A program made the position numbers and the translations under genes. A DNA stretch of 54,751 bases from Clostridia bacterium (GTDB lineage Bacteria > Bacillota > Clostridia > Oscillospirales > CAG-272): the NCBI GenBank assembly GCA_017483305.1, contig JAFULC010000017.1, positions 1 through 54,751 of the forward strand, given 5' to 3'. The notes beneath the pieces were generated by a model. It ran no database searches. It saw only the letters and a list, made by a program, of their open reading frames with translations, and was not told where the DNA came from. How positions within the stretch are numbered: position 1 is the first letter of the stretch; each line of letters opens with the position of its first letter. Shown piece after piece: positions 1 through 54,751 of the stretch.

Positions 1-2
1 CC

Positions 3-1091
3 GAAGAGACCGAGACGCAAAAGCCCGAGATCGTTATGTCTGACGATCTTGCCGATCTTACCTTTATGCTTTGCGGAGAGGTTTATCAGCTTCCGATGTC
101 CTATTCAGAGCTTGAGGCGAATGGGTGGCAGGTCGTTGCCGGCGCGGGAGAGGCACACGCGGATATGCTTCTGTTTAGCCACGTTTCTGCAAGTGTCAGA
201 ATGGTTCAGGGCATTCAGGAGATAAAGGTAACCGTTTATAACCCCAGCGAAAATTCTCGTGCGGTCAAGGATTGTATAATGACGTCGATCTACGTGGAGG
301 AGAGCGGATATGCCGACTTTTCAATAGCGAAGGGGATAAGTATTGGAGCGAGCGAGGAGGACGTGGTAAACGCCTTCGGCGAGCCCGTTGATGTTAATTT
401 TTACGCGACCAAGGTATGTGGGTATCTTCATAAAGATTATGACAAATCCAGAGTTTCGTTTTACTATGCTGAAGGCAAATGTACTGCCATTGCGTATTAT
501 GCGGACGTTCCGGAGCATGAGTCTACCGAAACAAATCTCACTGTTCCGCCGTGCGTTTCGGAATACCTTGCTCCCTCGGAGCTTGGAAACGATATTTTAT
601 CGGGCAGATTTCAGCTGTTTGACGGGATGATTGGAAATCTTCCTGTGCCGCTTGCAACTTTTCTTGATAACGGCTGGGAGACCGACGCCGATCTATCCAA
701 CAGCCTGGCAACAGGAAGGCATACCAGGTTTGCTATTCAAAAGAACGGAGTGACTTTTGACGTCACCGTTATGAATTTGGGCGAATGGAAGACCGTTCTG
801 AGTAACTGTATGGTTACGGGTATATGGATAGAGACGGACGGTAAGGATGAGCCAAGCGTTATCACGCTTCCGGGAGGTATCTGTACTGGCGGCACCTATG
901 ATGAGCTGAGCAGCAAGCTTCCCACTGAGCGCTTCAGAACTTACGAGACAGATACCCGCCTGGTTTACATTCACAATCCAAGCTCTACTGATCTGGCGGC
1001 TAAGGTCGGAACTGTGGAATTCAAGTTTGATAAGACCAACGGAGAAAAGCCGTGCTGCTACGTATACATAGAATGTGACACAATCCGATAA
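3..1091 (+). CDS. TIR-anchored protein paralogue, C-terminal part (5' cut by window edge)
   Basis: The frame is open to the window edge. The codons before the first ATG (36) encode EETETQKPEIV, the same acidic linker found in the middle of the next gene, so the ATG at 36 is very probably internal and this is the 3' part of a longer gene. About 350 residues of the C-terminal half are present. They hold two copies of a repeated domain, each opening with a G-x-Y/I-x-LP...L-x-NGW pattern (GEVYQLPMSYSELEANGW, then GMIGNLPVPLATFLDNGW). By analogy with the neighbour this part lies outside the membrane. Its stop is 23 bases before the ATG of the next gene. I do not recognise the repeat domain. The missing upstream part is inferred to hold a TIR domain and a membrane helix. 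Confidence 0.75.
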   Translation, partial: EETETQKPEIVMSDDLADLTFMLCGEVYQLPMSYSELEANGWQVVAGAGEAHADMLLFSHVSASVRMVQGIQEIKVTVYNPSENSRAVKDCIMTSIYVEESGYADFSIAKGISIGASEEDVVNAFGEPVDVNFYATKVCGYLHKDYDKSRVSFYYAEGKCTAIAYYADVPEHESTETNLTVPPCVSEYLAPSELGNDILSGRFQLFDGMIGNLPVPLATFLDNGWETDADLSNSLATGRHTRFAIQKNGVTFDVTVMNLGEWKTVLSNCMVTGIWIETDGKDEPSVITLPGGICTGGTYDELSSKLPTERFRTYETDTRLVYIHNPSSTDLAAKVGTVEFKFDKTNGEKPCCYVYIECDTIR

Positions 1092-1114
1092 AGGTCTTTT
1101 TGGAAAGGAACAAA

Positions 1115-2986
1115 ATGGGAAAACAAAGCAATAGGGTGCCGGCGTACGGCGGAGATAATCCATATATATTTATCAGCTATTCACACAAGGACACCGCCAG
1201 GGTGTTGCCCGTGATTGCGGCGATGCAGGACAAGGGATACCGTATATGGTATGACCAAGGCATCGAAGCGGGAAGCGAGTGGTCAAACAATATCGCAAAG
1301 CATCTGCGCGATTGCAGCGCGTTTGTCGCATTTGTGTCAAAGTACAGTATGGCGAGCGAGAACTGTCTTGACGAGATAGCCTACGCCAAGAGCAACAACA
1401 AGCCCTCTCTTATGATATTTCTTGAGGAAGAGGTCGAGCTTCCTGCGGGAGTAGAGATGCAGACGGCACGCTTCCAGAGAATGTTTTATACCGAGGATAC
1501 CGACATTGCCGGATTTGTTGGTCAGGTTGAGGGCGCAAGGATGCTTTCGGCTTGCCGCGGTGATGATGCCTATGAGTACTATAACAGCGTGCGCGAAGGT
1601 GCGGCACACGGAAATAATGTCGGTGGGGGATCGAAGGTAAGGAAGCTTCGTGCGGCGATGATAGTTGGCGGAGCAGTCGTTGTGATCCTTTTCGTCGTGT
1701 TTGCTATCTTTATGATGTCTCAAAGCAGCTCCCAAAACGAGGATATGACGTCGGAACATACCGACACAGAAACGACCGAGTCTGAAAATACGAATGAGTC
1801 CGAGAACACGACTGCCGAGGACACACAAGAAGAAACCTCCGAGGAAACCTCGGTTGAAACGGAGCCTGAAGAAACTGAACCCGAAGAGACCGAGACGCAA
1901 AAGCCCGAGATCGTTATGTCTGACGATCTTGCCGATCTTACCTTTATGCTTTGCGGAGAGGTTTATCAGCTTCCGATGTCCTATTCAGAGCTTGAGGCGG
2001 ATGGGTGGATGCCTGCGGAGCGGACTATCACTATCAATGGTACGCCTCAGCTTTGCTTGGATATCCTTGTGGGAGGTCATTCAAGCACCAGTCTGTCTAT
2101 CGTGAAAAACGGAAATGAAGTAGCGTGCGAGGTTTATAATCCAAGCGGAGACGCAAGGAAAATTAAAAACTGCATCGTGGTCTCTATTATCGTCGCGGAG
2201 CAGAACAACGTCGATTTTGCAATCGCAAAGGGAATAAAGGCGGGAGATGATGAGAGTGCCGTAAGAGAGGCATTCGGTATTCCTTCTTACTCGTCCGCGG
2301 GGATGATGCGTTATAATTTTGAGGATCGCAGTGTGACTTTTTCGCATCGCACAAGCAACAACGCCATAATAGAACTTTATTCGATGCACGGCGTGGAGTT
2401 TGAAAATACCGAGACCAGAACCGAGCGCCCCGATTATCTTAACGAATACGTAAAGCCCGACGAGCTTGGCGACGATATCCTTTCGGGAAACGTGGAGCTG
2501 TTTGACGGACTTGTGATACGCATGCCTGCACCTCTCTATGAATTTTTGGATAACGGCTGGGAGATAGCTTCCGCACCGTCAAGCTATGTGGTGAGCGGCG
2601 GAGAGTCCGAGTTGACTTTGCAGAAGGATGATCACGTCATAAAGGTCACCTTGATGAATTATTCTGATTATCAGACTACCCTTGAAAACTGTGCGGTTAT
2701 AAAGCTTGCCGCGGAAACAAGCACATTTTCTCCTCAAAAGATCGTTACGCTTGCGGGCGGAGTTTGCCTTGGCATGAGCTACGAGGAGGTAAAGGCACAT
2801 CTGCCTATGGATAATTTTGAGGAGCGGGAGGGTACCTCCATATATTCGGATTTCTATTGGTATTCCGGACATACCACTACAAGAATGCAGAGTATAAAGG
2901 TTCAAGTGTCTCGCGAGTACTTCGATCATCCCAATCGCGTATTTTATTACGTTGAAATAAAGGCGAAGTGGGTAGAGGAGCCGTAA
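1115..2986 (+). CDS. TIR-domain membrane protein with two-repeat ectodomain
   Basis: About 623 residues. The ATG at 1115 is chosen over TTG 1100 because GGAAAGG lies 6 bases before it. Residues about 12-135 form a TIR domain: YIFISYSHKD at strand A, IWYDQGIEAGSEW, then SENCLDEIAYA, whose Glu (about residue 87) matches the catalytic Glu of TIR NADases. A single membrane helix lies near 180-202 (MIVGGAVVVILFVVFAIF) after basic residues. This predicts a cytoplasmic TIR domain and an external C-terminus. A Thr/Glu-rich linker follows (about 203-267), then two copies of the G-x-Y-x-LP...NGW domain also seen in the upstream paralogue. Signalling or NAD cleavage on an external cue is inferred and not shown. 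A defence role is possible, but no effector or nuclease gene adjoins it. Confidence 0.85.
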   Translation: MGKQSNRVPAYGGDNPYIFISYSHKDTARVLPVIAAMQDKGYRIWYDQGIEAGSEWSNNIAKHLRDCSAFVAFVSKYSMASENCLDEIAYAKSNNKPSLMIFLEEEVELPAGVEMQTARFQRMFYTEDTDIAGFVGQVEGARMLSACRGDDAYEYYNSVREGAAHGNNVGGGSKVRKLRAAMIVGGAVVVILFVVFAIFMMSQSSSQNEDMTSEHTDTETTESENTNESENTTAEDTQEETSEETSVETEPEETEPEETETQKPEIVMSDDLADLTFMLCGEVYQLPMSYSELEADGWMPAERTITINGTPQLCLDILVGGHSSTSLSIVKNGNEVACEVYNPSGDARKIKNCIVVSIIVAEQNNVDFAIAKGIKAGDDESAVREAFGIPSYSSAGMMRYNFEDRSVTFSHRTSNNAIIELYSMHGVEFENTETRTERPDYLNEYVKPDELGDDILSGNVELFDGLVIRMPAPLYEFLDNGWEIASAPSSYVVSGGESELTLQKDDHVIKVTLMNYSDYQTTLENCAVIKLAAETSTFSPQKIVTLAGGVCLGMSYEEVKAHLPMDNFEEREGTSIYSDFYWYSGHTTTRMQSIKVQVSREYFDHPNRVFYYVEIKAKWVEEP

Positions 2987-3025
2987 TAAAACGGAACATA
3001 ATCAATATGAAGGCGGTGCGGATAT

Positions 3026-3832
3026 ATGGCAAATGTGGCGGATATTATAATTTTTGGCGGGCAGAGCAATATGGAGGGGCAGACCGAGGTGCTTTCGGAG
3101 TGTGAGGTCGTAGAGGGTGCGTTTGAATACAAGCTCATCGGTGACAGGCTTGTTCCTCTCCAAAATCCCGTTGGCGAGGATATTCGCTATGACGGGCTTG
3201 CCGGAGAGACTTTTATGCAAAATACGGATGCAGGGAAATGGCTTGCCGATCACGTTCTCGGAAGCGCGTGCTACGGGAATACCAATATGGTGCCGTCGTT
3301 TTGCAGGGCATATATAAAGGAAAGGCAAACCGACGTTATTGCGGTTCACGCCGCGAAGGGAAGCACGGTTATCAAAGATTGGCTCCCCGACTCCGACGGG
3401 TATCGCGCGATAGTGACGAAGGCTGCCGCGGCGATCAAAAGGGCAGAAAAGGAATACAAGATCGGTCATATTTATTTCGTCTGGCTTCACGGCGAGAGCG
3501 ACGCGGTCTTTGCTAACAGCAAGGAGAATTACAAGGATAGCTTGCGCGCTTTGATGGGCGGTCTTTCCTCGGAGCTTGGTGTGGAGAGGTTTGGCATTAT
3601 ACGCGTGGGCGCGTTTACGAACGACGAGCGCGATTTTGAGATAATTTACGCGCAAGACGAGATCTGCGAGGAGGATGGGCGCTTTTTGATGCTTTGTCGC
3701 AAGGCTTTGGAGTTCAACAAGATGCCCGAGATGATGAATCCTTACGTGGACGGGCATTACAGTGCTCGCGGGCTTGAGGAGCTTGGAAGGATCGCGGGCG
3801 GTGTTCTTGGGGGATTTAGCAGGGGTGCTTGA
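3026..3832 (+). CDS. SASA-type (sialate O-acetylesterase-like) SGNH esterase
   Basis: 268 residues. The N-terminus carries IIIFGGQSNMEGQ, the GQSNM block of the SASA/DUF303 carbohydrate esterase family, with Ser14 as likely nucleophile. HGESDA in the middle matches the second conserved block. Near the C-terminus DGHYSARGLEELG supplies the His, although Asp and His are only two residues apart instead of the usual DxxH. There is no signal peptide, so it probably works in the cytoplasm on acetylated sugars. AAGGCGG precedes the ATG. It lies 39 bases after the TIR gene on the same strand and could be co-transcribed with it. I infer removal of O-acetyl groups from sialic acid or a similar sugar; the substrate is unknown. 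Confidence 0.75.
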   Translation: MANVADIIIFGGQSNMEGQTEVLSECEVVEGAFEYKLIGDRLVPLQNPVGEDIRYDGLAGETFMQNTDAGKWLADHVLGSACYGNTNMVPSFCRAYIKERQTDVIAVHAAKGSTVIKDWLPDSDGYRAIVTKAAAAIKRAEKEYKIGHIYFVWLHGESDAVFANSKENYKDSLRALMGGLSSELGVERFGIIRVGAFTNDERDFEIIYAQDEICEEDGRFLMLCRKALEFNKMPEMMNPYVDGHYSARGLEELGRIAGGVLGGFSRGA

Positions 3833-3908
3833 AGATTTTAAATTCGGCAACGAGTACATGAACAAAAGGGGAGAATGATTTTGGAACGCAAAATTCGGGA
3901 AGCAAGCG

Positions 3909-4157
3909 CCTACCCGAACGGATTCAGAACCCATGCACACGCTCGCAGGCGATTGTGGTGAACGATTCTCATTGACATTCGGATAACTCTAAAAGTAAAA
4001 GAAGGGGGAGAGCCCCCCTTCTTTTACTTTTGGCCTACCCGAACGGATTTAGAACCCATACACACAATCGCAAGCGATTGTGGTGAACGATTCTCATTGA
4101 CATTCGGATAACTCTAAAAGCAAAAGAAGGGGGAGAGCCCCCTTCTTTTGCTTTTGG
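3909..4157. repeat. Two tandem 124-125 bp repeats, each holding a tRNA-Arg 3' end plus terminator
   Basis: Copy A is 3909-4033 and copy B 4034-4157; the intact tRNA continues the series at 4158. Each copy starts with the 16 bases that form the 3' acceptor and T-arm of the tRNA (cctacccgaacggatt) and ends in an 18-bp hairpin with loop AGAG. The arms differ between copies in a paired way: AAAAGTAAAAG/CTTTTACTTTT in A and AAAAGCAAAAG/CTTTTGCTTTT in B. Copy B also holds a 9-bp hairpin, CACAATCGC-AA-GCGATTGTG (4060-4079), which is imperfect in A. See findings. Confidence 0.9.
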
Positions 4158-4231
4158 CCTACCCGAACGGATTCGAACCGTTGACCTTCAGAGTCGGAGT
4201 CTGACGCGCTATCCAGCTGTGCCACGGGTAG
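4155..4231 (-). tRNA. tRNA-Arg (anticodon CCG), CCA encoded
   Basis: Read on the minus strand the gene folds as a full cloverleaf. The acceptor arms are CTACCCG and CGGGTAG. The D arm is GCAC-AGCTGGATA-GCGC. The anticodon arm is TCAGA-CTCCGAC-TCTGA, with anticodon CCG reading CGG (Arg). The T arm is AACGG-TTCGAAT-CCGTT. The discriminator is G, followed by an encoded CCA. It is followed downstream by a 18-bp hairpin that is likely its terminator. Confidence 0.95.
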
Positions 4232-4248
4232 ATATTTGTGCATAGAAC

Positions 4249-4277
4249 AGTATACCATATTTTCAGACGGTTTTCAA
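4249..4277 (-). promoter_or_regulatory. Promoter of tRNA-Arg
   Basis: On the minus strand TTGAAA, a 17-base spacer ending in TGG, then TATACT. The -10 box ends 17 bases before the first tRNA base. Confidence 0.75.
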
Positions 4278-4399
4278 GTGCTTTTGTAAATTTTGGAGGC
4301 GATTTTGCTACTGTTATTAAGTCGACCGCGAGAAATATGTCGAAGGTCGGAATCTTTTCCCGAATCTGCTTGAATTGGGGTCTGAAAATCAAAAAAATC

Positions 4400-4447
4400 A
4401 CCGCAGAGCTGTCTGACGGCGTTTTTCGCGCCGACGAGTTCTGCGGT
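4400..4447 (-). terminator. Terminator after the CPBP protease gene
   Basis: On the minus strand ACCGCAGA pairs with TCTGCGGT around an inner CGGCG/CGCCG stem, and the structure is followed by a T-run (GATTTTTTTGA). Confidence 0.7.
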
Positions 4448-4457
4448 GGTCTAATAT

Positions 4458-5465
4458 TTAAGCGAGAATGCCGATAACCATTGTCGCGACATAAAGAGCA
4501 AGGGTGATTATCGCGCAAACAAGGGTTGGTGGGAAGATAAACGCGCTTTTTGTTTCGATAAGCAGCTCGCGAAGCTTGATCCTTGGCACTTTGGAAGGGA
4601 TTTCTCCGTCTTTTATCTTTTCCGTCTTCATCCGATAGACTCTTGCCGATTCGGAGACGAAGAGTGCGGTGCTTATCAGCCACGCGCCGATAATTATGAC
4701 GGTAAGCAGGGCGGTGTTCTGCGCCGATATGAAATATTTTGACACGTTGGTTGCCAAAAAGAGCGCGTAGAGGTTATATGCAAGGTGCACTATGATACAC
4801 GAGAGGAGCGAGCCTGTTGTGAATCTCACGAAGCAATAGGCCAGCGCGCAAAAGAGTGCGGCGGGGAGCCCGCCGAGCGTGAACGCGAAAAATGCCGACA
4901 AAAGCGAGGAGATGCAGGCGGCGAGCCCTTCGCTGATGCCGCAAAGCTCACTATAAACTATCCCTCTGAACACTAATTCCTCTATTACGGCGGGGATGAC
5001 GGCGTAGACGACTACAAGATACAGGACGTTTACGGTATACTCGTTTTCGCCTGCGGTGAAAGTGCCGAGCAGGGTGAAGCCCTTTGCCGAGGCGTAGACT
5101 CCGCCGAAAATAATATTGAGGAGAAGTGCCGTTGTGATGACGAAAAGTGCGGAGAAAATCAGGAAAAACACGTATTCGTGCCCGATCTTTGCCATTCCGA
5201 CTCTTTTGAGCTGCGCCGAGAGCTTCTTTTCGGGGCAGAGGAGCAGCATACAGAGGTATGCCGGGATCAGCATAGCGACAAGCTGCGCCATAATGGGCGA
5301 CAATAGGTCGTTGCCGAAGGAGAAGATGAATCTGTCGATGATCATTGCGATGAAGGCGACCGCCATACAGACGGTCACGAGCAATATTGGCAGAAAGGCT
5401 CTTTCGTCGGGCTTTGCAGGGATCTCTCCTATCGTCTTTTTGATTTTTTTTATTCTGTTTTTCAT
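4458..5465 (-). CDS. CPBP family intramembrane metalloprotease
   Basis: 335 residues, strongly hydrophobic with about eight predicted membrane segments. AVIEELVFRGIVYSEL carries the EExxxR motif of the CPBP (CAAX protease and bacteriocin-processing, formerly Abi) family. IIVHLAYNLYALF supplies the later His and Asn of the active site. The family cleaves peptides within the membrane, and in bacteria roles range from bacteriocin immunity to membrane protein processing; the substrate here is unknown. It starts 3 bases after the stop of the DJ-1 family gene, so the two form an operon driven from 6053-6081. A hairpin terminator follows. Confidence 0.85.
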   Translation of the reverse strand: MKNRIKKIKKTIGEIPAKPDERAFLPILLVTVCMAVAFIAMIIDRFIFSFGNDLLSPIMAQLVAMLIPAYLCMLLLCPEKKLSAQLKRVGMAKIGHEYVFFLIFSALFVITTALLLNIIFGGVYASAKGFTLLGTFTAGENEYTVNVLYLVVVYAVIPAVIEELVFRGIVYSELCGISEGLAACISSLLSAFFAFTLGGLPAALFCALAYCFVRFTTGSLLSCIIVHLAYNLYALFLATNVSKYFISAQNTALLTVIIIGAWLISTALFVSESARVYRMKTEKIKDGEIPSKVPRIKLRELLIETKSAFIFPPTLVCAIITLALYVATMVIGILA

Positions 5466-5468
5466 TAT

Positions 5469-6011
5469 TTATTTTGCAAATACAGAGGCTTTGATCTGCT
5501 CGGCGGTGTCGTTGCCCTTGAGCGTGCGGACGAGCTCGAGTCCAAAGTCGAGCGCGACGCCCATGCCCTTGGCGGTGATTATGTTGCCGTCGCGGACTAC
5601 GGTCTCGGTCTCTGATACCTCTGCGCCCTCGAGATACTCTTCAAACCCGGGGTAGCAGACCGCCCTTTTGCCGCTAAGATATCCGCGCTTGCCAAGCACC
5701 ATGGGGGCGGCGCAGATAGCGCAGAGGAACGCGCCCTTGCGCGAGGCGGCGCGAAGCGCGGTGTCGACGGTCTTGGACTGGTCGAGATTGCTCGAGCCGG
5801 GCATTCCTCCCGGGAGAATGATCATATCGGGGGTTGAGTCGCGGTAGAGCACGTCGGGAATATCTGCCTGGACGGTGATTCCGTGCGCACCGATTATCGT
5901 ATCCTTGCCGATTCCGACCGTGGTGACCTCAAGTCCTGCACGGCGGAGAATATCAAGCGGACAGAGTGCCTCGACCTCCTCGAAGCCGTCGGCTAAAAAC
6001 ATATATATCAT
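5469..6011 (-). CDS. DJ-1/PfpI family protein
   Basis: 180 residues, the usual size for a single-domain DJ-1/YajL protein. The N-terminus MIYMFLADGFEEVEA holds the conserved acidic residue pair, LPGGMPGSSNL is the GG block, and LCAICAAP carries the nucleophile-elbow Cys (about residue 100). The family includes chaperones, glyoxalase III and deglycase activities acting on methylglyoxal or protein thiols; sequence alone does not separate these. AAAGGA precedes the ATG by a normal distance. It is the first gene of a two-gene operon with the CPBP protease. A perfect promoter lies upstream on the minus strand. Confidence 0.85.
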   Translation of the reverse strand: MIYMFLADGFEEVEALCPLDILRRAGLEVTTVGIGKDTIIGAHGITVQADIPDVLYRDSTPDMIILPGGMPGSSNLDQSKTVDTALRAASRKGAFLCAICAAPMVLGKRGYLSGKRAVCYPGFEEYLEGAEVSETETVVRDGNIITAKGMGVALDFGLELVRTLKGNDTAEQIKASVFAK

Positions 6012-6052
6012 AGCTTTTCTTCCTTTCGGGTATTGCTTTCTTATCTATAAAA

Positions 6053-6081
6053 ATTATAACACACGCGCACTCTTTTGTCAA
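6053..6081 (-). promoter_or_regulatory. Promoter of the DJ-1/CPBP operon
   Basis: Minus strand TTGACA, 17-base spacer, TATAAT. It is divergent from the MATE promoter 43 bases away, so the two transcription units share one control region. Confidence 0.85.
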
Positions 6082-6123
6082 CGCGGGGCAGGGAAAGATT
6101 TTAATTTATTTTCCCGAAAGGGC

Positions 6124-6152
6124 TTGACCTTTGGTTTTTCAGGTACTATAAT
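6124..6152 (+). promoter_or_regulatory. Promoter of the MATE exporter gene
   Basis: TTGACC, 17-base spacer, TATAAT, about 48 bases before the start codon. Confidence 0.8.
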
Positions 6153-6199
6153 TAAAATGAGGTAGTTTGCGGACGATTGCACAATGGAGGCGATTTTTA

Positions 6200-7627
6200 A
6201 TGGCGACCAAAGCTAAACAGCTTTACGATATGACCGAGGGGGCTTTGCTCCCGAAGCTTATAAAATATTCTCTGCCGCTGGTTGCGACCGGAATTTTGCA
6301 GGTCTTTTACAATGCGGCGGACATGATAGTTGTGGGAAGATATGCGGGCGACTTTGCGATGGGCGCGGTCGGCGCGTGCGGATCTCTTATCAATCTTATA
6401 ATAAACGCGTTTATCGGTCTCAGTGTCGGAACGAGCATTTGTGTTGCTCACGCGATCGGTGCCAAGGACGATGAGAGAGTGAAAAGGCTTGTACACACCT
6501 CGCTTTTTCTCGGTGTGGTTTTCGGAATAGCGGTCGGTGTATTCGGATTCTTTATGGCGGAGCCGCTATTACGAATGATGGAAACGCCGGAAAGCCTACT
6601 CGTTGAGGCAGTGCCTTACATGAGAGCTTATTTCGTCGGCGTTCCTGCGGGCTTGATCTACAACTTTATGGCGGCGGCGTTGCGCTCGTCGGGAGACTCC
6701 AAGCGGCCGCTTATCTTTCTTGCTCTGGCGGGAGTTCTCAACGTAGTGCTTAATCTCGTGATGGTGCTCGGCTTTGGAATGGGAGCTATCGGTGTCGGAA
6801 TTGCGACGAGCGCTTCACAGGTCGCGTCGGCGGTTATGATAATCGTCTTTTTGCGGAGAACGAGCGGTCCTTGCCGCATCAGGCTTCGCGACACGAGGGC
6901 ACATAAGAGAGAGCTTGCCGAGATCGTTCGCACGGGTGTGCCTGCGAGCATACAGAGTGTGGTATTTTCTCTATCGAACGTGCTTATTCAGTCGAGCATT
7001 AATCTGTACGGCGACGTTGTGGTTTCGGGCAACACTGCGGCGAGCAACATTGAGTCGTTTATTTACGTTTCGATGAACTCCATTTATCAGGCGACTCTGA
7101 CCTTCGTCGGACAGCACGTCGGAGCAGGGAAGCTTGAGAGGATAAAGAAGATCGTGGTTTTGTCAGTTGTGCTGGTAAGTGTTATCGGTCTTGCCTTCGG
7201 AATGCTTGCATACGTTTTCCACGAGCCGCTTTTGGCGATATACAAGCCCGGGGACGACGCGCTGACGGCGGCGATGCGTCAGGCTGGAGCGAACCGAATG
7301 AGCATTATTGCCACGACCTACTTTTTGTGCGGAATTATGGACGTTTTAAGCGGCACTCTGCGCGGAATGGGAAAATCGGTTTTGCCGATGGGGGTTGCGA
7401 TATTTGGCTCGTGTCTGCTCCGCATAGCCTGGATATACACGGTCTGTCCGTTGTTTGAGGGGAATATCGCTGTGCTTTACGCGGCTTATCCCGTTACGTG
7501 GGTCGTGACCTTGCTCGGTCATCTTGCTTGCTGTATCGTTGCATATCGGCGTATGGTGCGCCTGCGCGACGCGCGACTTGCCAAGGAAAACTCGGCTTTG
7601 GGCGAGGCGGCAACGGCAGAGGTCTGA
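6200..7627 (+). CDS. MATE family efflux transporter
   Basis: 475 residues with about twelve membrane helices, the standard MATE size. The start is ATG 6200 and not TTG 6167, because GGAGG lies 9 bases before 6200. The N-terminal stretch LPLVATGILQVFYNAADMIVVGRYAG is a typical MATE first helix pair, and the second half repeats the pattern (IQSVVFSLSNVLIQSSIN). MATE proteins export drugs or metabolites by antiport with H+ or Na+. The C-terminus is short and charged. It is transcribed alone from its own promoter, divergent from the DJ-1 gene. No adjacent regulator hints at the substrate. Confidence 0.9.
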   Translation: MATKAKQLYDMTEGALLPKLIKYSLPLVATGILQVFYNAADMIVVGRYAGDFAMGAVGACGSLINLIINAFIGLSVGTSICVAHAIGAKDDERVKRLVHTSLFLGVVFGIAVGVFGFFMAEPLLRMMETPESLLVEAVPYMRAYFVGVPAGLIYNFMAAALRSSGDSKRPLIFLALAGVLNVVLNLVMVLGFGMGAIGVGIATSASQVASAVMIIVFLRRTSGPCRIRLRDTRAHKRELAEIVRTGVPASIQSVVFSLSNVLIQSSINLYGDVVVSGNTAASNIESFIYVSMNSIYQATLTFVGQHVGAGKLERIKKIVVLSVVLVSVIGLAFGMLAYVFHEPLLAIYKPGDDALTAAMRQAGANRMSIIATTYFLCGIMDVLSGTLRGMGKSVLPMGVAIFGSCLLRIAWIYTVCPLFEGNIAVLYAAYPVTWVVTLLGHLACCIVAYRRMVRLRDARLAKENSALGEAATAEV

Positions 7628-7686
7628 TTTTGGGCGATTTATAATAAAAAATTGCTTCTTCGGGACAAAAAATCTTTTAATACCAC

Positions 7687-7715
7687 TTGATAAATTTGTA
7701 ATTTTGTGGTAAACT
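7687..7715 (+). promoter_or_regulatory. Probable promoter of pgk
   Basis: TTGATA, 17-base spacer, TAAACT. A perfect TATAAT overlaps just downstream (7715-7720) but has no -35 box at normal distance. Confidence 0.55.
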
Positions 7716-7774
7716 ATAATTTGGTAAACAATTTGGCGAAATGCCGATCAAAATAAGAAAGGCGGAATTTTATT

Positions 7775-9094
7775 ATGACCTACAACAAGAAGTCTATTGA
7801 GGACGTAGTTATCAATCCGGGCACAAAGGTGTTCGTTCGTTGCGATTTCAACGTACCCAGCAAGGATGGCGTTATCACCTCTGACAAGAGAATCGTTGAG
7901 GCGCTTCCCACCATCAAGTACCTTATGGCTAAGGGCGCAAAGGTTATTCTTGCTTCCCACATGGGCAAGCCCCACAACGTATTCACTCCCGATTTCAAGC
8001 TCACCAAGAAGGAGCTCAAGAAGGTTGCCGAGCTTCCCGAGTCCGAGCAGGCTGCGGCTACTGCGGAGTATCTTGAGAAGGCAAAGAAGGACGTTAAGAA
8101 GTATTCTCTTAAGATCGTTGCAGACAAGCTCAACGAATACCTCAACGGCAAGGTAGTTCACGCTACCGACATCATCGGTGACGACGCTAAGGCGAAGATC
8201 GCGGCTATGGAAAACGGAACCTGCGTGCTTCTCGAGAACGTTCGCTTCGACGCGGGCGAGGAGAAGAACAAGCCTGAATTTGCAAAGGCTCTTGCAGATC
8301 TTTGCGGCGAGGGCGGTCTCTACGTTAACGACGCGTTCGGTACTGCTCACCGCGCACACGCTTCCACTGCGGGCGTTGCGGCTTATCTTCCCGCTGTTTG
8401 CGGTTATCTTATCGGTAAGGAGATCGGCGTTATGGGTAAGGCTCTCGCAGATCCCGAAAGACCCTTCGTTGCTATTCTCGGCGGCGCAAAGGTTTCCGAC
8501 AAGCTCAACGTTATCAACAACCTTCTCGGCAAGGTCGACACCCTTATCATCGGCGGCGGTATGGCATACACTTTCCTCGCTGCTAAGGGCTACGGCGTAG
8601 GTAACTCCTTGCTCGACAGCGAGAAGATCGACTACTGCAAGCAGATGATGGAAAAGGCAGAGGCGAACGGTGTTCAGCTTCTTCTTCCCATCGATACCAC
8701 CGTTGCTGACGGCTTCCCGAACCCCATCGACGCTCCCATTGACGTTGAGATCGTAGATGCTGACAAGATCCCTGCTGACAAGGAGGGTCTTGACATCGGT
8801 ACAAAGACCATGGAGCTTTATGCAAATGCAGTTAAGGCTGCTAAGACTGTCGTTTGGAACGGTCCTATGGGCGTTTTCGAGAACCCCACTCTTGCAAAGG
8901 GAACTATTGCGGTTGCTCAGGCTCTTGCTGACAGCGATGCTACCACCATTGTTGGCGGCGGCGACTCTGCGGCGGCTTGTGAGACTCTCGGATTTGCTTC
9001 CAAGATCACACACATCTCCACTGGTGGCGGAGCTTCTCTCGAGTTCCTTGAGGGACTTGAGCTGCCAGGTATTGCGGCGCTTCAGGATAAATAA
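7775..9094 (+). CDS. pgk: Phosphoglycerate kinase
   Basis: Catalyses 1,3-bisphosphoglycerate + ADP to 3-phosphoglycerate + ATP in glycolysis. The N-terminal VRCDFNVP and SHMGKP blocks, the middle [10 protein letters not shown], and the C-terminal [10 protein letters not shown] and [15 protein letters not shown] are all canonical. At 439 residues it is longer than the roughly 390-400 usual in bacteria. The excess is a charged Lys/Glu/Ala insert at about residues 69-108, between the first substrate loop and the [11 protein letters not shown] helix. AAAGGCGG precedes the ATG. The next gene in the same direction is tpiA, after 252 bases containing two hairpin elements. The codon choice is strongly biased, which fits high expression. 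Confidence 0.97.
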
Positions 9095-9112
9095 TTATTC
9101 GATTCAGCCTTG

Positions 9113-9213
9113 AAAAATCTTCCAATGCTACGTTGCTCCTCAAAAGCGGCTCGACTTACGTAAGTAAGCCTTCGCTTTGCTTTTTCCGGTGCGCCTTGCC
9201 TTGAAAGATTTTT
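9113..9213. repeat. Intergenic element with 9-bp inverted ends between pgk and tpiA
   Basis: AAAAATCTT (9113-9121) and AAGATTTTT (9205-9213) bound a stretch holding the palindrome CTTACGTAAG. It resembles a short interspersed palindromic repeat. No coding frame was seen. Confidence 0.45.
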
Positions 9214-9279
9214 CTGCGGCTTCTGTTAGTTAATGAAGTTAGATTACTTCAAAAATGCTTGAAAGTTTTTGAAGGGTGC

Positions 9280-9315
9280 GCGAGGGAAACTTTTTTTCCA
9301 AAAAGTTTCCCTCGC
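9280..9315 (+). promoter_or_regulatory. 16-bp perfect hairpin upstream of tpiA
   Basis: GCGAGGGAAACTTTTT (9280-9295) pairs exactly with 9300-9315 around a TTCC loop. An A-run, not a T-run, follows it, so on the plus strand it is not a standard terminator. It ends 31 bases before the tpiA start and may stabilise or process the pgk-tpiA transcript. Confidence 0.6.
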
Positions 9316-9346
9316 AAAAAATAAAATTAAATGAGGTTATTTTAAA

Positions 9347-10102
9347 ATGAGAAGATACGTAATTGCAGGAAACTGGAAAATGAACATGACGCCCAAGAGC
9401 GCGACCGCTCTTATCAATGAAATGAAGCCTCTCGTTGCAGGCAAGGACAACTGCGACGTGGTACTTTGCGTACCCGCGATCGACATTCCTGCTGCTATCG
9501 AGGCGGCTCAGGGCTCTAACATAAAGATCGGCGCGGAGAACGTTCACTTCAAGGCGTCGGGTGCTTACACCGGCGAGATCTCCGCGGAGATGCTCGTTGA
9601 GGCGGGCGTGGAGTACGTCGTTATCGGTCACTCCGAGAGAAGACAGTACTTTGGCGAGACCGATCAGACCGTTAACCTCCGCACTCTCGCGGCTCTTAAC
9701 GCAGGTCTGAAGGCTATCGTTTGCGTTGGCGAGACTCTTGAGCAGAGAGAGCTTGGCTACACCGAGACTCTTCTTAAGTTCCAGACCAAGATGGCGCTTA
9801 CAAACGTTACCGCAGAGCAGATGAAGAACGTGATCATCGCTTACGAGCCCGTTTGGGCTATCGGTACGGGTGTTACCGCTACCGCTGATCAGGCTGACGA
9901 GGGTAACGGTTACGTTCGTGCGGCTGTTGCCGAGATGTTCGGCGCGTCTGTTGCAGAGGCTACTACAGTTCAGTACGGCGGCTCTATGAACGACAAGAAC
10001 GCGGCAGAGCTTCTTTCCAAGGAGAACGTTGACGGCGGTCTTATCGGCGGCGCATCGCTTAAGTCTGCAGCTTTCGCGGCTATCGTTGAAGCGGCACAGT
10101 GA
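9347..10102 (+). CDS. tpiA: Triose-phosphate isomerase
   Basis: Interconverts glyceraldehyde 3-phosphate and dihydroxyacetone phosphate. 251 residues, the normal size. AGNWKMN carries the catalytic Lys, IGHSERR the catalytic His, and AYEPVWAIGTG the catalytic Glu with the flexible loop. YGGSMN and the C-terminal GGLIGGASL form the phosphate site. It follows pgk in the same direction, a common glycolytic pairing, but neither gap nor gpm is present here. The ribosome binding site is weak (ATGAGGT before the ATG). Confidence 0.97.
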   Translation: MRRYVIAGNWKMNMTPKSATALINEMKPLVAGKDNCDVVLCVPAIDIPAAIEAAQGSNIKIGAENVHFKASGAYTGEISAEMLVEAGVEYVVIGHSERRQYFGETDQTVNLRTLAALNAGLKAIVCVGETLEQRELGYTETLLKFQTKMALTNVTAEQMKNVIIAYEPVWAIGTGVTATADQADEGNGYVRAAVAEMFGASVAEATTVQYGGSMNDKNAAELLSKENVDGGLIGGASLKSAAFAAIVEAAQ

Positions 10103-10167
10103 TTTGATATTTATTGACAAAGGTAGTATTCTACAACCAACATATAACGAAAGCTACGGTGACGAAA

Positions 10168-11415
10168 ATGAAAAAAAGCATTTTTGCGCTTTTGCTGTGC
10201 ACCACTCTGCTGTTCTGCTCCTGCGGTATCGGCTCGGGCGATGGCGACGGGATCGAAACGACCGGCGGGACGATTGATGAGACAGGGGCTGAAACTACTC
10301 TGACGGAAACCGAGACTACCGAGTCTGATACGGGTTATCTTGAAATAGACAGAGTTGAGCCGAAGGATTATATAACCAGCTGCTTTGCGGCGGACGGAAG
10401 CGCGTTTGGGCTATCCTTACGTATGCCTGAGGATTGGAGATTTGAAAAGCAATCCAAAAGCATCTTCAATATATACACCAACGGCAGACATATCGGCGAA
10501 GTTATTTTTGGCTCGGACGGCAAGGACTCCGATTGGAAGGAATTGTCTACTTACTCCGAGGATTCGGGCGAACAGGACATTAGTATAAGTATTGAAAAGT
10601 CTGTTTCAAGCGGAGCATACAGGCATCGCATCTGTTTTGACTTTTCTGTAAACGACGAGACGCAAAGGATAGCTCTCACGGTCGACTATCAGGAGCTCAG
10701 CGATGCAGCCATAAACAAGATAAAGACATACGCGCAATGCAAAAAGGTAGGATCTGATCCTCAGTTTGGTATTATCGATATAGAAAATAGCAACGCTGAC
10801 AGGGTTCTTATTTTGGGAAACAGCTTTATCTACTCGTCAAGGGTCGGAAGCATTTTGCAGGAAATGATCGACCGAAACGGAAAGCATACAGTTGTGGATC
10901 ACATATCCATCGGTTACGCTCTCGTTGAAACCTTCGCTTACGATGAGCTTATTATGGATGACATCAGAAGCGGGATGTACGGCGCGGTGTTTATTTGCGG
11001 TTTTTACAGCAACGATCAGGCAACGCATCTTGCGGTTTTGAAGGAGGCTTGCGACGCTTCGGGAACTGCTCTTGTTATGTTCCCGGCACACAACGAGCAA
11101 GCGGGATCTGTAAAATATGCTCATAAAAGGGTTAAAGGAGTCTATCTTCTTAATTGGAAGGATGAGGTGCAGGCCTTTATCGACAATGGCGGAAATAAAT
11201 GGGACTTCTGTATTGACGATCAACATTTGCACAGCACTCCCATGGCAGGATATGTAGGCGCCCACATGATCTACCGTGCTATATACGGAGAGATACCTAC
11301 GAGAGCCGGAAATCAATTCGTTTCGCAATCCGACGTTAAAAGAATATTGGGGGACTATCCAAAAACGGGAGTAATTTACGACTCCGGGGCGTCCGATATA
11401 TATTTCTTTGGTTGA
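10168..11415 (+). CDS. SGNH-hydrolase-like lipoprotein
   Basis: 415 residues. The ATG at 10168 opens a lipoprotein signal peptide MKKSIFALLLCTTLLFCSCG with probable lipidated Cys19; the longer frame from TTG 10114 lacks a ribosome binding site and would bury this signal. A Thr/Glu/Asp-rich linker (about 22-58) follows. The C-terminal half holds VLILGNSFIYSS, a GNS block I with the nucleophile Ser, and near the end CIDDQHLHSTPMAG, an acidic-His block V. The pattern resembles SGNH hydrolases of the DUF4886 type. It is likely an outer-surface esterase or deacylase of glycans; the substrate is unknown. It lies 65 bases after tpiA and could be read through from it. Confidence 0.65.
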   Translation: MKKSIFALLLCTTLLFCSCGIGSGDGDGIETTGGTIDETGAETTLTETETTESDTGYLEIDRVEPKDYITSCFAADGSAFGLSLRMPEDWRFEKQSKSIFNIYTNGRHIGEVIFGSDGKDSDWKELSTYSEDSGEQDISISIEKSVSSGAYRHRICFDFSVNDETQRIALTVDYQELSDAAINKIKTYAQCKKVGSDPQFGIIDIENSNADRVLILGNSFIYSSRVGSILQEMIDRNGKHTVVDHISIGYALVETFAYDELIMDDIRSGMYGAVFICGFYSNDQATHLAVLKEACDASGTALVMFPAHNEQAGSVKYAHKRVKGVYLLNWKDEVQAFIDNGGNKWDFCIDDQHLHSTPMAGYVGAHMIYRAIYGEIPTRAGNQFVSQSDVKRILGDYPKTGVIYDSGASDIYFFG

Positions 11416-11424
11416 TGCGGCACA

Positions 11425-11492
11425 GCAAGATAGTTATTGAATTAGGGGCAGAGGGTGACTTTAGGGAAAAGCCGCCCTCTGCCCCTATCTTG
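11425..11492 (+). terminator. Long hairpin after the SGNH lipoprotein gene
   Basis: Outer arms GCAAGATA/TATCTTGC enclose inner arms AGGGGCAGAGGG (11444-11455) and CCCTCTGCCCCT (11475-11486). No clear T-run follows, so it is either a weak terminator or a transcript-end stabiliser. Confidence 0.55.
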
Positions 11493-11504
11493 CCGGATTT
11501 GCCG

Positions 11505-11554
11505 ACATCGTAGCGATGTTTTGCGAGCAAAACTCGCAGCACAGCTTGCTGTGC
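11505..11554. repeat. Three back-to-back short hairpins
   Basis: ACATCG-TAG-CGATGT (11505-11519), TGCGAG-CAAAA-CTCGCA (11522-11538) and GCACAGC-TT-GCTGTGC (11539-11554) follow each other with almost no gap. They lie in an otherwise empty stretch (11416-11642). Confidence 0.7.
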
Positions 11555-11642
11555 AACACCCCCACGCCCTTCAAAAACATTAAAAAAGAGGAGTAAGGAA
11601 GTGTCTGTTGCACAAAAAGCAGGGAGTTTTTCAAAAAATGGG

Positions 11643-11671
11643 TTGAAGTGGCGAGAAAAATGCGGTATAAT
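11643..11671 (+). promoter_or_regulatory. Promoter of the beta-propeller gene
   Basis: TTGAAG, 17-base spacer, TATAAT. A second TATAAT lies 3 bases further on. Confidence 0.75.
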
Positions 11672-11681
11672 GTGTATAATG

Positions 11682-11698
11682 GAAGTCAAAATGACTTC
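11682..11698 (+). promoter_or_regulatory. Palindrome between promoter and ribosome binding site
   Basis: GAAGTCA-AAA-TGACTTC, a perfect 7-bp inverted repeat, sits at the expected transcript start and touches the AAGGAGG that follows. It may be an operator or a leader hairpin. Confidence 0.5.
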
Positions 11699-11710
11699 AA
11701 GGAGGACGAA

Positions 11711-12874
11711 ATGGCAGAATTTTCGAGAGTTGAGATAGAGACTATAAGTCCCGATGATGAATATGACTACTTTTTCGCGTATTACGATCTTCAGCCTTAC
11801 GACAAGGACTCGAAGCGGCATCTTGCGCACCGCGTACGATTTCACGACAGGATACCGAATGCGGACGACATTGTAGAGATCGGTTACATAACGCTTGATG
11901 ACAAAAGGTTTCACAAGGTTGCCGAGAGTCGCGCGTGGAATTTCCAGCAGGGAAGCTTACTTCAGTGGTTTGACGACGAGAGCGTTATTTACAACGATTA
12001 TAGAGACGGCGAATTTTGCAGTGTGATCAAGAACATCAAGAGCGGTGAGGAGCGTGTTTTGTGCGCTCCGCTTGCGCATCTTTCGCTTGACAGGCGCTGG
12101 GGGCTTTCGATTAACTTCCCGAGAATTTGGGATTTTCGACCCGGGTACGGATATTGCAACTATCGCGATCGCCACTATGATGAGAATTCCCCCGAGGACG
12201 ACGGAATTTTTCTTGTTGACGTTGAGAACAACACCTCAAGACTGATCATCAGCTACAAGCAGCTCAGCAAGGCGTTTCCCGAAAAGCCGCACTGTGACCG
12301 AAAGCTTGTGGTCAATCACATTACGTTTAATCCGTCTGCTTCGAGATTTTTGTTCTTGCTTCGCGATTTTCCCGAAAAAGCGGGGGACAAGTGGGGGACT
12401 ATTCTCGTCACCGCCAACCGCGACGGGTCGGATATGCGAAATCTGACTAATTATTGCGGAAATTCTCATTATCATTGGAAAAATGACCGCGAGATAATGA
12501 TCTACGCGCAGCTTCCCGAGTGGGGCATATATTTTATTGATGATATTACGGGCGTTTGTCGTTTACTTGGCGACCCTGCGATCGATCGCGCGGATATTCA
12601 CTGCATATATCATCCCGATAGGAGTTGCTTTATCGGCGACGGTTATCCCGAAAAAACGCCGTACAGAGACATTATGCTTTACGATTTTGAGACCGAGAGG
12701 AGCGTCAAGGTCGCCAGCATTTACTCCAAGGACACTGGAAATACCGATTGCAGATGCGATCTGCACGACCGATTCAATCGCGACGGCACATTGGTCTCGT
12801 TCGATTCACTTGGTGAAGGGAACAGATGCATTCGTCAGTTCAGGTTTGACAAAAAGGCAATTTTGGAGAGCTGA
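11711..12874 (+). CDS. Beta-propeller protein, oligogalacturonate-lyase-like
   Basis: 387 residues. The ATG at 11711 follows AAGGAGG by 6 bases; the frame further upstream overlaps the promoter. No signal peptide is seen, so it is cytoplasmic. The protein is made of WD/TolB-like blades, for example GEERVLCAPLAHLSLDRRWG, LVDVENNTSRLI and VTANRDGSDMRNLTNY. His-rich turns follow (NSHYHW, IHCIYHP, CDLHDRFNRDG). This resembles PL22 oligogalacturonate lyases and related propellers, which have a similar length and metal-binding His residues. With the GH28 enzyme at 27679-28929 it suggests pectin use, but the genes are far apart and the family call is only by pattern. Confidence 0.6.
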   Translation: MAEFSRVEIETISPDDEYDYFFAYYDLQPYDKDSKRHLAHRVRFHDRIPNADDIVEIGYITLDDKRFHKVAESRAWNFQQGSLLQWFDDESVIYNDYRDGEFCSVIKNIKSGEERVLCAPLAHLSLDRRWGLSINFPRIWDFRPGYGYCNYRDRHYDENSPEDDGIFLVDVENNTSRLIISYKQLSKAFPEKPHCDRKLVVNHITFNPSASRFLFLLRDFPEKAGDKWGTILVTANRDGSDMRNLTNYCGNSHYHWKNDREIMIYAQLPEWGIYFIDDITGVCRLLGDPAIDRADIHCIYHPDRSCFIGDGYPEKTPYRDIMLYDFETERSVKVASIYSKDTGNTDCRCDLHDRFNRDGTLVSFDSLGEGNRCIRQFRFDKKAILES

Positions 12875-12878
12875 TAAT

Positions 12879-12916
12879 AAAAAAAGAGGGCAAATCTATG
12901 ATTTTGCTCTCTTTTT
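12879..12916 (+). terminator. Terminator after the beta-propeller gene
   Basis: AAAAAGAGGGCAAA pairs with TTTGCTCTCTTTTT (one G-T pair) and ends in a T-run. Confidence 0.8.
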
Positions 12917-13002
12917 GTGTTTTAAAAACCTTTATTCCATAAGGGATTTGCGAATGTGTACCGAATTAGTAAAAATTTTTTGAAATTTTTTTCAAAAACC
13001 TA

Positions 13003-13031
13003 TTGACAAGTCGGTTTTGATGTGTTATAAT
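13003..13031 (+). promoter_or_regulatory. Promoter of the Rrf2 stress cluster
   Basis: TTGACA, 17-base spacer, TATAAT, a consensus promoter. Just upstream (about 12977-12999) the AT-rich inverted repeat TTTTTGAA...TTCAAAAA could be a regulator site. Confidence 0.85.
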
Positions 13032-13078
13032 CAATGTGTACCCGAGAGGTAGACATTCGAAAAGGAGGGCAAGTCAAT

Positions 13079-13522
13079 ATGAGAGTTACACAAGAAGCCG
13101 ACTATGCCATCCGAATATGTCTGATACTCGACAGCCTCGGAGAAAAGACCGGAGCGTCCACCATAGCGGACATTGCCTGCATTACTCCGAAGATCGCGCT
13201 CAAGGTTCTGCGCAAGCTGAACACGGCAGGGTACGTCAGGTCTTACAAGGGTGTTCAGGGAGGATACGAGCTCGTGCGATCGGGCGACGAGATAAGGGTG
13301 CTTGAGATCATTGAGCTGATCGACGGGCCCGTGCGGATCTCGAAATGTCTCGAATGCGATCACGAGTGCTCGCGAAACCCCTGCAAGCTCGATTGCAAGA
13401 TGCATATCGCGTTTGATGCGATAAACGACAAGCTCATTGAAAATCTCGGCTCTATAACGGTGAGGATGCTTCACGACAAAAACGTGAGTCACGCCGATAT
13501 AGCCGATATTATAAAAAACTAA
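13079..13522 (+). CDS. Rrf2 family transcriptional regulator with Fe-S-type cysteines
   Basis: 147 residues. ATG 13079 is preceded by AAAGGAGGG; the ATG at 13034 lies too close to the promoter. The N-terminus MRVTQEADYAIRICL and the winged helix with GGYELVRSGDEIRVLEIIE are typical of Rrf2/IscR/NsrR proteins. The cluster C90, C93, C97, C102, C106 (CLECDHECSRNPCKLDC) is richer than the three-Cys pattern of IscR and probably binds an Fe-S cluster that senses oxygen, nitric oxide or iron. It heads a cluster of rubrerythrin, ferritin and rubredoxin genes, which it most likely controls along with itself. Confidence 0.9.
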   Translation: MRVTQEADYAIRICLILDSLGEKTGASTIADIACITPKIALKVLRKLNTAGYVRSYKGVQGGYELVRSGDEIRVLEIIELIDGPVRISKCLECDHECSRNPCKLDCKMHIAFDAINDKLIENLGSITVRMLHDKNVSHADIADIIKN

Positions 13523-13559
13523 AAAATATTTTATATTTACTTAAAAGGAGATTTTGATT

Positions 13560-14105
13560 ATGAAAAAGTTTGTATGTTCTGTTTGCGGTTACGTTCACGA
13601 AGGTGATTCTGCTCCTGAGAGATGCCCTCAGTGCAAGGTTCCTGCCGAGAAGTTTAACGAGGTTAAGGAAGAGGAGAGAATGTGGGCTGCAGAGCACGTA
13701 GTCGGTGTTGCTCAGGGCGCTCCCGAGGAGATCATGGAGGGACTTCGCGCTAACTTTATGGGCGAGTGCACCGAGGTTGGTATGTATCTTGCTATGGCAA
13801 GAGTTGCTCACAGAGAGGGCTATCCCGAGATCGGTCTTTACTGGGAAAAGGCTGCTTGGGAGGAGGCAGAGCACGCTGCAAAGTTTGCTGAGCTTCTCGG
13901 TGAGGTCGTTACCGATTCTACCAAGAAGAACCTTGAGCTCCGCGTTGAGGCAGAGAACGGCGCAACTCAGGGCAAGTTCGAGCTCGCTAAGATGGCTAAG
14001 CAGCTCAATCTCGACGCTATTCACGATACCGTTCACGAGATGGCTCGCGACGAAGCAAGACACGGCAAGGCTTTCGAGGGTCTGCTTGCTAGATACTTTG
14101 GCTAA
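13560..14105 (+). CDS. Reverse rubrerythrin (N-terminal rubredoxin domain)
   Basis: 181 residues. The rubredoxin domain comes first: [13 protein letters not shown] and CPQCKVP give the four Cys ligands within residues 4-25. The diiron four-helix domain follows, with ligands in [23 protein letters not shown] and DEARHGKAF. This order is the reverse of classical rubrerythrin. In clostridia such proteins act as NADH-linked peroxidases that remove hydrogen peroxide and oxygen. AAAAGGAG precedes the ATG. It lies 37 bases after the Rrf2 gene and shares its promoter. It is the main oxidative-stress enzyme of this cluster. Confidence 0.93.
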
Positions 14106-14137
14106 TATTTTAGGCAACAATCAGAGGTGCTTTTCAG

Positions 14138-14371
14138 ATGAAGGAATCAAAAATTCTGCTTTTTAATAACAATCCTAACGCTTACGTTGCCGGATCTGAC
14201 TGCGAAAGAGTTATAAAAAAATATGCCGTTGCACCTAATGGCGTTGTTTTTAGTCATGTCAGCGATTTTCCTAAGTGGGAAGAGACGTTGAATAGCTATT
14301 TGAGAGAAGGATGGACTGTTTCCGGTATCACCGGCGAAACCAACAACATTACCGTGCTGTTGGTTCGCTGA
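14138..14371 (+). CDS. Small DUF4177-like protein
   Basis: 77 residues. LNSYLREGWTVSGITGETNNITVLLVR matches the general shape of DUF4177 proteins, in which a strand, a helix with an xEGW motif and a final strand ending in Arg make up a tiny domain of unknown role. AGAGGTG lies before the ATG. It is 32 bases downstream of rubrerythrin and upstream of a strong terminator, so it belongs to the Rrf2-rubrerythrin transcript. Similar small domains often ride along in operons; no function can be given. Confidence 0.6.
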   Translation: MKESKILLFNNNPNAYVAGSDCERVIKKYAVAPNGVVFSHVSDFPKWEETLNSYLREGWTVSGITGETNNITVLLVR

Positions 14372-14407
14372 TAAAACTGCATGTATTCTTGCACCCTCTA
14401 AGATAAG

Positions 14408-14450
14408 AATGCGCGCAGAAGCTTTTACAAAGGACTTCTGCGCGCATTTT
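14408..14450 (+). terminator. Terminator ending the Rrf2-rubrerythrin operon
   Basis: AATGCGCGCAGAAG pairs perfectly with CTTCTGCGCGCATT (14 bp) and a T-run follows. Confidence 0.85.
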
Positions 14451-14458
14451 CACCGCAT

Positions 14459-14487
14459 TTGACACGCAAAGGAGCCGAGGGGATATT
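14459..14487 (+). promoter_or_regulatory. Probable promoter of the ferritin gene
   Basis: TTGACA, 17-base spacer, GATATT. A small hairpin GGTGG-TGCTT-CCACC follows in the leader (about 14492-14506). Confidence 0.55.
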
Positions 14488-14543
14488 GATTGGTGGTGCT
14501 TCCACCTGCTCGGTTGATATAAAAATCCAGAAGGGAGATTATT

Positions 14544-15053
14544 ATGAACGATAAGATAAAGGCACTGCTTAACGAGCAGATCAACAAGGAGCTTTACAGC
14601 GCGTATCTTTACGTTGATATTGCAAATCATTACGACGAGCTCGATCTCGACGGTTATGCAAATTATTATATGATCCAGGCGCAAGAGGAGCGCGATCACG
14701 CCCTTCTGTTCTTAAAATATATGCAGAACAACGGCTGGAAGGTCACGCTTGAGGCGATCGCCAAGCCTGACAAGACCTATGACGGTATTCTTGGTCCTCT
14801 TGAGGCAGCGGCAGAGCATGAGAGATACGTAACCTCGCTCATCAACGCGATCTACCACGAGTGCTACGAGGCAAGAGATTACCGCACGATGAAGTTCCTC
14901 GACTGGTTCGTTGACGAGCAGATGGAGGAAGAGGACAATGCCGACTCGATGATCAACCGTTACAAGCTTTTCGGAAGCGATCCTAAGGGACTGTATGCTC
15001 TCGATCAGGAGTATGCGGGCAGAGTTTACAGCGCGCCGAGTCTTGTTCTGTAA
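14544..15053 (+). CDS. ftnA: Non-haem ferritin
   Basis: 169 residues, the size of bacterial ferritin. The N-terminus LLNEQINKELYSAYLYVDIA holds the first ferroxidase Glu, AQEERDHALLFLKY carries the ExxH pair, and later helices supply Glu/Gln ligands (AAAEHERYV, DEQMEEEDNA). It stores iron as a mineral core in a 24-subunit shell and lowers Fenton chemistry. GAAGGGAG precedes the ATG. It sits between the Rrf2-rubrerythrin operon and rubredoxin; a promoter of its own at 14459-14487 and an upstream terminator suggest separate control. Confidence 0.95.
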   Translation: MNDKIKALLNEQINKELYSAYLYVDIANHYDELDLDGYANYYMIQAQEERDHALLFLKYMQNNGWKVTLEAIAKPDKTYDGILGPLEAAAEHERYVTSLINAIYHECYEARDYRTMKFLDWFVDEQMEEEDNADSMINRYKLFGSDPKGLYALDQEYAGRVYSAPSLVL

Positions 15054-15150
15054 TTTGAAATCGCAACAAACATTTACTTTCCCGTGCGAATAGAATAATT
15101 TTTCGGCGGGAACAATCTCTGATATATATGATAACAAGGAGGATTTTCCT

Positions 15151-15303
15151 ATGAAATACGTATGCCCCTGCGGATATGAATACGACCCCGCGATCGGCGA
15201 TCCCGATAACGGCATCGCTCCCGGAACGGCTTGGGAGGATATTCCCGAGGACTTCGAGTGCCCGATTTGCGGTCTTGGTAAGGACGCTTTTGAGGTCGTT
15301 TGA
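15151..15303 (+). CDS. Rubredoxin with shortened first Cys motif
   Basis: 50 residues, too short for a standard length cut-off. The body [20 protein letters not shown] and the second knuckle CPICG are classical rubredoxin. The first knuckle reads [11 protein letters not shown], that is Cys-x-Cys-Gly, one residue shorter than the usual CxxCG. AAGGAGGA stands 6 bases before the ATG. Rubredoxin carries single electrons to rubrerythrin-type peroxidases, which fits its neighbours. The altered spacing is not a frameshift, since the frame runs on correctly. It may shift the redox potential. Confidence 0.92.
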
Positions 15304-15315
15304 TAATATAATGGG

Positions 15316-15342
15316 AAAGAGCAGACTTTGGTCTGCTCTTTT
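15316..15342 (+). terminator. Terminator after rubredoxin (copy 1)
   Basis: AAAGAGCAGAC-TTTG-GTCTGCTCTTTT. An identical hairpin recurs at 15584-15612. Confidence 0.85.
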
Positions 15343-15343
15343 C

Positions 15344-15370
15344 AGCGTGTCGAGAAAATCTCGACACGCT
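15344..15370. repeat. 12-bp hairpin next to the MITE-like element
   Basis: AGCGTGTCGAGA-AAA-TCTCGACACGCT, perfect. Confidence 0.7.
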
Positions 15371-15372
15371 GG

Positions 15373-15583
15373 GAGACTTCGAAAAAGGCAGGTATATTTT
15401 TCGTTCTTACATTCGTCGGCGTACGAGGGTACGCCAGAGTGTAAGAACGGAAAAAGCAAGCAAGCACAAGGATTTCTCGACGAAATTCTTGTGCTTATCT
15501 TTTTTCTGCGCTTTTTCTTTTTATGCTGACTTCCTATCTCTGATTTTTTCTGCTTGCGGTAGAACGGCTTTTTCGACAGTCTC
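15373..15583. mobile_element. MITE-like element, about 211 bp, non-coding
   Basis: The ends are inverted: GAGACTTCGAAAAAG (15373-15387) and CTTTTTCGACAGTCTC (15568-15583), differing by a short gap. Inside is a long imperfect hairpin (15402-15449: CGTTCTTACA...TGTAAGAACG around GGCGTAC-GAG-GTACGCC) and a second one (about 15462-15499: AAGCACAAG...CTTGTGCTT). No transposase frame is seen. It lies between two identical terminator hairpins. Element status is inferred from structure only. Confidence 0.5.
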
Positions 15584-15612
15584 AAAGAGCAGACTTTGGT
15601 CTGCTCTTTTTT
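15584..15612 (+). terminator. Duplicate terminator hairpin (copy 2)
   Basis: Same AAAGAGCAGAC-TTTG-GTCTGCTCTTT sequence as 15316-15342, with a longer T-run. It directly abuts the right end of the MITE-like element. Confidence 0.75.
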
Positions 15613-15623
15613 AATATTTAGTG

Positions 15624-15652
15624 TTGCAATCGGTGAGGTTTTGTGGTAAAAT
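15624..15652 (+). promoter_or_regulatory. Promoter of the threonine-aldolase-like gene
   Basis: TTGCAA, 17-base spacer, TAAAAT. Confidence 0.7.
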
Positions 15653-15685
15653 CAATGTAATAGTTTTATGAACGTGGAGGCAGGT

Positions 15686-16711
15686 ATGCTATCTTTTGAA
15701 TGCGATTACAACACGGGTGCTCACCCGAGGATATTAGAGGCGCTTGTGCGCACGAATATGGAGCCTTGTCGGGGCTACGGATACGACGTTTACACCGAGC
15801 AGGCGAGGGAAAAGATCCGCGCTGCCTGCGGCAGAGAGGATGCGGACGTGCGCTTTCTTGTCGGCGGCACGCAGACCAACCGAATCGTGATCGATTCGAT
15901 GCTGAAAAATTATGAGGGCGTGATCGCCGCGACAACCGGGCACATCAGCGCGCACGAGGCGGGTGCGATCGAGGCTTCGGGGCACAAGGTGTTGACAGTC
16001 CCCGGATATGACGGCAAGCTTCGTGCTAAGGATGCGGAGGCTTTGATCGAAAGCTTTTACGCCGACGGTGCACACGAGCACATGGTCTTTCCCGGAATGG
16101 TCTATATTTCTCATCCGACCGAGTACGGAACGCTTTACACGCTTGACGAGCTTGGGGAGATCTCGGCTCTTTGCCGCCGCTATTCGATCCCGCTCTTCCT
16201 TGACGGCGCGAGACTTGGATACGGGCTTATGAGCCGCGATACCGACGTCAAGCTCACCGATATTGCCGAGCTTTGCGACGTTTTCTATATTGGCGGCACG
16301 AAGGTGGGCGCGCTTTGCGGCGAGGCGGTGGTCTTTACGCACAACAATACGCCGAAGCATTTTTTCACTACCGTGAAGCAAAACGGCGCGCTTTTGGCGA
16401 AGGGAAGACTGCTGGGTATTCAGTTCGACGTGCTTTTTACCGACGAACTTTATTTTGAGATCAGCAAAAACGCGATCGATCGCGCGGAGGATCTCAAGCG
16501 GCTTTTCCACGAAAAGGGATACAGGTTTTTCAAAAATTCGCCGACAAATCAGCAGTTTATAGTGCTTTCGGACGAGAAGATCGCAGAGCTTGAGCCGCTC
16601 GTGCGCTTTGAGGTCTGGGAGAGGGTTGACGCGGAGCATTGCGCGGTGCGCTTTGCAACGAGCTGGGCGACTACGAAAGAGGATATTGAGGAGTTGGGTA
16701 GGATTATTTAA
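15686..16711 (+). CDS. Low-specificity L-threonine aldolase-like PLP enzyme
   Basis: 341 residues, a normal size. ATG 15686 follows GGAGG by 6 bases and yields MLSFECDYNTGAHPRILEAL, the usual family N-terminus; ATG 15668 overlaps that ribosome binding site. FLVGGTQTNRIV is the PLP phosphate region, FLDGARLGYGL holds the Asp that binds the pyridine nitrogen, and YIGGTKVGAL contains the Schiff-base Lys. It is a fold-type I PLP lyase of the beta-eliminating lyase family, expected to cleave L-threonine or L-allo-threonine to glycine and acetaldehyde. Some members act on other beta-hydroxy amino acids. It is transcribed alone and ends at a shared terminator. Confidence 0.85.
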   Translation: MLSFECDYNTGAHPRILEALVRTNMEPCRGYGYDVYTEQAREKIRAACGREDADVRFLVGGTQTNRIVIDSMLKNYEGVIAATTGHISAHEAGAIEASGHKVLTVPGYDGKLRAKDAEALIESFYADGAHEHMVFPGMVYISHPTEYGTLYTLDELGEISALCRRYSIPLFLDGARLGYGLMSRDTDVKLTDIAELCDVFYIGGTKVGALCGEAVVFTHNNTPKHFFTTVKQNGALLAKGRLLGIQFDVLFTDELYFEISKNAIDRAEDLKRLFHEKGYRFFKNSPTNQQFIVLSDEKIAELEPLVRFEVWERVDAEHCAVRFATSWATTKEDIEELGRII

Positions 16712-16731
16712 GATCGCTTTATATATAATGA

Positions 16732-16765
16732 ACCCCCACGGTGCGCATTCGCGTGCCGTGGGGGT
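16732..16765. terminator. Terminator between convergent genes
   Basis: ACCCCCACGG pairs with CCGTGGGGGT, with an inner GCG/CGC step. It serves the aldolase gene and, on the other strand, the OB-fold lipoprotein gene. Confidence 0.75.
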
Positions 16766-16783
16766 GTTGTTTGTAACTTTATT

Positions 16784-18988
16784 TTAGTTTGAGAAGTTGA
16801 TCTCGTTGAAGATCTGGGTGCCGTCTGCGGTGGTAATAGAAAGGATGCAGCCCTTGTTGCCCTTGTTGTTCCAGTCGCAAACTGCGAGCTCGATAGTAAG
16901 GGTCTGACCGGCATATTTCTCAAGCCAAGCGTACTGAGCTGCGCCGCCATTTGAGTAAAGCAAGAATTCTAGATCTCCGTCAACCACGTAGGTGTTAGTG
17001 GAGTATCCGCCCCCCACGCGAGAGATTGTTGCGGTTATAACGTAGACCTCCGTGGTGTGCGAAGCGTCGCCGTCAAGCGCCATAACATCTGCGAGGGTCT
17101 TGCCCGTGATGAACGAGCTGGTCGAGTAAGCGTGGTTACCGTAATTGTTGATGACCAGCTCTGCGTTGTCTATACAGATCTGTCCGTCGGTGTCCTTCGA
17201 GAGTGCTTTTGTACCCTTGATGATGACCTCGTCACCAACCTGGAGCTTTGCAATCGTCTCAGCATCAGTGCGGACGGTGATCGCTCCGCTCTCGTCAATG
17301 AGGTAGAAGCCTGCGGGCTGGTTTGCCACGGAGGATGCCACTATACCCTTGACGGTGACCTCGGTGCCGAGCTCGGCATCAATAGCCTCGCCTACGGTGA
17401 TGGAGGGGATCTCCTCGGTGGGAATGTCGACGGTCACGGTTACGGTCTCGGAATATTCCTTGCCGTTATACGTGCCCTTGACAGTGATGGTTGCGGTGCC
17501 GCTTGCAAGGCAGTTCATTGTGGTCTTGCCGTCTGCGGTGATGAATTTGATCACACTCTCGTCGCTTGAGGTGTAGGTGAGGGTCGCGTTTTCAAAGCCG
17601 AGAAGCTCGGAGGAAACGCTTGTTACAAGCTCGAGGGCGGGGTTGCCCGTGTATTTTGCCTCGAACTGATCGACGCCGTGGTACTTGACCGCAAACTCGG
17701 CGGTGTTGTCCTTATTGAAGGTGTAATTTTCGTCGATAACTGCTACGGGGAGGAAACGGTATACGCATCCTGCCGCGCTCGACTTCGCGTTAAGGACTAC
17801 GAGGTAAACGGTGCAGATCTTGCCGTCAAATTCGTCAAGCCAGCCAAAATCGGAGCCGTTGCACTGGGTGTAGGAGTAGGAGCCGGTCTTTTCGTCGAGG
17901 TCGTTGATATAATAGTTTACAAAGCCGTTGCCGGGGACCTTCTTAACAAGAGCGGTTACCTTATAGATTTGTGTGGTTATGTCGTTGGTTACGGGGTTGT
18001 CCATGAGCTCCTTGACGGTAGCTGTGGGGATGGAGCTGTTTATCCACTCGTTTTTGCCCTCGTCGTTGGAGATAAGAGTCACGCCTTCAAGCTGATTGCA
18101 GCCCTTATATCCGTGAGCTGCGGCGTTGTTCTGCTCGTCGGCGAGGATCCAATAGGTCTTGGATGCCGCGATCTCGACCTTGTTGCCGATGGAAACTCTT
18201 CCTGCGGCGTCGCCGTCGTAAACGTAGATAGAGTCTGCACCGTTAACGAGGATAAAGCCGCTGGGCTTCATTCCGTTGGCGTATGTGATGCGGGCTACGA
18301 TGCCGCTGACCTTGAGCTTTGCGCCCTCTGCGGCGGCTCTTGCCTCTGCGATGGTTGCATCGGTATATTCGGAAGCGTCAAAGTTGCCTTGATTAGATAC
18401 AAATTCGATGAGTCTTGCGTTTTTGACTTCCTTGGTTCCGTTGTAGTTCTGGAGGATACAGTGCAGGAGGACTTCGTCGCCCTTGACGGGGGTTTCGTCT
18501 ATTTCCGCAAAGGTGAGCGTACCGTCGGAGCTGTAGGTTCCGTATACTGCGATCTCGCCCGTCTCGTCGTAGATCACCATCTGACCGTATGTGGGATTGC
18601 TGATGGTTTTTACGATAGCGCGGATGTAGTATCTTTCCTCGGTGATGTTGCCGGGCTCGCCGCAGAGCTCGAGGGCCTCTGCGATGGTGATGATTTTGAT
18701 CTCCTCGCCGCCGGTGGTTTCTTCCTCGCCGGTGGTTTCGTCGCCATCTGCGACGGTTGTTTCATCGGCATTGCCGGCGGTGGTTTCGTCGCCGTCTGCG
18801 ACGGTTGTTTCATCGGCATTGCCGGCGGTGGTTTCGTCGCCGTCTGCGGCAGTTGTCTCATCGGTGTTACCGGCGGTGGTTTCGTCTGTTGTCTGGCTTC
18901 CTTCGTTGCCCGAGGGCTTATCGCATGCCGCTATGGACACGAGCATAACGAGAGCCAGCAAAAGTGCGAGAATTTTTGTGAAATTCAT
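16784..18988 (-). CDS. Large OB-fold / Ig-like repeat lipoprotein
   Basis: 734 residues. MNFTKILALLLALVMLVSIAAC is a lipoprotein signal with a clean lipobox. Residues about 25-95 are a Thr/Glu/Asp linker built from 16-residue repeats (DETTAGNADETTVADG). Several OB-fold-like modules follow, each of the type YYIRAIVKTI...GQMVIYDETGEIAVYG or VTVKGIVASS...GFYLIDESGAITV. Near residues 460-530 lies a BIG_2-like Ig domain (YTSSDESVIKF...GTATITVKG). Such arrays occur in surface or secreted proteins of gut Firmicutes and Bacteroidota. Binding to polymers is plausible but not shown. It has its own promoter on the minus strand. Confidence 0.8.
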   Translation of the reverse strand: MNFTKILALLLALVMLVSIAACDKPSGNEGSQTTDETTAGNTDETTAADGDETTAGNADETTVADGDETTAGNADETTVADGDETTGEEETTGGEEIKIITIAEALELCGEPGNITEERYYIRAIVKTISNPTYGQMVIYDETGEIAVYGTYSSDGTLTFAEIDETPVKGDEVLLHCILQNYNGTKEVKNARLIEFVSNQGNFDASEYTDATIAEARAAAEGAKLKVSGIVARITYANGMKPSGFILVNGADSIYVYDGDAAGRVSIGNKVEIAASKTYWILADEQNNAAAHGYKGCNQLEGVTLISNDEGKNEWINSSIPTATVKELMDNPVTNDITTQIYKVTALVKKVPGNGFVNYYINDLDEKTGSYSYTQCNGSDFGWLDEFDGKICTVYLVVLNAKSSAAGCVYRFLPVAVIDENYTFNKDNTAEFAVKYHGVDQFEAKYTGNPALELVTSVSSELLGFENATLTYTSSDESVIKFITADGKTTMNCLASGTATITVKGTYNGKEYSETVTVTVDIPTEEIPSITVGEAIDAELGTEVTVKGIVASSVANQPAGFYLIDESGAITVRTDAETIAKLQVGDEVIIKGTKALSKDTDGQICIDNAELVINNYGNHAYSTSSFITGKTLADVMALDGDASHTTEVYVITATISRVGGGYSTNTYVVDGDLEFLLYSNGGAAQYAWLEKYAGQTLTIELAVCDWNNKGNKGCILSITTADGTQIFNEINFSN
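18738..18881 (-). repeat. Three tandem 48-bp coding repeats
   Basis: Units start at 18738, 18786 and 18834. The first two are almost identical and the third is diverged. They encode the 16-residue linker repeats of the OB-fold lipoprotein and are in frame, so copy-number change would keep the frame. Confidence 0.85.
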
Positions 18989-19020
18989 GGTTCTGTACCC
19001 CTTTTCTGATTGATACGTTT

Positions 19021-19049
19021 ATTTTACTACCGATTGCGACAAAAGTCAA
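19021..19049 (-). promoter_or_regulatory. Promoter of the OB-fold lipoprotein gene
   Basis: Minus strand TTGACT, 17-base spacer, TAAAAT; AAAGGGG precedes the start codon. Confidence 0.75.
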
Positions 19050-19129
19050 TCCCTAAAAGAGAGATTTTGGAAAATAAAATTCGTTTTTCGTATTGTTTTT
19101 TCTTCTTGGCGTTTTTTTTCGTTTACTGC

Positions 19130-19158
19130 TTGACTTTAGCTTTTTGGCGTGATAAAAT
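19130..19158 (+). promoter_or_regulatory. Promoter of the TIM-barrel glycosidase-like gene
   Basis: TTGACT, 17-base spacer, TAAAAT. Confidence 0.75.
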
Positions 19159-19199
19159 TAAGAAAAAAGCAACGCTTTTGGTGGCGGAAGGAGGCTTTT

Positions 19200-20447
19200 A
19201 TGGAATACAACAAGAATTTTACGATCTCGGGCTGGAGCTGCAGAGCATGGAGCCGTTGCGGAAAAGATATCGAGCCCGCTGAGATGATCAGGGAATGGTA
19301 CGAGCTGGGACTTACTCTTATGATAGCGTATAGTGACAGCAATGATTGGGCAAGAACTCACGCTTTGCTTGACGAGGCGCAGAAATGCGGTATGCAGCTG
19401 ATCATTCAGGACTGGGGCGCAAACGTGGACAATCTGATCATTAACGGCGAGGACCGTTATCGCGAGAGCATGAAAAAGCTTGTTGACGAGTTCGGCTCGC
19501 ACCCTGCGACCTTTGGCTTTTACGTTACCGATGAGCCTCACGTGGACAATCTGGAGGATACGCTGAAGGCGTGCCGTATCAACAACGAGCTCGCGCCTCA
19601 TCTGACGGCGTATGTTAATCTGCTTCCGTGGTTTGATTGGATCGCAGAGCGCATGGGAACAAAGGCGTACGGTCCCTATCTTGACAGAGTGGTCAAGGAG
19701 GGAGAGCTTAAGCTTCTTTCCTACGATTGCTACGCGCAGATGTATGCGAACAAGGTTGGCTACAACGATTATTTCAACAATCTTCGCGAGCAGAGCCTTG
19801 CAAGCAAGAGAAACAACGTGCCGTTTTACAACATCGTGCTTTGCACGGGGCATTACGATTATATGTGTCCGACCAAGGACGATCTTATCTGGCAGCTCAA
19901 CACCTCGGTCGCGCACGGTGCGAAGGGCGTTTCATGGTTCCTTTTGGACAATCCCGATGAACATAATTACAGAAATTCGCCAATAAATCTGCTTGGCGAG
20001 AGAACTCCCGAGTACTATACGCTCAGTGAGGTCAACAGGACGTTTAACGAGTATCACGGCAGGGTGTTCGCGGCTCTGACGCTTGACGAATGCTATCACG
20101 TTTGTAAGTCCTACGGAGGTATGCCGATCTTTGAGCCGTTCGGATGCGTTTTGAACGTTGAGTCGCGAGGCAACGTACCGCTGATCATTTCGGGATACCA
20201 CAACGATGAAGGAGAGCGGTTCTTTGCCATCTGCAACAATACGACCGACACGACTACCTGCGTGACGTTGACGATAAAGGAGGGCGCGGAGATATTGAAG
20301 TGCCGCTGTGGCAACGTCTTCGGACGTCCCGACTCTCTGACCGATCCCGTCGGCGAGAGAGAAAACAAGGTGGGCAACACCAAGACATACACATTCTTTA
20401 TGTCAGCCGGTCAGCTTGTGCTTTTCAAGGAAGTGCCGGAAAAATAA
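19200..20447 (+). CDS. TIM-barrel glycoside-hydrolase-like protein
   Basis: 415 residues. ATG 19200 follows GGAAGGAGG. There is no signal peptide, so the enzyme is cytoplasmic. The first 300 residues read as a beta/alpha barrel: ISGWSC, LTLMIAYSD, MQLIIQDWGAN, TFGFYVTDEPH and KGVSWFLLDNPDEHN. The Glu in FYVTDEPH (about residue 112) sits where clan-A glycosidases and related barrels place the acid/base. The C-terminal 100 residues look like a small beta-sandwich (FFAICNNTTDTTTCVTLTI). The family is not one I can name, and the substrate is unknown. Confidence 0.55.
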   Translation: MEYNKNFTISGWSCRAWSRCGKDIEPAEMIREWYELGLTLMIAYSDSNDWARTHALLDEAQKCGMQLIIQDWGANVDNLIINGEDRYRESMKKLVDEFGSHPATFGFYVTDEPHVDNLEDTLKACRINNELAPHLTAYVNLLPWFDWIAERMGTKAYGPYLDRVVKEGELKLLSYDCYAQMYANKVGYNDYFNNLREQSLASKRNNVPFYNIVLCTGHYDYMCPTKDDLIWQLNTSVAHGAKGVSWFLLDNPDEHNYRNSPINLLGERTPEYYTLSEVNRTFNEYHGRVFAALTLDECYHVCKSYGGMPIFEPFGCVLNVESRGNVPLIISGYHNDEGERFFAICNNTTDTTTCVTLTIKEGAEILKCRCGNVFGRPDSLTDPVGERENKVGNTKTYTFFMSAGQLVLFKEVPEK

Positions 20448-20457
20448 GGATATATTT

Positions 20458-20496
20458 CAGGCTCACTGTCGTACTTGACGGCGGTGGGCCTTTCTA
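20458..20496 (+). terminator. Imperfect terminator after the glycosidase-like gene
   Basis: AGGCTCACTGTC pairs imperfectly with GACGGCGGTGGGCCT, followed by TTTCT. Confidence 0.45.
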
Positions 20497-20561
20497 TGTT
20501 TTGTGCTTCCGGTCGCCTCTTTCCCCATTTTGCATATATTGGTAAAAAGGGGGGAGAGAAT

Positions 20562-21200
20562 ATGGATTTTGAGCTTTTGAGCCAGCTTTTTGAGTCTTGT
20601 CTTGATGCTGATTACCGAGAGGTAGAGGATGGCGGCAGCTTTGCGGTCGTGCGCGACGGCGAGCTTTTATATTTGTTCTTTGAAAAGAGCAGCGGCGGCG
20701 AGGATTGGAAAAACAATCTTTCCTATCGCGCAATTGATTGCGATTGCGAGGGGGAATTTTACTGCCACGAGGGATTTTTGAGGGTCTGGAGGAGCGTGCT
20801 GCCGTATATTGAGCGGCAGATACAGAGTCCTTCGGTCAGACGGATAGTTTCGGTGGGATACAGTCACGGGGCGGCTCTTGCTCTGCTTTGTCACAGCTAC
20901 ATTTATTCGGTGCGGTCTGATATTCGGCAGGATTGCTATGGCTTTGGCTTCGGTTGCCCTCGGGTGATTTGGGGCAGGGTGAGAGATGCGGGCGAGAGGT
21001 GGGCACAGTTTTACAGGATCAGCGTTGCCGGGGATATTGTCACGGGACTGCCACCAAAGCTTTTCGGCTACCGTCACGTCGGGGAGGCGATAACTCTCGG
21101 CAAGAAAGGTAAATACTCGGGAATCGACGCGCACAGACCTGAAATTTACTCGTCGGAGCTTGATAAGGCGGCAAATGACTTGACAAAACGGCAAAAATAA
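20562..21200 (+). CDS. Class 3 lipase-like alpha/beta hydrolase
   Basis: 212 residues. ATG 20562 follows GGGGGGAGAG. The motif SVGYSHGAALALL is a GxSxG nucleophile elbow of the class 3 lipase type. ISVAGDIVTGLPP carries the likely catalytic Asp, and a His follows in FGYRHVGEA or DAHRPE. No signal peptide is seen, so the enzyme stays in the cytoplasm. The N-terminal 60 residues (LFEKSSGGEDWKNNLSY) resemble the family lid-side strands. The substrate (lipid or ester) is unknown. Its last codons overlap the promoter of the next gene. Confidence 0.7.
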   Translation: MDFELLSQLFESCLDADYREVEDGGSFAVVRDGELLYLFFEKSSGGEDWKNNLSYRAIDCDCEGEFYCHEGFLRVWRSVLPYIERQIQSPSVRRIVSVGYSHGAALALLCHSYIYSVRSDIRQDCYGFGFGCPRVIWGRVRDAGERWAQFYRISVAGDIVTGLPPKLFGYRHVGEAITLGKKGKYSGIDAHRPEIYSSELDKAANDLTKRQK

Positions 21201-21208
21201 ACTATAAT
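21180..21208 (+). promoter_or_regulatory. Consensus promoter inside the lipase 3' end
   Basis: TTGACA, 17-base spacer, TATAAT. The -35 box and spacer lie within the last codons of the lipase-like gene. Confidence 0.8.
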
Positions 21209-21268
21209 ATAATATGGGTCGGTTTGTGCCGCTTGGGCGGAGAGTTTTTCGACCCTCGGAGGTTTGAT

Positions 21269-22186
21269 TTGCAATTGTTAGGGGACGGCGCGTACGTATT
21301 CAGTGTCGCGAGAGATACATACGGCAAAATAGTTGCGTGTCGGTCCAAGGATTCCGCGAGGGCGGGCGGCAAGGACCTTTTCAAGCATCTGAAAATGCCG
21401 CTGACAGAGATTCGGTTTTTCGAGGAAAGGCTATTTGCCTACGGAAAGGCTAAGGTGGCGGCGGTTGGAGAGAAGAAGGCTGTGCTTTTCTTCAAGGACT
21501 TCGCTTATGACACTTCACTGTGCTTTGCGATCGCACTTGATCTGCCGATGGAATCGGTATCGGTCGTAATGCGCGGATTTTTTCGAGATTTCGCTATCTC
21601 GGACGGGCTGAGGTCTGCCGCTGACGAGGACAGAGAATTTACGCTGTCCGAGGACAAGCAAAGCTATGGGCATCTTGCCTATGTGATCGGAAAGGCGGAG
21701 GCGTTATCAAGGCTTAAGCTTCAGCGGAGGGCTGAAACGCCGATCGCGCTTCGGGAGGTCTTTCTTTCGGTCGCGGAGCTTGTAGGGGTCGAGGCTGAGT
21801 GTGAGGCTTCTGTTGCCGAGGGCGATGAGTTCTATTCCGAGCGCCCCGAGATATTCAACGGACGCTTTTGCACAGCTTGCTTTCTCATACTCTCAATAAT
21901 TGCTCACAATTACTCGAAGGACGGTCGTCTGTGCGGAGAATTTATCGGCGGGCTGGAGTCCTTGCGACTCTGCTTCCGCTTTCAAAAGCGAGGCGAGGGT
22001 TGGAGAGATGCGCTTGAGCTGCTTTGCCGTATTGCTTCATCGACACACGCGATGGATCTTGATTTCGAGTGCATCGGCGGCAGTGTGACGGTGAGTCTTG
22101 TGCCATTTTATGCCGACGTTGGATTTGTCGGAGTCAAGCAGGGCGAGGGCGGCGTGGCTCTTGAGGAGCTCGAGGAGCTTTACTGA
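21269..22186 (+). CDS. Hypothetical protein, unrecognised
   Basis: About 305 residues. No ATG fits; TTG 21269 is preferred because CGGAGG lies 6 bases upstream, while TTG 21224 has no ribosome binding site. The protein is soluble with no signal peptide or clear membrane segment. GDGAYVFSVARDTYGKIVACRSKDSARAGG opens the protein; a central region is acidic and helical. I recognise no catalytic motif. The mix of Asp/Glu-rich helices and the segment ELLCRIASSTHAMDLDFECIGGSVTVSLVPF might suggest a sensor-kinase-like C-terminus, but ATP-binding boxes are absent. It has its own promoter and precedes rbfA. Confidence 0.6.
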   Translation: MQLLGDGAYVFSVARDTYGKIVACRSKDSARAGGKDLFKHLKMPLTEIRFFEERLFAYGKAKVAAVGEKKAVLFFKDFAYDTSLCFAIALDLPMESVSVVMRGFFRDFAISDGLRSAADEDREFTLSEDKQSYGHLAYVIGKAEALSRLKLQRRAETPIALREVFLSVAELVGVEAECEASVAEGDEFYSERPEIFNGRFCTACFLILSIIAHNYSKDGRLCGEFIGGLESLRLCFRFQKRGEGWRDALELLCRIASSTHAMDLDFECIGGSVTVSLVPFYADVGFVGVKQGEGGVALEELEELY

Positions 22187-22228
22187 CCACAGAATAAACC
22201 GTAACATTTACGTACAATAATAGAATAT

Positions 22229-22247
22229 TGCCCCGAGGGGCAGGAGG
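22229..22247 (+). promoter_or_regulatory. Hairpin abutting the rbfA ribosome binding site
   Basis: TGCCC-CGAG-GGGCA (22229-22242) runs directly into AGGAGG (22242-22247). One of seven similar leader modules. Confidence 0.55.
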
Positions 22248-22252
22248 ATTAT

Positions 22253-22648
22253 ATGGCAAAATACAGACAGGGAAGAATCAACGACGAATTTCAGAAGGAA
22301 ATAGCTATGATCTTGCGCGACGTAAAGGACCCGAGGGTCTCGGGCGCGTTTATCAGCGTTACCGGTGCGACGGTCACGCCCGATCTGCGCAACGCGAAGG
22401 TCTACTATTCATCCTTGACGGGAGATAAGAAGGAGATAAAGAAGGGCTTGCAGGCGGCGAACGGATTTATTCGCAGTCAGATCGCGCGCAGAATGAATCT
22501 CCGAATTACCCCCGAGATCGCGTTTATTGAGGACGGCTCGATCGAATACGGAGCTAAAATATCGAAGATACTTGAGGGAATAACCATCACCGATCCCGAC
22601 GAGGAGAGCGGAGATGAGCTTTCCGTTGGAGAGGATAACAATGATTGA
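22253..22648 (+). CDS. rbfA: Ribosome-binding factor A
   Basis: 131 residues. RINDEFQKEIAMILRDVKDPRV and ISVTGATVTPDLRNAKVYYS are the conserved RbfA segments, including the KH-type fold core. RbfA helps 16S rRNA processing and late assembly of the 30S subunit. AGGAGG lies before the ATG. The stop overlaps the start of nrnA by 8 bases, the usual rbfA-nrnA pair of Bacillota, so translation is coupled. The C-terminus is acidic. infB, which often precedes rbfA, is not present here. Confidence 0.95.
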   Translation: MAKYRQGRINDEFQKEIAMILRDVKDPRVSGAFISVTGATVTPDLRNAKVYYSSLTGDKKEIKKGLQAANGFIRSQIARRMNLRITPEIAFIEDGSIEYGAKISKILEGITITDPDEESGDELSVGEDNND

Positions 22649-23666
22649 TGAGACTTGTCTCTACCGTGCACTTGATCTTAACGAGGCGGCACAGCGACTT
22701 TGCTCGGCTAAACGGGTATTGATACTTTTTCACGTTCACCCCGACGGCGACGCGACGGGCTCGGCGTTTGCCCTGCGCGCATTTGTCGAGTCGCTTGGCG
22801 GTCGGGCGTGGTGCGTTTGCGCGGATGAGCTGCCTGAGCGCCTCGCGTTTATTGCCGAGGGCGTGCAGGAGAGCGTTTTGCCGTCGTCGATCCCCGAGGA
22901 CTTTGAGCCCGAGACCATCGTGACGGTGGACACCGCGTCTCCGTCTCAGCTTGGCTCTCTTTACGAGCTTTACGGAGGGAAGATCTCTCTGATGATAGAT
23001 CATCACGGCAAGGGAACGGCTTACGCGGACAACTATATTCGCCCCGAGGCTTCTGCCTGCGGCGAGGTCTTATACGAGATCTTGTCGGAGGTTGCCGACA
23101 GGCGCGGACTTAGCGAGCTTCCGCACAGGGTCAAGGAGCTGATATATACTGCGATAAGCGCGGACACGGGATGCTTCAGATATAGCAACGTGTCTCCGAA
23201 AGCTCACGCTCTGGCGGCAAGGCTGATTGAGAGCGGCGAGCAGTCTGCCGAGATCAACCACAGGCTTTTTGGTATCAAGACGCTTCGTCAGATGCACGTG
23301 GAGCACGCGGGCTTTGAGAGAATGAATCTTTACTGTGACGGTCGATTGGCGATCATAACCTTTCCTTACGATCTCAAAAAGCAATACGGAGCCGAGGACG
23401 AGGATCTTGAGACGCTTATTGACGTTGCGCGGTGTGTCAAGGGAGTTGAGGTCGCGGCGGTGATAAAGCAGCCGAATGCAGAGAACCGCTTCCGCGTTTC
23501 GATGCGGTCGTCCTGCGATTTTGACGTATCCGAGATCTGCGCGCTTTACGGCGGCGGAGGGCATATTCGCGCGGCGGGCTGTACTGTCAGCGCCGACTCG
23601 ATACTTTCTGCGGAGATGACGGTCGTGGTTGCGGTCGAGAACAGGTTTGCAGAGGATAAAACTTGA
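22641..23666 (+). CDS. nrnA: NrnA-type DHH/DHHA1 phosphodiesterase
   Basis: 341 residues. The DHH domain holds FHVHPDGDATGSA and LMIDHHGKG; the C-terminal DHHA1 domain ends in GGGGHIRAAG. The start at 22641 overlaps rbfA by 8 bases with GGAGAGG upstream. NrnA degrades oligoribonucleotides of two to five bases and dephosphorylates 3'-phosphoadenosine 5'-phosphate; related proteins break down pApA made from c-di-AMP. Metal ligands Asp and His are all present. A terminator follows. Confidence 0.92.
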   Translation: MIDETCLYRALDLNEAAQRLCSAKRVLILFHVHPDGDATGSAFALRAFVESLGGRAWCVCADELPERLAFIAEGVQESVLPSSIPEDFEPETIVTVDTASPSQLGSLYELYGGKISLMIDHHGKGTAYADNYIRPEASACGEVLYEILSEVADRRGLSELPHRVKELIYTAISADTGCFRYSNVSPKAHALAARLIESGEQSAEINHRLFGIKTLRQMHVEHAGFERMNLYCDGRLAIITFPYDLKKQYGAEDEDLETLIDVARCVKGVEVAAVIKQPNAENRFRVSMRSSCDFDVSEICALYGGGGHIRAAGCTVSADSILSAEMTVVVAVENRFAEDKT

Positions 23667-23672
23667 TAAAAA

Positions 23673-23706
23673 GAAAACGCTGATGAATTAACTCATCAGC
23701 GTTTTT
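23673..23706. terminator. Bidirectional terminator after nrnA
   Basis: AAAACGCTGATGA-ATTAAC-TCATCAGCGTTTT with A- and T-runs. It serves nrnA and the convergent LRR gene. Confidence 0.85.
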
Positions 23707-23720
23707 AGCTTGTTTTGATT

Positions 23721-24551
23721 TTATTCTGCCGCAGCTTCGGTGGTTTCTTCCTCTGCCTCGGGGTCGATCATTTTGTCGACGTATTCAGCCGCATAGGAGC
23801 CCTCGGGAGCCACTATGTATTCCTTACGGATGCCTGCGAATGCAAACTTGCCGATGCTTTCAAGAGCCTCGTTGAGAACGAGTGCGCCCTCGGCGTTGAG
23901 CCCGCTGCAGTTGTTGAATACAACGTCGCCCAGCGTTTTAAGAGTTGACGGAGTCTTGAAGGAGGTGAGCGCGGTGCAGCCGTTGAATGCGTAATGATCG
24001 ATAGATTCAAGTCCCTCGGGGAGAGTTATGCTTTCCATAGCGGAGCAATCGTTGAACGCATATTTTCCGATTGAGGTAAGCTTGCTTCCGTCCTCAAAGA
24101 CGATCGACTTGAGGCTGGTGCACTCGCTGAATGCGCCCTTACCGATAGAGGTTACGGATGCGGGGATCACGATGGTCTCGAGAGAAGAACAGCCTGCGAA
24201 AGCCCAGTTGCCGATAGAGGTCACGGTGTCGGGAATGACTACCGAGGTGATAAGCGTGCAGGAGAGAAATGCCTCGTCGCCGATGGCAACTACCGTACGC
24301 TCGTCGACAGTTTCGTTGGATACCGTATCGGGAATTACTACCTCGTGTGCCTTATATTCGCCAGCGTATTTGGAAATGATCGCGGTGTCGCCGACGCTGT
24401 CCTCAAAGGTGAGTGTGCCCGTAGCTATCTTACAGGTATAGTCGGGGGCTATATAGTCATCAAGCGAAGCGTTGTCTCCGCTTGAATTTGAGCAGGCGAT
24501 AAGCGAGATCGCTAACAGCGCTGCGAGGGCTATCAAAGCTATTTTTTTCAT
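23721..24551 (-). CDS. BspA-like leucine-rich-repeat lipoprotein
   Basis: 276 residues. The start at 24551 follows GGAGG and opens the lipoprotein signal MKKIALIALAALLAISLIAC; the longer frame adds an unlikely N-terminus. The middle holds about six LRR_5 (BspA) units of about 23 residues: VTSIGNWAFAGCSSLETIVIP, VTSIGKGAFSECTSLKSIVF and so on. These form a curved solenoid for protein or host-surface binding. The C-terminus ends in a Glu/Ala tail. A second, larger protein of this type is at 42506-43921. It is transcribed alone from a consensus promoter. Confidence 0.88.
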   Translation of the reverse strand: MKKIALIALAALLAISLIACSNSSGDNASLDDYIAPDYTCKIATGTLTFEDSVGDTAIISKYAGEYKAHEVVIPDTVSNETVDERTVVAIGDEAFLSCTLITSVVIPDTVTSIGNWAFAGCSSLETIVIPASVTSIGKGAFSECTSLKSIVFEDGSKLTSIGKYAFNDCSAMESITLPEGLESIDHYAFNGCTALTSFKTPSTLKTLGDVVFNNCSGLNAEGALVLNEALESIGKFAFAGIRKEYIVAPEGSYAAEYVDKMIDPEAEEETTEAAAE

Positions 24552-24595
24552 ATCAGACCTCCGGGAGATTGTGATTGCAAATTTATACATATAAA

Positions 24596-24624
24596 ATTAT
24601 ACCGCAATTCAGGTCAATTGTCAA
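24596..24624 (-). promoter_or_regulatory. Promoter of the LRR lipoprotein gene
   Basis: Minus strand TTGACA, 17-base spacer, TATAAT. Confidence 0.85.
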
Positions 24625-24738
24625 TAGGTTTGCGGGCGGTTTGACAATAACTTTTGTAAACATTTTAACAAATTTTATTAACAAACGCGGAAAACGGCGG
24701 TTTTCGGGGCGTGAGATAGAAGTTTTTGCAATATTTTA

Positions 24739-24770
24739 TTGTATTTTCCCGACAAGTGTGATATACTTGT
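24739..24770 (+). promoter_or_regulatory. Promoter of the comM-like gene with overlapping palindrome
   Basis: TTGTAT, 17-base spacer, TATACT (24762-24767). The inverted repeat ACAAGT-GTGATAT-ACTTGT (24752-24770) covers the -10 box; a repressor could bind here. Confidence 0.55.
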
Positions 24771-24830
24771 TATAATAGTATGCTTTATTTGGAAAAACCT
24801 TGAAATACAATTTTCACGGACTTTGAAAGT

Positions 24831-24854
24831 GCCGCTGTGGCGGCGGAATGGAGA
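24831..24854 (+). promoter_or_regulatory. Hairpin abutting the comM ribosome binding site
   Basis: GCCGC-TGTG-GCGGC (24831-24844) followed at once by GGAATGGAGA. The ATG inside that string (24848) is judged part of the module and not the start. Confidence 0.6.
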
Positions 24855-24859
24855 CAGAT

Positions 24860-26410
24860 ATGTTATCATCGATATTCAGCGCGGGGATCTTCGGGATCGA
24901 CGGATATATCGTGACCGTAGAGGCGGATGCGCAGCCGAGACTTCCTAATTTCGAGCTTGTCGGTCTGCCCGACATGGCGGTCAAGGAGGCAAAGGAGAGA
25001 GTGCGCACGGCGTGCATCAACAGCGGGTACAGATTTCCCGAGATGTCGTTTATGCTCAATCTTGCGCCTGCGGACCGCAAAAAAGAGGGATCTGCATACG
25101 ACGTGGCAATATTGCTCGGCATTATGAAGTGTGCGGGCATCGTGCGCTCGGACATTGACGTGTCGGACAAGTGCTTTGTGGGCGAGCTTTCGCTTTCGGG
25201 CGCTCTGCGCTCGGTCAGAGGCGCGCTTTCGATGTGCGTGGCGGCGAGAGACGCGGGATTTCGCGAGTTTTTCGTGCCTGCTGACAACGCCGGCGAGGCC
25301 GCGGCGGTCGAGGGAATAACCGTATATGCTGTCAAGGATATGAGGCAGCTTGTCGCTCATCTCAACGGCAGTGAGCTTATCGTTCCCGAGGTCTACGACC
25401 GCGGAGGCTTTTGCGATGCCGCGAATACTTACGGGATCGACTTTTCAGACGTTAAGGGTCAGGCGCAGGCGAAGCGGGCGATGGAGATCGCCGCGACGGG
25501 CGGTCACAATATTCTGCTCATCGGACCTCCCGGAACGGGCAAGTCGATGCTGGCGAAGCGTTTGCCGACTATTCTTCCTCCGCTTTCCTTTGCCGAGGCT
25601 ATTGAGACCACGAAGGTCCATTCGGTCGCGGGAACTCTGCCCGACGGCGTGTCGCTTTTGTCGGTTCGCCCCTTCCGCTCGCCGCATCACACCATGAGCG
25701 CGGTCAGTCTTGTGGGCGGCGGTATCAATCCTATGCCGGGCGAGGTCTCGCTTGCCGACAACGGAGTTTTGTTCCTTGACGAGCTTCCCGAGTTTCCAAA
25801 GCAGGTGACCGATGCGCTCCGTCAGCCGCTTGAGGACAGAAAGGTGACTATAACCAGAGCCAACGGACGCGTGACATTCCCGTGCAGCTTTATGCTCGTG
25901 GGCGCTATGAACCCCTGCCGATGCGGATATTTCGGTCATCCGACCAGAAAGTGCACCTGCAAGAGCACCGACGTCAAGAGATACATATCACGAATAAGCG
26001 GTCCTATGCTTGACCGAATAGACATACAGATAGAGCTTCCTTCTCTGAGCTACGATGAGCTTTCGAGCAACACCGGTATCGGCGAGAGCAGTGCGACGGT
26101 CAGAGCGAGAGTTATAGAGGCGCGCAAATTTGCGCAGCAGAGAATGGGAGAGGACGGCTATCTCAACAACGCCTCTCTTGATTCACGCGGCATCAGAAAA
26201 TACTGTCAGGCAGACGAGGATGCGATGGAATTGCTCCACTCGGCATACGATTCGATGGGACTTTCCGCGCGCGGATACGACAGAATTATGAGGGTTGCGA
26301 GAACTATCGCCGACCTTGACCGCAGCGAGATCATTCGCGCGGAGCATATTGCCGAGGCTATCCAGTTCAGAAGTCTTGACAGAAAATATTGGGGAACCGA
26401 CGACGAGTAA
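24860..26410 (+). CDS. YifB/ComM-family Mg-chelatase-like AAA+ ATPase
   Basis: 516 residues. The start MLSSIFSAGIFGIDGYIVTVEAD is the family N-terminus. An N-terminal ChlI-like domain of the S5 fold (residues about 1-165) is followed by a AAA+ domain with Walker A GPPGTGKSMLAKR and Walker B VLFLDELPEF. MNPCRCGYFGHPTRKCTC is the Cys-rich insert typical of the family. A C-terminal helical domain (ARGYDRIMRVARTIADL) ends the protein. In naturally competent bacteria ComM is a hexameric helicase that extends branch migration during recombination; in Clostridia the role is likely the same but unproven. Confidence 0.92.
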   Translation: MLSSIFSAGIFGIDGYIVTVEADAQPRLPNFELVGLPDMAVKEAKERVRTACINSGYRFPEMSFMLNLAPADRKKEGSAYDVAILLGIMKCAGIVRSDIDVSDKCFVGELSLSGALRSVRGALSMCVAARDAGFREFFVPADNAGEAAAVEGITVYAVKDMRQLVAHLNGSELIVPEVYDRGGFCDAANTYGIDFSDVKGQAQAKRAMEIAATGGHNILLIGPPGTGKSMLAKRLPTILPPLSFAEAIETTKVHSVAGTLPDGVSLLSVRPFRSPHHTMSAVSLVGGGINPMPGEVSLADNGVLFLDELPEFPKQVTDALRQPLEDRKVTITRANGRVTFPCSFMLVGAMNPCRCGYFGHPTRKCTCKSTDVKRYISRISGPMLDRIDIQIELPSLSYDELSSNTGIGESSATVRARVIEARKFAQQRMGEDGYLNNASLDSRGIRKYCQADEDAMELLHSAYDSMGLSARGYDRIMRVARTIADLDRSEIIRAEHIAEAIQFRSLDRKYWGTDDE

Positions 26411-26449
26411 GGGTCGGTAAAAACATTTCAGAGAAAAGAGGACTTTCCC

Positions 26450-27619
26450 GTGACAGAGCTTTTGTGCAGACTGTTCATCAAGGACAGGGAAAATATAAAA
26501 TCTCCTGCGGTGAGGCGGGCGTACGGCACGCTTGCGAGCATTGTGGGAATAATAGTGAACGTCGTTTTAGCGGCGGGAAAGATCGCTGTTGGACTTCTGT
26601 TCGGTGCGATCTCGCTTGCGGGTGACGGAATCAACAATCTGTCGGACGCGGGCTCGCAGATCATTTCGCTTATCAGCTTCAAGATGGCGGCGAAGCCTGC
26701 AGACCGCGACCATCCCTTCGGCCACGCGCGTATAGAGTACGTTGCCTCGATGATCGTTTCGTTTTTCGTCATGCTTGTGGGCTGGAATCTTTTTCGCGAG
26801 TCGATAGACAAGATATTTGACTCGGAAAGAGTGACCGACGACTCGAATATCTGGCTTATGGTCGGTGTTCTTGCGGTTTCGATCCTATCAAAGCTCTGGC
26901 TCGTGCTTTTCAATCGCAGGATCGCGAAGAAGATAGACTCTGCGGTGATGAGGGCTACGGCGGCGGACAGCCTTTCGGATGCCGGCGCGAGCGCGGCGGT
27001 GCTTGTGGCGATGCTGATTTTGAAGTTTACCGGCGTTGATATAGACGGATATATGGGTGTCGCGGTGGCGATAGTTATATTTATCGCAGGCATCAAGATA
27101 CTCAACGATACGAAAAATTCAATTCTCGGCGAGGCTCCGTCCGATGAGGTGGTCGAGGGTATCAAGGCGATCGTTGCAGAGTTTCCGGATGCGCTCGGGA
27201 TCCACGATATGGTGGTGCACAGCTACGGTCCCGGTCGCTTTGTTGCGAATCTTCACATTGAGGTCGATGGCTCGAAGGATATTTTTGAGTCCCACGATAT
27301 GATCGATCTGATCGAGAAAAGGCTTAATACCGAGCTGAATATTCAGTCGAATATTCATATGGACCCCATCGTTGTTAACGACGAGGAGATCAACGAGATG
27401 AAGGCCTTTGTTGTCGGATGTGTCAGGTCGGTCGACGAGAGGCTTACGATCCACGATTTCAGGTTCGTTCGCGGAAAAAGTCACACCAATCTGCTTTTTG
27501 ATATCAGCGCGCCGTTTGAGGTCAAGCTGACGGATGCCGAGATCAAGGATTTTGTTCAGGAGAGGATCGCGGAGATCAAGCCGGATCATTTTATCGTTGT
27601 TAACGTGGATAGATGCTGA
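26450..27619 (+). CDS. Cation diffusion facilitator family transporter
   Basis: 389 residues starting with GTG at 26450 (AAGAGG upstream). Six membrane helices are expected; SLAGDGINNLSDAGSQ carries the DxxxD metal site of helix 2 and ATAADSLSDAGASA the matching site of helix 5. DHPFGHARIEYVAS is the family signature between helices. The C-terminal cytoplasmic domain is longer than usual, with two ferredoxin-like parts (residues about 215-300 and 305-389), as in several clostridial CDF proteins. It exports divalent cations such as Zn2+, Mn2+ or Fe2+ against H+. It follows the comM-like gene by 39 bases and ends at a strong terminator. Confidence 0.9.
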   Translation: MTELLCRLFIKDRENIKSPAVRRAYGTLASIVGIIVNVVLAAGKIAVGLLFGAISLAGDGINNLSDAGSQIISLISFKMAAKPADRDHPFGHARIEYVASMIVSFFVMLVGWNLFRESIDKIFDSERVTDDSNIWLMVGVLAVSILSKLWLVLFNRRIAKKIDSAVMRATAADSLSDAGASAAVLVAMLILKFTGVDIDGYMGVAVAIVIFIAGIKILNDTKNSILGEAPSDEVVEGIKAIVAEFPDALGIHDMVVHSYGPGRFVANLHIEVDGSKDIFESHDMIDLIEKRLNTELNIQSNIHMDPIVVNDEEINEMKAFVVGCVRSVDERLTIHDFRFVRGKSHTNLLFDISAPFEVKLTDAEIKDFVQERIAEIKPDHFIVVNVDRC

Positions 27620-27622
27620 TAT

Positions 27623-27664
27623 AAAACCCCCGACAGACCAAAAATGCGGTCTGTCGGGGGTTTT
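27623..27664. terminator. Bidirectional terminator
   Basis: AAAACCCCCGACAGACC pairs with GGTCTGTCGGGGGTTTT (17 bp). It is shared by the CDF gene and the convergent GH28 gene. Confidence 0.9.
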
Positions 27665-27678
27665 GGTGGGTACTCGGC

Positions 27679-28929
27679 TTATTGAATCTCACCGTTTATG
27701 CAGACGTTGCGTGCAACTGTGTTTTGTGCGATAGACCTATCGAAGCGGCTCTCACGACAATTGATCTGCAGGTTTTCAAGAGTGAAATTTTGTGCAGAGG
27801 TTCTGCCCTCGACGACGGTTACGTCGTAGAAAACGTCACATCGGCAGGAGCAATCCTTAACGGTGATATCGTTGATTTTTGAAGGCAACCCCCTGTTGAG
27901 CTGATTCCCGAAGGTGTTGAGATTTATAAAGCTTCTTGCACTGTCGCAGGTGATATTTTCGATGCGTATGAATTCATAGTGCTGTGCGGTGTCGTTGCGG
28001 AGCTTGAACCAGAGCAGATATATGGTTTCATCCACATGACAGTTGCGGACGATGATATTTTTGTTATGGATGGACTCGGAGCCGCAGGTCAGAACACCGT
28101 GACAGAATCCGTAGTGACAGTCCTCAACCAAAACCCGCTGATTTTCGCCGTTTTCGGAAAACATTTCGGCGTCTGTGCCCTTGCCTCCCTTAAGCACCAC
28201 CGAGTCGTCGTTGACGTTTAAATAGCAATTTTTGATCAGCACATCGTGACAGGCATCTATGTCGATAGCATCCGAGCTTGGTGCTCTGACGGGGGAGTGC
28301 GGGGCGAGGATGCTGCAATTCAGATATTTTACGTGGTCGCATTTGTAGATATGAGTTGACCAGAAATGAGAATTTTGCAGCGTAGCGTCGGCGATGGTTA
28401 CGTTGCTTGAATTTGAAACAAAGAGCAAACGAGGACGCTGCTCGTCAAGATTCGAGAGATTTTTATTCCACTCCCAGCGAAGCCAGAATGCACGCCACGC
28501 CTTGAGGCCGTTGCCGTCTATCACGCCTTTTCCGCACAGCGTGAAGCCATCGTTACGGTCGGCGTTGACGAGGGCGGGAAAGTAGAGCCGCCATTGACCC
28601 TCGATCCTCGTCTGGCAAAGCGGGTAGTCGCAGATATCGTCGCTTCCCATGAGGATCGCGCCCTCTTCGAGATAGAGATTCACACCTGACTTAAAAAAGA
28701 GTGCGCCTGACACAAATTTGCCCATGGGAATGATAATAACGCCGCCTCCGTTTGCGTGCGCGGTATCAATAGCGGATTGAATCTCTTTCGTGTATATGTT
28801 TCCATCGGATTTGGCACCAAAATCGGTTATATTATATGGCGTTCCGAGCACCGAGAGGTCGGGGACGCGGGTGTTGTAAAACCAATCGTCGATGGGGGTT
28901 ATGCCGTCGGGGAAAAATTCCTTTGCCAT
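27679..28929 (-). CDS. GH28-type polygalacturonase-like glycosidase
   Basis: 416 residues. The start at 28929 follows AGGAAGGA; the longer frame adds 50 residues with no signal. The protein is a right-handed beta-helix: YNITDFGAKSDGNIYTKEIQSAID is the GH28 opening, SSDAIDIDACHDVLIKNCYLNVNDDSV holds the paired catalytic Asp residues, and FCHGVLTCGSE matches the GHGxSxGS box with His retained. It lacks a signal peptide, so it acts on short galacturonides or other uronic-acid glycans inside the cell. It is transcribed alone from a consensus promoter. With the propeller gene at 11711 it suggests pectin fragment use. Confidence 0.85.
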   Translation of the reverse strand: MAKEFFPDGITPIDDWFYNTRVPDLSVLGTPYNITDFGAKSDGNIYTKEIQSAIDTAHANGGGVIIIPMGKFVSGALFFKSGVNLYLEEGAILMGSDDICDYPLCQTRIEGQWRLYFPALVNADRNDGFTLCGKGVIDGNGLKAWRAFWLRWEWNKNLSNLDEQRPRLLFVSNSSNVTIADATLQNSHFWSTHIYKCDHVKYLNCSILAPHSPVRAPSSDAIDIDACHDVLIKNCYLNVNDDSVVLKGGKGTDAEMFSENGENQRVLVEDCHYGFCHGVLTCGSESIHNKNIIVRNCHVDETIYLLWFKLRNDTAQHYEFIRIENITCDSARSFINLNTFGNQLNRGLPSKINDITVKDCSCRCDVFYDVTVVEGRTSAQNFTLENLQINCRESRFDRSIAQNTVARNVCINGEIQ

Positions 28930-29008
28930 AGCTTTGTCCTTCCTGCAGCTGCCCTGGCACATGCCGTTGGTTCGGCAAATGCAAGGAGGGCTTGTCCTTC
29001 TGATAAAT

Positions 29009-29037
29009 ATTATAAGGAAACTTTGGAGCTTTGTCAA
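29009..29037 (-). promoter_or_regulatory. Promoter of the GH28 gene
   Basis: Minus strand TTGACA, 17-base spacer, TATAAT, about 80 bases before the start codon. Confidence 0.85.
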
Positions 29038-29239
29038 TGATTTGCGATTAAATTTTTCCGGGCGTAGGCATGGTTGCATATTTTGTCGGACTGGCTATTT
29101 CTTGGTGAGACGTATAATACAAAAGCATGACGGTAAGATATTATGCCGAGACGCTTGAAATTGATTGGCGATTTTCTTGCAAAAGTCAGAGAAAAGCGTA
29201 GGTATTTACGCCAAAAGTTGAAAGTTTACAATTTATTAA

Positions 29240-29268
29240 TTGCAAATATTGGCATTTGGTGATACAAT
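29240..29268 (+). promoter_or_regulatory. Promoter of the citrate synthase gene
   Basis: TTGCAA, 17-base spacer, TACAAT. The roughly 75-base leader holds TTTGCC-CCCTGC-GGCAAA and the hairpin at 29320-29334. Confidence 0.65.
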
Positions 29269-29319
29269 GTATCATTATATTCGTTTTGCCCCCTGCGGCA
29301 AAGCTGAGATCAGACTGCT

Positions 29320-29344
29320 ACCGTCTTTGGCGGTGGAAAGGAGA
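29320..29344 (+). promoter_or_regulatory. Hairpin abutting the citrate synthase ribosome binding site
   Basis: ACCGTC-TTT-GGCGGT (one T-G pair) followed at once by GGAAAGGAGA. Confidence 0.6.
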
Positions 29345-29349
29345 TATGA

Positions 29350-30738
29350 ATGCAGCTCAATTCAAAAAAATATAAAAGCGACCACGATGAGACGCTTGAA
29401 AGAGAATTTCAAACGATGCTTGACGATGCCCGCGCGGCGTACGTCATACCCAAGGGCTCGTTTGACAAATACAGGGTCAAGCGCGGCTTGCGCGAGCTTG
29501 ACGGCTCGGGTGTAGTCGCAGGCGTTACGAGAGTTGGTAACGCGCACGGTTACGTTATGAATGAAGGAGAGAAGTGCGCGGTCGAGGGAAGCCTTGAGTA
29601 CCGCGGATACAAGATCACTTCTCTTGTAAATAATTTCGTTAAAGAGGGAAGATTCGGCTTCGAGGAATGTGCTTATCTGCTTTTTTTCGGTCATCTGCCC
29701 AGCGCCGACGAGCTGGCAGAGTTTAACGATCTGCTTGCGGCATATCGCCGTCTGCCTCCAAGATTTACCGAGGATATTATTATGAAGGCGCCCTCCGCCT
29801 CGATAATGAACAAGATGGCGAGCGCAGTGCTCTCGCTCTACGCTTACGACGACAATCCCGACGATACCGGGCTTGAAAATATGCTTCATCAGAGCATGGA
29901 GCTTCTCGCACGTCTGCCCGTTATCGCGGCACAGTCATACGCGGTCTATCAGAACGCGTTTTTCGACAAGAGTCTGAATCTCCACAACCCCAAGGACGAG
30001 CTCTCGACCGCGGAAAACTTTTTGCGAGTTTTGCGCTCGGACAAGAGCTACACCGAGGAGGAGGCAAGGCTGCTTGACCTTTGTCTCGTCGTTCACGCCG
30101 AGCACGGAGGAGGAAATTGCTCGACCTTTACCTGCCGCGTGCTATCAAGCTCGGGCTCGGATACCTATTCCGCGATCAGCGCGGCGATCGGTGCGCTCAA
30201 GGGTCCCCGTCACGGCGGTGCGAACCTCAAGGTTCAGGAAATGTTCGACTGTATCAAGGCGAACGTCAAGGATATAAACAACGAGGACGAGGTCGCCTCC
30301 TTCCTGCTCAAGATACTCAACGGAGAGGCGAACGACGGCTCGGGTCTTATTTACGGTATGGGCCACGCGATCTATACCAAGTCCGACCCCCGTGCCGTTA
30401 TGCTCAAGACCTACGCCAAGAAGCTTGCCTATGAAAAGGGATTTGGAGAGGATTTTGAGCTTCTGGAGAAGATCGAGACCATCACTCCCTCGCTGTTTAA
30501 GGCGTACAAGGGCGTTGACAAGGATATGTGCGCGAACGTCGACCTTTATTCGGGTCTCGTTTACCGCATGCTTGGTATTCCCACCGAGATGTACACGCCT
30601 CTTTTCGCGATCGCGAGAGTTGCGGGCTGGTGCGCTCACCGTATGGAAGAATATTGCACCTCGAACAAGATCATCCGCCCTGCGTACAAGTGCATCTCGA
30701 AGCCGAGAGACTACGTTTCGATAGACGAAAGATGCTGA
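29350..30738 (+). CDS. gltA: Citrate synthase
   Basis: 462 residues. It condenses acetyl-CoA and oxaloacetate to citrate, in this anaerobe probably for glutamate synthesis. VVHAEHGGGNCSTFTCR holds the first catalytic His, GPRHGGANLKVQEM the CoA/oxaloacetate region, and YGMGHAIYTKSDPRA the second His and the substrate Arg. The N-terminus has an extra 60-residue segment common in clostridial enzymes. GAAAGGAGA lies before the ATG at 29350. It has its own promoter and a long hairpin terminator. No other TCA gene is nearby. Confidence 0.94.
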   Translation: MQLNSKKYKSDHDETLEREFQTMLDDARAAYVIPKGSFDKYRVKRGLRELDGSGVVAGVTRVGNAHGYVMNEGEKCAVEGSLEYRGYKITSLVNNFVKEGRFGFEECAYLLFFGHLPSADELAEFNDLLAAYRRLPPRFTEDIIMKAPSASIMNKMASAVLSLYAYDDNPDDTGLENMLHQSMELLARLPVIAAQSYAVYQNAFFDKSLNLHNPKDELSTAENFLRVLRSDKSYTEEEARLLDLCLVVHAEHGGGNCSTFTCRVLSSSGSDTYSAISAAIGALKGPRHGGANLKVQEMFDCIKANVKDINNEDEVASFLLKILNGEANDGSGLIYGMGHAIYTKSDPRAVMLKTYAKKLAYEKGFGEDFELLEKIETITPSLFKAYKGVDKDMCANVDLYSGLVYRMLGIPTEMYTPLFAIARVAGWCAHRMEEYCTSNKIIRPAYKCISKPRDYVSIDERC

Positions 30739-30812
30739 TGTCGCAAATATAGCTTCGGTGCAGAAAAAGACTGCTTTACTATTTTCGTAAGCTCCATAAC
30801 GAAGTTTTAACA

Positions 30813-30858
30813 AAAAGCACTTATGATAACGAATAAATCGTTTGTCATAAGTGCTTTT
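30813..30858 (+). terminator. Terminator after citrate synthase
   Basis: AAAAGCACTTATGA pairs with TCATAAGTGCTTTT (14 bp) around an 18-base loop. Confidence 0.75.
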
Positions 30859-30885
30859 GCGTTGCTTTAGACAATTTTTTCCGAT

Positions 30886-31077
30886 AGTAATGAATTGACG
30901 CTATTTGCTTTGCAAATGAGGCGTCATGAATTGAAGCCTGACGGCTTCATAATTTAAAAACTGCGTTTTCATGAATTGAATTGCCCTATTTTAAATGCCG
31001 CAGGCATTTCATGCACCATCGGTGCAGATCATGGCGTAAGCCAATTCATGCCCGTAAGTGCAATTCATTATGGGCAC
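30886..31077. repeat. Array of short hairpins joined by ATGAATTG motifs
   Basis: The sequence ATGAATTG or its complement CAATTCAT occurs five times in about 190 bases. Between copies are small hairpins: TGACGC...GCGTCA around ATTTGC/GCAAAT, GAAGCC-TGAC-GGCTTC, AAATGCC-GCA-GGCATTT, TGCACC-ATC-GGTGCA and GGC-GTAA-GCC. No coding frame fits. The gap 30739-31199 holds nothing else apart from the terminator. Confidence 0.75.
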
Positions 31078-31199
31078 GAATCGATAGCTTTAGGGAAACC
31101 TTAGTTGTCGCGCGTGCCTATTTGTAAGGCGGTCTTTTTTCGTTGGATTTTGCGGTTTGGGGGCTAAAGTGCGAGCTTTGCGCATATATCTGTTTTAGG

Positions 31200-33914
31200 A
31201 TGGCGCAAGGGAGGGATATTATTACGAATACTTATAAAAGAAGCGGATATGGGAGTGCCTCGGGCTTGACCGATGGCGAGGTCGCGCGCTCACGCGCGGA
31301 GCACGGAGACAATTCGCTGTCGAGGGGAAAGAGAAAGAGCTTTTTGCGGCAGTTTGTCTCAAATCTCGGCGATCCCGTTATAAAAATTCTGATAGGCGCG
31401 CTTATTATCAACGTTTTATTTATGTTCCGCAACGCCGATTGGTTTGAGACTGCGGGGATCGCGATCTCGGTGCTTCTGGCGACTTTGATCTCGACGGCGT
31501 CCGAATACGGCTCGGCGGCGGCTTTTGAGCGGCTTGACGCCGAGTGCGGCAAGCAGAGGTGCAGGGTCAGGCGAGGCGGCACGGTCTCGGAGATCGATAT
31601 TCGAGAGGTGGTCGTGGGGGATATTGCGCTTGTCGGAGCGGGGGAGCAGATCCCTGCCGACGGGGTGCTTATCTCGGGCGCGATCGCCTGCGATCAGTCG
31701 GCGATGACGGGCGAGAGCAAGGAGGCTTACAAGTCACCAAAGAGAGAGGGGCAGGGCGAGGATATGACCCCCTCGTCGTCCTACTACTGCTTGCGCGGAT
31801 GTACGGTGCTTTCGGGTGAGGGCGAGATCGAGGTCTCCTCTGTTGGCGACAAGACCTTTCTTGGCGGAATTTCGCGCGAGATACAGACCGAAACGAGAGA
31901 AAGTCCTCTGAAAATACGGCTTGGCAAGCTTGCAAGACAGATCAGCGCGGTGGGATACGTTGCGGCGGCGCTTGTTGCGCTGGTTTATATTTTCAACACT
32001 TTTTTTGTGGACAGCGCGTTTGACGCCGAGGTGATAAAATACAAGCTGACAAGCTTTGATTATCTTTTTGCGCATCTTTTTCACGCGCTGACACTCGGGT
32101 TGACGGTCATAGTTGTTGCAGTCCCCGAGGGGCTTCCGATGATGATAGCGGTGGTCTTGTCGTCGAACATCAAGAGGATGGTGAGGGATCACGTGCTTGT
32201 GAGGAAGCCTGTCGGTATCGAGTCGGCGGGGAGCATGAATATTCTTTTCACCGACAAGACGGGCACGTTGACCGAGGGGAAGCTTTCGGTCGGGCAGATA
32301 TTTCTCGGAAACGGATGCGAGGTCGGCTCTCCCGACAGACTTTCGCGGACGGCGATATATTCGGATTTTTTGCTTTCCGCGGTGGGCAATACAACGAGCT
32401 CTGCGGGCCTTTCGCGCGGAAAATATACGGCGGTGGGAGGTAACTCGACCGACCGCGCGATCTTGAATTTCGTTATCGGCAGGGAAAAGAGACTGCCAGA
32501 GCCCGAGCTTATCAGAAATCTCCCCTTTGACAGTGAAAAAAAGCTTTCGGCGGCGCTCTTGAGCTATGGCGGCAGGCGGCGGCTTTTCGTCAAGGGTGCG
32601 CCCGAGCGGCTGATGCCGTACGTGCGGTCTTACGTTTCGGAAAACGGAGAAAGGCGCGCATTTTCGGCTACCGAATTCGGTCGGCTTTGCAGCTCTTTGA
32701 CAAGCGTTGGCAAGCGTGTTCTGATGATAGCAGAGGCGGAGTCGGACGTTATGGGAGCGCGATTTGAGCGAGGAGAGCTTGGCGATTTGCGGCTTTTGTG
32801 CCTCATTACGCTTGAGGACAGAATAAGGCGCGAGGCGGCGAGATCGGTCGCTTCTTTGCGCGGAGCGGGGGTTCACGTGGTGATGATCACGGGGGACAAC
32901 AAGGACACGGCAAGTTATATTGCATCGAGATGCGGTATTCTCGGGGGCGGCGTTGATCTCGTGCTTTCGGGAGGGGAGCTTTCGCATCTTTCCGACTCAC
33001 AGCTCAAGGAGCTTTTGCCTCGGCTTGCGGTGGTTGCACGTGCGCTTCCCGCGGACAAGAGCAGGCTGGTACGGATCTCGCAGGAGCTTGAGCTGGTCGT
33101 GGGGATGACAGGTGACGGGGTCAACGACGCGCCCGCGCTCAAGCGCGCTGACGTCGGTTTTGCGATGGGAAGCGGCACGCAGGTGGCGAAGGATGCCGGC
33201 GACGTGATCATACTTGACAACAATCTTGCGAGTATTGTGAAGGCGGTGCTTTACGGCAGAAATATCTTCAAGAGCATTCGGAAATTTATAACTTTGCAGC
33301 TTATGATGAATTTCTGTGCGGTGGGGGTTTCGATGATCTGTCCGTTCCTTGGCTTTGAAGCGCCCGTGACCGTGGTGCAGATGCTCTGGATAAATATAAT
33401 TATGGATACGCTTGGCGGTCTTGCCTTTGCGGGCGAGCCTGCGCTTCAGTCCTGTATGGAGGAGAAGCCCAAGCGGCGCGACGAGCCGATACTCAACGGG
33501 TATATGGTATATCAGATAGTTTTTGGCGGCGGTTTTACCGTGGCGCTTTGTATCGCGTTTCTGAAGCTTCCGACGCTCGCTTCTCGCTTTCGTCCGTCGG
33601 GGGATAATATTTACCTTTTGACTGCGTTTTTTGCTCTGTTTATATTTGCTTCGGTCTTTAACTGCTTCTGCGCGAGGACCGATCGGATCAAATTGCTTGC
33701 GAATATTACCAAAAACCGCGCGTTTATCGGCATTATGGCGGCGGTGTTGATCATTCAGATACTATTCATTTATCTTGGGGGAGCGGTGTTGCGGACTGCG
33801 CCCCTGACGGCAGCAGAACTTGGGGTGACGTTTTTACTCTCGTTGCTTGTTTTTCCCGCAGATCTTCTGAGAAAGCTTATCTGGAGGACGTTTTTTGGCA
33901 AAAAGGGGTATTAA
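31200..33914 (+). CDS. Calcium-transporting-type P-type ATPase (P2 class)
   Basis: About 904 residues. FTDKTGTLTEGKL holds the phosphorylated Asp, MTGESKEAYKS the TGES loop, VKGAPERLM the nucleotide site and MTGDGVNDAPALKRADVGFAMG the hinge. The membrane motif VAVPEGLPMMIAV is the PEGLP of helix 4 seen in Ca2+ pumps, and WINIIMDTLGGLAFA is the helix 6 region. It should export Ca2+ or a similar cation from the cytoplasm. The start is uncertain: ATG 31200 has only a weak upstream site, while a strong AAGGGAGGG (31208-31215) stands 5 to 8 bases before in-frame ATT codons at 31218 and 31221. No promoter was found in the hairpin-rich leader. Confidence 0.9.
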   Translation: MAQGRDIITNTYKRSGYGSASGLTDGEVARSRAEHGDNSLSRGKRKSFLRQFVSNLGDPVIKILIGALIINVLFMFRNADWFETAGIAISVLLATLISTASEYGSAAAFERLDAECGKQRCRVRRGGTVSEIDIREVVVGDIALVGAGEQIPADGVLISGAIACDQSAMTGESKEAYKSPKREGQGEDMTPSSSYYCLRGCTVLSGEGEIEVSSVGDKTFLGGISREIQTETRESPLKIRLGKLARQISAVGYVAAALVALVYIFNTFFVDSAFDAEVIKYKLTSFDYLFAHLFHALTLGLTVIVVAVPEGLPMMIAVVLSSNIKRMVRDHVLVRKPVGIESAGSMNILFTDKTGTLTEGKLSVGQIFLGNGCEVGSPDRLSRTAIYSDFLLSAVGNTTSSAGLSRGKYTAVGGNSTDRAILNFVIGREKRLPEPELIRNLPFDSEKKLSAALLSYGGRRRLFVKGAPERLMPYVRSYVSENGERRAFSATEFGRLCSSLTSVGKRVLMIAEAESDVMGARFERGELGDLRLLCLITLEDRIRREAARSVASLRGAGVHVVMITGDNKDTASYIASRCGILGGGVDLVLSGGELSHLSDSQLKELLPRLAVVARALPADKSRLVRISQELELVVGMTGDGVNDAPALKRADVGFAMGSGTQVAKDAGDVIILDNNLASIVKAVLYGRNIFKSIRKFITLQLMMNFCAVGVSMICPFLGFEAPVTVVQMLWINIIMDTLGGLAFAGEPALQSCMEEKPKRRDEPILNGYMVYQIVFGGGFTVALCIAFLKLPTLASRFRPSGDNIYLLTAFFALFIFASVFNCFCARTDRIKLLANITKNRAFIGIMAAVLIIQILFIYLGGAVLRTAPLTAAELGVTFLLSLLVFPADLLRKLIWRTFFGKKGY

Positions 33915-33948
33915 ATCAGAAAAAAATGATGTTTTTGTCGATTTTTTG

Positions 33949-33977
33949 TTGACAACGTGAAATTTGAGTGATATAAT
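33949..33977 (+). promoter_or_regulatory. Promoter of the small membrane protein gene
   Basis: TTGACA, 17-base spacer, TATAAT. Confidence 0.85.
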
Positions 33978-34006
33978 TGATTTATCATCAAAAAGGAGGT
34001 TTTCTT

Positions 34007-34300
34007 ATGGAAAACAAGGTTTTATTTGGCGTTATGACGATTATTTTCAACTCGGTAGGCGTTCCTTGCTTCATGGCAGGAAAGGTCAAGGAGGGTGTTT
34101 GGCGCATAGTTCTCGCATTTGTTACCTGCGGAGTGATCGGTTTTATAAACGAGATCATGGGTATCATTATGGGTATCAAGATCCTTTGTATGTCCGACGA
34201 GGAGTTCGCAGCTAAGAAGAACGAGATGTTCATGGGTATCCCCGCAGTTAAGTTTGCTCCTGCTCCCGAGGCTGAAAAGACCGAGGACAGTGCAGAATAA
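34007..34300 (+). CDS. Small two-helix membrane protein
   Basis: 97 residues. ATG 34007 follows AAAAGGAGG. Two hydrophobic segments are seen: about 3-20 (VLFGVMTIIFNSVGVPCF) and about 30-52 (IVLAFVTCGVIGFINEIMGIIMG), separated by a short basic turn (AGKVKEGVWR). The C-terminal 40 residues are polar and acidic (APAPEAEKTEDSAE) and should face the cytoplasm. The layout resembles TM2-type proteins, but the family signature is not clear. It has a consensus promoter and its own terminator, so it is expressed alone, perhaps at a high level. Function unknown. Confidence 0.75.
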   Translation: MENKVLFGVMTIIFNSVGVPCFMAGKVKEGVWRIVLAFVTCGVIGFINEIMGIIMGIKILCMSDEEFAAKKNEMFMGIPAVKFAPAPEAEKTEDSAE

Positions 34301-34317
34301 TTGTTTTTAACAATAGA

Positions 34318-34352
34318 AAGATCACCGAGGTCTGCCTCGGTGATCTTTTTTG
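34318..34352 (+). terminator. Terminator of the small membrane protein gene
   Basis: AAAGATCACCGAGG-TCTG-CCTCGGTGATCTTTTTT. Confidence 0.9.
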
Positions 34353-34404
34353 CATTTTGGGAGGACGTTTTTTCAAAATTTTGCGGAATTTTATCCCAAA
34401 GGGG

Positions 34405-34433
34405 TAGACATTTGCCAAAAAACAGTGTATAAT
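34405..34433 (+). promoter_or_regulatory. Promoter of the LuxR/HTH regulator gene
   Basis: TAGACA, 17-base spacer, TATAAT; a second TATAAT overlaps at 34433-34438. Confidence 0.65.
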
Positions 34434-34446
34434 ATAATACGCCAGA

Positions 34447-34503
34447 CGAACAATATCAATATTCGCCAAGCGAACAATGCATTTAGTTCGTCAAGCGAAC
34501 AAT
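34447..34503 (+). promoter_or_regulatory. Three direct repeats (iterons) in the regulator leader
   Basis: CGAACAAT occurs at 34447, 34471 and 34496, with spacings of 24 and 25. The longer core is CCAAGCGAACAATG, and two copies are preceded by TTCG, giving TTCGCCAAGCGAA-type palindromes. They lie just after the expected transcript start, a place for a repressor. Confidence 0.7.
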
Positions 34504-34537
34504 GTTGGATTGGATTAGATGAAGCGAGGAGAAAATC

Positions 34538-35800
34538 ATGGCTGAGGTACAGGATTACACGAAAAATTATATGAAAATAGACGAGGCGGCAGAGAAGTGG
34601 GGGATCACGGTGCGCAGAGTGCAGGCGATGTGCGCCTCGGGCAGACTTGGTGGCACGATCCGTCTTGGGCGCGACTGGATGATACCGAGAGATACCGTCC
34701 GTCCTGCCGACGGAAGAACCAAGGCGGCACGGGAGCAGCAGCAAAACGCCGATATGCCTCTGCCGAGAAAAACCCCCTTTCTTTATATGACCGATCTTTA
34801 TAACACGCCCGGAACTGCCGACAAGGTGGGAGAGAGCCTTGCCTACAACCACGAGGCGCAGGTTCTTTTCGAGGCGGAGGTCGCGTATTCGCGCGGCGAG
34901 ATAGACAAGGTTTATGCGAGCGCGAGTTATCTTCTCTCCAAGCACTCGGGATTTTACGCCGTGCTTTCGGCGGGTATGCTGCTTGCTATGTGCGCGATCT
35001 GGAAGGGCGATATCAATATGTGGAGAAAGGCAAAGGTGCATATTGCCGAGGCTCCCGCAAAGAGCGACGACGACCGCGATACGATGCTGCTTGCGATCAG
35101 TGCGGTGGACATTATGGTATATAACGTGGAAAACTTCCCGGAATGGTTCAAAAAGGGCAGCTTTGAGCCGCTTCACAAGGATGCATATCCTGCGGCAAAG
35201 GTATATTACGCCAAATATTTATACGCCTTTGGCTACGCCGTGGCAATGGGACTGCACAGAGTAGAGGGAACACAGGGACTTTACATTATGTCTGTGATCT
35301 CCTATGCGGTGGAGCCCATGATCTCGTGGGCAAGAGCAAATAATACGGTTATGTCCGAGATATATCTTCGTCTTACCTGCGCCGCGATATATCACAACTG
35401 CGGCAAGGAGGATGACGCGATCAGACACATTGACAAGGCTATAGAGCTGGCGCTCCCCGACAGATTCTACGGTGTTTTAGCCGAATACTGCCGTGCGCTT
35501 GATGCGTTGATAGAAAGACGCCTGTCGATCATTGACGAGGAGGCGTGGAATGAGGTGAAAAGGCTTCATAAAATATATAACGAGGGATGGTCCAAGCTCA
35601 GCGGTGCGGTGCGCGGCAAGCAGATACTTACTACGCTTTCCCAGCGTCAGCGCGAGGTGGCGAAGCTTGCGGCGTTCGGAATGAGCAATCAGGAGATCGC
35701 AGACCGCGTTAATATGTCGCTTGCGGGAGTCAAGCAGGCGATCAAGATCGTATCCGAAAAGAGCGGTCTTTCGAGAGATAGCTTTGCGGCGATACTTTGA
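34538..35800 (+). CDS. Regulator with N-terminal excisionase-like HTH and C-terminal LuxR HTH
   Basis: 420 residues. Residues about 11-55 (MKIDEAAEKWGITVRRVQAMCASGRLGG...RDWMIPRD) form an excisionase/MerR-type winged HTH. Residues about 355-415 (LSQRQREVAKLAAFGMSNQEIADRVNMSLAGVKQAIKIV) form a LuxR-type HTH. Between lies a helical region that looks like TPR or MalT-type repeats (AEVAYSRGEIDKVYASASYLLSKH). Two DNA-binding domains at opposite ends are unusual and could bridge or bind repeated sites. GAGGAG precedes the ATG. Three 24-25-base iterons in its own leader suggest self-regulation. The target genes are not obvious. Confidence 0.85.
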   Translation: MAEVQDYTKNYMKIDEAAEKWGITVRRVQAMCASGRLGGTIRLGRDWMIPRDTVRPADGRTKAAREQQQNADMPLPRKTPFLYMTDLYNTPGTADKVGESLAYNHEAQVLFEAEVAYSRGEIDKVYASASYLLSKHSGFYAVLSAGMLLAMCAIWKGDINMWRKAKVHIAEAPAKSDDDRDTMLLAISAVDIMVYNVENFPEWFKKGSFEPLHKDAYPAAKVYYAKYLYAFGYAVAMGLHRVEGTQGLYIMSVISYAVEPMISWARANNTVMSEIYLRLTCAAIYHNCGKEDDAIRHIDKAIELALPDRFYGVLAEYCRALDALIERRLSIIDEEAWNEVKRLHKIYNEGWSKLSGAVRGKQILTTLSQRQREVAKLAAFGMSNQEIADRVNMSLAGVKQAIKIVSEKSGLSRDSFAAIL

Positions 35801-35946
35801 TTTTACATATCCAAAGGTCGCCCTCTGAGATATATTTGCTTTTTCGGTCGGCAAAAAAATGTAGCCAAAAAAAGATAATTTTGGTAGTACCGAGACTTGA
35901 AAAAATCTGCTATACTGTTATCAGCAACAGGATGGCAGATTTTTTT

Positions 35947-35970
35947 GCTTCTTTGGAGGCGGAAGGGAGG
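35947..35970 (+). promoter_or_regulatory. Hairpin abutting the ribosome binding site of the Cys-rich protein gene
   Basis: GCTTC-TTTG-GAGGC, with one T-G pair, followed by GGAAGGGAGG. A TATACT at 35911-35916 could be the -10 box, but its -35 is poor. Confidence 0.45.
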
Positions 35971-35975
35971 TACTT

Positions 35976-36314
35976 GTGTCGGATAAGCTGATTGGCAGAT
36001 CGAATGCTCCGCCTGAGGAGAACGAGATATATAAGGTGATCGAGCTTCACGGAAATCGCTTCGAGATCCGATACGGATACTACGAGGATATCGACCGTGA
36101 CTACGAGCCGGTTCCGATATATCCCGATTTTATTAAAGAGCCTGTCTACACGGACGGGGGCGAGCCGTTCGTCACTCTGATGCAGGACCCCTGCGAGAGC
36201 TACGAGCCGAGTGGGAGGTGCAGCGACCGCGATTGCGGAACCTGCGTACATATAGCGCGAGGACACGATCTTATCGGTATATGTAAATGTGAGAAAAATA
36301 AAAAGTCAACATAA
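35976..36314 (+). CDS. Small Cys-rich protein, unrecognised
   Basis: 112 residues, GTG start at 35976, with GGAAGGGAGG upstream. The N-terminal 70 residues are acidic and rich in Tyr (YKVIELHGNRFEIRYGYYED). Five or six Cys residues gather near the end in CESYEPSGRCSDRDCGTCVH and GICKCEKN, which could bind zinc or a cluster. There is no signal peptide. The gene ends 28 bases before the ATG of the large surface protein. I have seen similar short proteins only as uncharacterised; no function can be given. Confidence 0.65.
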   Translation: MSDKLIGRSNAPPEENEIYKVIELHGNRFEIRYGYYEDIDRDYEPVPIYPDFIKEPVYTDGGEPFVTLMQDPCESYEPSGRCSDRDCGTCVHIARGHDLIGICKCEKNKKST

Positions 36315-36342
36315 ACCAAATACGGTAAAAAGGAGAACAACC

Positions 36343-39300
36343 ATGAAAAAAAGAAACACAGTACTTAAGACAACGAGCATATTGCTTTCGGTCTTTATGA
36401 TCGTTGCGGCGCTCGTGGTGCTTGGCACCTTCGCGGTAAGCGCGACACCGTCCACGACGACGATCGATGGGGAGACCTATTATCTGATCGGAACGGCAGA
36501 AGACCTTGCTTGGTTTGCCAACGAGGTAAATGAAAATGATAAATATAAAATCAACGGAAAGCTCACGGCGAATATCGATCTTTCCTCGATATGCTCGGAA
36601 ACGCTTGGCTCATGGAAGCCGATATCAGGTTATCAGGGCATCTTTGACGGTGCAGGCTTCGAGATCAGCGGTCTTTATTGCACCGGTCAGGAAATGGGCG
36701 GCTTGTTCGGTAGGCTTTACGATGCAAATGCAGTAGTTAAAAACGTTACCGTGCGCGGCTACGTCAGCGGTACGAGGTACGTTGGCGGTGTAGTCGGTTA
36801 CCTCTACTCAACTGGAGCCAAAGTCATTAACTGCGTAAATTATGCCACTGTTAGTGCTTCAAATTCCTCAACATCTAATGACCTTTATATTGGAGGAGTT
36901 GTGGGTTATTTTAGCGGTGGCGAAGGCTCGGTAATAGAGAATTGCATAAATTACGGCGATATTACTGCAATTCCCACTGTCTCGGGAGCGGAGGTTTATA
37001 TCGGAGGTATCACGGGCCGGTCGGTCGCAGAATCCGTTATCCGAAACTGTGTTAATTACGGTGATGTCAGCGACGGCGATACCACCAGCGTAGGCTGGGT
37101 GAATGCAGGCGGTATCGTTGGTTTTACCAGAGGAAACGTTATTAACTGCTATAACGAGGGAGATATTCACCAGTACGGTGTAAAGAATAGCCAGAAGCTT
37201 GGCGGTATTGCAGGTTCGGCTTATGATTCTGCAAAGATCGAAAATTGCTTCAACAACGGTTCTTTGGGCTCCAATGCAGATGCAACTATTGGCGCCGTTA
37301 CCGGTGAGCTTTTTGGAACGATAAACAATACCTATTGGAATACCGAAAACACCTCGCTTAATGTCAGCGATTATTTGAGCTCCGGCTCTACAGTAAATAA
37401 TACAAGCGGTCTTTCGGCAGCAGAGCTGGCTACGGGCGTTGCTGCTTACAATATGGGCGAAGCGTGGGGTCAGGAGCTCGGCGTTGACGCTATTCCCGTC
37501 CTCGGCGGAATGAAGGTGTATTACACCATAGATCCCGCAACGCTCTGCACGGCGACAACACCTACTTATTATTATGCAAACAGCGAAAACACCAAGAGAA
37601 CTCACGACGCAAGTATGCCTCACGAGGAATACGAGAACGGCTTCTGCCCGATCTGTGACGGCTATGAGCCCGCTACCGACGGTGACGGCGACGGATATCT
37701 TGAAATCGGCAACGCAGGTCAGCTTTATTGGTTTGCGGCGCAGGTAAACGGCGGCAACACCTCTCTTAATGCTGAGCTCGTTGCTAATATCACCGTTAAC
37801 AGCAACGTTCTGACTGCAAGCGGAGATCTGAACGGCAACCCCGAAGACTTCCGCGCGTGGACACCCATTGGCGATACGAATGAAACCATGTACAGAGGAA
37901 CGTTCCAGGGCAACGGATACGTTATCAGCGGTCTTTATGCGAAAGATTACGGCGTTGGCTTTATCAAGAAGGGAACTTACGCTAATGTTTACAATCTTGG
38001 CGTGCTTGACTCATATTTTGAAAATACCGGCTATGCATCCGGCGCCATTTTGGGCTCTATGAATACAAACGGTACGATTGAAAACTGCTTCAGTAATGCC
38101 ACTATTGCGGGAAGCAGCTATATCAGCGGAGGTCTTGTTGGCAGATCGGCCCATTATACAACTGTAAAAAATTGCTACTATTTCGGTAAAACCGTTGGCG
38201 ATCCTTTCGTGAACAGCGGTGGCAGCTGGTATGATGAAAAGTGCAGTAACAACTATTACGTTTCTTCGGTAGATGACGGCTTTGATTTTACCACCGCTAT
38301 TACGATGGAAGACGTTACCTCCGGTAAATTGGCGTATATGCTCGGAGGAGCATTCGGACAGAATATTGACAACGGCGAGACCGTACAGTCCTATCCCGTT
38401 ATCAGCGACGCAAAGGTATATTACGGCTACACCACCTGCGACGAAGCGCAGAGTGCTCCCATCTATACTAACAACAGCGCGGCAAGCGCAACAAAGCCCG
38501 AGCACCATGATTTCGTATACGCGGCAAGCGGCAGCGAGATCACAAAGCACTGCGGCGAGTGCAACAAGCTGGTGGGTACGGCAACTATTACCGCAACCGA
38601 CAGCAGATACACGGATCTTCCCGTTACCGCGGCTGTAAGCGGCACGGGTGACTATGCAAGCGCAAGCTTCGTTATTACCTATACCGATGCAGAGGGCAAT
38701 AGCACGACCACCGCTCCCGTGGCGATCGGAAGCTACACTGCATCCTTCACCGAGGGCGGCGTAACCGCTTCGGTAAACTTTACAATCTCCAAGGGACTTC
38801 TCGACGTATCGGTTGCTCCCGCGGCTACTCACGAATACGGCGACACCCACGTCGGCAAGGCTATTAGCGGCAAGGTGGTTATAAGCGGCAACGAGGCGGT
38901 CGAGATCACGGGCACGTGGGCTTGGGTAGACGACACGACTACCGCGACCTTTACACCCGACGCAGAGTTCGTTGATCTTTTCGAGACTCTTGCACCTCAG
39001 ACGGTTACGGTTACTGTGACCGAGGCAACTCCCGTTATCACCGTTACCTCTCCTTCGCCCTCGATCATGCCCGGCATGAGCATTATACTTGACAGAGAGG
39101 TTGAAAATCCCTACACCGACACCCCTGCAACTCTCCCCACAAGCTTCCGTTACGTATATAAGATCGGCGAGAGCGGCTCGCTTCAGTATCAGAGTGGCGA
39201 GAAGTTCACCGTTCCGAGCGACGTTTCGGTTGGCGAGAAGATCTACGTTTACGTGGAGAATATCGCAGAAGCAGGCAAGTATTCGGTTGGACAGTCCAAC

Positions 39301-40497
39301 GTGATAGAGCTTCTGGTGGGTCAGGTTGATTACTCGGGCACTATTGACAATATCGTTGCAGATCTTGATGCGGCAAAGGCTGATCTGCAGACCAAGATAG
39401 ACGAGAAGGCTGACGCTTCCGACCTTGCGGATGCGATCACAAATCTCAATACTGCGATCACCAACGCGCAGAATGCGGCAGAGACCTTTGCGGCAGATGC
39501 GGACGATGCTCTTAAGGCAGTGCTTCAGGGCGAGATCGCATCGGCACAGAGCACACTTCAGAGCGCTATCGACGGCGTGAAGGCGGAGCTTGACGCGGCG
39601 AAGGCAGATCTTCAGTCCAAGATCGATGCTAACGCGGGCAACATCACCGCAAACTCAGACAGAATCACCGCAGAGGTTGCTGATCTCAATCAGAAGATCA
39701 CCGACGCGAAGGCAGTTCTCGAGGCGGCAGACGGAGCGCTTGGCGTAAGAGTTGACGGCGTTGAGGCATCTTTGGCATCGGCACAGAGCACACTTCAGAG
39801 CGCTATCGACGGCGTGAAGGCGGAGCTTGACGCGGCGAAGGCAGATCTTCAGTCCAAGATCGATGCTAACGCGGGCAACATCACCGCAAACGCAGACAGA
39901 ATCACCGCAGAGGTTGCTACTCTTAACGACACGATCGCTGACGCGAAGGCAGTTCTCGAGGCGGCAGACGGCGCACTCGGCATCAGAATCAACGGCGTTG
40001 AGGATGCACTTGAGGCGGCAGAGGGAGCACTTCAGAGCGCGATCGATACCGTTGCGGCAGAGCTTGAGGCTGCAGAGGCAGAGCTTATGTCTAAGATCGA
40101 CGCAAACTCGGCAGGCATCGGCGCAAACTCCGAAAAGCTTACCGCAGAGGTTGCCAATCTCAATCAGGCGATCGGCGCGGCTAAGGCTCTTCTCGAGGCG
40201 GCAGACGAGGCAAATCTCAGCTCTCTTACCGTAAAGATCGACGACGCGGATAAGGTTCTTGACGCGGCTATCAAGGCAGTTCAGAAGAATCTTGACGATG
40301 CTAAGTCGGCGCTTGAGTCCAAGGACGGCGTGCTTGCAGAGGAGCTTGCAAAGCTCAGAGCAGAGATGGCAGAGGCTGACGAAAACGCGAAGTCCGAGCG
40401 CACCGCGATCACGGTCGTAGCGATCGTGGCGGTTTGCGGAGATATAGCACTCCTCGCTTGGCTCGTTATCTCGAAGCTGAAAAAGGGCGGTCTTTGA
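36343..40497 (+). CDS. Large surface protein: GLUG-like repeats, Ig-like region, long coiled coil
   Basis: 1384 residues. ATG 36343 follows AAGGAG and opens a signal peptide (LKTTSILLSVFMIVAALVVL...AVSA). Residues about 30-620 hold GLUG-type repeats (GGVVGYLYSTGAKVINCVNY, GGITGRSVAESVIRNCVNYG) that form a beta-helix, in two blocks with a WFAAQVNGG motif. Residues about 650-970 hold Ig- or YDG-like modules. Residues about 994-1347 form a long alpha-helical coiled coil rich in Asp-Ala-Ala-Lys. A final helix (ITVVAIVAVCGDIALLAWLVI) and KLKKGGL anchor it. No sortase motif is seen. It is likely a stalked adhesin displayed on the cell wall. Confidence 0.85.
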   Translation: MKKRNTVLKTTSILLSVFMIVAALVVLGTFAVSATPSTTTIDGETYYLIGTAEDLAWFANEVNENDKYKINGKLTANIDLSSICSETLGSWKPISGYQGIFDGAGFEISGLYCTGQEMGGLFGRLYDANAVVKNVTVRGYVSGTRYVGGVVGYLYSTGAKVINCVNYATVSASNSSTSNDLYIGGVVGYFSGGEGSVIENCINYGDITAIPTVSGAEVYIGGITGRSVAESVIRNCVNYGDVSDGDTTSVGWVNAGGIVGFTRGNVINCYNEGDIHQYGVKNSQKLGGIAGSAYDSAKIENCFNNGSLGSNADATIGAVTGELFGTINNTYWNTENTSLNVSDYLSSGSTVNNTSGLSAAELATGVAAYNMGEAWGQELGVDAIPVLGGMKVYYTIDPATLCTATTPTYYYANSENTKRTHDASMPHEEYENGFCPICDGYEPATDGDGDGYLEIGNAGQLYWFAAQVNGGNTSLNAELVANITVNSNVLTASGDLNGNPEDFRAWTPIGDTNETMYRGTFQGNGYVISGLYAKDYGVGFIKKGTYANVYNLGVLDSYFENTGYASGAILGSMNTNGTIENCFSNATIAGSSYISGGLVGRSAHYTTVKNCYYFGKTVGDPFVNSGGSWYDEKCSNNYYVSSVDDGFDFTTAITMEDVTSGKLAYMLGGAFGQNIDNGETVQSYPVISDAKVYYGYTTCDEAQSAPIYTNNSAASATKPEHHDFVYAASGSEITKHCGECNKLVGTATITATDSRYTDLPVTAAVSGTGDYASASFVITYTDAEGNSTTTAPVAIGSYTASFTEGGVTASVNFTISKGLLDVSVAPAATHEYGDTHVGKAISGKVVISGNEAVEITGTWAWVDDTTTATFTPDAEFVDLFETLAPQTVTVTVTEATPVITVTSPSPSIMPGMSIILDREVENPYTDTPATLPTSFRYVYKIGESGSLQYQSGEKFTVPSDVSVGEKIYVYVENIAEAGKYSVGQSNVIELLVGQVDYSGTIDNIVADLDAAKADLQTKIDEKADASDLADAITNLNTAITNAQNAAETFAADADDALKAVLQGEIASAQSTLQSAIDGVKAELDAAKADLQSKIDANAGNITANSDRITAEVADLNQKITDAKAVLEAADGALGVRVDGVEASLASAQSTLQSAIDGVKAELDAAKADLQSKIDANAGNITANADRITAEVATLNDTIADAKAVLEAADGALGIRINGVEDALEAAEGALQSAIDTVAAELEAAEAELMSKIDANSAGIGANSEKLTAEVANLNQAIGAAKALLEAADEANLSSLTVKIDDADKVLDAAIKAVQKNLDDAKSALESKDGVLAEELAKLRAEMAEADENAKSERTAITVVAIVAVCGDIALLAWLVISKLKKGGL
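39541..39922 (+). repeat. Near-identical 237-bp-period coding repeat in the coiled coil
   Basis: The stretch starting tcggcacagagcacacttca at 39541 recurs at 39778. About 115 bases match exactly, and the match then continues with few changes. The period of 79 residues keeps the frame and the heptad register can be extended by copy number. Confidence 0.85.
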
Positions 40498-40541
40498 TAG
40501 TATAAATTAAAAAAATACGTGATCTGATCGCACGAAATCAC

Positions 40542-40573
40542 GGCGGTGGGCATTGCCCACCGCCTATCTTTTT
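40542..40573 (+). terminator. Terminator after the surface protein gene
   Basis: GGCGGTGGGC-ATT-GCCCACCGCC followed by TATCTTTTT. Confidence 0.85.
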
Positions 40574-40600
40574 GCCGCGCGGATTTTTACGTGCACGGAC

Positions 40601-40629
40601 TTGACAAATCTCCTTTATTTTGTTAGAAT
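40601..40629 (+). promoter_or_regulatory. Promoter of the HD-hydrolase / cdd group
   Basis: TTGACA, 17-base spacer, TAGAAT. The leader (about 87 bases) holds GAATTT...AAATTC and the hairpin at 40692-40708. Confidence 0.8.
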
Positions 40630-40691
40630 ATAATCGTAGAGCAGGGTGTGCTCGCGAATTTTGGTCTTTAGGCGAAATTCGTCAAAAAAAT

Positions 40692-40720
40692 CGCCGTCAT
40701 AATCGGCGGAACAGGGGATA
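40692..40720 (+). promoter_or_regulatory. Hairpin abutting the ribosome binding site of the HD gene
   Basis: CGCCG-TCATAAT-CGGCG followed by GAACAGGGGAT before ATG 40723. Confidence 0.5.
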
Positions 40721-40722
40721 AT

Positions 40723-41310
40723 ATGACCAACAGAGAAAGATTTATTTCGATCTACAAGGAAAAAATAAAAAGAGACGGAGCGGAGAAGCTGCTTGACTAT
40801 CTTTGCTCGGAGGGAAGCGACTTTTTTACTGCGCCTGCCTCGACTCGCTTTCACGGCAATTACGAGGGCGGCTTGGTCGAGCACACGCTCAACGTTTACG
40901 ACTGCCTTTGCGATATTCTCGCGCGCCCGAGGATCAAGGAGACCTACGGCATTGAGTACAGCGAGGAGAGCGTTGCGATCGCGGCTCTGCTTCACGATCT
41001 TTGCAAGGTGAATTTCTATAAGGTCAGCTTCAGAAACGTCAAAAATGCCGAGGGAAGATGGGAATCGGTGCCGTATTACACGATAGAGGACAATCTGCCC
41101 TACGGTCACGGCGAAAAGTCGGTTTATATCGCTTCGGGTTACATGAGACTGACGCGCGACGAGGCGTTTGCGATCCGCTATCACATGGGCTTTTCGGGCA
41201 ACGAGGATCCCGGTAACGTGGGCAAGGCGCTTGAAATGTTCCCGCTTGCGTTCTTCCTCAACTGCGCCGACACCGAGGCGGCTTACTTTATCGAGGGCTC
41301 AAATACCTGA
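40723..41310 (+). CDS. HD-domain phosphohydrolase
   Basis: 195 residues. GLVEHTLNVYDC holds the first His, IAALLHDLCKVNFY the HD pair, and GHGEKSVYIASGY with RYHMGF the later metal ligands. This is the pattern of small HD hydrolases related to YhaM-type nucleases and nucleotidases. Such enzymes hydrolyse phosphodiesters or nucleotides using two metal ions. It is cytoplasmic. It stands 37 bases before cytidine deaminase and shares its promoter, which suggests a role in nucleotide turnover; the substrate is unknown. Confidence 0.85.
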   Translation: MTNRERFISIYKEKIKRDGAEKLLDYLCSEGSDFFTAPASTRFHGNYEGGLVEHTLNVYDCLCDILARPRIKETYGIEYSEESVAIAALLHDLCKVNFYKVSFRNVKNAEGRWESVPYYTIEDNLPYGHGEKSVYIASGYMRLTRDEAFAIRYHMGFSGNEDPGNVGKALEMFPLAFFLNCADTEAAYFIEGSNT

Positions 41311-41322
41311 TTTGGAGGTTTT

Positions 41323-41342
41323 GCGGCGAGTGCCGCGGAGAG
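41323..41342 (+). promoter_or_regulatory. Hairpin abutting the cdd ribosome binding site
   Basis: GCGGC-GAGT-GCCGC (41323-41336) followed at once by GGAGAG. Confidence 0.6.
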
Positions 41343-41347
41343 ATAAT

Positions 41348-41758
41348 ATGATCAACGAAAGAGAATTGATACAAGAGGCACTTGAGGCGAGAAAAAGCTC
41401 ACACTCGCCATACTCACACTTCGCCGTAGGCGCGGCGCTTTTGTGCTCGGACGGTCAGGTGATACGGGGCACGAACGTGGAGAACGCCTCGTTTGGCGGA
41501 ACTATTTGCGCGGAGAGGTCGGCGTTTCTTGCCGCGATCAGCATGGGCAAGCGCGATTTCCTGGCGGTTGCTATCGTGGGCGCTCCGCACGGCGATAGGA
41601 TCGACAAGATCTGCGCTCCTTGCGGGATCTGCCGCCAGTTTATGTCGGAATTTTGCGGACCTGACTTTAAGATCGTTCTTTACGACGGCGAGGGTCCCGT
41701 GCTCAGAACGCTTGGCGAGCTTTTGCCCGACACGTTCTTGCTGAAGGGTGACGAATGA
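41348..41758 (+). CDS. cdd: Cytidine deaminase
   Basis: 136 residues, the normal size of the tetrameric enzyme. SHSPYSHFAVGAALL opens the protein, NVENASFGGTICAERSA holds the catalytic CAE (zinc Cys and proton-shuttle Glu), and CAPCGICRQ the two further zinc Cys ligands. It deaminates cytidine and deoxycytidine to uridine in pyrimidine salvage. The ATG at 41348 follows GGAGAG; upstream in-frame ATGs lie inside the HD gene in another frame. The stop overlaps the next gene by 4 bases (ATGA), so translation is coupled. Confidence 0.95.
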   Translation: MINERELIQEALEARKSSHSPYSHFAVGAALLCSDGQVIRGTNVENASFGGTICAERSAFLAAISMGKRDFLAVAIVGAPHGDRIDKICAPCGICRQFMSEFCGPDFKIVLYDGEGPVLRTLGELLPDTFLLKGDE

Positions 41759-41958
41759 TGGCGGGCGAGAACAAGAAGGGTGCGGTCGGCACCTGCGAAA
41801 GCTGTGAATTTTACGACTATGACGAGGAATGGGACGAATACGTTTGCTCGATCTCGCTTGACGAGGACGAAATGATAGATTTTCTCGGTCGGAACACAAA
41901 CAGATGCCCTTATTATCGCTATTACGACGAATATAAGAGCGTTCAGAAACAAAATTGA
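41755..41958 (+). CDS. Small Cys-containing protein, DUF6472-like
   Basis: 67 residues. TCESCEFYDYDEEWDEYVCSISLDEDEM and NRCPYYRYYDEYK give four Cys in a CxxC...C...C layout within a very acidic, Tyr-rich chain. This looks like the DUF6472 family found next to cdd in Clostridia; it probably binds a metal. The start overlaps the cdd stop by 4 bases, and a second ATG follows directly at 41758. Function unknown. Confidence 0.8.
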   Translation: MMAGENKKGAVGTCESCEFYDYDEEWDEYVCSISLDEDEMIDFLGRNTNRCPYYRYYDEYKSVQKQN

Positions 41959-41979
41959 TAAAAAACAAGGGATTGGAAA

Positions 41980-42504
41980 ATGGAAGAACAGAAAAAGATC
42001 AGGCATGATTCGTTTCAGATAATCATGTGCATTGTTGTGGCGTGCATTCTGACGGTGATTGCTTTTCACGTGAATTGCAAGATCGTGCCGAAGATAGTGG
42101 AAAAGCTTACCGAAAAGGGAAATTACAAAAACCTTATCTGGATCGTTGAGCATATTGCCGCGTTTCTTCCCGTGCCGCTTGTGGCGACGGTTATGGCGAT
42201 CTTCTACTCAAATAAGCAGAACTACGTGCCCGTGCACAGCCGCAAGGAGCAGGTGTTTATCGCCTGGATGGTCGCGGTGTTTGTCTACGTGGTCATTCTC
42301 GGCTTCGTGCTTCTGAACAAAAACGAGCCTGTGGGTGAGGCTGTGGGTGATAAGGTCAAAACTCTTTGGGATATCAGCGCAGAGTGGTTTTTTGCGCAGA
42401 TAATTCCCTTTGCCGTGCTGATATCGTATCACTCGGTGCGCGTTGGCAGCGAGGAGAGGGAGTTAGCCGAGAGCAGTGACGGAAAAAAGCGTGTGGAAGG
42501 TTAA
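41980..42504 (+). CDS. Four-helix membrane protein, unrecognised
   Basis: 174 residues. Four hydrophobic stretches are visible: about 13-35 (FQIIMCIVVACILTVIAF), 50-75 (IVEHIAAFLPVPLVATVMAIF), 90-112 (VFIAWMVAVFVYVVILGFVL) and 135-155 (WFFAQIIPFAVLISY). Termini are polar and probably cytoplasmic. It follows the DUF6472-like gene by 21 bases and precedes the LRR lipoprotein by a single base, so it is part of the same transcript. No motif identifies a transport or enzyme role. Confidence 0.75.
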   Translation: MEEQKKIRHDSFQIIMCIVVACILTVIAFHVNCKIVPKIVEKLTEKGNYKNLIWIVEHIAAFLPVPLVATVMAIFYSNKQNYVPVHSRKEQVFIAWMVAVFVYVVILGFVLLNKNEPVGEAVGDKVKTLWDISAEWFFAQIIPFAVLISYHSVRVGSEERELAESSDGKKRVEG

Positions 42505-42505
42505 A

Positions 42506-43921
42506 ATGAAAAGAATTTTTGTTGTTTGCCTTGCTCTTTTGCTTGCTTTTGCGTGCGTTGGATGTATTCAGGCGCCCGTGGAGGAGAGTGAATGGGAGGG
42601 CAAGGAGGAATTTGTCGCCGCCGACGGTATGAGCGAGCAGGTGGCGAATAACGCTGCCAAATACGAGGAATACAAGAGCAAGGTCGGCTTGGCGTTCAAG
42701 CAGAACGGAGAGAGCGACGCTTCTTGCTTTGAGCTTGAGGCGGTGGGCGAAAATGAGGTCAGGATCGTCAAATATATCGGCGAGGAGAGCATTGTCGTGA
42801 TCCCCGAGAGGATCGGCGACGCCACTGTGGTGGCGATCGGCGAGGGCGCTTTTGCAAGCGCGACCGTGCGCGCGGTATACGTGCCTGACAGTGTGAAATC
42901 GGTAGAAAAGGGCGCTTTTGCGGGCGCTTCGGCGCTTGTTACTCTGCGCGTGCCCTTTATCGGTGACGGTGGGGAGAACAGTCACTTTGGCTATATTTTC
43001 GGGGCGGACAGCCACGAATACCACGCGGTCAAGGTGCCTGCGACGCTTGAGGTCGTTATCGTCGGGGCGGGTGACTCTGTTGCGGAGAACGCTTTTGCGG
43101 GCTGCAAGTCGCTTTGCGCGGTCGTGCTCCCGAATACCGTTAAATCTATTGGGAAATTTGCTTTTTACGAGTGCTTGCGCCTCGTTTACACCGAGCTTGG
43201 AGGCGCGGTCACAGAGGTGGGAAGCTACGCGTTTGGATATTGCTCAACGCTCTTTTCGATCTCGCTTGCGAGTGCGGAGCGCGTTGGATTCGGTGCGCTT
43301 TATTCCTGCGGCTCGCTTTATTCGCTGACCTTGTCGGTCGTTGGAGAGAGTGCCGAGAGCAATCGCTTCTTTGGCCATATTTTCGGCGCGGAGAGCGCTG
43401 ATTACAATGCCAATTTCGTGCCTGCGAGTCTGCGCGAGGTGAATCTTGTTGACTGTAATGAGATCCCCGACAGAGCCTTTGCCGGCTGCGCTTATATTGC
43501 AAAATTCGCGCTTGGAGAGGGAATAGAGAGCGTTGGAGTAAGAGCTTTTTACAGTTGTCGCTCTCTTAAGTCTATTGATATGCCCGATTCGGTGATCTCG
43601 ATCGGTGACGACGCATTCTTTGGGTGTGACAATCTTGAGGCTATTGATTTCGGAGCAGGTATTACAGACATTGGTATGCAGGCGTTTTACGGGTGCAGGT
43701 CGCTCAAGTCGGTCGCGATTCCCGACAAGGTGACCGAGATCAAGAGCTCGACCTTTGCGCTTTGCGAGTCGCTTTCCTCGGTCACGCTTGGAGGCGTGAA
43801 GCTTGTTGGCAAGGATGCCTTCAAGGGCTGCACCTCGCTTACTCCTATTGATTGTAGCGGAATTGAGGTCGCGCAGGGAAACGATTGCCTCGTTAAGCTG
43901 CCCGAGGAGACAGGGGAATAA
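42506..43921 (+). CDS. BspA-like leucine-rich-repeat lipoprotein (larger)
   Basis: 471 residues. The ATG at 42506 opens a lipoprotein signal MKRIFVVCLALLLAFACVGC; the frame from 42476 adds ten residues from the upstream gene overlap. A spacer of 60 residues leads to about twelve LRR_5 units (VVAIGEGAFASATVRAVYVP, VKSIGKFAFYECLRL, ITDIGMQAFYGCRSLKSVAIP). Two units are interrupted by GENSHFGYIFGADSHEYHAVKVP-type inserts, a variation common in BspA proteins of Clostridia and Trichomonas. It likely binds host or matrix proteins on the cell surface. It lies one base after the membrane protein gene. Confidence 0.88.
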   Translation: MKRIFVVCLALLLAFACVGCIQAPVEESEWEGKEEFVAADGMSEQVANNAAKYEEYKSKVGLAFKQNGESDASCFELEAVGENEVRIVKYIGEESIVVIPERIGDATVVAIGEGAFASATVRAVYVPDSVKSVEKGAFAGASALVTLRVPFIGDGGENSHFGYIFGADSHEYHAVKVPATLEVVIVGAGDSVAENAFAGCKSLCAVVLPNTVKSIGKFAFYECLRLVYTELGGAVTEVGSYAFGYCSTLFSISLASAERVGFGALYSCGSLYSLTLSVVGESAESNRFFGHIFGAESADYNANFVPASLREVNLVDCNEIPDRAFAGCAYIAKFALGEGIESVGVRAFYSCRSLKSIDMPDSVISIGDDAFFGCDNLEAIDFGAGITDIGMQAFYGCRSLKSVAIPDKVTEIKSSTFALCESLSSVTLGGVKLVGKDAFKGCTSLTPIDCSGIEVAQGNDCLVKLPEETGE

Positions 43922-43929
43922 TATTAAAT

Positions 43930-43960
43930 AAAAGCCACGACCGTCACGGTCGTGGCTTTT
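43930..43960. terminator. Bidirectional terminator
   Basis: AAAAGCCACGACCG-TCA-CGGTCGTGGCTTTT, between the LRR gene and araC. Confidence 0.9.
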
Positions 43961-43963
43961 GTG

Positions 43964-44833
43964 TTATGACATTTTCTGCTTTTTACACTCTGCGCGGTAC
44001 TCGGTCGGGGTCATTCCCGAGAGCTTTTTGAAGAGTCTTGTGAAATAGTGGATACTGTCGAAGTGCAGATCCTCGGCGATCCTTGTGAAGCTGTCGTTTG
44101 ACTCGGCGATCATTTTCTTCGCCTTGCCGATCTTCTTTTCGTTGATATATTCGACAAGCGTTTTGCCGGTTGCCGCCTTGAACTCCTTACAGAGCGTTGA
44201 ACGGTTGGTCTTGAACAAAAACGCCAGCTCCTCTATCGTGATCCTTTCGCGGTAGTTGAGATCTACGTATTCCACCAGCTCGCTTTGACTGAGCGGCGGT
44301 CTTAGGTTTTCCTCGATATTTTCGTTGTAATAATACTCGCGGACCAGCTTAAGAAGAAAATACTCAAGCAGTATTTTGAGCATCTGCTCGGCTCCGTAGC
44401 TCTGCTTTTTCTTTTTTTTCATATTGTGCGTCGGGATGTTGAAGGGAGGGGCAAACACGTTGCGCGCCTCCTTTACAATCTCGGCAAGCTTTTTGATAGC
44501 CGATTCGTTAAGCGTTATCGGTGTATTTGCCAAGACCTCGAGCGCATTTGTGTCGCATTTGAAGCCGATTATGATGACGGTTGGGTTGGTCTCGTCGCTG
44601 CAACGGAGCGAGTGCGAGTCGTTGGGGCGGTGAATGATGAGCTGATTCTTCGACAGCTTTCCTGTGTAGCTCTCGGAGATGATCTGCAGCTTTCCCGTGT
44701 TGACAAAAACCAGCTCGTAGAACGGATGCCTTTCGTCAGCCGTTGCAAAGTTCTTGTCAAATTCGAAAAAGTGAATGTTCACGACGCCCGTTATGTTGAG
44801 GTTCGTTTTAAGTACTTTTGTAATATATTCCAT
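43964..44833 (-). CDS. AraC family transcriptional regulator
   Basis: 289 residues. The N-terminal half is a cupin-like sensor (HPFYELVFVNTGKLQI, KNQLIIHRPNDSHSL), and residues about 185-285 are the double HTH of AraC proteins (ITIEELAFLFKTNRSTLCKEFKAATG, FTRIAEDLHFDSIHYFTRLFKKLSGMTPTEYR). It is divergent from the M24/ASRT/creatininase operon across 162 bases and is the obvious candidate regulator. The ATG at 44833 has no ribosome binding site and coincides with the predicted transcript start, so the mRNA may be leaderless. The ligand is probably the operon's substrate. Confidence 0.9.
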   Translation of the reverse strand: MEYITKVLKTNLNITGVVNIHFFEFDKNFATADERHPFYELVFVNTGKLQIISESYTGKLSKNQLIIHRPNDSHSLRCSDETNPTVIIIGFKCDTNALEVLANTPITLNESAIKKLAEIVKEARNVFAPPFNIPTHNMKKKKKQSYGAEQMLKILLEYFLLKLVREYYYNENIEENLRPPLSQSELVEYVDLNYRERITIEELAFLFKTNRSTLCKEFKAATGKTLVEYINEKKIGKAKKMIAESNDSFTRIAEDLHFDSIHYFTRLFKKLSGMTPTEYRAECKKQKMS

Positions 44834-44839
44834 GATTTG

Positions 44840-44867
44840 ATTATAGCAAATATCACGATTTTGTCAA
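44840..44867 (-). promoter_or_regulatory. Promoter of araC, giving a leaderless transcript
   Basis: Minus strand TTGACA, 16-base spacer, TATAAT; the -10 box ends only 6 bases before the ATG. Confidence 0.75.
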
Positions 44868-44951
44868 GATAATTATTAAATTTAGTAAAAAAATTTACGA
44901 AAGTTCAAAAATTATTGAAGATAATGCAAATACAAAAAAGAGCAAAAAAGG

Positions 44952-44957
44952 TATAAT
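44952..44957 (+). promoter_or_regulatory. -10 box of the M24 operon with weak -35
   Basis: TATAAT with AATACA at the -35 place. The lack of a good -35 fits an activator-dependent promoter; AAATTTA repeats (near 44879 and 44891) lie upstream as possible AraC sites. Confidence 0.5.
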
Positions 44958-44995
44958 GAAAACGTAAAAAAATTAACCCGCAAAGGAGAAGAACC

Positions 44996-46168
44996 ATGAA
45001 CAGAGTATGTATCCCCGATTGGGAATATCAGGAAAGAATCCAGAAGGCAGCCAAGATGCTCCGCGAGCGCGGGCTTGACGTTATGATCGTAGCATCCACC
45101 GAGAGTGACTACGCTAACGCAAGATATTTTTCGGGCTTCTGGCCTCTCTTTGAAAGAGCGGGCGTTGCTATCAGCGCAAACGGTGACGCGGCGCTTCTCG
45201 TTGGTCCCGAGTCCGCAGTTTTCGGAAAGGACTTCGGCAAGATCGACAAGGTATTCGTTCTTCGCGAATTCCGTGAGTCCGCAGACCCCTCCTATCCGGA
45301 GCTTCAGGCGAGCACCTTTAACGACGTATTCAAGGCTATCGGCGTTACCGGTGAGCACATCAAGATCGGTCTTGGAAGCTACGTTGAGTGCACTCTCCCC
45401 ATTTACGAGGGACTTAAGGACGCTTATCCCAAGGCTGAGATAGTGAAGTGCAACGATATTATGGTATCTCTCCGTCAGATAAAGAGCGCTAACGAGCTTG
45501 CTTGTATCCGCGAGGGCTTCCGCATTATCGAGCTTGCTACCGACGAGGTTATCAGATCCCTCAAGCCCGGTGTTACCGAGCTTCAGATGGTTGGCGTTGC
45601 TCAGAGAGTTATTTATGAAAACGGCGCAGAGTACGAGGGTCTTCCTATGTACGTATTCAGCGAGGAGAGCACCCGTCACGCTATCAGCCGTTCGCGTTAC
45701 AGAGAGATCAAGAAGGGCGATATCGTCCAGCTCAACCTCTCCGCGAAGATAGACGGCTATTCTCCCAGTATCGGACTTCCCGTTATTATGGGCAAGCTTG
45801 AGGGCGAGCGCCGTGAGCTTGTTGAGTTCTGCCGTCAGATGCACGAGTGGACCGGCGAAAATCTCAAGGCCGGCGTTATGGCGAGTGACGTTGCAAAGGC
45901 ATTCCTTCAGAAGTACAAGGATGCGGGATATGAGAAGAACTACGTTTACGGTCCTTGCCACGGAACGGGTATGATCGAGGTCGAGGCTCCCTGGATGGAG
46001 ACCAGCACCGACTATCTGCTTCAGGAGAATATGACCTTCCAGATCGATACCTTTATCTCCGGACCCACCTTCGGTTGCCGCTGGGAAAAGGGCGTTGCCA
46101 TCAAGAAGGACGGTATCGAGAGCTATACCGATTACCTCAAGAAGGGCATTATAGAATTGGAGTTCTGA
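44996..46168 (+). CDS. M24 / creatinase-like pita-bread protein with altered metal ligands
   Basis: 390 residues with AAAGGAG upstream. The N-terminal creatinase domain (residues about 10-165: RIQKAAKMLRERGLDVMIVAS) and the C-terminal pita-bread domain (from ELACIREGFRIIELATDEVI) match M24 proteins. By eye, the metal ligands of aminopeptidase P are mostly replaced: Asp by Asn in VQLNLSAKIDGY, the second Asp by Ser, His by Met in CHGTGMIEVEAP, and Glu by Asp in TFQIDTFI; only the last Glu (RWEKGVAI) stays. Creatinase also lacks metal, and His in STRHAISRS aligns with its catalytic His. I infer a metal-free hydrolase or ligand-binding protein. First gene of the operon. Confidence 0.85.
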   Translation: MNRVCIPDWEYQERIQKAAKMLRERGLDVMIVASTESDYANARYFSGFWPLFERAGVAISANGDAALLVGPESAVFGKDFGKIDKVFVLREFRESADPSYPELQASTFNDVFKAIGVTGEHIKIGLGSYVECTLPIYEGLKDAYPKAEIVKCNDIMVSLRQIKSANELACIREGFRIIELATDEVIRSLKPGVTELQMVGVAQRVIYENGAEYEGLPMYVFSEESTRHAISRSRYREIKKGDIVQLNLSAKIDGYSPSIGLPVIMGKLEGERRELVEFCRQMHEWTGENLKAGVMASDVAKAFLQKYKDAGYEKNYVYGPCHGTGMIEVEAPWMETSTDYLLQENMTFQIDTFISGPTFGCRWEKGVAIKKDGIESYTDYLKKGIIELEF

Positions 46169-46169
46169 T

Positions 46170-46532
46170 ATGGAAGTGTGCGGAAAGAAAAATTGGATCA
46201 TCCCCGATTGCGAGCTTCCTCCCGAGGGTGAGGGCGAGCTTAAGGGCCACGAGAGCGTGATCGTTGTTAACGACACCGACAAGACCGCGCACATCAAGGT
46301 AAAGCTGTTCTTTGTGGATAAAGAGCCTTATACCGACATTGAGTGGGTGGTTGAGCCCCAGAGAGTCAAGTGCTTCCGTATGAACAACGTCGACGATATG
46401 TGCGGATACGTTGTTGAGAAGGAGACTCAGTACGCGATGAAGCTCGAAAGCTCCACCGAGATCGTAGTGCAGTACGGCCGTCTTGACAACCGTCAGGTCA
46501 ATCTCGCATACTATACGACTCTTGCGTTTTGA
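46170..46532 (+). CDS. ASRT family (sensory rhodopsin transducer-like) protein
   Basis: 120 residues. KNWIIPDCELP, GHESVIVVNDTDKTAHI, FFVDKEPY and the C-terminal IVVQYGRLDNRQVNLAYYTTLAF match the Anabaena sensory rhodopsin transducer family, whose members are single beta-sandwich domains that form tetramers and are thought to bind small molecules, often sugars. It starts one base after the M24-like stop (TGATATG), so translation is coupled. No rhodopsin gene is present; the role here is likely ligand binding or substrate handling together with its two neighbours. Confidence 0.9.
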   Translation: MEVCGKKNWIIPDCELPPEGEGELKGHESVIVVNDTDKTAHIKVKLFFVDKEPYTDIEWVVEPQRVKCFRMNNVDDMCGYVVEKETQYAMKLESSTEIVVQYGRLDNRQVNLAYYTTLAF

Positions 46533-46627
46533 GGAGATCAGCGTGAAGGTTACTTTCATCCAAAGGTGAAATAGACTGTTTTGCGCTCGAATTTTGCCGT
46601 TGGCAAGGTTCTTCGATTACTGTTTGT

Positions 46628-46652
46628 GCCGCCATAGGCGGCGGAATGGAGA
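46628..46652 (+). promoter_or_regulatory. Hairpin abutting the ribosome binding site of the creatininase-family gene
   Basis: GCCGCC-ATA-GGCGGC (46628-46642) followed at once by GGAATGGAGA. The leader 46533-46657 otherwise shows only weak structure. Confidence 0.65.
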
Positions 46653-46657
46653 TTATT

Positions 46658-47392
46658 ATGATTTTGGATCATTCTTTCCCAAGAGAGGTCGAGAGAGTAC
46701 AGAGGGAGCGTATTCCGCTTGTTATCCCTGCGGGAACAGTTGAATATCACGGTCCTCATTGCTCCTACGGCTGTGATACCCTCGTTGCAGAGGGCTTGAT
46801 CAAGGAGCTAATGAAGACAAAGGAGATCATGCTTGCGCCCACCATCAGCTACAGTCCCTCGAGCTACGCGGTCGGCGACGACAAGAGCGGCACGGTGCAC
46901 GTTGAGGAGAGAGCTTTTGAAAACTACGTTTATTACGTGTTTATGAGTCTTCTTTCGGCGGGATATCGCAACATTTACGTGGTCATTCACCATCAGTTTG
47001 AGCAGGAGAGCGAGATGCCGATGACTCTTTGCTACCGTATGGCGGCCAAAAGAGCGACTATGGCGTATCTCGAAAAAACGCTCGGTCAGGGCTGGTGGGG
47101 AAGTGAAAGCTACGCTAATTACTACGAGCAGCTTGAGGGCGACAACAACCCCTTCAACTGGATCAAGGTCATTCCCACGATGAGCACCGCGGTTCAAAAT
47201 GCCACGGGCTATGATCACGCGGGCGAGTTTGAGTGCTCGATACTTATGGCGCTTTATCCCGATTGCGTGGAGCTTGACCGGATCGGTGAAAGACCTCATT
47301 GGTTTACCAAGAGCGCCGAGAGGGCAAATGCCGAGCTCGGTGAGAAGATGGTAAAGCTTTCGCTCGAATATCTGGACAAGGCTATTCGATAA
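46658..47392 (+). CDS. Creatininase family amidohydrolase with variant motif
   Basis: 244 residues from ATG 46658. ATG 46646 lies in the ribosome binding module and is rejected. PAGTVEYHGPHCSYGCDT keeps the Glu, His and Asp metal ligands of creatininase, and YDHAGEFECS matches the later HAGExExS box. The central NGHGGN box is changed to IHHQFEQES: His stays, but the Gly-Gly-Asn is lost. The family opens cyclic amides or related bonds, with members acting on creatinine, formamidopyrimidines and peptide precursors. It is third in the operon with the M24-like and ASRT genes. The substrate is unknown. Confidence 0.85.
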   Translation: MILDHSFPREVERVQRERIPLVIPAGTVEYHGPHCSYGCDTLVAEGLIKELMKTKEIMLAPTISYSPSSYAVGDDKSGTVHVEERAFENYVYYVFMSLLSAGYRNIYVVIHHQFEQESEMPMTLCYRMAAKRATMAYLEKTLGQGWWGSESYANYYEQLEGDNNPFNWIKVIPTMSTAVQNATGYDHAGEFECSILMALYPDCVELDRIGERPHWFTKSAERANAELGEKMVKLSLEYLDKAIR

Positions 47393-47398
47393 TAAAAC

Positions 47399-47433
47399 AA
47401 AAAACGCTTGTGAGCATTCACAAGCGTTTTTTT
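47399..47433. terminator. Bidirectional terminator
   Basis: AAAAACGCTTGTGA pairs with TCACAAGCGTTTTT and a T-run follows. It is shared with the convergent zinc ATPase gene. Confidence 0.85.
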
Positions 47434-47448
47434 GTGTGTAATTATAGA

Positions 47449-49350
47449 TTATTTGAGAGCTCGCATAGAGTTGAGGATCGCTATGACCGCAACTCCGACG
47501 TCTGCGAAGACTGCGACGTTGAGTCCTACGAGTCCAAGTGCGCCGAGCGCGAGCACGCCTGCCTTGACACCGAGCGCGAAAACGATGTTTTGTATCACGA
47601 TGCGGCGTGTTTTCTTGGCAAGCAAAATGGCGTCGCCTATTCTGTCGAGATCGTCGTTCATAAGCACGACGTCGGCGGCTTCTATTGCCGCATCCGAGCC
47701 GAGCGCGCCCATGGCGATGCCGACGTCGGCTCTTGCGAGGACGGGGGCATCGTTGATGCCGTCTCCAACAAAGGCTACGTTTGCGCCGTTTTTACTCTTT
47801 TGGAGGAGGGTTTCGATCGCTGTCACCTTGTCGGCGGGGAGGAGCTCTGCGTGATATTCGTCAATGCCGAGCTCTGATGCGGTCAGCTTGGCTTCTGCGG
47901 CGCGGTCGCCCGTGAGCATAACGGTCCTTTTGACTCCAAGCTTACGAAGCTTTGCGAGAGCGGAGGTTGCCTTCTGTTTGGGGCGGTCGGAGACTGTGAT
48001 CGCTCCGAGATATTCGCCGCCATGTGCTACGTAGACCGTCACTCCGCGCTCCGCGAGGATGTCGGAGGGCAGGGAAATGTTGTTTTCTCTCATTAGCTCA
48101 GCGTTGCCGACAAGCAGGAGCTTTTCGTCTACAAGAGCCTTGACTCCACGTCCCGAGACTTCCTTGATTTCGGTCGCTTCGTGCCCTGTGGCGCAAATTT
48201 CGGCGTTTGCGGCGGTGATTATAGCGAGCGAGATGGGGTGAGTTGAATATTTTTCTGCGGAGGAGGCGAGGGAGAGCAGCTTTGCCCGGTCGATTCCTTT
48301 TGTTTTTATATTTGTTACCGTAAAATTGCCCTCGGTGAGAGTGCCGGTTTTGTCAAAGACTACGGTGTCGCACTTGGCGAGTGCATCAAGATAGCTTGAG
48401 CCCTTGACCAAGATTCCCTTGGAGGACGCCGAGCCGATGCCGCCGAAATAGGAGAGCGGCACCGAGATGACGAGCGCGCAGGGGCAGCTTATGACGAGGA
48501 AGGTCATTGCGCGACCAACCCAATTCTGCCAGACGGCAAGGCTATCTGCTCCGATGATAAGCGGAGGGAGGACTGCCAGAAGTACCGCCGCACCGACGAC
48601 CGCGGGGGTATAAAAGCGAGCGAATTTCGTGATGAAATTCTCGCTTTTCGATTTGTTTTCAACCGAGCTTTCGACAAGCTGAAGTATTTTTGAGACGGTC
48701 GAGTCGCCAAAGAGCTTGGTGACCCTGATTTTTATAAAGTCCTGCATATTGACGCATCCGCTGAGCACTGTGTCGCCTTCCTTTACGTCGCGCGGAAGCG
48801 ACTCGCCCGTAAGTGCGACGGTGTTGACCGAGGAGCTACCCTCGATTATTTCGCCGTCGAGCGCGATCTTACCGCCCGGCTTGACGCAAATTACGTCTCC
48901 TATTCTGATCTGCTCGCAGGGTATTTCTACAAGCTCGCCGTCGTCGTTCTCGATGAATGCCGTGTCTGCGCGGATCGAGAGCAATGCCTTAATCGAGCCG
49001 CGGCTCTTATTGACCGCGACGTGCTCGAAAAGCTCACCGACGCTATAAAAGAGCATGACGAAGACCGCCTCGGAGTATTCGCTGATTGCGAAAGCGCCGA
49101 TCGTGGCGATCGACATCAGGAAATTTTCGTCGAACATCTGACCGCGCAAAATCCCTCTTGCCGCGCGCATCAGAACCGCGCCGCCGACTATGAGGTAGGG
49201 TATCATATAAAGCAAAAGCGATTGCAGATCAAAGCCGTTCAGATAGATAAGCTTGGGGATCAGGTCCAAATGCTCGGTCAGCGCGACCGATATCAGCGCA
49301 ACTGCCGAAATAATGATCTTTATCAGTTGCTTTTTGTCCTTTTTTCGCAT
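47449..49350 (-). CDS. zntA: Zinc/cadmium-exporting P1B-type ATPase
   Basis: 633 residues. The membrane motif ISCPCALVISVP gives the CPC metal site, TGESLPRDV the actuator loop, VFDKTGTLTEGNF the phosphorylated Asp, EKYSTHPISLAI the P1B Ser-x-His-Pro box, and FVGDGINDAPVLARADVGIAMG the hinge. It lacks the usual N-terminal HMA domain, which is instead a separate gene one base upstream (49352-49573). It should export Zn2+, Cd2+ or Pb2+ from the cytoplasm. It forms a unit with the HMA protein and lies downstream of the ArsR repressor on the same strand. Confidence 0.93.
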   Translation of the reverse strand: MRKKDKKQLIKIIISAVALISVALTEHLDLIPKLIYLNGFDLQSLLLYMIPYLIVGGAVLMRAARGILRGQMFDENFLMSIATIGAFAISEYSEAVFVMLFYSVGELFEHVAVNKSRGSIKALLSIRADTAFIENDDGELVEIPCEQIRIGDVICVKPGGKIALDGEIIEGSSSVNTVALTGESLPRDVKEGDTVLSGCVNMQDFIKIRVTKLFGDSTVSKILQLVESSVENKSKSENFITKFARFYTPAVVGAAVLLAVLPPLIIGADSLAVWQNWVGRAMTFLVISCPCALVISVPLSYFGGIGSASSKGILVKGSSYLDALAKCDTVVFDKTGTLTEGNFTVTNIKTKGIDRAKLLSLASSAEKYSTHPISLAIITAANAEICATGHEATEIKEVSGRGVKALVDEKLLLVGNAELMRENNISLPSDILAERGVTVYVAHGGEYLGAITVSDRPKQKATSALAKLRKLGVKRTVMLTGDRAAEAKLTASELGIDEYHAELLPADKVTAIETLLQKSKNGANVAFVGDGINDAPVLARADVGIAMGALGSDAAIEAADVVLMNDDLDRIGDAILLAKKTRRIVIQNIVFALGVKAGVLALGALGLVGLNVAVFADVGVAVIAILNSMRALK

Positions 49351-49351
49351 T

Positions 49352-49573
49352 TCAGTCTATAACGATGCGGCAGTCGGGCTCGATCTTCCTGATCGCCTTC
49401 TGAGCCGCCTTAAGTATCTTGTCAAAATCCCTTTCGTCTGCCTCGATCGTGAGCTTCTGTGTCATAAAGCTGACCGTTGCCGAGCTGACGCCCTCAATTT
49501 TGTTGATGGCTACTTCCATTTTCGCCGCGCAGTTCGCGCAGTCTACTTCGTCAAGTGTAAAGGTTTTTTTCAT
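49352..49573 (-). CDS. Stand-alone heavy-metal-associated (HMA) domain protein
   Basis: 73 residues, a ferredoxin-like HMA fold: KTFTLDEVDCANCAAKMEVAINKI with metal Cys12 and Cys15. The usual GMxCxxC Met is Val-Asp here (VDCANC). The start at 49573 is chosen because the longer frame runs through a repeat-rich gap. It ends one base before the start of the ATPase, as though the HMA domain had been split from the pump. It likely carries Zn2+ or Cd2+ to the pump or senses it. Confidence 0.9.
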   Translation of the reverse strand: MKKTFTLDEVDCANCAAKMEVAINKIEGVSSATVSFMTQKLTIEADERDFDKILKAAQKAIRKIEPDCRIVID

Positions 49574-49637
49574 GATTTTATCCTTTCGTAGATACTTTTT
49601 GCATGGATTTTCTCTTCTTTCTTTGGAAAAGAAAGAA

Positions 49638-49749
49638 GCAAAGAAACTTCCCACAAGAAAAAGACAAAGGTTTTTCTTGAACGAGAAAGATTTTGGGAAA
49701 GAATGCCGCAAGAGCGCAGGCGCGGATTGCTGCAAAGAAACTTCCCACA
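49638..49749. repeat. Direct repeats in the arsR-HMA gap
   Basis: GCAAAGAAACTTCCCACA occurs at 49638-49655 and 49732-49749 (offset 94). The first copy is preceded by the inverted repeat CTTCTTTC...GAAAGAAG (about 49612-49638). Nothing coding is seen in 49574-49879. Confidence 0.7.
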
Positions 49750-49836
49750 TGGGTTAAATAAAAATTATATGCTCCACCGTTTTAAAGCCTAAAACGTCTG
49801 TAGCTACATCTATCCTTGTTGAAGTTCTTTGGAGGT

Positions 49837-49867
49837 GCGGAACCTTTCTGCGAAAGAAAGGTTCCGC
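49837..49867 (-). terminator. Hairpin after arsR
   Basis: GCGGAACCTTTC pairs with GAAAGGTTCCGC (12 bp). It lies 13 bases past the arsR stop and may end or weaken transcription into the HMA gene. Confidence 0.6.
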
Positions 49868-49879
49868 AATCCCTTTCCC

Positions 49880-50248
49880 TCACTCCTCTATATGCTCGAC
49901 GCCCATGTTGATAATGGTTTTGACGTGGTCGTCATCGAGGGAATAGAGGACGGATTTACCGACCTTGCGGTATTTAACTATACGCGAATTTTTGAGGACG
50001 CGAAGCTGGTGGGAGATAGCGGACATGCTCATACCGAGCTTCTCGGATATGTCGCAGACGCAGCACTCGCCGTTAAAGAGGAGGTAGAGTATTTTGATCC
50101 GAGTACTGTCGCCGATGACGGAGAAGAACTCGGCGAGGTCAAAGAAATGCTCGTCGTCGGGAAGGGAGATGTTGACGGCGGGGCTTTGGTCGGTGGTGTG
50201 AGCCGACCCGTGCTCACACACGGGCAATTTTTCTTGATCCTGATACAT
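49880..50248 (-). CDS. ArsR/SmtB family zinc-sensing repressor
   Basis: 122 residues. The winged HTH is clear (FFSVIGDSTRIKILYLL, SMSAISHQLRVLKNSRIV). Two metal sites are visible: ECCVCD (Cys62, Cys63, Cys65), the alpha-3 type site of CadC-like proteins, and in the last helix D106, H108, H119, E122, the exact spacing of the SmtB zinc site. It should repress the efflux genes until Zn2+ or Cd2+ binds. An imperfect palindrome of the SmtB type lies by its promoter, so it also controls itself. Confidence 0.92.
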   Translation of the reverse strand: MYQDQEKLPVCEHGSAHTTDQSPAVNISLPDDEHFFDLAEFFSVIGDSTRIKILYLLFNGECCVCDISEKLGMSMSAISHQLRVLKNSRIVKYRKVGKSVLYSLDDDHVKTIINMGVEHIEE

Positions 50249-50271
50249 TTTGGCATCCTTTCATTCGATAG

Positions 50272-50287
50272 TTGAATAATTGTTCAA
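50272..50287 (-). promoter_or_regulatory. ArsR/SmtB-type operator
   Basis: TTGAATAATTGTTCAA, an inverted repeat (TTGAA...TTCAA) of the SmtB/CadC type, at the expected transcript start. Confidence 0.75.
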
Positions 50288-50298
50288 GTGTCGGTATA

Positions 50299-50327
50299 AT
50301 TATATCATCGTGCGAGGAAAATGTCAA
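50299..50327 (-). promoter_or_regulatory. Promoter of arsR
   Basis: Minus strand TTGACA, 17-base spacer, TATAAT. Confidence 0.88.
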
Positions 50328-50372
50328 GGGGTTTTGATATTTTTTAGTGAAAAAAGCAAAATCCAACTGTCA

Positions 50373-50398
50373 GTTGTATAAAAAATCGGTGATACAAC
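50373..50398 (+). promoter_or_regulatory. Inverted repeat upstream of the XRE gene
   Basis: GTTGTAT (50373-50379) and ATACAAC (50392-50398), 12 bases apart, 10 bases before the -35 box. Possible XRE operator. Confidence 0.45.
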
Positions 50399-50408
50399 GG
50401 ACGGTATG

Positions 50409-50437
50409 TTGTGTTTTTGAGTGAAATATGCTACAAT
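50409..50437 (+). promoter_or_regulatory. Promoter of the XRE-solenoid gene
   Basis: TTGTGT, 17-base spacer, TACAAT. Confidence 0.6.
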
Positions 50438-50500
50438 ATAGTAAAGGAAATCGATTATCCCGATACGTCGGACGCGGCGAAGGTGAGAAAGGAATTTTTT

Positions 50501-51298
50501 ATGGATATTCAGAGCAACATATCTAACAACATCAAGAAATATAGAAAAGAGCTCTGCCTCAGTCAAGAAGCACTGGCGGAAAGACTCGGAGTGACATCGC
50601 AGGCGGTCAGCAAATGGGAGTGCATGCTTTCTATTCCCGATATCGATTCAATAATCGCTTTGTCGGAGCTTTTCGGGATCACGATTGACAAGCTTTTGCT
50701 TGACAAGGATAGCGATTCAGGCCGTCAGGAAAGTGCTTTTGAGAAGGATGACGGAGAAGGACAGCACTTTGACCGACGTGACATTCTCGGACGCTACTAT
50801 TTTGATGCGTTGCCGGACGACAAGGATCTGCGCGTGCTTCAGTTTGTGGGCAGGAGGCTTATCAGAGAAAATGACTACAAGCGCGACATGATCATTCCGC
50901 TGGCTATTGATGAAAGATCTATCGGGGACGGGAAAACGGTGAACGTTCATATAGTCGGAAACGCGCATATTGAGGGAGACATAGGCGGAAATGTTACGGC
51001 GGGAGATGCTATCGCTTGCGGTAACGTAGGAATGTCGGTTCGTGCAGGCGACGGAGTTGCTTGCGGTAACGTAGGAATGTCGGTTCAGGCAGGAGACGGG
51101 GTTAACTGCGGCAACGTGGGGATGTCGGTTACTGCGGGGGATGGCGTTAATTGCGGAAATGTTGGTGCTTCGGTTACGGCAGGGGACAATGTGACCTGCG
51201 GCGACGTTCACACAATCACGAATTGCGGCGGTGATATTCATTGTCAGAAGCTTGAGGGTGAGATCAAGCACTGTGACGGCGTGGTTTACGTTGGATAA
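50501..51298 (+). CDS. XRE regulator fused to a Cys-ladder solenoid domain
   Basis: 265 residues. ATG 50501 follows GAAAGGAA. Residues about 3-60 are a Cro/CI HTH (NIKKYRKELCLSQEALAERLGVTSQAVSKWE). A linker of about 90 residues follows. From about residue 165 come five 15-residue repeats of the form AGDGVxCGNVGMSVx, each with one Cys at the same place, then two weaker turns (ITNCGGDIHCQKLEGEIKHC). This predicts a beta-solenoid, similar in shape to bactofilins, with a line of Cys on one face. The repeats could bind metal or respond to thiols. The target genes are unknown. Confidence 0.85.
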   Translation: MDIQSNISNNIKKYRKELCLSQEALAERLGVTSQAVSKWECMLSIPDIDSIIALSELFGITIDKLLLDKDSDSGRQESAFEKDDGEGQHFDRRDILGRYYFDALPDDKDLRVLQFVGRRLIRENDYKRDMIIPLAIDERSIGDGKTVNVHIVGNAHIEGDIGGNVTAGDAIACGNVGMSVRAGDGVACGNVGMSVQAGDGVNCGNVGMSVTAGDGVNCGNVGASVTAGDNVTCGDVHTITNCGGDIHCQKLEGEIKHCDGVVYVG

Positions 51299-51446
51299 TA
51301 AAAAACGAAGAAGCTTATGGCAGATACTAAAGGACAGTTTTGCAAGAATACGCTATATCTGCGCTGATTAAGATTCAGAGCTTCTCATCGAAAGCAAGTT
51401 CGATGTCGGTACGGATGCTGCCGTTGCTTTAATTAAATAATCAAAT

Positions 51447-51483
51447 AGCCCGCTATGCTTCTTGCGAGATTACATAGCGGGCT
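51447..51483. terminator. Bidirectional terminator
   Basis: AGCCCGCTATG pairs with CATAGCGGGCT around a 15-base loop. It lies between the XRE gene and kdpE. The rest of 51299-51509 holds nothing recognisable. Confidence 0.75.
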
Positions 51484-51509
51484 TATTTTATCGGTTTTAC
51501 TGTGACATA

Positions 51510-52205
51510 TTATTCTACCCTCATCATTCTGTATCCAACGCCGATGTGGGTTTGGATATACTGCGGCGAGTTGGGTGTTGCTTCGATCTTTTTGCGGAGC
51601 GTTGCCATAAAGACACGTAGAGAGGCTACGTTATTCTCCCACGCCGCGCCCCATATTTTCTGTGTAATGAATGTATGCGTTAATACCTTCCCGACGTTTG
51701 CGGCAAGCAGACAAAGTATTTTGTATTCGATGGGAGTCAGGTGTAATTCTTCCTCACCGAGATATGCACAGCCTGCGGCATAGTCGATTCGCAAAGCCCC
51801 GTTTATAAATACCGAGCTTATGTTTTCGTTACGGTTAGCTGCTAATCTTCTTTGCATTACACGAAGCCGTGCCAAAAGCTCCTCTACGGAGAAGGGCTTT
51901 GTTAGGTAATCATCCGCACCTGCATCGAGGGCATCAATTTTATCCTTATCCTCACTGCGTGCACTGATCACGATGATAGGCATATCTGACCACGTGCGTA
52001 TTCTCTCGATAACCTCAACGCCGTCCATATCGGGAAGTCCGAGATCAAGCAAAACAATATCGGGATTGTGCGAGGAGGCTTCCATAATAGCGTTGTTCCC
52101 GCTTTGTGCCGTTATAAATTTGTACTCGTGTGCCTTTAAGGTCGTAGTAATAAGATTGCGAACGGGCGCATCATCCTCGACTACGAGTATTAAGGGTTTA
52201 TTCAT
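51510..52205 (-). CDS. kdpE: KdpE-type response regulator
   Basis: 231 residues. The receiver domain holds VVEDDAPVRN and the phospho-acceptor Asp54 in VLLDLGLPDMDG; the Lys is in YLTKPFSVEEL. The C-terminal OmpR-type winged helix (HLTPIEYKILCLLAANVGKVLTH...GVGYRM) binds DNA. Its start overlaps the kdpD stop by 8 bases. KdpD/KdpE control potassium uptake. No kdpFABC genes are in the window, so the target may be the Ktr system next to it. Confidence 0.92.
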   Translation of the reverse strand: MNKPLILVVEDDAPVRNLITTTLKAHEYKFITAQSGNNAIMEASSHNPDIVLLDLGLPDMDGVEVIERIRTWSDMPIIVISARSEDKDKIDALDAGADDYLTKPFSVEELLARLRVMQRRLAANRNENISSVFINGALRIDYAAGCAYLGEEELHLTPIEYKILCLLAANVGKVLTHTFITQKIWGAAWENNVASLRVFMATLRKKIEATPNSPQYIQTHIGVGYRMMRVE

Positions 52206-54063
52206 TGATTTCCACCTCCTCCTTTGGCAGTGTAAAGGTAAATACCGCGCCGTGCGGCTTATTATCTGTTACGGTGATCTTGCCACCGTGAGCGTTTACA
52301 ATGGATTTGCAGAGAGCAAGGCCAAGACCGAGACTTCTACGGTTATCGGCTATTTTATCTGCGCCCGTGTAAAACATATCGAACACACGACCCTTTATCT
52401 CGTCTGCAATTCCGCCCCCATTATCCGCTACGGTAATTGCAATTTCATTATCCTTTTCAGTTGCCCAGATCTCTATTGCAGAGCCTCTTGGTGTATATTT
52501 TATCGCATTATCGATCAGATTGATCAAGACCTGAACGATAAGCCTTGCATCCATCCGCGCAAGCATTATTCCCCTGCTTTCTTTGACCGTGAGCTTATGC
52601 TCGCTTGCGTTTTTATCGGTGCGCCTGACCGCTTCATCTATCACGTCGGAAACAAGCTCGGCGGACATCTGTATATTGCTCTTGCCATCTCCCATACGTG
52701 ACACAGACAAAAGATTCTCTACAAGGCTGATGAGCCATTCGGAATCCTCACGTATATCGGTATAGATCTGTCGGCGCGTTTCTATGTCGAACACCTCGTC
52801 GTTTGCAAGCAGATTGTCTGCGTTGCCCGATATTGAGGTCAGAGGTGTACGGAGGTCGTGGGATATGGTGCGGAGCAGATTCGCGCGCAGCTTCTCTTGT
52901 TCGGCAAGGATCGCCGAGGCTTCCTTTTCTCGCGCGTTTCTCTCGCTTTCAAGCGCCAAGGCACATTCTCCGAGAATAGAGAGGAGAATACTGTTTTCAA
53001 AGGCATCGACCGTTTTGGTGCTTTGTATTCCGATCGCTCCATAAACCATATTGCTTGCGTGTATGGGATAATAAGTACAAGAATCGGTCTTGTGGAGGCT
53101 TGTGCCTGTGATGCCGAGCCTTGAGAGGTCATTATCACGAAGCGCGAAGGCATCGAGAGCTAACAGCTTTTTCGTTTGTGAGGAGGCTATTTCAAATATC
53201 TCATCAGCACTCTTTGCTTTAGCAAGCATTTGGTTGGTGTCAAGCAGTATTTTCGTTCTGTAAGCTGTCTGTGCAGATTGCTTGGCATGGCTTTTCATTC
53301 TCGCGGCTATACTACCCGTTACCAATGAAGCTACGAGCATCACGAGGAAGGTTATGGGATAGCCCTTGTCATAAGCCATTAAAGAAAATTTCGGCGTTGT
53401 GAAGAAGAAATTGAATAGCAGAACGCCTGCGGCAGAGCTGATAACCCAACAAAGCTTGCTTTCAACAATAGCCGAGGTTACAAGAACGGCGAGGATATAT
53501 ACAGTAATCACGTTCGCATCGGTAAAGCCTAAATAATGCAGTCCGAAGGAGATACCCGATGCAATTGCAAGTATCAGTGCGCTGATCGCCAATCCCTTGA
53601 GGGTGGATGCAAGCGAGGTTTTGCCAAACAAGTGAACTCTTTGCTCCTTCTGCTTGACCGTCATATCGGGAATGATGTGAACGTCAAGGCTTGGTGCGAG
53701 CTCGATGAGCTGATCGGTCAAGGATTGTTTTTTGAAAAGACGCTTCTTCGGAGCAACGCTTCTGCCGAGAACCACCTTGGTGATGCCGGATAGCCGCGAG
53801 AACTCGGCAATCTGAAAAGCAACGTTATCTCCGATTACGGTTGCAACGTTCGCTCCAAGTGACTCGGCATAGCGTATATTATCTGCAAGGCGAGCCTTAT
53901 CCGCATCAAGCATAAGCTCCGAGGCGGGCGTTTGCACGTAAAGGGCTGTAAAGCTCGCTCCGAACGCTTTCGCCATCTTGGCGGCTGTTTCTATGATTCG
54001 TGCATTTGACGGGGCTGAGGAAAGGCACACGAGAATATGCTCTTTCGTATTCGTTTTTTTCAT
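52198..54063 (-). CDS. kdpD: Short KdpD-type sensor kinase lacking the N-terminal KdpD domain
   Basis: 621 residues, against about 900 for full KdpD. It opens directly with the USP-like domain (HILVCLSSAPSNARIIE...VVLGRS, residues about 9-133). Four membrane helices of the DUF4118 type (about 155-250), a GAF-like part (about 280-375), HisKA with His402 (TISHDLRTPL) and the ATPase domain (NLIDNAIKYTP, DNGGGI, LGLGLALC) follow. The N-terminal Walker-type KdpD sensor domain is absent, with no sign of a broken gene. GGAGGAAGG precedes the ATG. In other Firmicutes the USP part binds c-di-AMP. It is co-transcribed with kdpE. Confidence 0.92.
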   Translation of the reverse strand: MKKTNTKEHILVCLSSAPSNARIIETAAKMAKAFGASFTALYVQTPASELMLDADKARLADNIRYAESLGANVATVIGDNVAFQIAEFSRLSGITKVVLGRSVAPKKRLFKKQSLTDQLIELAPSLDVHIIPDMTVKQKEQRVHLFGKTSLASTLKGLAISALILAIASGISFGLHYLGFTDANVITVYILAVLVTSAIVESKLCWVISSAAGVLLFNFFFTTPKFSLMAYDKGYPITFLVMLVASLVTGSIAARMKSHAKQSAQTAYRTKILLDTNQMLAKAKSADEIFEIASSQTKKLLALDAFALRDNDLSRLGITGTSLHKTDSCTYYPIHASNMVYGAIGIQSTKTVDAFENSILLSILGECALALESERNAREKEASAILAEQEKLRANLLRTISHDLRTPLTSISGNADNLLANDEVFDIETRRQIYTDIREDSEWLISLVENLLSVSRMGDGKSNIQMSAELVSDVIDEAVRRTDKNASEHKLTVKESRGIMLARMDARLIVQVLINLIDNAIKYTPRGSAIEIWATEKDNEIAITVADNGGGIADEIKGRVFDMFYTGADKIADNRRSLGLGLALCKSIVNAHGGKITVTDNKPHGAVFTFTLPKEEVEINE

Positions 54064-54114
54064 AAGCCCTTCCTCCTTCTGTTAGAATGGTTTTACTTGT
54101 TATTCAATTATGCA

Positions 54115-54131
54115 GCCGCACATAGTGCGGC
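54115..54131 (-). promoter_or_regulatory. Leader hairpin of kdpDE
   Basis: GCCGCAC-ATA-GTGCGGC. On the minus strand it follows a TATAAT (54175-54180) whose -35 is weak; a promoter of its own for kdpDE is possible. Confidence 0.45.
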
Positions 54132-54200
54132 AGTGCGAAGCACAAAGGCTTGCATCGCAAGACTTTCTGCATACATTATACCATATATTTGTGAAAAAAT

Positions 54201-54485
54201 CTACAGTTTCCCGTCGAACAGCTCATCGAACAGCTCATCCTCGTATTGATATAAGGTCATATTAGCATCTCCGTGCTTTTTTTTATATGTGCGGATGTGT
54301 TCCAAAATCTCCTTGTCGGTCATATCGGTGGTAAGCATAACGCAGGACGGTTCTTTTTTCTTTTCTTCTTGTTCAATGCGTTTTTTGTTCTCGTCAAGAA
54401 ATTTGTCAAGTCGCTTCATAACAAAAAAGCCGAAAACCATTACTCCGAGAACTGCAACTGCCAATATAATATCCCGAACTACCAT
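54201..54485 (-). CDS. Small single-helix membrane protein in the Ktr/Kdp group
   Basis: 94 residues. MVVRDIILAVAVLGVMVFGFFVM is one membrane helix, followed by a strongly charged cytoplasmic part (KRIEQEEKKKEPS) and an acidic end (YQYEDELFDELFDGKL). AAGGAGGT precedes the ATG. It lies 34 bases after the ktrA stop and upstream of kdpD, all on one strand. Its place suggests a link with potassium uptake, but the protein itself is unrecognised. Confidence 0.75.
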   Translation of the reverse strand: MVVRDIILAVAVLGVMVFGFFVMKRLDKFLDENKKRIEQEEKKKEPSCVMLTTDMTDKEILEHIRTYKKKHGDANMTLYQYEDELFDELFDGKL

Positions 54486-54519
54486 TATGCCACCTCCTTT
54501 TGATTTTCCTGATTTGCGC

Positions 54520-54751
54520 TTATATCCTGAAGCACTTTTGAAGTGCTTTATATTCTCCGACGACCATTAAGGTCTTGTCCTCGGTCAGCACTGTATCCGG
54601 TGTAATGGATACGGTAAATTTGCCGTTGTTTTTAATTCCCATAATGTTGATCTTGTACTTTCGGCGGATATCAAGCTGTCCTACCGTCATACCGATACAT
54701 TCATTTGGAACGGTGACTTCAAATATAGCGTGTTCGCCGTCAAGCTCAATA
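54520..54751 (-). CDS. KtrA/TrkA-type potassium regulator, C-terminal part (5' cut by window edge)
   Basis: 76 residues are seen up to the stop at 54520; the start lies beyond the window. The stretch AIFEVTVPNECIGMTVGQLDIRRKY...NGKFTVSITPDTVLTEDKTLMVVGE is a clear RCK_C (TrkA-C) domain. Such proteins gate KtrB/TrkH potassium channels in response to nucleotides, and in Firmicutes the RCK_C domain often binds c-di-AMP. It heads the visible part of a minus-strand group with the small membrane protein and kdpDE. Confidence 0.85.
   Translation of the reverse strand, partial: IELDGEHAIFEVTVPNECIGMTVGQLDIRRKYKINIMGIKNNGKFTVSITPDTVLTEDKTLMVVGEYKALQKCFRI

Follow-up and report, generated by a model that had tools for sequence, protein, structure and literature searches.

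Three adjacent genes encoding an M24-like (pita-bread) protein, a small ASRT protein and a creatininase-family (CRN) metallohydrolase probably form a catabolic cassette that is conserved in gut Clostridia and activated by AraC, an accessory sugar module with a ring-opening hydrolase. We put the probability of this reading, which is drawn from sequence comparisons, at roughly 55%. Three hard-to-place families would thereby be joined under common regulation in a large number of uncultured gut Clostridia. The window is the whole stretch of 54,751 nucleotides that was analysed, and the features of the cassette are listed in Table 1.

Operon layout and conservation

The preliminary description placed the M24-like, ASRT and creatininase-family genes on one strand facing a divergent araC, and gene calls and Pfam matches bore this out. 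The M24-like and ASRT genes are separated by 1 base. The length of the next spacer depends on the start chosen for CRN: it is 125 bases for ATG 46658, the start position in most aligned CRN orthologs, and 113 for the upstream ATG 46646 given in the ORF list. The 125-base gap described earlier thus holds for ATG 46658, but it is not a plain gap, as the spacer is a repeated structured leader.

Table 1. Features of the cassette and its surroundings in the window
Feature	Position	Strand	Evidence
araC (AraC/XylS-family regulator), divergent from operon	43964..44833	-	HTH_AraC 1.1e-18, HTH_18 6.2e-18
araC promoter, TTGACA-16-TATAAT, 12 of 12 (perfect)	44840..44867	-	promoter scan
Putative AraC operator, two 21-bp direct repeats over the -35 position	44894..44935	+	44.5 bits, 63-site matrix
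Operon -10 box TATAAT, 16 bp after operator	44952..44957	+	sequence
M24-like (pita-bread) protein gene	44996..46168	+	PF00557 8.9e-25, PF01321 6.1e-11
ASRT (ASRAH) gene, small beta-sandwich protein	46170..46532	+	PF07100 5.4e-32, PDB 2ii7 2.5e-16
Structured leader copy, own Shine-Dalgarno, ends at CRN ATG	46533..46657	+	125.3 bits, model R1 (partly built from this copy)
Creatininase-family (CRN) metallohydrolase gene	46658..47392	+	PF02633 3.3e-29
Terminator-like hairpin, boundary of operon and convergent gene	47399..47432	-	15-pair stem, T run on - strand

The neighbourhood check proposed with that description was run, and the trio was found not to be limited to one strain. Among the named loci, which are the best 80 of 328 relatives, the three genes occurred in order in 63; CRN was missing from 8, ASRT from 7 and both from 2. 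In a class-level sample of main-clade M24 loci (n = 30), ASRT lay within 3 kb in 24, CRN in 24 and both in 20, and the loci with both partners spanned 11 families. All nine CRN matches in the family sample adjoined an M24 ortholog. Distances among the three proteins correlated over the 63 loci (r 0.42, 0.60 and 0.51), with none of 999 permutations as high. The sequences behind the trio and operator counts are related and do not represent independent events, and two locus pairs are near-duplicate or from the same genome. These results support the trio as a system conserved in many families of Clostridia; the record titles of the relatives name mostly ruminant and other herbivore sources.

Promoters and a shared putative AraC operator

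The promoter scan listed no promoter at the operon TATAAT box, which has no -35 element. A survey of the 79 M24 promoters of the named loci and of nine further class-level loci (L142-L150) recovered the 42-bp tandem repeat at 63 of the 79, and in 60 of these 63 the distance from the operator end to the -10 box was about 16 bp (15–17; 14–18 bp searched). The nine further loci yielded two operators, both with M24 proteins 77–78% identical; the repeat was not found in the other seven (M24 identity 61–66%), one of which begins at a contig end. The operator matrix gave at best 0.9 bits among 395 shuffled controls, exceeded 20 bits at only 5 of 910 other genes, and still scored 60 of the 63 sites above 10 bits when a site's own cluster was held out. 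In its own genome the operator of Table 1 was the sole match to the degenerate pattern (up to three mismatches). Elsewhere it was also present upstream of DUF4432 genes (L104, L117 and L143) and of a GH3 gene in two near-identical loci (L088 and L089).

Homologs of araC (cluster c3) were present in 55 of the 80 loci, divergent within 400 bp in 43, and the operator was detected in 54 of 55 loci bearing araC and in 9 of 24 lacking it. At araBAD-type promoters, inducer-bound AraC recruits RNA polymerase. The position of the repeats and their tracking of araC fit AraC activation and the absent -35 element, so that activation of the operon by AraC through a common operator is strongly supported as a prediction. 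That a poor -35 fits such activation had been suggested before, and the operator shared across loci is in line with it.

The three proteins

CRN scored 102 bits against PF02633 (cut-off 31) and, with its core ligands in place, belongs to the creatininase superfamily. Residues E33, H35, D44 and H116, which we take to be the core metal ligands, were kept together with H191 and E196 in 68–70 of 70 orthologs, a few of which are cut by contig ends. The first four align with E34, H36, D45 and H120 of PDB 1j2t. Named models fell far lower: creatininase (TIGR04448) was the best at 63 bits against a cut-off of 235, MftE (TIGR03964) gave 50, and the scores on these two and IolN (NF041098) spanned 50–63 bits for cut-offs of 172–245. 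CRN carries an HHQxE motif at the site of NGHYEN in creatininase and NGHGGN in other members, and judged by its sequence it is a new subfamily of the creatininase family.

The M24-like protein contains an M24 domain (PF00557, 88 bits against a cut-off of 23) without the usual five ligands (Asp, Asp, His, Glu, Glu). At the positions that we take to be the metal ligands (247, 258, 322, 351 and 364, with 247 and 258 the bridging Asp), read against 2zsg and L131, it has N247, S/A258, H322, D351 and E364. Position 247 was Asn in 80 of 80 orthologs and position 258 was Ser in 41 and Ala in 39, while H228, H322, E328, E330, D351 and E364 were invariant in all 80. The earlier claim that both active sites are altered therefore stands for the M24-like protein, with two Asp lost, but only in part for CRN, whose core ligands are kept. 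The ectoine_eutD model gave 43 bits against a cut-off of 613, and the PepQ equivalog score was also far under its cut-off. In PDB searches the protein was nearer to prolidases than to creatinase, which was a distant match only. Plasmid relatives were 21–26% identical; one belongs to a galactarate operon that includes TRAP genes, and four others have mixed gene settings. Of nine loci in a sister M24 clade, seven have a phosphotriesterase-family gene at a distance of up to 1 kb, in one case together with ASRT.

The ASRT protein scored 111 bits against PF07100 (cut-off 25), which places it in the ASRT/ASRAH family as a divergent subfamily. In the SHExxCxxN signature of the ASRT-like family, His and Cys line a pocket (De Souza, Iyer and Aravind 2009, PMC2739507, as far as the source was available). 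Here the His is kept and the Cys is Ile, being Ile or Val in 71 of 71 orthologs; another cysteine, C68, is invariant. According to the same partly available source, stand-alone ASRT sits in sugar-enzyme operons and is proposed to be a cytoplasmic sugar sensor acting through protein contact. Its main text contains no word starting with creatinin, peptidase, prolidase, M24 or Clostridi, the accessible portion of PMC9007349 does not mention creatininase, and none of the papers listed by a search of open-licence literature covered creatininase and ASRT together. Ten proteins adjoining canonical ASRT genes showed no single theme. DUF4432 was considered as a substitute for ASRT and rejected: it occurred in 3 of 9 loci lacking ASRT and in 8 of 71 others (p 0.10). 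Once nine loci were added, these counts became 5 of 13 and 8 of 76 (p 0.02), which is suggestive only.

Neighbouring genes

Neighbours were counted from gene calls seeded on the M24 frame, and a chosen subset of them was annotated. Within this subset we found glycoside hydrolases (GH2, GH3, GH31, GH36, GH38, rhamnosidase, fucosidase and apiosidase-like) and other sugar-related genes (GFO/IDH/MocA, aldose epimerase, DUF4432, FGGY kinases and NagA/NagB-like). Some loci had non-carbohydrate neighbours (penicillin-binding protein, ABC transporter and glutamate dehydrogenase), and the neighbours differed from locus to locus. The NagB/NagA-like clusters c23 and c24 occurred in 3 of 80 loci; the members in L058 were annotated and accompanied by a SIS-domain gene. 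A family of about 700 aa near CRN (c8) gave weak PDB profile matches only, the best to a beta-hexosaminidase fragment (0.0016), and the c6 query gave no PDB profile match. In the window itself no sugar gene adjoining the cassette was seen by eye.

Proposed function and alternatives

We propose that inducer-bound AraC sits on the 21-bp repeats and recruits RNA polymerase in the manner of araBAD; its inducer would most likely be a sugar or sugar derivative, and the operator makes that inducer findable. The three products would act together. CRN, with its metal site kept, would open the ring of an oxidised or modified sugar (a keto-sugar, lactone or glycosyl amide). Two ligands short of a two-metal centre, the M24-like protein might work as a metal-free hydrolase or lyase on the same compound or on the product of CRN, as creatinase does. 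ASRT would be a small tetrameric partner that binds sugar; a protein usually named after a light receptor would thus gain identified enzyme partners and a role that can be tested. The cassette may be an add-on to several glycan-degrading loci and not bound to one glycan. A nitrogen compound may also be the substrate, since the two hydrolase folds have amide and peptide substrates as well.

A creatine/creatinine-like pathway appears very improbable; in it a cyclic amide would be opened by CRN and then cleaved by the M24-like protein, with ASRT as the sensor. Both folds fit such a pair, TIGR04448 is the top CRN model and the M24 profile matches creatine amidinohydrolase 1chm, but the CRN score is far below the creatininase cut-off, the M24-like protein lies nearer to prolidases, many annotated neighbours are sugar genes and we know of no link of ASRT to creatine. 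The preliminary description had combined an AraC-activated system for a cyclic amide, modified sugar or amino compound with an altered CRN site. The system and its activation were supported, and the modified-sugar side fits many genes of the annotated subset. The CRN site proved largely intact, and the creatine or cyclic-amide link found no support, the creatininase, ectoine hydrolase and PepQ models all being far below their cut-offs. Scavenging of peptides or glycopeptides, with amidohydrolases stripping amide-linked groups off sugars (such as glycosyl-asparagine or fragments of muropeptides), would suit two families that include peptidases (MftE model, 50 bits) and the few loci with NagB/NagA-like genes. 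It is nevertheless unlikely: the bridging ligands of the peptidases are lost in every M24-like ortholog, and amino-sugar genes occur in a small minority of loci.

The same loss, with two bridging positions that are never Asp, might mean that the M24-like protein is a pseudoenzyme and only the scaffold of a complex. We regard this as rather unlikely; a scaffold is doubtful because it would hardly need the six invariant residues, and creatinase is active without metal. A role for ASRT in regulating the operon by DNA looping, and not as a sugar-binding enzyme partner, seems to us improbable. Although DNA looping is reported for the Anabaena protein in the part of PMC8660804 that was available, the operator tracks araC, and 6 of 7 ASRT-less loci with M24 and CRN keep it (five before M24 and one before DUF4432).

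A repeated leader before the CRN gene

The leader is about 125 nt long and has three predicted helical domains, a fold backed by covariation, with the Shine-Dalgarno sequence partly paired in the last hairpin. The genome holds at least 46 copies by matches to model R1, and 37 DNA matches including the copy in the window itself. Of 41 copies tested, 39 ended at a start codon (raw count), and copies precede unrelated genes, among them groEL, recA, lon, cysS and rnc, as named by eye from N-termini. The leader is absent from the ASRT-CRN spacer of L032 and L047. Rfam gave no match above the gathering cut-off at 43900–47500, and at the loci of 20 leader copies, with E up to 1, only Teg23 (18.7 bits against 166). 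We give even odds that this is an undescribed mobile translation-leader family, which would place scattered genes under shared translational control and has newly captured the CRN gene here. If it acts on translation, it would show a repeat family altering gene expression genome-wide by a novel route.

Comparison with known systems

The AraC-activated sugar promoters araBAD and rhaBAD likewise have a divergent regulator and direct-repeat half-sites with a 21-bp period, the downstream half lying over the -35 position; the operator sequence, the regulator and the target genes of the present operon all differ from theirs. With the M24 pita-bread family (prolidase/aminopeptidase P, creatinase and the ectoine hydrolase DoeA) the M24-like protein has in common the two-domain fold and the positions of H322 and E364, whereas Asp-Asp is replaced by Asn and Ser/Ala, and Glu by Asp. 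CRN has the fold and core ligands of creatininase, IolN (3-dehydro-scyllo-inosose hydrolase) and MftE. The ASRT neighbourhoods in the accessible text of PMC2739507 are of the isomerase-aldolase-kinase and ABC-transporter kinds, in contrast to the M24-like and CRN partners found here. The leader resembles pneumococcal BOX (PMC3049150) and the TAACTGA repeats of Beggiatoaceae, most sets of which in one genome lie directly before start codons (PMC4679880), in its many intergenic copies, so far as the available parts of these sources describe them. The TAACTGA repeats, by the same partial account, are heptamers with a Shine-Dalgarno sequence in few regions, whereas each leader copy extends over about 125 nt with conserved helices and a Shine-Dalgarno sequence of its own.

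Conservation of the M24-ASRT-creatininase trio

The operon lies in a 2.0 Mb genome of 63 contigs (the window is contig C6), whose closest named relatives among the scan matches are MAGs of Clostridia recovered from the guts of goats, sheep and deer. The preliminary description had placed three genes on one strand, for M24-like, ASRT and creatininase-family (CRN) proteins, opposite a divergent araC, and both the coordinates and the Pfam domains agreed with it for each gene. The CRN gene most likely starts where most aligned orthologs begin, so that the previously described gap of 125 bases precedes it.

Features of the window and of related loci
Feature	Coordinates	Strand	Basis or remark
araC	43964-44833	-	Pfam support
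Operator copy	44894-44935		42-bp site match
Operon -10	44952-44957		
M24-like gene	44996-46168	+	Pfam support
ASRT gene	46170-46532	+	Pfam support
CRN gene	46658 (probable start)-47392	+	Pfam support
Leader copy	46533-46657		
Second leader match	40636-40722		22.5 bits
Third leader match	29259-29349		12.9 bits, E 0.48
Helix-turn-helix protein	50411-51298		By eye; second half of near-identical GNVGxSVxAGDxVxC repeats
c6/c8 examples	L060 12284-14410; L119 13347-15428		13 more loci
Sister-clade module	L133 5847-8453		ASRT in same operon at this locus alone; other sister-clade loci are L134, L135, L137-L140, L041, L042
Leisingera plasmid M24-like gene	L129 4001-5158		
ASRT-racemase fusion	L011 1260-2450	-	
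Second ASRT, own genome (C41)	L001 1408-1851		

A genome_contigs scan (84,980 species) with two conserved M24 peptides found 328 relatives, of which the best 80 loci, all from close relatives (M24 identity 77-100%), were retrieved. Profile searches detected M24, ASRT and CRN genes on the same strand in 63 of these best 80 of 328 loci, and partial sets in the others (M24-ASRT in 8, M24-CRN in 7, M24 alone in 2). One incomplete locus, L086, stops 110 bases past ASRT. The 80 loci are not fully independent: L086 and L094 share one assembly, and L088 and L089 appear near-identical. Among 118 genomes of the family, the M24 query matched 11 at 1e-40 and the CRN query 9 at 1e-15; all nine CRN genes adjoined M24, and ASRT sat between in 6 of 10 close M24 loci. 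Neither M24 nor CRN was found at these thresholds in a genome of the same genus (G048), which indicates a patchy distribution. The class sample (371 genomes) gave 39 M24 profile matches. Nine of these, at 332-353 bits, were set aside as belonging to a sister clade; the 30 loci that remained came from 29 genomes. Within 3 kb of these main-clade M24 genes we found ASRT at 24 loci, CRN at 24 and both at 20, in 11 families, a count that omits most ASRT rows from genomes without a main-clade M24. The protein distances of M24, ASRT and CRN correlated across the 63 complete loci, as would be expected of a cassette inherited together. The three families had been proposed to form one system, and their recurrence as neighbours supports this: the trio is a real conserved unit.

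Proposed AraC operator and the operon promoter

A homolog of the window AraC was present at 55 of the 80 loci, divergent and less than 400 bp away in 43, and all four parts occurred in 33. Upstream of M24 lies a 42-bp site consisting of two 21-bp direct repeats with the consensus TTTACgATtgTgcAAAAaanAtTnAcnATTtTgTAAAgACAA. At 63 of the 79 loci its score exceeded 20 bits, the maximum in 395 shuffled regions being 0.9 bits. In held-out scoring, where 58 of the 63 sites belong to one cluster, 60 stayed above 10 bits and the same place was recovered in 61. Other genes of these loci had a site above 20 bits in 5 of 910 cases. The five were two DUF4432 genes that stand first in the M24 operon, one small gene upstream of M24, and the GH3-family genes of L088 and L089, one in each. 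The distance to the -10 (14-18 bp searched) was 16 bp in 60 of 63 loci, 15 in two and 17 in one; when the range was widened, two loci had a better -10 match 21 bp away. The site occurred in 54 of 55 loci with araC versus 9 of 24 without it (Fisher p 3e-9, which comes from related loci and is hence no true probability). No second match to the window operator pattern was found in its own genome; araC has a perfect sigma-70 promoter of its own. Because the site is shared, keeps a nearly constant spacing to the -10 and tracks araC, the activation by AraC proposed in the preliminary description is well supported. Nine further class-level loci (L142-L150) contained the site in two cases with M24 77-78% identical; its absence from the seven with M24 61-66% identical, one of which begins at a contig end, counts against the generality of the operator.

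A structured leader element in the ASRT-CRN spacer

An unplanned find within the trio coordinates was a repeated element filling the ASRT-CRN spacer. This spacer comprises 27 bases in two related loci (L032 and L047) and is 98 bases longer in the window. Used as a DNA query it matched 37 places in its own genome, self included, and a covariance model built from 20 copies, applied to 150 of 1016 candidates, detected at least 46 copies there with E no higher than 0.01. In a count confined to copies of the element, namely the 41 of these 46 with retrieved sequence, 39 ended -1 to +2 nt from the start codon of an open frame, and the other two were upstream members of tandem pairs. Tandem copies were also seen in L246, L248, L276 and others, where, in those examined, the last alone touches the start codon. 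The second and third window matches end directly before an ATG. Copies ended at a start codon in 26 of 28 cases in a relative (G104), 9 of 14 in the more distant G059 and one of two in G068. Half of the leader-bearing genes of G104 (13/26) matched an own-genome gene with the element, so that some copies have been kept and others turned over. The element was detected in at least 19 of the 118 family genomes, with few candidates scored per genome, and in at least 12 of the 371 genomes of the class, a count that includes its own genome; outside the family the matches were weak (38-51 bits). The ASRT-CRN spacer lacks a copy in all 80 trio loci (three match elsewhere), which points to gain in this strain or loss elsewhere. 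No Rfam family matched the element, and literature searches aimed at it brought up no description among the papers listed.

When 44 copies were aligned to the model, an alignment that leans to that model, 15 of 28 pairs had compensatory changes, with 48 compensatory cells against 13.4 (sd 2.8) after shuffling and no more than 17 after sliding. With 28 copies aligned freely, two helices with five compensated pairs were supported, and the first 20 copies alone gave weak covariation. The window copy had a folding z of -3.3. The leader carries its own Shine-Dalgarno, and its last helix pairs bases immediately before and within GGAG, which suggests control of translation. Of the two finds the leader may be the more novel; the other, the trio, is a conserved and probably AraC-activated cassette in which the combination of known families is new.

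Neighbouring genes and likely substrate

Among a chosen subset of genes annotated at the trio loci, many belong to carbohydrate metabolism: there were apiosidase-like, GH2, GH3, GH31, GH36, GH38, rhamnosidase and fucosidase neighbours, a polygalacturonase-like match under the cut-off, and FGGY kinase and solute-binding-protein matches, some of them weak. GFO/IDH/MocA oxidoreductases (two members checked) occurred at 15 of 80 loci and DUF4432 at 11 of 80. Non-carbohydrate neighbours were also present, namely a penicillin-binding protein, an ABC transporter and glutamate dehydrogenase. Two distantly related families of ~700 aa (c6 and c8) were found at 15 loci, immediately after CRN in 6; they had no Pfam match above the cut-off, and a faint GH20 domain-2 signal hints that they may be glycoside hydrolases.

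Seven of the nine sister-clade M24 loci had a phosphotriesterase-family gene within 1 kb, and one locus, L133, had an ASRT gene as well. With the phosphotriesterase family in the sister clade and CRN in the main clade, a metal-less M24 protein is combined with a different metallohydrolase in each. Sugar lactonases occur among the relatives of phosphotriesterase and Amidohydro_2 proteins, and IolN, a creatininase relative, opens a diketo-inositol; by analogy with these precedents, the likeliest chemistry of the cassette would be ring opening of a modified sugar. The preliminary description, which held for the genes and the trio and was well supported on AraC activation, had proposed a catabolic route for a cyclic amide, modified sugar or amino compound, and this interpretation was supported in part. 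On a Leisingera plasmid, an M24-like 'Xaa-Pro peptidase' lies in a galactarate/TRAP-transporter operon, again a sugar setting.

Comparison with characterized relatives

Aligned with solved prolidases and a canonical relative (L131), the M24-like protein has Asn247 and Ser/Ala258 in place of both bridging Asp ligands and Asp351 in place of a Glu ligand. All 80 orthologs have Asn at 247 and Ser or Ala at 258, and H228, H322, E328, E330 and E364 are invariant in them. Judged from these residues, the protein is no ordinary dinuclear M24 peptidase. E33, H35, D44 and H116 of CRN align with the residues that bind metal in creatininase 1j2t, and across 70 orthologs there is hardly any variation in the HHQxE motif or at W151. 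CRN is a member of the superfamily, yet falls outside every named equivalog.

Canonical ASRT domains were observed away from the operon in the same genome, with the signature SHExxCxxN, and at another locus, fused in one reading frame to an Asp/Glu racemase domain. Cys68 of the window ASRT is invariant in 71 orthologs. The ASRT pocket signature published in PMC2739507 includes His, Glu and Cys; compared with that signature, the window subfamily keeps the His and Glu (His27 and Glu28) and swaps the Cys for Ile or Val in 71 of 71.
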